This document shows, piece after piece, positions 1 through 32,594 of a stretch of 32,594 nt of DNA (position 1 is the first letter of the stretch; each line of letters opens with the position of its first letter). A program made the position numbers and the translations under genes. The notes beneath the pieces are model-generated. The model searched no databases. It saw only the letters and a list, made by a program, of their open reading frames with translations, and was not told the origin of the DNA. The stretch is taken from the NCBI GenBank assembly GCA_014382695.1, contig JACNJF010000156.1:1-32594 (forward strand). Direction: 5' to 3'. The DNA is from Gammaproteobacteria bacterium (GTDB lineage: Bacteria; Pseudomonadota; Gammaproteobacteria; GCA-001735895).

Positions 1-76
1 TCTGACGGATTTTTCTTTAGATTTTAAGGGCTTATGGATTTCCGTTCAGGCACTAAATAATAAACGAAGATTTATC

Positions 77-3000
77 GTGAGTCTTTTTGCGGGGGTATTG
101 TCAGGCTTTATACTGATGCCCGCTGCACAGGCGGATGATCGCAGGTTTTCAATAGAAGAAGCAAAATGGGATCGTGAGAAATCCCGTCTGGAGGTTAAGG
201 GTAAGGGTCGAAGCGGAAGAACAGTTATTGTTTCGAATGACGGCTCTAACGAATTTTTAGGCAGTACTGAAGTTGATGATAAGGAATGGCGAGTGCGTAT
301 CTCTAATCCTGCCATCGTGCCCTGCCGCGTTAAAGCGGTTCAATCAGATGGACGCTCGGATGACCAGCGAGTCAGAAATGCACCTAGAGATTGTGATCAG
401 GGTGTTCCACCACCACCTCCACCAGCCAACAATGCACCCGTTCTGGCACCGATTGGTAACAAGACTGTTAGTCTTGGAAATGATCTGAGCTTTACTGTGT
501 CTGCAACTGATGATGGTCAGCCGAATGGCACGTTGACGGTGTCAGCTACTGGCCTGCCAAATGGTGCAAACTTTGCCGACAATGGTAACGGTAGTGGTAC
601 CTTCACATGGCCGAATGCCAGTCCGGTTGGCAGCACGACAGTCACTTTTACCGCCAGTGATGGTAGCCTGACGGATGCAGAAACTATAACCGTCACGGTT
701 ACGCAGATTGCGCCTCCTGGCAACAATGCGCCAGTGTTAGCTCCCATTGGTAACAAAACCGTTGCTGTTGGAAATAACCTGACCTTTACTGTAACTGCGA
801 CTGATGATGGACAGCCGAACGGCACACTGACTCTGACGGCCACTAATCTGCCTAATGGAGCAAGTTTCATCAACAATGGTAACGGTACAGGTACTTTCTC
901 CTTGCAGAATGCGAGTCCGGCAGGCATTACTTTAACGACCTTTACCGTGACTGATGGAAATCTGGCCGATGCCGAAACGATTACCATCACGGTAACGGCG
1001 ATTGCTCCTCCTCCACCGGCTACGAGCTCGATTAACTCAACCAGTCGTAGTGCTGTATCGGTAGCGGCCGGTCCTGTTCCTGAGCAACCCTTTGTATCGA
1101 ACCCCCTGTATCAGGTGTTAGCGATCAACGATCTGGGAATGCATTGTGGCGATCTGGATACTCGTATCTCCAGTATTCTGCCTCCGTTTAATGTATTGCA
1201 TGCGCAGGTCATTGCACGTGGTACCAACAATACGAATCCGCGCATACTGAATCAGGGTGAAGCTATCATCACTTATTCAGCGGTTTCCAATGCGGGTGAT
1301 CCGATTTTGTCGATTGCGCCTGATCTGGCCAAAGATGGCAGCCTGTACAAGACGAATTTCTGGGATATCGCTCGTCAGGCCTATGCGCCATTCTATCCCT
1401 CCGGAATTCTGGATGCGTTCTATCCTGCGGGAACCGATATCGTCGATATTGGCCTGCCGGTACCGGACGTAGAAAGACTTTATCTGGAAGATGGTAATCT
1501 GCATGCAGGACAACAGGCAATGCCTGGTCTGAATGGTCCTTTATTCTCGAATGATCCACAGGTTTTTGTAGAGCATATTGGAACCCTGCCTTTCTTCACT
1601 AATTTTGCGTTCGGTTATACCTCGAACGTGAACTGGTCAGAAGCCGCCGGTATTCCAATCTCCGTGTATGATGATGGCGGTCGCCAGAACCCTTATCCGC
1701 TGATGCGGGTTCAGGCGGAAGTAGGTGGAGCCACCGTTGCTACTGTCGATACAGTGGTACCTATATCCGGTGAAGCGGAATGTCAACGCTGTCATGCGGA
1801 TCCGGAAGATGGTGGTAATGGAGCAGCAACACAGACTCTGTTTGATAACGGCATTACGCTGGCACTTGCGAGCCAAGATCCCGCTAATAACGTAACGGCT
1901 GGTGCCAGTATCGAATGGGCATCTGATATCAACATCATCAATCTGCATGATCTGAAGCATGGTACAACGTTGAATCAGGGTTATGACCTGACTACCGGTA
2001 AAGCCAATCAGCCCGTTGTGTGTCAGGTTTGTCACTATACCCCTGCACTCGATCTGGCTCAGCTTGGACCTTTAGGACCTGAGAACGATGGTCCGCTGAT
2101 ACTCAATGGTGTGACGGTTGCAGCCTCAATGGCAAACGGACGTGACCAGGCCAAGAACAAGACCATGTCGAATGTCATGCACAGTCATCATGGTCAGTTT
2201 ACCGATCTGTTCCCACCAATGCCTCCAGCAGTAGATGCACAGGGTAACAAGCGTAGCGCAGCAATCACCAGACAGATACTGGGTGAAACCTGCTATGCCT
2301 GCCACCCCGGTACAAATACCGAGTGTATGCGTGGTGCGATGGCGAACGGCGGTCAGGTTTGTCAGGATTGCCATGGTGATATGCAGCAGGTCGGTGATGA
2401 CTTCTCCAGAGATGTTTCGCCAACCAATGTAGGCGCCTTCCATGTGGCCGCTGATTACTATACGAATGCGGCTACACCACGTGTGCCCTGGGCGAATGAG
2501 CCAGGCTGTGGATCCTGTCATACCGGTGATGCCACCAGTAACCTGGCTGGTACAGCGAATGCAATGGTTAACCCCACAGACATCAGTGGTAATAATGATG
2601 GCATCCGTCTGGCACAGGCTTTCCGTACCAACGATGCAAAAGCAACACCCATCGTGCCTACCAATAAGCGTTTCGCTGAAAATGTGGTAGCCGAAGGTAC
2701 TGCAGCGGATGGCAATCCGAAGCTGTATCGGGTAAGTATCGGTCATGGCGGTCTGTTCTGTGAATCCTGTCATGGTGCAACCCATGCGGAATGGCCGAAT
2801 GCCAATCCGTTTGCAAATGACAACGTGGCTTCTCAGCAGTTACAGGGTCATACCGGAACCATCACCGAGTGTTCAACCTGTCATACCGGGAATCTAAATA
2901 ATCTGGGTACCAATGGTTCTACCAATAGTCTGCGTGGACCTCATGGTATGCACGTGGTTGGTGAAACCAACTTCGCGGATGGTGGACACAAAGATAATCT

Positions 3001-3160
3001 GAATCGCAACTCATGTCGTACCTGTCATGGTCAGAACGGTCAGGGTACCGTACTGTCCCGGACTGCGGCGGATCGTGATTTCAGAGGTATGGACAACGGT
3101 GGTCTGGTCGCCAAAGGTACACCAGTCACCTGTAACATGTGTCATGGTAATGAACTCTAA
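77..3160 (+). CDS. Nine-haem c-type cytochrome with two Ig-like repeats
   Basis: Predicted exported multihaem cytochrome, probably an electron carrier or extracellular/periplasmic redox enzyme; its partner is unknown. The hydrophobic segment at residues 2-18 ending AAQA looks like a signal peptide. A charged N-terminal region is followed by a proline stretch (about 111-116) and two 98-residue Ig-like repeats starting at residues 118 and 216. The C-terminal two thirds holds nine CxxCH haem motifs: CQRCH, CQVCH, CYACH, CQDCH, CGSCH, CESCH, CSTCH, CRTCH and CNMCH. Before the haems is a NDLGMHC segment that I recall from other bacterial cytochromes of unknown role. The GTG start is doubtful. The frame stays open to the left window edge, and the basic residues KRR expected in a signal peptide lie just before the GTG. 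The true start may therefore be upstream or hidden by a frameshift. The gene ends at a strong terminator. Confidence 0.85.
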   Translation: MSLFAGVLSGFILMPAAQADDRRFSIEEAKWDREKSRLEVKGKGRSGRTVIVSNDGSNEFLGSTEVDDKEWRVRISNPAIVPCRVKAVQSDGRSDDQRVRNAPRDCDQGVPPPPPPANNAPVLAPIGNKTVSLGNDLSFTVSATDDGQPNGTLTVSATGLPNGANFADNGNGSGTFTWPNASPVGSTTVTFTASDGSLTDAETITVTVTQIAPPGNNAPVLAPIGNKTVAVGNNLTFTVTATDDGQPNGTLTLTATNLPNGASFINNGNGTGTFSLQNASPAGITLTTFTVTDGNLADAETITITVTAIAPPPPATSSINSTSRSAVSVAAGPVPEQPFVSNPLYQVLAINDLGMHCGDLDTRISSILPPFNVLHAQVIARGTNNTNPRILNQGEAIITYSAVSNAGDPILSIAPDLAKDGSLYKTNFWDIARQAYAPFYPSGILDAFYPAGTDIVDIGLPVPDVERLYLEDGNLHAGQQAMPGLNGPLFSNDPQVFVEHIGTLPFFTNFAFGYTSNVNWSEAAGIPISVYDDGGRQNPYPLMRVQAEVGGATVATVDTVVPISGEAECQRCHADPEDGGNGAATQTLFDNGITLALASQDPANNVTAGASIEWASDINIINLHDLKHGTTLNQGYDLTTGKANQPVVCQVCHYTPALDLAQLGPLGPENDGPLILNGVTVAASMANGRDQAKNKTMSNVMHSHHGQFTDLFPPMPPAVDAQGNKRSAAITRQILGETCYACHPGTNTECMRGAMANGGQVCQDCHGDMQQVGDDFSRDVSPTNVGAFHVAADYYTNAATPRVPWANEPGCGSCHTGDATSNLAGTANAMVNPTDISGNNDGIRLAQAFRTNDAKATPIVPTNKRFAENVVAEGTAADGNPKLYRVSIGHGGLFCESCHGATHAEWPNANPFANDNVASQQLQGHTGTITECSTCHTGNLNNLGTNGSTNSLRGPHGMHVVGETNFADGGHKDNLNRNSCRTCHGQNGQGTVLSRTAADRDFRGMDNGGLVAKGTPVTCNMCHGNEL
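428..1015 (+). repeat. Two tandem Ig-like (He_PIG-type) coding repeats, 294 bp each
   Basis: Copies run from 428 to 721 and from 722 to about 1015, inside the multihaem cytochrome gene. Each begins NNAPVLAPIGNKTV and shares TDDGQPNGTLT, LPNGA, NNGNG/DNGNG and DAETIT blocks. This matches the putative-Ig (He_PIG) fold found in secreted and cell-surface proteins. The two copies are alike but not identical, so the duplication is not very recent. Confidence 0.85.
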
Positions 3161-3211
3161 TCGGGAAGATTATGGTTTTAATTAGTTAGCTTTGTCAGGG
3201 ACGACCCTAAA

Positions 3212-3243
3212 GGCACCCCGTGTAGGGCGGGGTGTCTTTTTTT
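3212..3243 (+). terminator. Rho-independent terminator of the multihaem cytochrome gene
   Basis: A 9-bp stem, GGCACCCCG (3212-3220) with CGGGGTGTC (3228-3236, one G-T pair), encloses a 7-nt loop and is followed by seven Ts (3237-3243). It lies about 50 bp after the stop codon. Confidence 0.9.
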
Positions 3244-3639
3244 ATGCCCGGAATAAATTCCTTGCTCCAACAATGCATAATTAAACTATGCGCTTTTAGT
3301 ACAACTCTTTAACTGCTACGCATTGCTGCCACTCCCGAGGGGTTTTATTGGGAATTTAGTAACCGAGCTTTTCTGGATTCCTGATTAAAGGATTCAGCAA
3401 TGACGGATTTAAAAAAGTTCTTAAAAGAAGCTGTTGTTTTTACACTAAGAATCTTTAGTCATTGCTGATTAAGCTGTGGACTTTGAGCCCATAGCTATTG
3501 GCTGGTTCTTCAGTTTGGCGGATTACTTGCGAGACTTTTCTAGCGGGCTTAACAAATTATTGAGGATGTTAAAGCTTCCTTAAATCATGCCACAAGGTGG
3601 GAGCAGGGTGTTTAATGCACGTGAGTCGAACACCCGTTC
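3244..3639. other. Intergenic region between convergent transcription units
   Basis: I see no credible gene here. It contains an 11-bp perfect inverted repeat, TCAGCAATGAC (3394-3404) and GTCATTGCTGA (3458-3468), separated by 53 nt of AT-rich DNA. Near the end of the minus-strand operon is a 7-bp stem, GGGTGTT (3606-3612) with AACACCC (3629-3635). It has no T-tract on the minus strand, so it is at best a weak terminator for the lipoprotein gene. Confidence 0.6.
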
Positions 3640-4437
3640 TCAGTTCTGATGCAGTGAGTTACTGATGTTAACCAGAACCTGATTGACATTGTTATCGAGC
3701 GGACTGGTAACGACTGCTGTTTCCGTTTCCAGAGTTTCCAGATCCACCGCGTTAAACCAGGTGTCGTAATGGATATTGATATTAATTTCCGCGCTACGAC
3801 TGTTGTCAGACAGCGTGACCTGAGTGGCTAATAGTAGTGCCCGGTTTCTTAAAGCAGCCCCTGTACTTATATTAATGATTCCAGAGCCGCCAGCTGCGAG
3901 TGTATAACTACCTTCCAGATAGATTGATTTTCCGATTAGATCAGGTTCACCTGCACCAGTCGGGAGGTTTATCGCGTCATTGTCTGCTGCAAGTATCGCA
4001 ATGTCTGCACCGCAATAGCTGGCAGCAGGCGGCGATAAAGCGCCAATAGAAGCTTGCACATTGTCGGCATCCAGCAGGTTAATCACATAGGGCGTTCCAG
4101 TTGAAGTGGGTGTTGAGCTGGTATGGGCCTGTGCCTGCGGAATGAAGAAATTAAGGAAGTCGCTGGCGTTTACACTAAAGCTGGCGTCGCAGCTTGTTTC
4201 AATGGTTGTGCTCGCAATCACTAGATAGGCTTTTGTGAGGGTGATCGTGTCACCCAGATCGTTAACAAAAGTTTTAGCGCCAGCTGGCTGGACAGCGCTG
4301 ATCTGAGGCGATGCAGCAGCGTTGATGGTCAGCTGTGTTCCTGCTGAGGCCGAGCCGCTACTGGAGCTACAGCCGCTCAGTAATGCAGCTGCAGTGGCAG
4401 ATGCCAGGTATAAAGCGTTAATGTATTTCGAAGTCAT
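3640..4437 (-). CDS. Unknown lipoprotein, last gene of the MbnP/MbnH operon
   Basis: 265 residues with a lipoprotein signal peptide: hydrophobic segment 8-20 and lipobox LSGC with Cys23, followed by a Ser-rich linker. The mature part is beta-rich in appearance and has two further cysteines (in TSCDA and SYCGA) that could form a disulfide. I do not recognise a family with confidence; the VND.GD.ITLTKAYLVI segment loosely resembles DUF4382-type lipoproteins. Its start overlaps the upstream barrel gene by 20 bp, so the two are probably translationally coupled. This ties it to the copper/di-haem operon. A role in that system is inference from position only. Confidence 0.75.
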   Translation of the reverse strand: MTSKYINALYLASATAAALLSGCSSSSGSASAGTQLTINAAASPQISAVQPAGAKTFVNDLGDTITLTKAYLVIASTTIETSCDASFSVNASDFLNFFIPQAQAHTSSTPTSTGTPYVINLLDADNVQASIGALSPPAASYCGADIAILAADNDAINLPTGAGEPDLIGKSIYLEGSYTLAAGGSGIINISTGAALRNRALLLATQVTLSDNSRSAEININIHYDTWFNAVDLETLETETAVVTSPLDNNVNQVLVNISNSLHQN

Positions 4438-5308
4438 AAGTTAATCCGATAGAGATCATATCGCTTTCTTCATGCTCACCGTTGAGCTGAACAGCAGCGG
4501 CATGTTTGAAGGCCAGATTGAGTAGAAGATCAGGTTTAATGGTGTATATGATGCCGGGAACCAGATAGATGATAGTGCCACCTGAGTCGGGGTCGCTAAC
4601 GCCAGCAAAAGTATCCTTCTGGCTACTGCGCCCTTCCAGCCCCAGATAGTAGGAAAATCCGTGGCTGGAGGCATATTGAGCCGTGGTATTAAATACCAGT
4701 GCGTCACCCGCCTGAAAGTCCTGGTAACCTTCCGACGCGACGTGGTAACTGGCACTGGTATAAAGTAGAAATGGATAGCTAAAATGGGCATACCAGAGCC
4801 CCACATTAACCACCGTTGCGCCCTGTCCAGCCTGTACATCGAAGTCGAGTGCCAGTCCATTGTCATCTTTCTGTTCGGATGCAGTAGGCAGCTTGATTCC
4901 TGCCAGCAATCCATACATATCCGACTGTAAAAACTCACTGTCCTGCAGATAGTTTTTTACCGTTATTGTGGTGTCACCCAACATGCTGACTTCCTGATCC
5001 GCCAGATTAAAAGACTCCAGCTGGCGGTTGATAAAGGGGAGGTTTGCGCTGATCATCCAGCGTGAGTTTGGTGCATAGGCGAGGCTTAGTGAAAGCCGGT
5101 TTTCATCGATTATTTTCTTATTGAATCCTTCGCGCCCGAGCTCTTCGCTACGCGTTAGATAATCCAGCGAGAAACGTAATCTATTTTCGAAAGGCTTCTC
5201 TGCCCCCATTAAAGACTGGGTCGGATCTCCAACCATGCAGGTTGAGCAGGCAAAGGCAGACGGTGAGGCGCATAAAGCCAGAAGTATTACTGGAGTTTTA
5301 TAGTTCAT
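4418..5308 (-). CDS. Outer-membrane beta-barrel-like protein with N-terminal CSTC motif
   Basis: 296 residues with a Sec signal peptide (about 1-20, cleavage after AFA). The predicted mature protein starts CSTCMVGDP, a Cys-x-x-Cys that could bind metal. This is not a lipobox, because position -3 is Ala and -2 is Phe. The rest shows alternating beta-strands with aromatic residues (RFSLDYL, SLSLAYA, GLWYAHF, YYLGLEG) and ends YDFEIH, typical of outer-membrane barrels. It begins 9 bp after the MbnH-like gene and overlaps the following lipoprotein gene by 20 bp. It could move copper or a copper complex across the outer membrane, but that is inferred from context. Confidence 0.75.
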   Translation of the reverse strand: MNYKTPVILLALCASPSAFACSTCMVGDPTQSLMGAEKPFENRLRFSLDYLTRSEELGREGFNKKIIDENRLSLSLAYAPNSRWMISANLPFINRQLESFNLADQEVSMLGDTTITVKNYLQDSEFLQSDMYGLLAGIKLPTASEQKDDNGLALDFDVQAGQGATVVNVGLWYAHFSYPFLLYTSASYHVASEGYQDFQAGDALVFNTTAQYASSHGFSYYLGLEGRSSQKDTFAGVSDPDSGGTIIYLVPGIIYTIKPDLLLNLAFKHAAAVQLNGEHEESDMISIGLTYDFEIH

Positions 5309-5317
5309 ATCAGTTCC

Positions 5318-6574
5318 CTAAGGACACAGAGTGTGTTTTTGAGTGTTACCAAAAGGATCGGATAAGTCATTACGGCAGATAAACTTCCAGTCAGTCAGAC
5401 TTTCAAAAAAAGCGATTAGATCGAGTCGTTCATTGGTGCTAATCACAAAGCCATTGACCAGGCCGCTGCGGTTTGGATTGAGGGCGCCATCACCAGCATT
5501 CGGATCAGGCGGCAGAATCACACGTCCACCACGTGCGTAATGGTCGATCACTTCATCCAGTGTGGCGATGCTGCCGTCATGCATATAAGGTGCGGTCAAT
5601 GCAATATTACGCAGGGTCGGGGCGCGAAATTTTCCTTCGTCTTCGGGACGCAGGGTAAACTCTCTGAGGCCATGATTATCGGACGGGTAGAGTCCGACTC
5701 CGCCGATGTTATATAGCGCATTATTATGGAAGCTGTTCTGAGTAAAGCGAATGCCATCATGATCAACCGAGTCACTGAAATTAAAGCCGGCATGGCAATG
5801 GAAGCACTCCAGCTGTTCGCTGAAAAACAGTTCGCGACCACGTTTTGCGGCATCCGTCATGGTATTCGGTTCTGACCGCTGCTCTTTATCGAAATCCGAA
5901 TCACCTGAAATCATGATGCTGCCGAAAGCGGCAAAGGCTTTGGTGACCGTGAATAGCGTGATTTTTTCTGCTTCGTCCGGAAAAGCGTTCGCAAACAGGG
6001 TCGGATAGTCAGGGGGGGCGGTACTATAATCCTGCGCTAACGGCGTGCTCAGGCGTGCGAGCATTTCAACTTCATGGCCTGACCAGCCCAATTCAATGGG
6101 GGCTTCATTGGTGATGACTGCGAGCGCCTGTTGTTGCAGATTGACGACCTGGTTATTGGCCCAGTTCATGGTGCCGTTATACACCACATTGGTCATGCTC
6201 ATCGCGTTACGCGAATGCGGGTGTCCGGCCGAACCTACTGAAACAGTCAGACCATCGGTAAAGGCCTTTTCCTGTAGATGGCAGTCTGCACAGGACTGAG
6301 TTTTGTTGAAGGAAAGGTTACGGTCATAAAACATAAAACGGCCCAGTTCAACTTTGGCCATACTGAGGCGGTTGTTATCTTCTTCGCGCGGAAGTGGGAA
6401 GCCACAGGGTAGTTGTAACGGGGCTGTTGAACCACATTCACCAAACACTGCACTTTTGGAAGACGTCTCTACCTGAGAAACATCGTTGCCAGAATCGGCG
6501 CATCCCGCCAGCACGAGGCTGGTCAGGATACTGATGAGTAATTCAATGCTGCGTTTAGAAAAAAGAAGGTTCAT
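5318..6574 (-). CDS. mbnH: MbnH-like di-haem enzyme (MauG/cytochrome c peroxidase superfamily), lipoprotein
   Basis: 418 residues. The signal peptide has lipobox LAGC with Cys25. Two c-haem sites are visible, CADCH at 95-99 and CFHCH at 257-261, as in MauG and bacterial cytochrome c peroxidases. The typical second-domain block around FRAPTLRN and APYMHDGS (316-335) is also present. In characterised systems MbnH forms a high-valent bis-Fe(IV) state and oxidises a tryptophan of its partner MbnP to kynurenine, which creates MbnP's copper site. Assignment to MbnH rather than to a peroxidase rests on the adjacent MbnP-like gene 50 bp upstream. No methanobactin precursor is seen nearby, so this is the stand-alone form of the pair. 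Confidence 0.87.
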   Translation of the reverse strand: MNLLFSKRSIELLISILTSLVLAGCADSGNDVSQVETSSKSAVFGECGSTAPLQLPCGFPLPREEDNNRLSMAKVELGRFMFYDRNLSFNKTQSCADCHLQEKAFTDGLTVSVGSAGHPHSRNAMSMTNVVYNGTMNWANNQVVNLQQQALAVITNEAPIELGWSGHEVEMLARLSTPLAQDYSTAPPDYPTLFANAFPDEAEKITLFTVTKAFAAFGSIMISGDSDFDKEQRSEPNTMTDAAKRGRELFFSEQLECFHCHAGFNFSDSVDHDGIRFTQNSFHNNALYNIGGVGLYPSDNHGLREFTLRPEDEGKFRAPTLRNIALTAPYMHDGSIATLDEVIDHYARGGRVILPPDPNAGDGALNPNRSGLVNGFVISTNERLDLIAFFESLTDWKFICRNDLSDPFGNTQKHTLCP

Positions 6575-6624
6575 ACATACATCTCAAAAATGATTCCTGA
6601 TCACGATAGCATCGATAATAAAGA

Positions 6625-7551
6625 TTATTGTTTGCTAAACAGCTTCTGTCCGGCTGTATAGGTCGATTGGGTTCCTGATACACGTCCATAAGCGTAGCTC
6701 AGACCCAGGCGGGGCATGATTTCTTCGCAGTCATTGTCATCTATAAAGGACTGGCAGCCGGGTATCGCTGATGCGCCGCCGGTAAAATTAACACTCACAT
6801 CATTGCCTTCGAGTACCTGGCCGGGGTTGACCTCAATCACACTACTGGCGAGGTTAAAGTTATCAAGACAGACTTCAACAGTATTGGGTACGGTACAGGC
6901 AGAATCCGGAGCAGCGGTATTCACAGTGCCGGGGCAACCCTGAGCACCCAGATGGAGATTAAAAGGCTGATTTGCTCCAGCAGGGTCGCCGATGCCATCG
7001 ATACGGATATATTTACGCCCGATCTTCCATGCCCATAACATGCCGGAGGCATTTAAAGGGGACGCAGCGGTGGCTTCGTCGATATGGTTTTTATCAGCCG
7101 GCAGACCTAGCGTAAAACAAACTTCGGTCGCAGACAGGTCAACCGTATCAGGAACAGTGACCTGCCCCTTAATCTGAGTATTCATTTCAGGTGTACCGCT
7201 ACAGCCGCCGCTGGCATCTTCAAAGTCGAGCATGACCACGTCATCCAGCTGCCATTGATCATCCTGGGTCAGTTCAATCGGATAGGTAATGCCGCTGGCA
7301 TCATCATGCACATGTGCTTCATGTAGATACATTCTGAAGTCATTCGCTATGAAGTCATTGCTGCCAGACCCTACGCCGGTGTAGGTCTGTCCACAGTTGA
7401 AGTCTGCGTCGTTAATTCTGGCAGCGAACTGGATGGCGACATCCTTCGCGGCAGTGCCCGCGGTGCTGGAATCATCATCCGAGCAGGCGCTTAATAGCAG
7501 TGAGCTAGCTGCCAGTAGCAGCACAGAAAGTGTGTTATTTAATTGTTTCAT
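6625..7551 (-). CDS. mbnP: MbnP-like copper-binding lipoprotein (metallo-mystery pair four-Cys family)
   Basis: 308 residues, first gene of the operon. The lipobox is LSAC with Cys23. The family pattern is clear: QFAARINDADFNCGQTY near 41-57, DFRMYLHEAHV (71-81), VMLDFED (106-112), FTLGLP and NHID near 146-158, MLWAWK (171-176), LHLGAQGC (199-206), and late paired cysteines (PGCQSF, NDCEE). The conserved tryptophans (W100, W173, W175) include candidates for conversion to kynurenine by the MbnH partner. Copper binding is family knowledge, not shown here. It lies 50 bp upstream of the MbnH-like gene on the same strand. Confidence 0.87.
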   Translation of the reverse strand: MKQLNNTLSVLLLAASSLLLSACSDDDSSTAGTAAKDVAIQFAARINDADFNCGQTYTGVGSGSNDFIANDFRMYLHEAHVHDDASGITYPIELTQDDQWQLDDVVMLDFEDASGGCSGTPEMNTQIKGQVTVPDTVDLSATEVCFTLGLPADKNHIDEATAASPLNASGMLWAWKIGRKYIRIDGIGDPAGANQPFNLHLGAQGCPGTVNTAAPDSACTVPNTVEVCLDNFNLASSVIEVNPGQVLEGNDVSVNFTGGASAIPGCQSFIDDNDCEEIMPRLGLSYAYGRVSGTQSTYTAGQKLFSKQ

Positions 7552-7877
7552 TTTATCTCTCTATTTATTTTTTTATAGTTTAGGGTGTGCCTGTTTTATA
7601 AGCCGGGATACTCCGGCCCGTTTACGGGTGATGGATTAATGCGAAACCCTAAAAATCAAGCATCCAGAAAAAATAACTCTGGATAGCAGCGGTCTATGAC
7701 CGGCTTGCTGATAGAGTCAATAAGCTTTTTATCGACGGGTAAGTTATTTCAACTGGAGCAGTATATGAAAATTATATGAATACGGGATGTGGCAATTGAC
7801 GCAGATATGCGCTGTACCGAGATGAAAATAGGATAAAGAAGAAGGGGCTAAACGATGGGTTGCTCAGGAGCGGTTAA
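7552..7877. other. Intergenic/leader region upstream of the MbnP-like operon, with several hairpins
   Basis: I see no gene here. The part next to the mbnP start is rich in short inverted repeats: GCCGG/CCGGC around 7602-7617, CCCG/CGGG just after it, ATCCAGA (7662-7668) with TCTGGAT (7678-7684), and CGGTC/GACCG around 7690-7702. On the minus strand these would lie in the leader or promoter of the operon. I could not fix a promoter by eye. No clear terminator for the upstream DyP gene is visible. Confidence 0.45.
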
Positions 7878-8759
7878 TTAAAAGCCAGTTGCAGTTAAAT
7901 CCAGCACGCCATCCTTCATCGGAGGGCACCAGAAATAAGCGCCACTGACAGGCCGGGTAAAATTAAACAGTGCATCGGGGACACCGTCTTCAACTCCACA
8001 CATTCTGTTCAGGATGGCTTCAAAAGCATTAAAAGAGTGGCCGAAAGCGACAAAATTCAGTCCCCCGATCATCCCTTCGGCCCAGGGCATGGAGCGTCTC
8101 AGCATAAAAGCTTGCGGCTGAAAACTTTCCTGCGCGGTACGTTTTACATGCGCAGACTCCGGGGCTTCATCAAACTCTTCATTATCACTCACATGACGCC
8201 CTATCGAGTCGTCCTGCTGTTGCGTATTCATATTGTCCCAGGCGGCAAAATTGTGTTGCCATTTCTGAACCGCAACAAAGCTGGAACCGTTGATTCCTGA
8301 TTCCTGATGCTGCACGATGGCTGCATTCAAGGCATCCTCTCCCTGCGGGTTTTCGGTGCCGTCTTCATAGCCGCTTAAATCGCGATTGTGGTCAAAGGTA
8401 AAACTGTCCGTACAGTCGGTTAGTACGAAAGTGGGTGACAGCAGCGAGCTGATCAGTCGACTTTGATGAAAGATTTCACCGCGATCATTGCCGCGAATCC
8501 AGCACCACAGGGCCTGCGGTGTGGAGGGAATTTCGATACCGCCGTTGCTGCTGGCGGTCAGTACGCGCATACCGGGAATAGTGCTATTCAACCTGTCCAG
8601 CAGTGACTGCCCCAGTCCTATCACCAGATTATCACCGTCAACCAGTTTGGCCAGACCCTGCAGGCATGGCTGAAGTTCATCCGTCTCCTGCAGTGAAAAG
8701 GTCAGGAAGCGTGAAAAAGGGGGTATGTCTGCAAGTATGCCAGCCTGTGGAGTATCCAT
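7878..8759 (-). CDS. DyP-type haem peroxidase
   Basis: 293 residues from the ATG at 8757-8759, preferred because GAGG lies about 6 nt before it; an ATG six codons earlier lacks this site. DyP hallmarks are the GYEDGT motif at 130-135 (catalytic Asp133), a proximal haem His at about 204 (SAHVKRT) and the distal Arg in LRRSMPW (221-222). Length and motifs fit the compact YfeX-like bacterial class. There is no signal peptide and no cargo-loading tail is evident, so a cytoplasmic protein is likely. It probably oxidises haem-related or phenolic substrates with peroxide; the substrate cannot be read from sequence. It is transcribed in the same direction as the copper operon but 326 bp away. Confidence 0.92.
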   Translation of the reverse strand: MDTPQAGILADIPPFSRFLTFSLQETDELQPCLQGLAKLVDGDNLVIGLGQSLLDRLNSTIPGMRVLTASSNGGIEIPSTPQALWCWIRGNDRGEIFHQSRLISSLLSPTFVLTDCTDSFTFDHNRDLSGYEDGTENPQGEDALNAAIVQHQESGINGSSFVAVQKWQHNFAAWDNMNTQQQDDSIGRHVSDNEEFDEAPESAHVKRTAQESFQPQAFMLRRSMPWAEGMIGGLNFVAFGHSFNAFEAILNRMCGVEDGVPDALFNFTRPVSGAYFWCPPMKDGVLDLTATGF

Positions 8760-8930
8760 TTTATCCTCGAAGATCAATCGTGCTAACGATTTATGAAAGC
8801 CATAAAGTATGCGCAGGATACCTGCTTAGTGGTCTATTTTGTAGCGCTAATGACCTGAATCATTGATGCCGATGTGTAATAGGAATTAAATAATCGATAT
8901 TGGCCTATTAACAGAATCTGTTCGCACGAA

Positions 8931-8947
8931 TAATCGTTAATCGTTAA
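8931..8947. repeat. Tandem 7-bp repeat in the phosphoribulokinase upstream region
   Basis: TAATCGTTAATCGTTAA is two copies of TAATCGT followed by TAA, 71-87 bp upstream of the phosphoribulokinase start codon. Its position in the promoter region suggests a possible regulator-binding site (for example a LysR-type CbbR) or a -10 element, but nothing further supports this. Confidence 0.35.
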
Positions 8948-9017
8948 AATGGCGCACAAAATTTTCCTGTCGGCCCTGTTTTCAGGGCCAAACCTATAAA
9001 ACATTGAGGAACTCCAT

Positions 9018-9908
9018 ATGTCTCAGAAACATCCAATCGTCGTAGTGACGGGCTCCTCCGGGGCTGGTACATCTACCGTAAAGAAAGCTCTGGAAGCCAT
9101 TTTTATTCGTGAAGAAATTCGTCCTGTCATTGTCGAGGGCGATAGCTTTCACCGTTATGACCGGGCTGCCATGAAGATTAAGATGGATGAGGCGGTTAAG
9201 CAGGGGCGAGATTTTAGTCATTTTGGTGCCGATGCGAATGAATTTGGCCTGCTGGCGGATCTGTTCAAATCTTATTCAGAAACCGGTACCGGCAAGAAAC
9301 GTTACTATCTGCATAATGGAGAGGAAGCGGAAGGTCATAACCTGCGTCTGGGTACCGATAAAAAGCCTGGTGAATTCACCCCCTGGGAAGATATTCCAGA
9401 AGGCACGGATCTGATGTTCTATGAAGGTCTGCATGGCTGTGTGAAAAATGCAGAAGTCGACATGACGGCGAATGTTGACCTGAAAGTGGGTGTGGTACCG
9501 ATCGTCAATCTGGAGTGGATCCAGAAGATTCATCGTGATAATGCCGAGCGCGGTTATAGTGCCGATGTCATCATTGAAACGATCCTGCGTCGTATGCCGG
9601 ATTATATTAAGTACATCACCCCCCAGTTTTCGGAAACCGATATCAACTTTCAGCGCGTCTCCACGGTCGATACCTCGAACCCGTTTATCGCGCGTGATAT
9701 CCCAACACCTGATGAAAGCTTTGTGGTGATTCGTTTCAAGGATCCGAAGAAATTTAACATCGACTTCCCGTACCTGATCAGTGTGATTCATGACTCGTTT
9801 ATGTCACGTCGTAATACCATCGTAGTTCCTGGTGGCAAGATGGGACTGGCCATGGAAGTCATTCTGACCCCAATCATTCATCGTATGCTGGAAGAGAAAC
9901 GCGACTAG
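9018..9908 (+). CDS. prk: Phosphoribulokinase (Calvin-Benson-Bassham cycle)
   Basis: 296 residues, the size of proteobacterial phosphoribulokinases. The enzyme phosphorylates ribulose 5-phosphate with ATP to give ribulose 1,5-bisphosphate, the RuBisCO substrate. The P-loop GSSGAGTST is at 12-20, followed by VEGDSFHRYDR with the catalytic-type acidic residue. The FYEGLHG block (about 137-143) and VNLEWIQKIHRD are also family hallmarks. GAGGA (9006-9010) lies 7 nt before the ATG. It is monocistronic, ending at a strong terminator. No RuBisCO or other Calvin-cycle gene is in the window, so the pathway must be encoded elsewhere. It is the clearest sign of an autotrophic host. Confidence 0.97.
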   Translation: MSQKHPIVVVTGSSGAGTSTVKKALEAIFIREEIRPVIVEGDSFHRYDRAAMKIKMDEAVKQGRDFSHFGADANEFGLLADLFKSYSETGTGKKRYYLHNGEEAEGHNLRLGTDKKPGEFTPWEDIPEGTDLMFYEGLHGCVKNAEVDMTANVDLKVGVVPIVNLEWIQKIHRDNAERGYSADVIIETILRRMPDYIKYITPQFSETDINFQRVSTVDTSNPFIARDIPTPDESFVVIRFKDPKKFNIDFPYLISVIHDSFMSRRNTIVVPGGKMGLAMEVILTPIIHRMLEEKRD

Positions 9909-9955
9909 TACGTGTTTCTGGATTCCGCTTTAAATGTGGGGTTCGCTTAAGGCAG

Positions 9956-9995
9956 AAAAACCCGAAAGCTGTTAATCTGGCGATCGGGTTTTTTT
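9956..9995 (+). terminator. Rho-independent terminator after phosphoribulokinase
   Basis: The stem AAAAACCCGA (9956-9965) pairs with TCGGGTTTTT (9984-9993) around an 18-nt loop, with a run of Ts to 9995. The A-tract on the 5' side would let it work in both directions. Confidence 0.85.
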
Positions 9996-10055
9996 ATGCC
10001 TGCAACTTTTCTGAAGATGCAGGCTCTGACCTGTAAAACCGGAGAAAACCTTAGC

Positions 10056-10550
10056 ATGAAAATCATAACTCGCATGGTGCAGATAGTCGTACTGGCTGTT
10101 ATCTGGCTAAATCCGCTGTATGCCGCCGACTATCAGCACCCTGCAGTCAACCGCCTGTTGCAGGCACCGGAAACACCGGATGGCGTGGTATTTGAAATCA
10201 GCAGCTGGGATAAAAATAGCTGGCAATGGGCTGCGCCTTTGATCAGTAGCCTGCACCGGCAGTTAAAAAATAAATTTCCTGCGATTGATGTCGCCATTGT
10301 GTCGCATGGTGGAGAGCAGTTCCAGCTGACCCGGCAGCGCCAGCAGGAGCAGCCACAGGCGATTGCGCAACTGGCCGAACTGGTGAGTGAAGGGGTTAAT
10401 CTGCATGTCTGTGGAACTCATTCTTCATGGAAAAACGTGGATCCATCCGAATACATCGAGATCGTCGATGTGGCTGGCAGTGCACCGGCGCAGATCAATG
10501 ATTACATCAAACTCGGTTATCAGCACATCTTGATCCAGAAGCCGTTATGA
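10056..10550 (+). CDS. Periplasmic DsrE/DsrF-like protein
   Basis: 164 residues from the ATG at 10056. GGAG at 10041-10044 precedes it, and this start gives a clean signal peptide (MKIITR, hydrophobic 8-18, cleavage near LYA at 21-23). An upstream in-frame ATG at 9996 lies inside the terminator and would bury the signal. The mature part has the alpha/beta pattern of DsrE-like proteins: VVFEISSWD near 45-52, VAIVSHGGEQ (79-88), a conserved-type Cys119 in LHVCGTHSSW, and a C-terminal GYQHILIQ. DsrE-fold proteins often handle sulfur via this Cys, though exported members are poorly understood. The last 4 bp overlap the TatD-family gene, so the two are translationally coupled. Confidence 0.82.
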   Translation: MKIITRMVQIVVLAVIWLNPLYAADYQHPAVNRLLQAPETPDGVVFEISSWDKNSWQWAAPLISSLHRQLKNKFPAIDVAIVSHGGEQFQLTRQRQQEQPQAIAQLAELVSEGVNLHVCGTHSSWKNVDPSEYIEIVDVAGSAPAQINDYIKLGYQHILIQKPL

Positions 10551-11359
10551 GTCTGGCCCAGAAGCGCGTTGATCTAATCGATTCACACTGTCACCTGGAT
10601 GACGATCGTTTCGATGCTGACCGTGATCAGGTGATGCAGCGTGCGGCAGATGTGGGTATCCGTGAGCTGATTATCCCCGCCACCATTGCCAGTCGCTGGG
10701 ATAAGGTGAAACAGATGGCGCAGGCTTATCCGGGGGTGTATGCCAGCTACGGACTGCACCCGATGTTTATGTCCGATCATAGGCCGCAGCATGTTGCGGA
10801 ACTTGATCAGTGGCTGGCGGCGGAAGCTGCGGTGGCGGTCGGTGAATGCGGACTGGATTTTTATCAGGGACATCAGGATCAACAGCAACAGCTGGAGTTA
10901 CTGCGCGGGCAGTTTAGCGTTGCGTTGAATCATCGGCTGCCGGTGATCATCCATGCCAGAAAGGCGCTCGATATCATCCTGCATGAAATCCGTCGAAGTG
11001 GACTGCGAAGCGGGGTGATTCATAGCTTTAGCGGAAGCCTGCAGCAGGCGCAGCAACTGGTCGAGCTGGGGTTTAGCATCAGCATTGCCGCGACGGTGGG
11101 CTATGAGCGCGCCAGAAAATTGCGTGAAATCACCCGCCTGATCGATATCAATGCGCTATTGATAGAGTCCGATGCACCCGATCAGGCGGGTGAGTCACAT
11201 CGGGGTCAGCGTAACGAGCCGGCCTTTATCATGGATCATCTGCAGGTTATGGCGCAGCTGCGTGAAATGCCGATAGACGCTCTGGCAACACAGCTCACGC
11301 AAAACTGTCGTGAGCGGTTTGCTTTAAATGAGGCGGAGCCAGCAGGGCGTCAGCGCTAG
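10547..11359 (+). CDS. TatD-family metal-dependent hydrolase/DNase
   Basis: 270 residues, full length for the family. Metal-binding motifs of the TIM-barrel amidohydrolase fold are complete: DSHCHLD with His14 and His16, GECGLDF with Glu100, VIIHARKA with His136, IHSFSG with His159 and LIESDAPD with Asp209. Family members are 3'-5' exonucleases or DNases linked to DNA repair and apoptosis-like DNA degradation; the exact paralogue (TatD, YcfH, YjjV) cannot be settled by eye. The start overlaps the stop of the preceding gene (ATGA), indicating coupling. Its stop codon overlaps that of the convergent citrate synthase gene. Confidence 0.93.
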   Translation: MSLAQKRVDLIDSHCHLDDDRFDADRDQVMQRAADVGIRELIIPATIASRWDKVKQMAQAYPGVYASYGLHPMFMSDHRPQHVAELDQWLAAEAAVAVGECGLDFYQGHQDQQQQLELLRGQFSVALNHRLPVIIHARKALDIILHEIRRSGLRSGVIHSFSGSLQQAQQLVELGFSISIAATVGYERARKLREITRLIDINALLIESDAPDQAGESHRGQRNEPAFIMDHLQVMAQLREMPIDALATQLTQNCRERFALNEAEPAGRQR

Positions 11360-12621
11360 CTCTGGCGTGGCGTACCGATGTAAACCTGGCGTGGGCGTGC
11401 AATGCGCACATCGGGATCTCCATTTTGTTCATACCAGTGCGCGATCCAGCCGGGCAACCGGCCGATCGCAAACAGCACGGTAAACATGTTGGTCGGTATA
11501 CCAATCGCGCGCAGGATGATACCGCTGTAGAAATCCACGTTTGGATACAGATTACGCTCGATGAAGTAAGGGTCATTGAGCGCAATTTCTTCCAGCCGTA
11601 ACGCGATATCCAGCAACGGATCCTTGATCCCCATCTGTTTCAGGAAGCGCTCACTGACTCGTTTCAGTAACTTCGCGCGCGGGTCAAAATTCTTGTAAAC
11701 CCGGTGGCCGAAACCCATCAGGCGGATCGAATTTTTCTTGTCCTTGGCCTGTGCAACATACTGTTCGGGGGTCAGGTTGTTAGCATGAATGGATTCCAGC
11801 ATTTCAATCACCTTGACGTTGGCACCACCATGCAGTGACCCCCATAGAGCGTTCACCCCGGCGGCGCAGGATGCAAACAGGTTGGCCTTACTCGAACCGA
11901 CCATACGTACGGTCGAGGTACTGCAATTCTGTTCATGATCAGCATGTAGAATCAGCACCAGGTTCAGCGCTTCGATCGCGATCGGGTCGGCCTGATAAGG
12001 CTGATAGGGCTGTGAAAACATCATGTGCAGAAAATTGGAAACATAGGGCAGATTCGGATCCGGGTAGATATACGGCAATCCGAGTGAGCGGCGATAGGTA
12101 TAGGCTGCCAGAGTGCGAATCTTACTGATCAGGCGGGCCGCCGCCTGCTCGAATTCTTCGCGGTTGTCGAGTTCATTAAATTCTGGATAGAAACACGACA
12201 GGGTGGACAGCATGGCCGAAAGAACCGCCATCGGCGGGGCTGATTTCGGGAAGCCGGAAAAGTGGTTTTTCATATCCTCATCAATATTGGCCTTATTGGT
12301 CAGGATGTAACTGAAGCGACTATAGCTTTCTTCATCCGGCATCCTGCCGAAGATCAGGAACCAGCCAACGCGGACAAAGTTTGGAATCGATTCAAACAAT
12401 TCAATCGGTATGCCGCGATAGTGCAGAATCCCCTTTTCTCCATCGGTAAAGGTGATAGCGCTACGGCAGCTGCCGGTGTTACCGAAGCCAGGGTCGAGAG
12501 TGATATGGCCGGTTTTACTACGTAAGGTAGAAATATCGATCGCTTTCTCGCCTTCGGTGCCGACCACCACAGGGAATTCATACTCAACTCCTTCGAGAAT
12601 TATTCGGGCGATTTTATCCAT
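11356..12621 (-). CDS. gltA: Citrate synthase
   Basis: 421 residues, typical for Gram-negative (type II, hexameric) citrate synthase, which condenses acetyl-CoA and oxaloacetate to enter the TCA cycle. Catalytic residues are in place: His264 in SLHGGAN, His306 in GFGHRVY and Asp363 in NVDFYSG, with the LHADHEQN block at 225-232. A GGAG lies 7 nt before the ATG. Its stop codon shares the palindrome CTAG (11356-11359) with the TatD-family gene on the other strand, so no terminator fits between them. Confidence 0.98.
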   Translation of the reverse strand: MDKIARIILEGVEYEFPVVVGTEGEKAIDISTLRSKTGHITLDPGFGNTGSCRSAITFTDGEKGILHYRGIPIELFESIPNFVRVGWFLIFGRMPDEESYSRFSYILTNKANIDEDMKNHFSGFPKSAPPMAVLSAMLSTLSCFYPEFNELDNREEFEQAAARLISKIRTLAAYTYRRSLGLPYIYPDPNLPYVSNFLHMMFSQPYQPYQADPIAIEALNLVLILHADHEQNCSTSTVRMVGSSKANLFASCAAGVNALWGSLHGGANVKVIEMLESIHANNLTPEQYVAQAKDKKNSIRLMGFGHRVYKNFDPRAKLLKRVSERFLKQMGIKDPLLDIALRLEEIALNDPYFIERNLYPNVDFYSGIILRAIGIPTNMFTVLFAIGRLPGWIAHWYEQNGDPDVRIARPRQVYIGTPRQS

Positions 12622-12646
12622 GGTAAAACTCCTGACAGGTTGTCAA

Positions 12647-12659
12647 CGGGGCAGCCCCG
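12647..12659 (-). promoter_or_regulatory. GC-rich hairpin in the gltA leader
   Basis: CGGGG (12647-12651) pairs with CCCCG (12655-12659) around a 3-nt loop, starting 26 bp upstream of the gltA start codon. It could affect transcript stability or translation. No T-tract follows, so it is not a terminator. Confidence 0.3.
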
Positions 12660-12864
12660 GGTGTTGTGAAGTAATACGGCCACTTTGATCGAGCGGTCGT
12701 CATCTTTAGCGATTTAATTCGTTGCAGTGATCAAGAATAGAGACTCTGTGGTGAAAAATCCAGAGCGAAGCATTCGGCACAGGGATAGTGCATTCGGTCA
12801 GCTCGATTCACTCATCGATGGTGATAAAAGTTGCTGGCTAAACAGTGTGGCCGAGGTGGGTGTG

Positions 12865-14337
12865 TTAACAGATCGAGTCGTTATTCAGCCGGGTAATTTC
12901 GGTAACTTCTTTTTTTAAATTAATAAATAAATCGAACAGATCCGGGTCGAAATGTGTGCCGCGTCCTTTGGTCATGATCTGTATCGCTTCATCGATGCTC
13001 ATTTCACTTTTATACGCTCTCTTATGGATCAGTGCGTCAAACACATCCATGATTGCAGCGATGCGTGCGCCTATCGCAATCTGTTCACCGACCAGTCCCT
13101 GTGGGTAGCCGCTACCATCCCATTTTTCATGATGATTAAGGGCAATTTCACGCGCCATCTGCACCAGAGATGATTTTGAGTTGGAGAGTATTTTGCCGCC
13201 AATCTCGGTGTGCGTCTTCATGATCGTAAACTCATCATCGGTGAGTTTGCCGGGTTTTTTGAGTATCGCATCAGGGATGCCTATCTTGCCAATATCATGC
13301 ATCGGCGCAGCGATTCGGATTTCATCAATTTTATCCTGTTTCCAGCCCAGATGAGTGGCCATCAGTTCGCAATACAGGCCCAGGCGTCGAATGTGCGCGC
13401 CGGTCTCACCACTGTCCTTACTGTCGGCCGCACACACCAGTCGTAACGCAATCTCTTCTTCTCGGGCTCGAATCAGTTCGGTACGTTTGTGGACTTCTTT
13501 TTCGAGTATATTATTCAGCAGTACTTCATCGCGCCCACGTTGCAGGAAATCGTGATTTTGCTGATAACTGGCATCCTGAATCGCAAGGAATAGCAGCTTG
13601 TGCTTGTCCCAGTTGATGGCAATAGCTTCGAGTGCAACATTATCACCATGCGCCAGAGTTTCGATCCACGGACCTGAGGTGATGCGTTGATGATTGATGG
13701 CTAGATCCCATAACTGCTGAGCATCGATCAGGAAGTTTTCGATAAACAGAAATTTATCCTGTGGATAAACTTTTTTCTGGTTGGCAAAGGCTTCCGGAAA
13801 TATCTGCTGGAAGTTATCGGAAACGGGGTGCAGTAATTCAAATGAGCCATCTTTATTCTGATGCAACGCCATCATGTCGAGAGCTTCGAAGAAAGAGCAA
13901 TGCAGTTTGGAGCTGGAATCTTTTGGCGTTTGCAGACTCTGTTTGTGCTGTTCCATTTCATGTTGCAGCAGGCGCAGTTCATTGGCTTTCTGGCGCGCCT
14001 GGCTTTGCCATTCAAGATCCTCAGTTTTATCGACCAGTACTGCCCAGGTCGTATCATTATCCTGAAACAGGTGAATATCGACGACTTTGTTATCGTTGAC
14101 ATGCCACGAAGGGATGAACTCGTAACCGCTGTCGAGCGGTAGCATTCCAGAAAGAAACAGCGCCTCGTTGAGTATGTTTTCAGCGGTTTTCCAGTCTGGC
14201 AAACCGAGGTCGATGATATTTCCGCTACGATTGAGCAGTACCCCATCCCGGTCGATCGCGAGATAGGCAAAGGTATGTGTCTCCAGTGTGATCTGCAGTA
14301 TTTTATTGATCACATTGTCGGGGTACTGGGTTTTCAT
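12865..14337 (-). CDS. HD-GYP domain protein with PAS-like N-terminus, probable c-di-GMP phosphodiesterase
   Basis: 490 residues. The C-terminal HD-GYP domain (about 295-475) has HDIGK at 347-351, HHEKWDGSGYP at 402-412 and later GRGTHFDP. All the metal and GYP residues that define c-di-GMP-degrading HD-GYP enzymes are visible. The N-terminal 110 residues look like a PAS-type sensor (FAYLAIDRDGVLLNRSGN). A second alpha/beta region at about 145-255 could be another PAS-like fold, and a coiled-coil linker runs from about 265 to 300. It has no receiver domain and no membrane segment. It begins 6 bp after the small GTPase gene, so it is the last gene of that operon and a likely output of the GTPase module. 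Confidence 0.88.
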   Translation of the reverse strand: MKTQYPDNVINKILQITLETHTFAYLAIDRDGVLLNRSGNIIDLGLPDWKTAENILNEALFLSGMLPLDSGYEFIPSWHVNDNKVVDIHLFQDNDTTWAVLVDKTEDLEWQSQARQKANELRLLQHEMEQHKQSLQTPKDSSSKLHCSFFEALDMMALHQNKDGSFELLHPVSDNFQQIFPEAFANQKKVYPQDKFLFIENFLIDAQQLWDLAINHQRITSGPWIETLAHGDNVALEAIAINWDKHKLLFLAIQDASYQQNHDFLQRGRDEVLLNNILEKEVHKRTELIRAREEEIALRLVCAADSKDSGETGAHIRRLGLYCELMATHLGWKQDKIDEIRIAAPMHDIGKIGIPDAILKKPGKLTDDEFTIMKTHTEIGGKILSNSKSSLVQMAREIALNHHEKWDGSGYPQGLVGEQIAIGARIAAIMDVFDALIHKRAYKSEMSIDEAIQIMTKGRGTHFDPDLFDLFINLKKEVTEITRLNNDSIC

Positions 14338-14343
14338 CGCAGG

Positions 14344-14844
14344 TTACAGGGTTTGCTGCAGTTTTGTGGCCAGCGCCAGATAAGCATCTTCCACATTGGC
14401 ACTATCTTTGGCACTGGTCAGCATGATGAACCATCCATCCTGTTTGAGCTGTTCCAGACGGGTCTGATCAATCGTCCAGTTGTCGGCAAGATCGGCTTTA
14501 TTGACCAGCAGGATAAAAGGAATTTCGCCCACTTCGCGATCCACTTTCTGTTTCAGCATGAGTGCGATATCGAGAGTTTCCGCTCGGGTGCCATCGGCTA
14601 CCAGAATGACGCCGGACGAGCCGCGCAGGTAGGAGCTACGCACCTCGATGAATTCGTCTTCTCCTGCCAGATCCCATAAAATCAGTTCCAGCGTCTGGTC
14701 GTTGATGCTGACTGACTTTTTGTCAATCTTGACACCCAGAGTGGTCTGATATTTTTCACTGAAAATACTGTTTACATATTGCTGGACGAGTGAGGTTTTT
14801 CCAACGGCAAAGGCTCCCAGCATGCAAACTTTCATCTTGATCAT
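14344..14844 (-). CDS. Ras/Rab-like small GTPase
   Basis: 166 residues, a complete single-domain Ras-superfamily GTPase. G1 is GAFAVGKTS (10-18), the switch I threonine is in TTLG (34-35), G3 is DLAGED (58-63), G4 is NKAD (115-118) and G5 is TSAK (143-146). G3 differs from the eukaryotic DTAGQE: the catalytic Gln is Glu62, which predicts slow intrinsic hydrolysis and need for a partner. There is no C-terminal lipidation Cys. Prokaryotic relatives are MglA and the poorly known Rup families. It sits between the OmpA-domain protein gene (13 bp upstream) and the HD-GYP gene (6 bp downstream). A second ATG three codons in is an alternative start. Confidence 0.9.
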   Translation of the reverse strand: MIKMKVCMLGAFAVGKTSLVQQYVNSIFSEKYQTTLGVKIDKKSVSINDQTLELILWDLAGEDEFIEVRSSYLRGSSGVILVADGTRAETLDIALMLKQKVDREVGEIPFILLVNKADLADNWTIDQTRLEQLKQDGWFIMLTSAKDSANVEDAYLALATKLQQTL

Positions 14845-14857
14845 GATCTTAACGCCT

Positions 14858-16930
14858 TTAGTTTTGGAAAGGTTTTCCGATAGAAACGGAAAAGGATACT
14901 CTTCGATTATAGCGTTGTTCTGCTAAAGATTTTTCTTTTTCAACCGGGGCTTCCAGCCCCTTGATTTGCAGGTGTCTGGGGCTGATTCCACTATTAACCA
15001 GATGCTGAGCAACATACTCGGCACGTTCAATGCTGAGGAACACATTATTCTGAAAGTTACCCATCGAATCTGAGTGTCCCTGTATCATGATCTCTACGGG
15101 TTTTTCTAACTGCTCCGCCAGCAGGACGATCTTTTTGGCAAGCGACGCTAAATGGTTAAAAAGATCGCTCGCATCATAGTTATAGGAGGCTGCGGCATCG
15201 AAGAAAACCATCTCTTTTTCCAGCAGTTGAATCTGCTGTTGCAGTTTTTCAGTGTCAATGTTGATTAACTGTGTCGTATCCAGTTGCCGGATGGCGGTAT
15301 AGCTGGCGATAGACGATTGCAGTGTTTTTATCCATCCATCACTAGCCTGTCCACGCGCACTCAGAATGCCATTCTGCAGGCTCAGGGTAACGCTAGCAGG
15401 GGCATTCAGCAGCGTCAGGTCAAAGGCACTGGTTAGTTGTGAGTCATCATAGGACCGGATGCCCTCAATACTCAACGCCTTTGCCCTTGTCCGTTCGATC
15501 CAGTCCTGCAGGGCGCTACCGGTGGCCTGCAGATGGCCTTTGTCTAAATCGAGTGCCAGCTTTACGCCGGGCGGCGGGTTCAGTTCGGAGAGATCAATCC
15601 GGTCGCTGAGCTGACTGCTGTCAATCTGGTCGATACCGGAAATTAAAGGCGCCATAGTAAGAAGCCGGGTTACCTGCTGTGGGCTGGCATAGCCGCTGAT
15701 TTTTAATAACGACCCTTTAATCTCCAGCTTCACATATTGTGGAGGTTGAAGGATCTGTTGCATTCTTTGCTCGATAAAGGGGCGATCCAGCGAATGATAA
15801 GGTTCAAACAGTAGCTGGATATTGTCGGTGTTTAAGGTGGTAAGCGCGATGTAGTTTTGCGGATTGCGTGATAGAGGATCCCTGAGCCCCCTGATGGTCA
15901 TAGAGTCGCCATTATATTTCACCTGGGTAATTACATAACCGGGTTCCCTTTCCAGTAACGCAATGTAATCCCGTTGCTGCATGCTCAGGTAGAGCTCAGA
16001 AATAGCCCAGTAAGCCAGCAGAATGAATATTACCAGCCAGATCAGTTTGGTCTTAAGAGGAATTCCTTCCTGTTTGGTGATGTAACCGGATTGCATACAG
16101 GGTTGTAATACATCCCGGCAGGCTTCAAACGGTGCTGTGTCGGACCTGAAACTGTTCAGCTCCGGTTCGAACTGTGACTGGATATCCTCCAGCGCCTGTT
16201 GAAGGTTGGCGCGCAAACTGGCCGGTGCATCACCACGTATCGCGACCGCCAGGATGGCATCCGGGCTCTGTTCTATCCAGATCGAGAAATCACCCACCTG
16301 TATGCTGTCCAGTGCCTGACGGTTTTTTACATCAAACGAATCGCCGACAAAATCACCGATCGCGCTCAGCATGGAAGACACCATGTCGGCATTCTGGCTC
16401 TGGTTTTCCGGTAGCTCCAGATGACTCAACAGCAGTCCGGTATTGCGGTGAATCAGGAATGCCTGTTCTACGCGGAACTGCAGGCTGTGCAGAAGCACGA
16501 TCTGTGCAAACGGAATGCCGGTACGGATAGATTCGAGGCGCCATTTTATACCCTGCCAGGAAAGGCCATACTCCAGCACCTGATTCAGCGACTGCATCAT
16601 CTGGCGGAAGGTTTCGGAAATCGACTTGCGGATTGCCGGACCAATCACCGGAAACAGGGCATTCGCGAACTTGTTGATGTCGCGCTTGATCGACAGCCGC
16701 ACTATCTCTTCCACCGTCGGTATCATCGCCTCCGATAGCCGGTCGCCCTGTTGCGCACTGATCTTCATGGCCTGGGGTAGAATCCCGCCTATTTCATGGG
16801 ATAATTTTTCCGGGCTATCGAGTTTTTCGGCAAGCTGTTCCAGCTTTTCAATGTTGGGGCCGACCAGCAGGCGGCGCAACTCATCGAACTCACTCAGCTC
16901 AGTGGGGCGGGTTTCATTCATTAGAGACAA
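14858..16930 (-). CDS. One-TM OmpA-domain protein with cytosolic Roadblock/longin-like domain and four BON-like repeats
   Basis: 690 residues in four parts. (1) The N-terminal cytosolic region includes a helical part (about 1-135) and residues 152-255, whose pattern VEQAFLIHRNTGLLLSHL, helix, VGDFSIWIE, AILAVAIRG, helix resembles Roadblock/longin folds that bind small GTPases. (2) There is one transmembrane helix at about 294-312. (3) Four degenerate repeats of about 45 residues (327-371, 396-440, 454-499, 511-555) follow, with pattern V.L.L..G.L.A.G.A, like BON domains. (4) The C-terminal OmpA peptidoglycan-binding domain (about 575-685) has GHSD at 618-621 and Arg636. The topology places OmpA in the periplasm. 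It follows the coiled-coil gene by 15 bp and precedes the GTPase gene by 13 bp. Function is inferred. Confidence 0.85.
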   Translation of the reverse strand: MSLMNETRPTELSEFDELRRLLVGPNIEKLEQLAEKLDSPEKLSHEIGGILPQAMKISAQQGDRLSEAMIPTVEEIVRLSIKRDINKFANALFPVIGPAIRKSISETFRQMMQSLNQVLEYGLSWQGIKWRLESIRTGIPFAQIVLLHSLQFRVEQAFLIHRNTGLLLSHLELPENQSQNADMVSSMLSAIGDFVGDSFDVKNRQALDSIQVGDFSIWIEQSPDAILAVAIRGDAPASLRANLQQALEDIQSQFEPELNSFRSDTAPFEACRDVLQPCMQSGYITKQEGIPLKTKLIWLVIFILLAYWAISELYLSMQQRDYIALLEREPGYVITQVKYNGDSMTIRGLRDPLSRNPQNYIALTTLNTDNIQLLFEPYHSLDRPFIEQRMQQILQPPQYVKLEIKGSLLKISGYASPQQVTRLLTMAPLISGIDQIDSSQLSDRIDLSELNPPPGVKLALDLDKGHLQATGSALQDWIERTRAKALSIEGIRSYDDSQLTSAFDLTLLNAPASVTLSLQNGILSARGQASDGWIKTLQSSIASYTAIRQLDTTQLINIDTEKLQQQIQLLEKEMVFFDAAASYNYDASDLFNHLASLAKKIVLLAEQLEKPVEIMIQGHSDSMGNFQNNVFLSIERAEYVAQHLVNSGISPRHLQIKGLEAPVEKEKSLAEQRYNRRVSFSVSIGKPFQN

Positions 16931-16945
16931 AATGACCTGGTGAAA

Positions 16946-17515
16946 TTACGCTTCCGAATTGATCTGTAACGCCAGCGTATTCAGCATCTCTGCCAGCACC
17001 GATTTGTCGACCTTGCCGCTGGATAGATCCTGTTTGTAATCATCCAGACGTTTGCGGGTCTGTTCGATCTGACTGGCCAGTTCAGTATTAAAGTCCTGAC
17101 TTTGTTTAAGCATCTTCTGATTGGTTTCGCGTGTCTGTGTATCCAGCGTACTTCCCAGCTCGCTGATTTTCTGATCGATCTGGCGAACGTTTTTACTGAT
17201 CAGCTCATCCAGGTTGTCCATTTCATTGACGCGGGTCTTTTCTTCACTGGACAGTTTGCTGCCCAGAATTTCAATTTCACTTTCGAGAAAGGTTTGCAGT
17301 GACTCAATCTGCAAAGCGTTTTCCTTACGCAGGTTGGAAAGATCACTCGCGATGCGTTCTTCCAGTTGATTAAACTTGCGATCGTAGTCGCGCATCTGGT
17401 TGCCAAACAGGATATCTCTAATCTTGTCGACATTGGTCAGATCAGCATTCTCCGGCATGGCAGGTACTGTAGCTGGTTTCGGTTCCTCGGTGTTTTTAGT
17501 TTTTTTATCCATCAT
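16946..17515 (-). CDS. Coiled-coil protein, first gene of the GTPase-OmpA-HD-GYP operon
   Basis: About 189 residues of unknown family. A Pro/Glu-rich N-terminus is followed by a long heptad-patterned helix (FNQLEERIASDLSNLRKENA onward, to about residue 165) and a short C-terminal helical segment. There is no signal peptide or membrane helix. GAGGAG sits 3 nt before the ATG at 17513-17515 and 6 nt before the adjacent ATG at 17510-17512; either may be used. A TTG further upstream (17536) would place the ribosome site inside the gene and is rejected. Tight spacing with the next gene (15 bp) makes it part of the same system. It may be a scaffold or GTPase effector, which is inference. Confidence 0.75.
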   Translation of the reverse strand: MMDKKTKNTEEPKPATVPAMPENADLTNVDKIRDILFGNQMRDYDRKFNQLEERIASDLSNLRKENALQIESLQTFLESEIEILGSKLSSEEKTRVNEMDNLDELISKNVRQIDQKISELGSTLDTQTRETNQKMLKQSQDFNTELASQIEQTRKRLDDYKQDLSSGKVDKSVLAEMLNTLALQINSEA

Positions 17516-17556
17516 GGTCTCCTCTGGTGCGGTCAATTAGGATGATAGCAGCGATT

Positions 17557-17562
17557 ATTATA
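17557..17562 (-). promoter_or_regulatory. Candidate -10 element for the coiled-coil/OmpA/GTPase operon
   Basis: On the minus strand this reads TATAAT, a perfect sigma-70 -10 hexamer, about 42 nt upstream of the first ATG of the operon. The -35 region at the right distance is poor. The operon could instead or also be read through from hemH, which ends 137 bp upstream without a clear terminator. Confidence 0.4.
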
Positions 17563-17652
17563 GTTTACCGGACACATTTAACGGTGAGCCCGGTTAATTT
17601 CCAAGTTGACAGGGCTTGCCGCTGTGACAGTCCCGCTTAAAAAATTAGTTGC

Positions 17653-18618
17653 TCAGATATAAGGTTGTACCAGCTCTGCCATCATATTGATATGATCCGG
17701 ACGCTGATTCAGGCAGGGAATGTAATAATACTGTTCGCCACCATGCTGGATAAAGATTTCGCGGTTCTGCATCTGGATTTCCTCCAGGGTTTCCAGGCAA
17801 TCCACCGAAAAACCGGGGCAGATTACATCGATTTCTTTCAGGCCCTTGTCTGCCATCGCCTCCAGCGACTCCGATGTGTAGGGTTGAATCCAGGTCTGCT
17901 TGCCGAAACGCGACTGAAAACTCATCATCCATTGATCGGACCCGAGTCCTAGAATGGTGGCGAGCAGATGCGCAGTACCCATGCACTGATCGTAATAAGG
18001 GTCACCCAGATCGATATTACGTTGTGGTAGCCCGTGGAACGACATCAATAGAAAGCGCTGGCGTTGCTGCTGTTGCCAGTGTTCGCGCACCGAGTCGGCG
18101 AGGGCATGGATATAGTCTGGATGCGCATGATAGTCGCTGATGAAATGGACGTCCGGGATCGCACGCTGGCGTCTGAGGATGTCAGCAATGTGATCATAGG
18201 TAGTCGCCGTGGTGGTGGCAGAGTTCTGCGGATACAGTGGCAGGATGATCAGTTTGCTATAGCCATCGGCTAACAGGCCGTTGATGACGCTGGCAAATGA
18301 AGGCTGGCCATAGCGCATCATCAATTCCACCCTGACCTGATCCCCCAGTTTCTGCTGTAGTGCGGCCTGCTGACGCAGACTGATGGCCATCAACGGCGAG
18401 CCCTCGCTGGTCCATATCTTGTTATAGGCTTCGAGAGCCGTTTTGGAGCGAAACGGCAATATCAGCAAATTCAGGATAAACCACCAGATCACACGTGGGA
18501 TTTCAACCACCCGGGTATCCGATAGAAACTGTTTTAGAAAGGATTTTACTGCGGCCTGAGTATTGGTTTCAGGCGTTCCCAGATTGCTCAGAACTATGGC
18601 CGTTTTTTGCGAACTCAT
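17653..18618 (-). CDS. hemH: Ferrochelatase
   Basis: 321 residues, the normal bacterial length. The enzyme inserts Fe2+ into protoporphyrin IX, the last step of protohaem synthesis; haem demand is high here given the c-type cytochromes, di-haem enzyme and DyP peroxidase. Signatures are LSNLGTPE (10-17), LPLYPQNSATTTA (126-138), the catalytic His195 in LMSFHGLPQR, and SVDCLETLEE (271-280). Upstream lies an inverted repeat (18666-18682) that could be an operator. Confidence 0.97.
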   Translation of the reverse strand: MSSQKTAIVLSNLGTPETNTQAAVKSFLKQFLSDTRVVEIPRVIWWFILNLLILPFRSKTALEAYNKIWTSEGSPLMAISLRQQAALQQKLGDQVRVELMMRYGQPSFASVINGLLADGYSKLIILPLYPQNSATTTATTYDHIADILRRQRAIPDVHFISDYHAHPDYIHALADSVREHWQQQQRQRFLLMSFHGLPQRNIDLGDPYYDQCMGTAHLLATILGLGSDQWMMSFQSRFGKQTWIQPYTSESLEAMADKGLKEIDVICPGFSVDCLETLEEIQMQNREIFIQHGGEQYYYIPCLNQRPDHINMMAELVQPYI

Positions 18619-18665
18619 GCGTATTATCGTTGTCGGGTTGTTTTGCGGGCAATAAGTGTGTCAGA

Positions 18666-18682
18666 TTGACAAAACATGTCAA
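18666..18682. promoter_or_regulatory. Inverted repeat TTGACA-N5-TGTCAA upstream of hemH
   Basis: Perfect 6-bp arms at 18666-18671 and 18677-18682 lie 48-64 bp upstream of the hemH start codon, where a promoter is expected. The dyad symmetry fits a dimeric regulator. It differs from the FNR consensus (spacing too long), so the regulator is unknown. TTGACA may alternatively be just a -35 hexamer, but it points toward priA, not hemH; the mirror arm points toward hemH. Confidence 0.4.
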
Positions 18683-18967
18683 ACAGCAAACTGATGGAAA
18701 ATTTTCATGCCACAAGCGAGATAGTAATATCTGATCTATAGATAAGTAAAATTAATTAAAAAATCTGCTTTTCGGGTCTTGACAGATGAAAGATATACAC
18801 AATTTGAGAATCCATTTCAGATTTTACTTCTGTTCCATCAAATACTATATTAGTCAAAGCGAGTATGCTATAACTTATTGAATAATAAGGATAAAAAAAC
18901 TGTTCGTAAATTGACCATTTTAACTCAAAGGTAATGTTTATGCGCTTTTAATACGGTTATAGGCGAT

Positions 18968-19002
18968 CTATCCACAGACTTATCCACAGGAAATGTGGAT
19001 AA
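18968..19002. promoter_or_regulatory. Cluster of three DnaA boxes
   Basis: CTATCCACA (18968-18976, one mismatch), TTATCCACA (18980-18988, perfect) and TGTGGATAA (18994-19002, perfect on the minus strand) fit the consensus TTATCCACA. Two lie in one orientation 12 bp apart and one faces them. They are about 175 bp upstream of priA. DnaA could regulate priA or hemH here, or the cluster could be part of an origin-like site. Confidence 0.7.
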
Positions 19003-19176
19003 AAAAATATCCCTCGATTTGCCAATAAGTTACCGATCTAATGCTAGAAAATACATGAGGAAGTCGTGCTAAATGATCTGTCTCTGAACCAGGTGAATTC
19101 TCATTTTCAGGTTGTTTTTCTGTTTTAGCTGTGCGCATAGTTATACTGTTCAATTTATCCGTATTTCTGACTCTGA

Positions 19177-21381
19177 ATGGTCAACCCTTCCTCCATCTGT
19201 AGCTTTGCTCTCGCCCTCCCTGTTTATCATCGGTTCGATTATCAGGTGGATGCTGCTTTCAATCCGCAGCCCGGAATGCGCTTTGTATTGCCTTTTGGAT
19301 CTGGTCACAGGGTCGGTGTGCTGATTGCTGTTGGTGTTTCGGCAGAGCTTGAAGAAAACAAGTTAAAACCAGTGACCAGTCTGCTGGATGAAAGCCCGCT
19401 GCTGCCAGCGCATTTGCTCGAGCTGGCGCTATGGGTTGCGGATTATTATTGCCAGCCGGTTGGTGAGGTGGTGTTTCAGTTTCTGCCGGGTGTGTTGCGC
19501 AAGGCCCACAGCGCACCGGAAACCCGCCAGCAGTTCTGGCGACTGACGCGTACGCCGGATGATGAGGAGTTGCAGCGGATCGGACGCAGGGCGCCACGTC
19601 AGCTGGTAATCATTCAGGCCTTGCTAAACAGTGAGCATGGGCTGCATGGCGCGGATCTGCGTGAGCTACAGACCGACTGGCATCAACCTATCAAAAGCCT
19701 GCAAAGTAAGGGACTGGTCAGCTCGGAACTAAAGCCATTGTTGGCGGAATCGGCCACACCGCAAATACCCGGCTACACCCTGACGGCTGATCAGCACTCT
19801 ATCTGCCAGTCGATTGCACCCTTATTAGATGAGTTTCTGGTACACCTGATTCAGGGCGTGACCGGCAGTGGCAAGACGGAAATCTACCTGACCCTGATGC
19901 AGCAGGTGATTGCGCGTGGCCGGCAGGTGATTTATCTGGTGCCTGAAATAGGCCTGACCCCACAGTTACTGCAGCGCCTGCAGAGCCGTCTCGGACAGGC
20001 GGTGGTGACTTCCCACTCCGGTTTAACCGACTTTAACCGCTACCAGAGCTGGGATCAGTTCCGTAGCGGGGTTGTGCCGGTGATCTGTGGCACGCGTTCG
20101 GCGCTGTTTTCCGCCAGTGAAGCGCTCGGGCTGATCATTATCGACGAAGAGCATGATGCATCCTACCGTCAGCAGGACGGGGTGCGTTACCACGCGCGCG
20201 ATGTGGCGATCAAACGTGCACAGATGCTGAATATCCCGGTCGTGCTGGGCTCGGCGACACCCTCGGCAGAGTCATTACATAACATCCATAAATCCCATTT
20301 CCGTCTGTATCGCCTCGATCAACGGGTCAGTCTGGCACAGCCACCGGCCATCGAACTGCTGGATTGCAGCCAGTTACCCTTAACCTCCGGCTGCTCTACG
20401 CGTCTGTTACAGGCCGTCGACAGGCATCTGTCGGAACAGGGGCAGGTATTGCTGTTTCTGAACCGGCGTGGCTTTGCGCCGATGGTGATGTGTCACGAAT
20501 GCGGCTGGCAGTCCGGCTGTCATCAGTGCGATGCACGACTGACCCTGCATCAGTCGATCAACCGGCTGATCTGTCACCATTGTGGCTTCAGTATGCCGCT
20601 GCCGCAAAAATGTCCGGACTGCGGTGCAGCTGATATCAAGCATTACGGGGTCGGTACCGAGCAACTGGAGCAGTTTCTGCAAAGTCGCTTTGCGCAGGCC
20701 GAGGTGATCCGCATCGACCGCGATACGGTGAGCAGCATGCAGCACTTCGAAACCAGAATGGAGCCGGTGAATGCGGGGCGGCCGTGTATTCTGATCGGTA
20801 CCCAGATGCTGGCCAAGGGGCATGATTATCCACATATCACGCTGGTTGGTATTCTGGATGCGGATCAGGCCCTGTACAGCAGTTTTTACCGTGCCAGTGA
20901 GCGCCTGATCCAGACTGTGATCCAGGTTTCCGGACGGGCCGGGCGCGCAGGGAAAAAGGGGCAGGCGCTGTTGCAGACCGCCTTTCCCTCGCATCCACTG
21001 ATGCAGGGCCTGTGTCAGCAGAGTTATTCCGAATTGATGGAGCCCATCCTGCAGGAGCGCAAACTGCTCGGCTTTCCGCCGTATGCACGGGTGGTTACGT
21101 TTCAGGTGGATGCGCTGGAGCTGGCGCTGGCGCTGCAAAAGCTTAAACAGCTGAAACAGTTTGTGCAGGAAGTCAGTGATGGGCTAACGGTCAAGGTGAT
21201 TGGTCCGATTCCGGCGCTGATGACCCGCCGCATCGGCCGTTATCGGGCCCAGCTATCGGTGATGGCGTCCGATTTCCAGGCGTTACGGCAATTGTTGCAG
21301 CGTCTGATGCCGCGCCTGCAGAGTTTGAAAAATACCCAGAAATCACGTCTAACCATCGAAGTTGATCCGCTTGATCTGTGA
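19177..21381 (+). CDS. priA: Primosomal protein N' (PriA helicase)
   Basis: 734 residues, the usual length. PriA is the 3'-5' helicase that recognises stalled forks and reloads the replisome. The N-terminal DNA-binding domain (about 1-105, with LPVYHRFDY) is followed by helicase motifs: Walker A GVTGSGKTE at 227-235 and DEEHD at 323-327. The zinc-binding insert with paired cysteines (CHEC, CHQC, CHHC, CPDC) spans about 439-482. A C-terminal helicase half and RAGRAGKKGQA follow. The ATG lacks a good ribosome site. It is the first gene of a plus-strand run with argS and a SPOR protein. Confidence 0.97.
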   Translation: MVNPSSICSFALALPVYHRFDYQVDAAFNPQPGMRFVLPFGSGHRVGVLIAVGVSAELEENKLKPVTSLLDESPLLPAHLLELALWVADYYCQPVGEVVFQFLPGVLRKAHSAPETRQQFWRLTRTPDDEELQRIGRRAPRQLVIIQALLNSEHGLHGADLRELQTDWHQPIKSLQSKGLVSSELKPLLAESATPQIPGYTLTADQHSICQSIAPLLDEFLVHLIQGVTGSGKTEIYLTLMQQVIARGRQVIYLVPEIGLTPQLLQRLQSRLGQAVVTSHSGLTDFNRYQSWDQFRSGVVPVICGTRSALFSASEALGLIIIDEEHDASYRQQDGVRYHARDVAIKRAQMLNIPVVLGSATPSAESLHNIHKSHFRLYRLDQRVSLAQPPAIELLDCSQLPLTSGCSTRLLQAVDRHLSEQGQVLLFLNRRGFAPMVMCHECGWQSGCHQCDARLTLHQSINRLICHHCGFSMPLPQKCPDCGAADIKHYGVGTEQLEQFLQSRFAQAEVIRIDRDTVSSMQHFETRMEPVNAGRPCILIGTQMLAKGHDYPHITLVGILDADQALYSSFYRASERLIQTVIQVSGRAGRAGKKGQALLQTAFPSHPLMQGLCQQSYSELMEPILQERKLLGFPPYARVVTFQVDALELALALQKLKQLKQFVQEVSDGLTVKVIGPIPALMTRRIGRYRAQLSVMASDFQALRQLLQRLMPRLQSLKNTQKSRLTIEVDPLDL

Positions 21382-21468
21382 TTTAACGCGGAATGATGCC
21401 CGCTGCCCTTTAGTCTGACTCTACATCCATGTAAAATTCACCTCTTTTTTGCAAGCGGCGGGTACCCA

Positions 21469-23220
21469 TTGAAGCAGCAACTCGAACAACATATCCAGCA
21501 GTCTATCCAGCAGCTCATAAAATCCGGCCAGCTCGCGGCCGATTTTAATGCCAATATTCAACTCGCCCCGGGCAAAGATGCCGCACAGGGGGATTATGCC
21601 ACCAACCTGTGTCTGGTGAATGCGAAACAGCTGGGGATGGCGCCGCGTCAGCTGGCAGAGAAACTGCTGCCGTTACTGGCCACGCCAGAATGGCTGGAAA
21701 AAGTCGAAATCGCCGGGCCAGGCTTTATCAATTTCTTTTTACGCGCGGGTTTCAATCAATCCGTCGTGCAGACCATCCTGCAGCAGGGAGAAAAATTCGG
21801 GCGCAGTGAGAGCGGCCAAAACCGCAAAATCCAGATTGAGTTTGTCTCCGCCAACCCGACCGGCCCCCTGCATGTCGGACATGGCCGAGGTGCAGCCTAT
21901 GGTGCGACGCTGGCCAACCTGCTGAAAGCGACCGGCTATAATGTGCAGTGCGAATATTACGTCAACGACGCCGGCCGCCAGATGGATATACTCGGCACCT
22001 CGGTCTGGTTGCGTTATCTGGATCTGGCCGGCGAGCAGATCGTATTTCCGTCGAATGCCTATCAGGGCGATTATATCTGGGATATTGCCGCGAACCTGCA
22101 TCGTGAACATGGCGATGACTATCGCATCGCGGCGGCAGAGGTTTTCCTCGCTGTCACTGCCGACGCGCCAGAAGGCGACAAGGAAAAGCATATCGACGAT
22201 CTGATCAGTAATGCCAAACAGTTATTGGGCGCAGAAAAATACCGCTTTGTATTTGATCTGGCGCTCAACACCCTGGTGGCCGTGATCCGTAAGGATCTGT
22301 CGCATTTCGGAGTCGAATTTGATGAATGGTTTTCGGAGCGACAGCTGACCGACGAAGGCGTCGTCGATCGCGCCATCACGGTGCTGCAGCAGAAAGACAA
22401 GGTGTATGAAAAGGATGGCGCGCTGTGGTTCCGTTCCAGTGCCTATGGCGATGAAAAGGATCGTGTGGTGCGGCGTGATAACGGGCAGACCACCTATTTC
22501 GCGTCCGATATCGCCTATCACATGAACAAGTTTGATCGGGGTTTCGAGCAGGTAATCAATATCTGGGGTGCCGATCATCATGGTTATATTCCACGCGTAA
22601 AGGCATCCTTACAGGCGATGGATTATCCGGCGGATAAACTCGAAATCGTACTCGTACAGTTCGCCAATCTGTATGAAAACGGTCAGATGATTTCGATGTC
22701 GACACGCTCGGGTGATTTTGTGCCGTTACGCACCCTGCGTGAAGATGTGGGTAACGATGCTGCGCGCTTTTTTTATGTGATGCGTAAGGCCGATCAGCAT
22801 ATGGATTTTGATCTCAATCTGGCGCGTGAGCAGACCTCCGATAATCCAGTGTTTTATGTGCAATACGCGCATGCCAGAATCTGCAGTGTGGAAAAGCAGT
22901 GTGCCGAACAGCAGATCACGATTGATTTAAACCAGCTCGATCTGGAGCGACTCGAGAATAGCCATGAGCAGGCACTGTTGAAGCAGCTCACGCTGTATCC
23001 GGATCGGGTACTGAGTGCGGCCGAGCGTAGAGAGCCACATATTGTAATCAATTATTTACGCGAGCTGGCCCAGCAGTTTCACTCCTGGTACAACGCGCAT
23101 AAATTTATCGTGGAAGATGAAGCCTTAAGGAATGCACGTGTGGCGCTGGCGTTTGCCACCCGCCAGGTGCTTAAAAACGGGCTGCAATTAATGGGTGTTA
23201 GCGCACCTCAGCAAATGTAG
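21469..23220 (+). CDS. argS: Arginyl-tRNA synthetase
   Basis: 583 residues, full length for class I ArgRS, which charges tRNA-Arg. The N-terminal Add1-like domain is followed by the HIGH-type motif HVGHGRG at 135-141. The KMSKS position has the degenerate MISMSTRSG (407-415) usual in proteobacterial ArgRS, and the C-terminal anticodon-binding helical domain ends in LMGVSAP. The start is TTG; no in-frame ATG lies near, and the upstream GCGGGT is a poor ribosome site, so low or regulated initiation is possible. It is 87 bp after priA and 9 bp before the SPOR gene. Confidence 0.96.
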   Translation: MKQQLEQHIQQSIQQLIKSGQLAADFNANIQLAPGKDAAQGDYATNLCLVNAKQLGMAPRQLAEKLLPLLATPEWLEKVEIAGPGFINFFLRAGFNQSVVQTILQQGEKFGRSESGQNRKIQIEFVSANPTGPLHVGHGRGAAYGATLANLLKATGYNVQCEYYVNDAGRQMDILGTSVWLRYLDLAGEQIVFPSNAYQGDYIWDIAANLHREHGDDYRIAAAEVFLAVTADAPEGDKEKHIDDLISNAKQLLGAEKYRFVFDLALNTLVAVIRKDLSHFGVEFDEWFSERQLTDEGVVDRAITVLQQKDKVYEKDGALWFRSSAYGDEKDRVVRRDNGQTTYFASDIAYHMNKFDRGFEQVINIWGADHHGYIPRVKASLQAMDYPADKLEIVLVQFANLYENGQMISMSTRSGDFVPLRTLREDVGNDAARFFYVMRKADQHMDFDLNLAREQTSDNPVFYVQYAHARICSVEKQCAEQQITIDLNQLDLERLENSHEQALLKQLTLYPDRVLSAAERREPHIVINYLRELAQQFHSWYNAHKFIVEDEALRNARVALAFATRQVLKNGLQLMGVSAPQQM

Positions 23221-23229
23221 AGAACAACA

Positions 23230-23721
23230 GTGAGCGAAACGAATAAAACCTCTGTGTGGATCTGGATATCCCTCGGCCTGATCATTGGCCTGTTTGTCGT
23301 GTTTATCATTTTTCTGGATCAGAATATCGTCAATAACGGGCGTCAGGAAACACCCGTGGCCAGCGATAAATTGATTAGCAACAAACCGGTTTTTGATTTT
23401 TATAAAGTGCTACCGGAACGCGAAATGAAGATCCCGGAAAGTAGCGTGGCGAACCCGAATGAATCTGGTGTCAGGGCGCAGAAAAATCCGGTCAAAGGTA
23501 ATTTCATCGTACAGGCCGGATCGTTTCAAAAATTACAGGATGCGGAGCGGCATAAGGTTGAGCTGACCCTGAAAGGGTTTGAGCCGGTAATCAAAACGGC
23601 AGAAGTGAAAGGTGCAACTTTTTACCGTATTGAGCTGGGTCCGTTCACTGAAAATGAGTATTCAAAAGTCCAGCGTAGCCTGATTGAGCACGACATCGTT
23701 TATTTTGCGAAAAGACTTTAA
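23230..23721 (+). CDS. SPOR-domain membrane protein (FtsN-like)
   Basis: 163 residues starting with GTG, 9 bp after argS. There is a short cytosolic tail, one transmembrane helix (about 9-28), a periplasmic linker, and a C-terminal SPOR domain (about 88-163: FIVQAGSFQKLQDAE, FEPVIKT, YRIELGPF). SPOR domains bind denuded septal peptidoglycan, so a role in division like that of FtsN is likely. FtsN-type genes are often found after argS and priA in gammaproteobacteria, which supports the call. It is short compared with E. coli FtsN. Confidence 0.88.
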   Translation: MSETNKTSVWIWISLGLIIGLFVVFIIFLDQNIVNNGRQETPVASDKLISNKPVFDFYKVLPEREMKIPESSVANPNESGVRAQKNPVKGNFIVQAGSFQKLQDAERHKVELTLKGFEPVIKTAEVKGATFYRIELGPFTENEYSKVQRSLIEHDIVYFAKRL

Positions 23722-23748
23722 GCGGGATGCTATTTTTCTGCATGCCGC
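23722..23748 (+). terminator. Imperfect hairpin after the SPOR gene
   Basis: GCGGGATGC (23722-23730) and GCATGCCGC (23740-23748) pair in 8 of 9 positions around a 9-nt T-rich loop. There is no T-tract after it, so it would be a weak terminator or an mRNA 3' stabiliser. Confidence 0.4.
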
Positions 23749-23865
23749 GATTAATTCGATAAGGGTATAAAAAAATTAAAGCACTGATTGCGCTATATCT
23801 CTGGAATTCAGCCGCGATTTCAATAAAAATAATATGCTTATATAATAATCAACAGGAAAAAAACT

Positions 23866-24261
23866 ATGACCGAATTATTTAGTGATGAGTGGATGAAAAA
23901 ATTTCAGCAGGAATGGAATAATGAGCCTGAGCTTTCCGGCGCATTAGAAAAGATTAATTTCAGTTCCGTGATCGGTTATGGCTTTAAAGGCGCAGACAAG
24001 GCATCCGGTTTCATTAAAGTAGAAAATGGTAAAGTCACCGAAGCCGGTGGTTACAATGGCGAAGCCCTGAACTGGGATATGCGCGCAGATTCAGATAACT
24101 GGCAGAAATGGTTTCAGAAAGAGCTCGGTATGACGGGCCTGGGTATGGCGGTTACTACTGGCAAGCTGAAATTTAGCGAAGGCGATTTCAAGGCGATGGT
24201 GAAAGATCCACGTATGGCCACTCCGTTCATTAAAAGCTTTTCGGTAATGGGTAAAGTTTAA
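23866..24261 (+). CDS. Small SCP2 sterol-transfer-like protein
   Basis: 131 residues, cytosolic, with no signal peptide. The pattern (ISFSSVIGYGFKG-like strand, GFIKVENGKVTEAGG, WDMRAD, then GKLKFSEGDFKAMVKDP) matches the SCP2 lipid-binding fold, where KLK.EGD is a common hallmark. The ligand is unknown; such small proteins may bind fatty acyl or isoprenoid lipids. AGGAAA lies about 7 nt before the ATG, and a TATAAT at 23841-23846 may belong to its promoter. A bidirectional terminator follows. Confidence 0.78.
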   Translation: MTELFSDEWMKKFQQEWNNEPELSGALEKINFSSVIGYGFKGADKASGFIKVENGKVTEAGGYNGEALNWDMRADSDNWQKWFQKELGMTGLGMAVTTGKLKFSEGDFKAMVKDPRMATPFIKSFSVMGKV

Positions 24262-24285
24262 AAAATTCTGCAGCGCAGATAAAGA

Positions 24286-24311
24286 AAAAGGAGGCGCTAT
24301 GCCTCCTTTTT
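24286..24311 (+). terminator. Bidirectional terminator between convergent genes
   Basis: AAAAGGAGGC (24286-24295) pairs with GCCTCCTTTT (24301-24310) around a 5-nt loop, continuing into Ts. The A-tract on the left side provides the T-tract for the converging DUF1499 gene. Confidence 0.88.
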
Positions 24312-24336
24312 TATTGCCTTCCAGAAAAATTGACGG

Positions 24337-24798
24337 TTAACTCTGACCGATTGAAATATAGTGTGCTCTGATCTTTTCCAGCCGTTTACGGTTCTGCCCG
24401 AAATCTGATTTTCCAGCACGCGAAGCACTGCGCACATCAATACGGTCTTCCTTCAATACCGCTTCCAGATCATCCCTGAAACGAAACAGGGTCGAGCTGA
24501 AAATCGCATGCAGATAATGTTCGTCTTCCAGTAGAATGGTGCCTCCTTGATGCTCAATCGCCTGAATTAACAGCTGCCAGCTATGCGCTGGAGTATCCTG
24601 AATTAATTCAAATGGTGCAATCGACTGTTTACTTTTAATTGCATTACTGATGACGCAGTTAGGTGTCTGCGGACACGGTTGCAGATGGCGTTGATCAGCC
24701 GTTTTGATCTGATCATGACGGGTTAGAAAGGAGAGTCCGGCCAGATAAATGATCACCAGCACAATGAGTGCAAGCGGGATCAGCTTAAGCGCAAGCAT
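24337..24798 (-). CDS. DUF1499 family membrane-anchored protein
   Basis: 153 residues. An N-terminal membrane helix (about 5-24) is followed by a DUF1499 domain recognisable from CPQTPNCV (Cys42, Cys48), a strand-rich centre (YLHAIFSSTLFRFRDDLEAVL), and IDVRSASRAGKSDFGQNRKR near the end. Family function is unknown. Its start overlaps the stop of the upstream HNH gene by one base (TGATG), so the two are coupled. It ends facing a bidirectional terminator. Confidence 0.87.
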   Translation of the reverse strand: MLALKLIPLALIVLVIIYLAGLSFLTRHDQIKTADQRHLQPCPQTPNCVISNAIKSKQSIAPFELIQDTPAHSWQLLIQAIEHQGGTILLEDEHYLHAIFSSTLFRFRDDLEAVLKEDRIDVRSASRAGKSDFGQNRKRLEKIRAHYISIGQS

Positions 24799-25169
24799 CA
24801 GTCTTTTTTGAGCAGGGACTTGAGTTCGGCAAACGGGTTATGGGTGGCTTCAGCGGTGCTGGACTTGCCATGCCCGTACTGCCCGCCCTTCACGTAATCT
24901 TCATACCGCGAGTGCTCATTGTCATGACAGTAAATGCATAACAGCTCCCAGTTGCTGCCGTCGGAAGGATTGCAGTCGTGGTCATGATTGCGATGATGTA
25001 CCGTCAGTTCAGTCAGGTTGGTGCGGGTAAACTCGCGCGTGCAGCGACCGCAGATCCAGGGGTAAAGCTTTAACGCCTGCTCGCGGTATCCCTGGCTGCG
25101 TTTATCGCGGTTGGCATGGGCATCGGCGACGATCTTGTCGAGTTTATCCTGATTAAATCGATTATTCAT
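24798..25169 (-). CDS. yajD: YajD-type HNH endonuclease-fold protein
   Basis: 123 residues, matching the small YajD HNH family. Zinc ligands are CGRC (Cys40, Cys43) and CIYC (Cys78, Cys81). The HNH core is LTVHHRNHDHDCN (His58-His59) with the central Asn in SNWELL and His82. The polar N-terminal helix and FAELKSLL tail are typical. A nuclease role is predicted by fold; the cellular job of YajD is not established. It is coupled to the following DUF1499 gene by a one-base overlap. Confidence 0.9.
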   Translation of the reverse strand: MNNRFNQDKLDKIVADAHANRDKRSQGYREQALKLYPWICGRCTREFTRTNLTELTVHHRNHDHDCNPSDGSNWELLCIYCHDNEHSRYEDYVKGGQYGHGKSSTAEATHNPFAELKSLLKKD

Positions 25170-25276
25170 AAGGCTGACTGTGAAAGAAGGAATAGCACGC
25201 AGTATAAAACGAAAACTGAAATGAGCAAGTTAGCTTGTGTAAAGAGGCCATCTTTAACTGGGGTTTTTATAGATGC

Positions 25277-25473
25277 TCAATGAATACCGTTTATGCCGCT
25301 GGTTTCACCGCCTTCCGCCATCGCCTGTAGATGAGCCGATGCCGCTGTACCCGCTTCGGAGTGAAATGACTGCCATGGGTCTGGTTGGTCATCGAGATGG
25401 ATAAATCCTGAGCCGCAGCATTGGCGATGGAGGCAGCGGAAATGGCGAGGGCCAGTAAAGTCTTTTGTATGAT
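25277..25473 (-). pseudogene. Decayed spondin-domain protein gene
   Basis: Two reading frames together give a secreted spondin-domain N-terminus. Frame one (upper part) gives a signal peptide (IIQKTLLALAISAASIANAAAQ) and SISMTNQTHGSHFTP. Then, at about 25356, a shifted frame continues EAGTAASAHLQAMAEGG before a stop. Bacterial spondin proteins have this order with about a dozen extra residues between the two blocks, so a deletion that also shifted frame has occurred. The expected start codon after the AGGGAG ribosome site (25477-25482) reads ATC ATA rather than ATG. The remaining C-terminal part is absent. The nearby FNR box suggests former anaerobic control. Confidence 0.65.
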
Positions 25474-25512
25474 GCGCTCCCTGATTGTTGATGGATTCGA
25501 GGGACACAGCAT

Positions 25513-25997
25513 GCGCTGCAGATGTTGTTAGAAGATCACGCAGTTATCACGAAAGTATAACATCTGCTTTTTGATGTAAATCAACGCGGCTGCTAATCGG
25601 GAATAGTCAGGGGGGTTAGCCAGTATCTTGTGGGTTTTCGAACCGATCAGCTTGCGTCGGATGCAAAAATATTTCGGTTGTTCAGGAATGGATTATCAGC
25701 ACAGAATCTGGTAGCGAAAAAGGTGCAAAAATCAGTCCTTGAGAGGGATTAGTGCGTTTAAAAAATTTGATAGTGCAGGAAGTAGTCCGGATAATAACAA
25801 TATCCACTAATTTTGAGTGGATAGCTTCATGGTTTAAAAAAACGGGCCAGCAAAACCCTGAGTATGGCTTATAATATGAGGCACTTTCAGATGATGCAGA
25901 AATCCTTTGCCATGTCTGGGGTTTTATGTGTCGCACTTCAACGTTGAGTCCGCACCTTTTGAACGGTGTTCTTATTCGCAACAAGCATTAGAGATAT
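25513..25997. other. Intergenic region holding an FNR box
   Basis: Apart from the FNR-type site at 25571-25584, I see no gene with family features. An antisense open frame at 25682-25984 codes for nothing recognisable. The ribosome site for the downstream Cache/PAS gene is weak. Confidence 0.5.
25571..25584. promoter_or_regulatory. Perfect FNR/ANR box
   Basis: TTGATGTAAATCAA matches the TTGAT-N4-ATCAA consensus exactly. On the minus strand a GATAAC at 25543-25548 lies at the distance expected of a -10 when FNR is centred at -41.5. A better -10, TATACT at 25554-25559, is closer and would make FNR a repressor. The gene it would control is the decayed spondin gene; the plus-strand gene starts over 400 bp away. 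Confidence 0.65.
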
Positions 25998-27968
25998 ATG
26001 ATCGCAGAGATTAGGGATGTCAGTGTGGAAAAAAAGATCAAACCATACTGGTTAATGCGTCGTATCCTGTGGCCGGTGTTCGTTGGCTTGCTGTTGCTGG
26101 TGTCGATTTCACTGTTTATATTCATCCGCCTTGTGCTGAATAATGCGCAGCTGGAAGTGAATTATGACAGCGCCAGTATGAAGACCAAGTGGGAAACCGA
26201 CCTGTTTCACCACGAGATCAAGCTGAATGCGCTGGGTCATGGGCTGGCGCGCAATGCCGGGATGCGCCAGGCAATCGAGTCAGGCGACCGCGCACAGTTG
26301 CTCCAGATTGGTTTGCCTTTGTACGAGGCGTATAAAAAACAGTTTTTGATAGATACCATGGCCATAGTCAGCCATGATAGCCGCGTGCTGGTGCGGTTTC
26401 ATTTACTCGAGGCGCATAGTGGCACGCTCAATAATTCCACTATCAACATGGCAATCCCCAGCGGCGGCGTGGCGAACGGCATCGCCATCGGCATGCAAGA
26501 CAGGCTGTTGAACCGCTCGGTCACACCTGTTTATGAACAGGACAGGCTGCTGGGTTATATCATCGTGGGTGAAACTCTTGATAAGTTACTACAGCATCTC
26601 GATGAGGCTTTTGCTGTCAAGCATATCGCCCTGCTGGACAAGGGTTTCCTGTCCCGGCACAAGATGACAGAAGTCATCGATGAAGAATATCACCCGATTG
26701 ATATGGCGCGTTTTCCTTCGCTGGTTTTGTTCAGCAACAGCATGGTTAATATCCCCGAGCCTTTGCTACACGGGATAGAAAGCGACACCCTGGATAACAT
26801 CGGAGTGGGTAACATCATCAAAGATGGAAACCGACTGTATGCGCTAGGCAGCCTGCCAATTAAGCTGGAGAATGGCGAGAAGGCGGGTGTTATCCTGACC
26901 CTGCGTGATATCACTGAACAACAGCAGAATCTGCAAAACTCAATTGTACAGACCTCGCTTATCAGCCTCCTGCTTATGGCTGGTTTGTTTATTTTTCTCT
27001 ATCGGATTACCGGCCAGGCTGAGAAAAAACTGATCTCAAGTTACGAAGAGCTGAAGCAAGTCTGGTCCCGGCTGGATCGGGGCGTGCAATACTGGAATGA
27101 CTCATTGAATGCGATTAAAGATCCTGTATTCATCCACGATGCCGAGTTTCGCATTGTGCGCGCCAACCAGGCGTATGCTGAACGCGCCGGTATGGAACTG
27201 GAGGCTATCATCGGTCTGCGCTATCACCATTGTTTCCCCCGCAGCGACAAACCCATGCCCGAGTGTGTGCTCGGTCTGCAATCCGATATTTATGATGAAG
27301 AGGAGCACGAGATAACCTTGCCTGACGGCACTGTTTATCGATCGCGTGCGTATGTCACACGAGATCGCAACGGTGCTTATATGCACGCCGTGCATATCAT
27401 GCTGGATATTACCCGGGAGCGTGAAAGAGAAAAACTGGTGAGTGATAGCGCCGCCAGACTGGGCAGTATCATGCGCGCCGTACCGGTGGGTGTCGGCTTG
27501 CTGAAACAGCGTGTATTTCAGTATGTAAATGAAAACGTTTGTGCCATTACGGGTTATGCCCGTGATGAGCTGATCGGCCAGTCGAGCAGAATTCTGTATG
27601 CCGATGATGACGAGTTCGAGCGTGTAGGGCGCGAAAAATACGCAGCCCTAAGGGATATCGGGGTTGGCGAGATCGAAACCCGATTGCGGCGCAAGGATGG
27701 TGAAATCATCGATGTAAAGATCAGCTCGGTCGCTATCGACAGCAGTGACCTGGATCAGGGGGTTACTTTCACACTGACAGATATCACCTACAGCAAGGCA
27801 CAGGAAAAAAGGCTGAGGACGCAACTGGAAGAGTTGCAGCGCTTCGAGAAAGTTTCCGTTGGCAGGGAAAAGCGTATCAAGGAGCTCAGGGACGAGATGT
27901 CTTCCCTGAAGAATCGGCTCAATGAAAAATGTAATATGAAGCTGACAGGAGACCGGCATGAGTCATGA
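25998..27968 (+). CDS. Membrane Cache-PAS-PAS sensor without output domain
   Basis: 656 residues. TM helix 1 spans about 23-45, and a periplasmic region (about 46-315) fits a double-Cache type sensor (SHDSRVLVRFH, VTPVYEQDRLLGYIIVGE). TM helix 2 spans about 319-337. Two PAS domains follow (about 365-472 and 485-597), then a C-terminal coiled coil with FEKVSVGREKRIKELRDEM, a motif I recall at the ends of PAS proteins that signal to a separate partner. No kinase, GGDEF, EAL or HD-GYP domain is present. The next gene overlaps by 11 bp and has closely similar PAS domains, so it is the likely output partner. PAS1 keeps a Cys pair (YHHCFP...PMPEC) shared with that partner. Confidence 0.88.
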   Translation: MIAEIRDVSVEKKIKPYWLMRRILWPVFVGLLLLVSISLFIFIRLVLNNAQLEVNYDSASMKTKWETDLFHHEIKLNALGHGLARNAGMRQAIESGDRAQLLQIGLPLYEAYKKQFLIDTMAIVSHDSRVLVRFHLLEAHSGTLNNSTINMAIPSGGVANGIAIGMQDRLLNRSVTPVYEQDRLLGYIIVGETLDKLLQHLDEAFAVKHIALLDKGFLSRHKMTEVIDEEYHPIDMARFPSLVLFSNSMVNIPEPLLHGIESDTLDNIGVGNIIKDGNRLYALGSLPIKLENGEKAGVILTLRDITEQQQNLQNSIVQTSLISLLLMAGLFIFLYRITGQAEKKLISSYEELKQVWSRLDRGVQYWNDSLNAIKDPVFIHDAEFRIVRANQAYAERAGMELEAIIGLRYHHCFPRSDKPMPECVLGLQSDIYDEEEHEITLPDGTVYRSRAYVTRDRNGAYMHAVHIMLDITREREREKLVSDSAARLGSIMRAVPVGVGLLKQRVFQYVNENVCAITGYARDELIGQSSRILYADDDEFERVGREKYAALRDIGVGEIETRLRRKDGEIIDVKISSVAIDSSDLDQGVTFTLTDITYSKAQEKRLRTQLEELQRFEKVSVGREKRIKELRDEMSSLKNRLNEKCNMKLTGDRHES

Positions 27969-30399
27969 AAAGGATTTAAGAGCCCTTCAGCTCGAAGTCA
28001 AACGCCTTAAAGTAGCGCTGAAGAACGTCGATAAACTCGAACAGCAGCGCGAGCAGTCACGCCACGCCATGCTGAGTATGCTGGAAGACCTTGAGGAAAG
28101 CCGTCAGACCATAGAGCATGCCAAGCGGGAATGGGTGGACGCTTTTGATGCGATGATTGACCCTGTCTTTATTCACGATGCCGAGTTTCGCGTGGTGCGC
28201 GCCAACCAGGCTTATATAACGCGGGCGGGAAAAACTTACGAGGAGGTTATCGGGCAGTATTATTATCACTGTTTTCCAGAAAATGACGAGCCGCTGGCTT
28301 CCTGTAAAAAGAAATTAGTCGCCAATGACTCGGTTTTTGAAGACGAGGAAATCGAGCTGGACAGCGGTGAGATATTTCTGTCGCGGGCTTTCGCCATTCG
28401 TGACGATAGCGGTAATTACGTGCATTCCATTCACATCATGCAAAATGTGACAGCAGAGCGAATGGCCATGCGCGTGCTGAAGGAAAACGAGGCCATGCTC
28501 GACAGTATTTTAAGAGCATCGGAAGCAGGTATTATGCTGGTTATCGACAGAAACGCGCACTTTGTGAATGATGCTTTATGCGAGTTAACGGGTTATGCGT
28601 ACAAGGAGCTTGTCGGTAGCAGTACACGCATGCTTTATTGTGATGATGCCGAGTTCGAGCGGGTCGGACAAGATCTGTATCCGCAACTGTTGCAAAAAGG
28701 CAGTGCCGAAACGGAAACCTGTTTCAAGCACAAACAGGGGCAGTCACTGGATGTTTGGGTGAAGGGCAGTCAGGTCGATAAGCATGATCCTGCACAGGGC
28801 GCAATTCTTACTATCATGGATATCAGCGAGAGAAAGAAATCGGCAAGAATGCTGGAAGAAAACGAAGAAAAATTCCGCAAGATGACAGCAACGGCGCAGG
28901 ATGCCATCCTGATGATGGATAGCCAGGGGAAAATCAGTTATTTTAATCCGGCCGCCGAAAAAATATTTGGTTACAGTGCCGATGAAATACTGGGTCATAA
29001 TTTACACGATGTCATTACGCCGGAACGTTATCGGTCGGATGCCAGAAAAGGTTTTGAAAAATTCAGGGAAACGGGCGAAGGCGCTGTACTGGGCAGAATC
29101 TTGAATCTTGAAGCTTTGCGTAGGGATGGTAGCGAGTTTCCGGTCGAGTTGTCGATATCGGCCATGCGGCTTAACGGTGAATGGATTGCGGTGGCTTTCT
29201 TACGTGACATTACCCAGCGTTTTGAAATGGAAAAAAAAATGCGGCAAGAAAACCGTGCGCGGCGCGTAATCAGTGCCAGCAACTCGGCTCTGATACATGC
29301 CGGCGATGAAGCTACCCTGCTGAATACTATTTCTAAACTGATCGTTGCCGAGGAAACTTACCCGCTGGCGTGGGTGGTGCTGTCCGACGAGGATGAGGGG
29401 CAGCATTACCGGGTGGCGGCCTATTCCGGCTTGATCGGAGCAAATGAGCTGGAGGGGCTGGGCAACACCTGGGCAAATACAGAACATGGCCAGGGGCCCG
29501 CCGCCAGGGCTATCCGTGAATGCAGTCGCCAGCTGGTCACCGATGCTCAGCGCAGCGAGCCCTGTGAGACCTGCCGCAAAATGGCGACTAAATATGATTA
29601 CCATTCCATACTCAGCATGCCGCTGAAACTGACGGGTAGTGACGACTGTTTTGGGGCGCTGACGATCACCGCGAAAGGTCTGGAGGATTTCTCGCCAGAG
29701 GAAGTCGAACTGCTGCAGGAGCTGGCGGATGACCTGGCGTACGGCATAATAGCGCTGCGCACGAACATCGCACGCGACGAGGCCGAGCGGCAGCAACACA
29801 TCATATTGGAGAAACTCAAAACCAATATGATCAGCACGGTGCAGGCGATGGCCGACACTGTTGAAGTGCGTGATCCCTATACCGCAGGCCACCAGCGTAC
29901 TGTGGCCGAGCTATCGAGCGCTATCGCTATTGAGATGGGGCTACCCGACAACGAGGTTGAAGGTATCAGGATCGCGGCCACTATTCATGACCTTGGCAAG
30001 ATTTACGTGCCTTCGGAAATCCTGAGCAAGCCAGGGCGAATTACACCGATAGAGTTTGAACTGATCAAGACGCATAGCCAGGTGGGTTATGACATTCTGA
30101 AGAATATCGACTTCCCCTGGCCGATAGCCGACATGGTGCGGCAGCATCACGAGCGCATCGACGGTTCGGGTTATCCGCAGGGGCTGAAAGGCGACAGGAT
30201 CAGCCAGGGAGCAAAAATCATCGCTGTCGCTGACGTCACCGAGGCCATCGCTTCACACCGTCCTTACCGGGCTGCACTGGGTATAGATTTTGCGCTCAAA
30301 ACCGTGGAGAAGGATCGCGGTACCGCGTTTCAGGCGGAAGTAGTCGATGCCTGCCTCAGGTTGTTCCGTGAAAAAGGCTACAAGCTTGATTTACACTAA
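27958..30399 (+). CDS. PAS-PAS-PAS-GAF-HD-GYP protein, probable c-di-GMP phosphodiesterase
   Basis: 813 residues, soluble. An N-terminal coiled coil (about 5-55) is followed by PAS1 (60-165), PAS2 (175-292), PAS3 (303-420), GAF (about 435-600) and HD-GYP (about 620-800) with HDLGK at 677-681 and HHERIDGSGYP at 730-740. All catalytic residues are visible, so hydrolysis of c-di-GMP is likely. PAS1 and PAS2 resemble those of the overlapping upstream membrane sensor (shared DPVFIHDAEFR, RANQAY, DAEFERVG-type blocks), showing domain duplication. AGGAG lies 7 nt before its ATG. The coiled coils of the two proteins may form the signal link. Confidence 0.92.
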   Translation: MSHEKDLRALQLEVKRLKVALKNVDKLEQQREQSRHAMLSMLEDLEESRQTIEHAKREWVDAFDAMIDPVFIHDAEFRVVRANQAYITRAGKTYEEVIGQYYYHCFPENDEPLASCKKKLVANDSVFEDEEIELDSGEIFLSRAFAIRDDSGNYVHSIHIMQNVTAERMAMRVLKENEAMLDSILRASEAGIMLVIDRNAHFVNDALCELTGYAYKELVGSSTRMLYCDDAEFERVGQDLYPQLLQKGSAETETCFKHKQGQSLDVWVKGSQVDKHDPAQGAILTIMDISERKKSARMLEENEEKFRKMTATAQDAILMMDSQGKISYFNPAAEKIFGYSADEILGHNLHDVITPERYRSDARKGFEKFRETGEGAVLGRILNLEALRRDGSEFPVELSISAMRLNGEWIAVAFLRDITQRFEMEKKMRQENRARRVISASNSALIHAGDEATLLNTISKLIVAEETYPLAWVVLSDEDEGQHYRVAAYSGLIGANELEGLGNTWANTEHGQGPAARAIRECSRQLVTDAQRSEPCETCRKMATKYDYHSILSMPLKLTGSDDCFGALTITAKGLEDFSPEEVELLQELADDLAYGIIALRTNIARDEAERQQHIILEKLKTNMISTVQAMADTVEVRDPYTAGHQRTVAELSSAIAIEMGLPDNEVEGIRIAATIHDLGKIYVPSEILSKPGRITPIEFELIKTHSQVGYDILKNIDFPWPIADMVRQHHERIDGSGYPQGLKGDRISQGAKIIAVADVTEAIASHRPYRAALGIDFALKTVEKDRGTAFQAEVVDACLRLFREKGYKLDLH

Positions 30400-30742
30400 T
30401 GGCGTAGCTGAATTCAACACCGACAGACGTGGCTTCATCGATCGGCGCATCGGTAATGGGTAGAAATCTTTGACCTGATTTGTCTTCGCCCGAGGAGCTG
30501 CCAGCTCTTTGGTCATCACCAGAGGTAAAGACTGGGGGCGTTTACTCCCTGGCCCAAAGGGAGGCTTACGGCATTCCTGCATCAGAACTTTGTGATGGCC
30601 GTACCCAAATCGCGTCGAGTACACAATTCTTAACAATTGCGCAGTTGTTACCGCGAGTGTCACCTGTGATACTATTTTTTGATTTTAATCAGCCGCTAAT
30701 CCAGCCTGCTGCCAGACTGGCATTATTGAATCCTTACCCAGC
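30400..30742. other. Intergenic region of unknown content
   Basis: I see no plus-strand gene. A minus-strand open frame (30391-30663) codes for a basic, proline-rich 90-residue product without recognisable family or start signals; it may be a remnant. The stretch AACAATTGCGCAGTTGTT around 30632-30649 is a near-perfect palindrome (AACAA-CTGC type arms), a possible operator. No terminator or promoter is clear. Confidence 0.4.
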
Positions 30743-30751
30743 GTGATAACA

Positions 30752-31423
30752 ATGACTCGAACTCAGCCTCTTAGCCGTTATAAAGTACCGACCCTATTCG
30801 CACTATTAGCCGTACTGGCTCTGGCCGGCTGTCAAACCATGTATTACGGCGCGATGGAAAAAATCGGTGTCGAGAAACGCGATATCATGGTTGATCGAGT
30901 GGATAACGCACGCGCAGCGCAACAGGAAGCCAGAGAGCAATTCAGCTCGGCACTGGATAAGTTTATCGCGGTGACGAATTATTCCGGTGCTGAACTGGAG
31001 AAGCAGTACCGCATCCTCAAGGATGAATACGAAGAGAGTCAGTCGCGTGCCGAAGCGGTTCGTGAGCGTATCCAGTCGGTGGAAGATGTTGCTGGCGCAC
31101 TGTTCACAGAATGGAGTGAAGAGATCAAGCTGTATTCCAGTGCTGATTTGCGCCGTGCGAGTCAACAGCAGCTGAATTCAACTAAAAAGTCTTACTCAAA
31201 GTTAATGCTGGCGATGCAGTCTGCGGAAAAGAAGATTGAGCCGGTACTCGCCGCGTTTAACGACCGGGTACTGTTTTTAAAGCACAATCTGAATGCCAAC
31301 GCGATTGCATCGCTGAAGAACCAGCGCCAATCGGTAGAGGTTGATATTCAGGCATTGATTAAAGACATGAACCGTTCGATTGCGGAAGCGGACAGCTTTA
31401 TACAATCCATGTCCGGCGAGTAA
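30752..31423 (+). CDS. DUF2959 family lipoprotein
   Basis: About 223 residues from the ATG at 30752; a GTG three codons earlier is the alternative, and neither has a good ribosome site. Basic n-region, hydrophobic core and lipobox LAGC mark it as a lipoprotein. The mature part begins with YYGAMEKIGVEKRDIMVDRVDNA, the DUF2959 signature, followed by long helices with heptads (about 45-220). Function unknown; probably a periplasmic helical-bundle lipoprotein. The next gene starts 3 bp after it, so they are likely co-transcribed. Confidence 0.87.
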   Translation: MTRTQPLSRYKVPTLFALLAVLALAGCQTMYYGAMEKIGVEKRDIMVDRVDNARAAQQEAREQFSSALDKFIAVTNYSGAELEKQYRILKDEYEESQSRAEAVRERIQSVEDVAGALFTEWSEEIKLYSSADLRRASQQQLNSTKKSYSKLMLAMQSAEKKIEPVLAAFNDRVLFLKHNLNANAIASLKNQRQSVEVDIQALIKDMNRSIAEADSFIQSMSGE

Positions 31424-31426
31424 ACT

Positions 31427-32050
31427 ATGGATTATCAAAAAGTCCTGTTCCTGATCGTCGTTGCTGGTTTTATCGCGTATCACCTGTATCGCAGGAAAAT
31501 GCGTAACAGCCGCCAGCATTTGATTGATAGCTATCAGTTTCCAGAGGCGATCGCGCGCAAGGTGATGGAAAAATATCCGCATCTGAGTGAGCATCAGGCC
31601 GCACTGGTGATGGATGGATTAAGAACCTATTTCCATATATCCAATCGTGCGGGTATGAAAATGGTGTCAATGCCGTCACAGGTTGTCGATGTGGCCTGGC
31701 ATGAGTTTATTCTGTTTACCCGGGAATACGAGCATTTTTGTCGTAGAGCACTGGGTCGATTTCTACACCATATCCCGGCTGAAGCGATGGAGTCACCGAC
31801 CAGGGCGCAAAGCGGAATTAAATCGGCATGGGCCCTGTGCTGTCAACGCGAGAACATTCTAGCCCACGAACCAACCCGCTTGCCGGTTCTGTTCGCACTG
31901 GATGCCGCACTCGACATCCCCGATGGATTCAGTTACACGCTGGACTGCACCACCTCGACAGGTGCCAGTTTCTGTGCCAGCCATATTGGCTGTGGTTCTG
32001 CGCCGGACACAAAACACGAGCGCGATATACACAGCTGTGGTGGGGAGTAG
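31427..32050 (+). CDS. Membrane-anchored protein of unknown function with GRDP-like core
   Basis: 207 residues. An N-terminal membrane helix (about 5-21) precedes a helical soluble part with MPSQVVDVAWHEFILFTREYEHFC, resembling the core of glycine-rich-domain (GRDP-like) proteins, where W-H and Y-x-x-F-C residues are conserved. The C-terminus is Cys/His/Gly-rich (CTTSTGASFCASHIGCG, then HSCGGE) and could bind metal. Function unknown. It starts 3 bp after the DUF2959 lipoprotein gene. Confidence 0.75.
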   Translation: MDYQKVLFLIVVAGFIAYHLYRRKMRNSRQHLIDSYQFPEAIARKVMEKYPHLSEHQAALVMDGLRTYFHISNRAGMKMVSMPSQVVDVAWHEFILFTREYEHFCRRALGRFLHHIPAEAMESPTRAQSGIKSAWALCCQRENILAHEPTRLPVLFALDAALDIPDGFSYTLDCTTSTGASFCASHIGCGSAPDTKHERDIHSCGGE

Positions 32051-32167
32051 ATCCCGGGCAGTTGAAATTTTAATGATCGCTGATCGGTTACAATGTGATT
32101 CATTGTATTGATTGTGGTGAGTATTATTTTCTGCGTTTGGGGGCAATATGAACTCAGGTAGTGAAAG

Positions 32168-32594
32168 ATGAATGTTGGGATCTATATTTATGATCAGGCA
32201 GAGGTGCTTGACTTCTCTGGTCCCTATGAGGTTATTTCCACCGCTTCCCGGGTTTGTACAGGCGATTTGCCGTTAACGGTTTTTCTGGTTGCTGAGTCGA
32301 CCGATATCGTGACTGCAAGAGCCGGATTCCGGGTGCTTCCCGACTATGGTTTTAAGTATCATCCGCCAATCGACGTGTTAATCGTCGCTGGTGGAGTGCA
32401 CACAGATGAGATGAAAAAACCACAGGTGATCGACTGGATTGCACAGCAGGGCGCTAGTGCATCTATCGTGGCTTCCGTATGTACCGGCGCGTTTTTGCTG
32501 GCTAAGGCGCAGCTTATCCAGGCCCACAGGGTAACGACACACTGGGAAGACATTGCCGATTTGAGGCAAATGTTTCCAGCTCTGGAAGTGCTTG
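32168..32594 (+). CDS. DJ-1/PfpI superfamily protein (partial, cut by window edge)
   Basis: The frame starts at the ATG 32168-32170 and runs off the window after 142 codons. It shows the class I glutamine amidotransferase-like fold of DJ-1/PfpI proteins: VLDFSGPYEV (13-22), DVLIVAGG (69-76), and the nucleophile elbow SVCTGAFLLA with Cys105, followed by THWED. The LDFSGP form is shared by isonitrile hydratases and by the N-terminal domains of GlxA-type AraC regulators. Whether a helix-turn-helix domain follows cannot be seen. Confidence 0.88.
   Translation, partial: MNVGIYIYDQAEVLDFSGPYEVISTASRVCTGDLPLTVFLVAESTDIVTARAGFRVLPDYGFKYHPPIDVLIVAGGVHTDEMKKPQVIDWIAQQGASASIVASVCTGAFLLAKAQLIQAHRVTTHWEDIADLRQMFPALEVL

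Follow-up and report, generated by a model that had tools for sequence, protein, structure and literature searches.

This locus raises the question of what forms the cytoplasmic part of an OmpA-type protein that is encoded directly before a Ras-like small GTPase, and how that part might be related to the GTPase. The original prediction had placed a Roadblock/longin-like domain there, at residues 152-255 (16165-16476 of the window, which is the whole 32,594-nucleotide stretch of gammaproteobacterial DNA analyzed). These coordinates are right to one base (~16166-16477), and the segments quoted with them, QAFLIHRNTGLLLSHL (residues 156-171), GDFSIWIE (213-220) and AILAVAIRG (225-233), were all found in the protein.

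The gene cluster and the layout of the OmpA-type protein

Four co-directional genes are tightly packed between ferrochelatase upstream and citrate synthase downstream. The gaps between them are ~15, 13 and 6 nt, which makes an operon likely. In order of reading they are:

16946..17536, minus strand: coiled-coil protein, the cluster's first gene (homologue directly upstream in 153/162 testable domain-GTPase pairs)
14858..16930, minus strand: OmpA-type protein, 690 aa (open reading frame; Pfam OmpA; cytoplasmic part from AlphaFold2 (AF2) and Foldseek)
14344..14844, minus strand: Ras-like small GTPase, 166 aa, Group 1 Rup type (Pfam Ras, 4.1e-32)
12865..14337, minus strand: output protein with a predicted N-terminal PAS fold (residues ~7-135) and a C-terminal HD-GYP domain (315-467) (Pfam HD_5, 6.2e-38; AF2; Foldseek)

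An annotated example is carried by Mesorhizobium pWSM1497, where the products read hypothetical protein, OmpA family protein, Rab family GTPase and adenylate/guanylate cyclase. The motif (I/L)R.(I/L)L.G occurs both in the coiled-coil protein (16946-17536) and near the N-terminus of the OmpA-type protein (16843-16903, both minus strand). The two versions read VDKIRDILFG and FDELRRLLVG, and comparison of the profiles gave P=0.0019, which makes the likeness only suggestive; the two proteins might bind one common partner.

The OmpA-type protein starts with TTG, with an in-frame ATG at residue 4, and is laid out from its N-terminus as follows:

16520..16903, minus strand: helical N-region, residues 10-137 (alignment A1; AF2 helices of low to moderate confidence)
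16097..16510, minus strand: predicted Roadblock/longin-fold domain, residues 141-278 (AF2 topology; best 50 PDB fold matches; profile similarity to MglB-type Roadblocks)
16337..16390, minus strand: central helix a2 of that domain, residues 181-198 (mean information 3.29 bits; invariant M187, A190 and F194)
15989..16045, minus strand: single transmembrane (TM) helix, residues 296-314 (hydropathy 2.05)
15161..15958, minus strand: periplasmic linker with repeated, BON-like 'PP..V.L....G.L...G.A..W' units (by eye in the sequence)
14903..15136, minus strand: OmpA C-terminal peptidoglycan-binding domain, residues 599-676 (Pfam PF00691, 1.4e-11; motif)

The OmpA domain alone was recognized by Pfam in this protein. 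It carries the motif GHSD..G....N..LS..RA, with both diaminopimelate-site residues, Asp and Arg, in place. One TM-type segment was found in 67/78 homologues, and its N-side was the more positive in 46/71. From these sequence features the N-terminus of the TM helix is probably inside, and the Roadblock/longin domain is predicted to be cytoplasmic. The original idea of a platform sitting directly on the cell wall is to be modified in that the domain itself would lie inside the cell, with only a tether, made of the TM helix and the periplasmic OmpA domain, reaching the wall; some relatives are without OmpA or without the whole anchor.

Linkage of the conserved unit to the GTPase

We sampled the family by scanning with the GTPase, which gave 80 loci from Gammaproteobacteria, Cyanobacteria, Bacteroidota, Acidobacteriota, Desulfobacterota, Nitrospirota, Meiothermus, Chloroflexota and others. 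Directly ahead of the GTPase, ~75 of them encode a homologue of residues 1-290; for two loci without it (L093, L085) the domain was found elsewhere in the genome. The domain was present in 51 of 398 Pseudomonadota genomes, and in 46 of these 51 matches the GTPase followed 0.7-2.1 kb downstream on the same strand. Of the other five, two are cut by the end of a contig (G281, G335), in one (G070) the GTPase extends past the retrieved sequence, and in two (G320, G103) no GTPase match was detected. Among genomes without the domain the GTPase was also missing in 30/31, the exception being G031. Outside Pseudomonadota, in the phyla of the four centre genomes, taken as such, the domain occurred in 34/292 Cyanobacteria, 14/375 Bacteroidota, 20/376 Acidobacteriota and 12/375 Desulfobacterota. 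The non-redundant domain-GTPase pairs numbered 189, and in 123 of them (two thirds) at most 30 nt lie between the two genes. The Ras-like GTPase follows the conserved unit in nearly every genome checked; at the level of the genes, the GTPase link proposed at the outset is strongly supported genetically by the Pseudomonadota counts and the collected pairs.

A natural fusion of domain and GTPase was sought and not found; two candidates (L028, L086) were rejected as overlapping frames. Single loci depart from the pattern in other ways. In G031 (C59:1599-2069) the GTPase is present but no domain protein could be detected, and in G103 (C11) the reverse holds. One genome (G218:C20:15698-16120) has two copies of the domain, the GTPase frame beside one of them being broken by four stop codons, and in the Desulfobacterota sample (L264/L343) a relative lies inside an open frame of 3116 aa.

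The domain is located where the original prediction had put it, but residues ~152-255 are too narrow an extent: the conserved unit covers ~280 residues and includes the helical N-region (~10-137) ahead of the Roadblock/longin domain. Conservation peaks at residues ~95-233. The invariant residues include R101, S124, W130 and R131 in the helical N-region (alignment A1), and M187, A190, F194 and G233 in the domain; conservation is thus high in both parts. Among the predicted elements it is strongest in helix a2, with 3.29 bits compared to 1.2-3.3 in other elements, and in strand b1. In an alignment of 64 homologues from many phyla, VEQVFLIHR.TGLLL, DADLVS.MLTAIQDF..DSF and G.L.IWIEQGP.A.LA..IRG are near-invariant, a pattern that is therefore not due to chance.

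The anchor is far more variable. The usual layout among relatives is domain, TM helix, periplasmic repeats and OmpA, and Pfam BON matches the region equivalent to the linker only in cyanobacterial relatives. OmpA is missing in Meiothermus relatives, a Dehalococcoidales relative (L089) ends in a C-terminal TM tail, and minimal Bacteroidota versions of ~280 aa have genes that overlap the GTPase gene (L322:4378-5217 and L323:4378-5226, minus strand). Since the pair is kept while the TM-OmpA anchor varies or is absent, it is the Roadblock/longin unit, not OmpA, to which the GTPase is linked. We conclude that the conserved core is the domain plus the GTPase, and that the anchor is optional. A divergent second cyanobacterial family (L206, L203, L225; neighbors L202-L225) has the order domain-TM-BON-BON-OmpA in proteins of 700-980 aa, directly before a Ras-like GTPase.

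Predicted fold of the cytoplasmic domain

Sequence searches gave this domain no name. Pfam and NCBIfam scans of the 690-aa protein and 65 relatives returned only scattered chance-level matches to it, and neither database holds a curated family covering the ~280-residue unit. Roadblock/LC7 (PF03259) had no match in the protein or in the host genome and was absent from the families reported for the 65 relatives; canonical Roadblock genes, sought in the host and its relatives, were not found. A profile search of PDB sequences with the domain gave no match either. Comparison of the domain profile (188 aligned sequences) with MglB-type Roadblocks, in turn, gave a weak but colinear similarity (P=4.3e-4, probability 34%), running from VEQAFLIH through the last strand.

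The fold is given here as predicted by AF2 from an alignment of the 65 relatives (287-aa model; positions shifted by +3 to protein numbering). The elements are a1 141-149, b1 150-161, b2 167-172, a2 181-198, b3 209-212, b4 215-221, b5 225-233, a3 237-253 and a4 266-278. Confidence (pLDDT) was 88-95 over b1 and b4-a4 and ~57-66 over the b2-a2 loop and a2, and pTM for the whole model was 0.49. The predicted topology of residues 141-278, a-b-b-a-b-b-b-a-a, contains the b-b-a-b-b-b-a core of the Roadblock/longin superfamily. The strand-helix-strand-strand-helix pattern read from the sequence at first is real, but the full order has more strands, and helices on both flanks. The helix predicted ahead of b1 (141-149) would fit Roadblock and the further helix predicted after a3 (266-278) would fit longin, so that the domain may belong strictly to either; in longins the N-terminal helix is lost and an additional C-terminal helix replaces it (PMC10933270).

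When the model was compared to the PDB with Foldseek, the best 50 matches were all Roadblock/longin, with probability 1.00, E of 9e-5 to 2e-3 and TM-scores by target length mostly of 0.50-0.67. They include RagA/Gtr, LAMTOR, Ego3, TRAPP subunits, AP sigma chains, Mon1-Ccz1, Fuzzy/Inturned, MglB, Streptomyces Roadblock/LC7 and Asgard Roadblocks. Alignments were longer to AP-sigma and TRAPP, and the rmsd was tighter to MglB. The domain may also be similar to archaeal Roadblock-like proteins.

Coevolution within the domain agrees with the model. In a mean-field analysis of 182 pairs, the strongest intra-domain couplings fit the predicted hairpins (W218-I231 and I217-A228 for b4-b5; D208-I219 and L207-I217 for b3-b4) and the packing of a3 onto b5 and b1 (V229-L243, L227-L247, L159-I250). 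Collectively, the AF2 topology, the fold matches and the colinear profile similarity uphold the Roadblock/longin-like fold first proposed, and we regard it as very likely for residues ~141-278.

A putative GTPase platform and its known counterparts

The window GTPase has the G3 sequence WDLAGED, with no equivalent of Gln61, and in 84 aligned GTPase sequences the 12 commonest G3 types are all WD(L/I)xG(E/D)D. Hydrolysis by Group 1 Rup GTPases, being without Gln61, needs help. The N-domain of the output protein was modeled with a pLDDT of 91 and matched mostly PAS structures in Foldseek, which suggests a PAS fold, new here. Its Q116 is conserved in at least 90% of alignment A3 and is taken to be the conserved glutamine for which Wuichet & Sogaard-Andersen 2014 (PMC4316618) proposed catalysis in trans. 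In cyanobacterial loci (L032-L034, L049 and others) the PAS-fold N-domain is a separate gene of ~130 aa followed by a kinase-like gene, which makes it an exchangeable module.

The explanation that we favor, and consider probable, is that the 690-aa protein is a membrane- and wall-anchored Roadblock/longin partner platform of the adjoining Group 1 Rup GTPase, that it controls the state and place of this GTPase, and that the GTPase signals in turn to the output protein's PAS domain. The central helix forms the dimer in Roadblock proteins (PMC10933270; also MfpD, PMC13015309), and a2 and b1 are the most conserved elements here; we infer a dimer, most likely formed through a2, on which the Rup GTPase would dock at the inner membrane. 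By analogy with MglB-MglA and with longin dimers and Rab, the platform may set the nucleotide state of the GTPase, through GEF and/or GAP help, as well as its working place. The periplasmic OmpA domain would tether the complex to peptidoglycan, and the state of the envelope could reach the GTPase via the TM helix. Once loaded with GTP, the GTPase would pass the signal on to the PAS domain of the neighboring output protein, here an HD-GYP protein and thus a candidate for c-di-GMP breakdown. We also count in favor of a wall-anchored platform that the host is without any Pfam Roadblock protein.

An alternative that we hold to be considerably less probable, yet the strongest of those considered, is that the Roadblock/longin domain only dimerizes or clusters the OmpA protein, and that the GTPase docks on the helical N-region, the coiled-coil protein or the output PAS domain. 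The helical N-region belongs to the same conserved unit and has the invariant R101, W130 and R131, the near-invariant Q116 of the PAS domain is taken to be the residue put forward for catalysis in trans in the 2014 paper, and inter-protein couplings between domain and GTPase (182 pairs, Neff ~119) lay scattered and formed no clear patch on the switch regions. However, no elements of the protein are more conserved than b1 and a2 of its Roadblock/longin part, the ~280-aa versions retain this domain alongside the GTPase, and GTPases sit on Roadblock/longin dimers in a conserved orientation (PMC10933270; also MfpD, PMC13015309). Besides the scattered couplings, points against the favored reading are the low AF2 confidence over a2 and for the whole model, the two unpaired genomes (G103, G031) and the presence of longin domains in proteins without a role in GTPase regulation, such as SNAREs (PMC10933270).

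The fold match itself could be generic, reflecting another five-stranded alpha/beta fold such as profilin or PAS with no evolutionary tie to Roadblock/longin. Roadblock, longin and profilin do have a common core (PMC10933270), and Pfam and PDB sequences gave no match beside the 34% of the profile comparison. We nevertheless judge this improbable. The best 50 Foldseek matches contained no PAS or profilin entries, and the output N-domain from the same operon, run through the same pipeline as a control, returned mostly PAS, with Roadblock entries at lower TM-scores (~0.35-0.43), so Roadblock is not the pipeline's default answer. The profile similarity is, moreover, specific to MglB-type Roadblocks, the controls giving P of 0.048 (PAS), 0.11 (GTPase) and 0.26-0.65 (reversed profiles). 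Least probable of all is a MotB/TolR-like wall-anchored stator or envelope-integrity protein whose cytoplasmic part contacts other membrane proteins, the GTPase being merely co-transcribed: the TM-OmpA layout is the same and MotB-family and YiaD models match the OmpA region, but those matches span only ~residues 546-690, outside the cytoplasmic domain, and the GTPase follows in very diverse phyla, also where the OmpA part is missing.

The predicted fold in the constant neighbor provides a concrete candidate for the Rup regulator and would extend to Rup GTPases the rule that holds for MglA, Rag and Rab, and the wall-anchored layout offers a physical route from peptidoglycan through a cytoplasmic Ras-like switch to second-messenger enzymes. 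As Rup is the prokaryotic group closest to Rab/Ran/Ras/Rho (PMC4316618), the pairing bears on the origin of eukaryotic GTPase-platform pairs. More tentatively, and with somewhat less than even expectation, we propose that the platform on which Rup GTPases act is a Roadblock/longin one anchored in the wall, and that it relays the state of the envelope to c-di-GMP, cyclase or histidine-kinase outputs. It would then be the bacterial counterpart of Rab-longin/Ragulator control and the regulator that the Rup family has been missing, and Rab/Rup-type GTPases would have been paired with Roadblock/longin platforms in bacteria for much longer, and far more widely, than MglA-MglB shows.

The Group 1 Rup operon has been described before (Wuichet & Sogaard-Andersen 2014, PMC4316618), with a coiled coil, a conserved domain-TM-OmpA protein, a Ras-like GTPase without the G3 glutamine and an output protein with a conserved N-terminal glutamine. 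The window has the same neighbors, a G3 without glutamine and a glutamine in the output N-region. That paper gave the conserved domain no fold, whereas here it is predicted to be Roadblock/longin and the output N-domain PAS; it reported MglB coupling for 0/121 of the Rup family, whose GAP or GEF was then not known. In the literature that we searched, no OmpA-type or Rup-associated protein has been described as carrying a Roadblock/longin domain, and no later account of the conserved domain's fold came up. Three points are new: the predicted Roadblock/longin fold of the conserved domain, the predicted PAS fold of the output N-domain, and the finding that domain and GTPase are constantly paired.

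In Myxococcus and Thermus, MglA/MglB likewise pairs a Ras-like GTPase with a Roadblock-fold protein encoded beside it, and MglB structures (1j3w, 3t12, 3t1r) are among the Foldseek matches of the domain. The MglB dimer platform restrains switch I (GAP), and its C-terminal helix drives exchange (PMC11016934). In contrast to the domain described here, MglB is small, soluble and recognized by Pfam Robl_LC7; the present domain goes unrecognized, is extended by a helical region on its N-terminal side and by additional helices on its C-terminal side, is in most cases joined to TM-OmpA, and has a GTPase partner of Rup rather than MglA type. Ragulator/Rag, TRAPP and Mon1-Ccz1 of eukaryotes are also membrane-associated Roadblock/longin platforms for Rag or Rab GTPases and are among the best fold matches, but they are multi-protein organelle complexes with no peptidoglycan anchor, and their sequence similarity to the domain is undetectable. 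MotB and other OmpA-family wall anchors have the single TM helix and periplasmic OmpA domain in common with the 690-aa protein; here, by contrast, no MotA partner lies in the cluster, and the cytoplasmic part is the ~280-residue unit tied to the GTPase.
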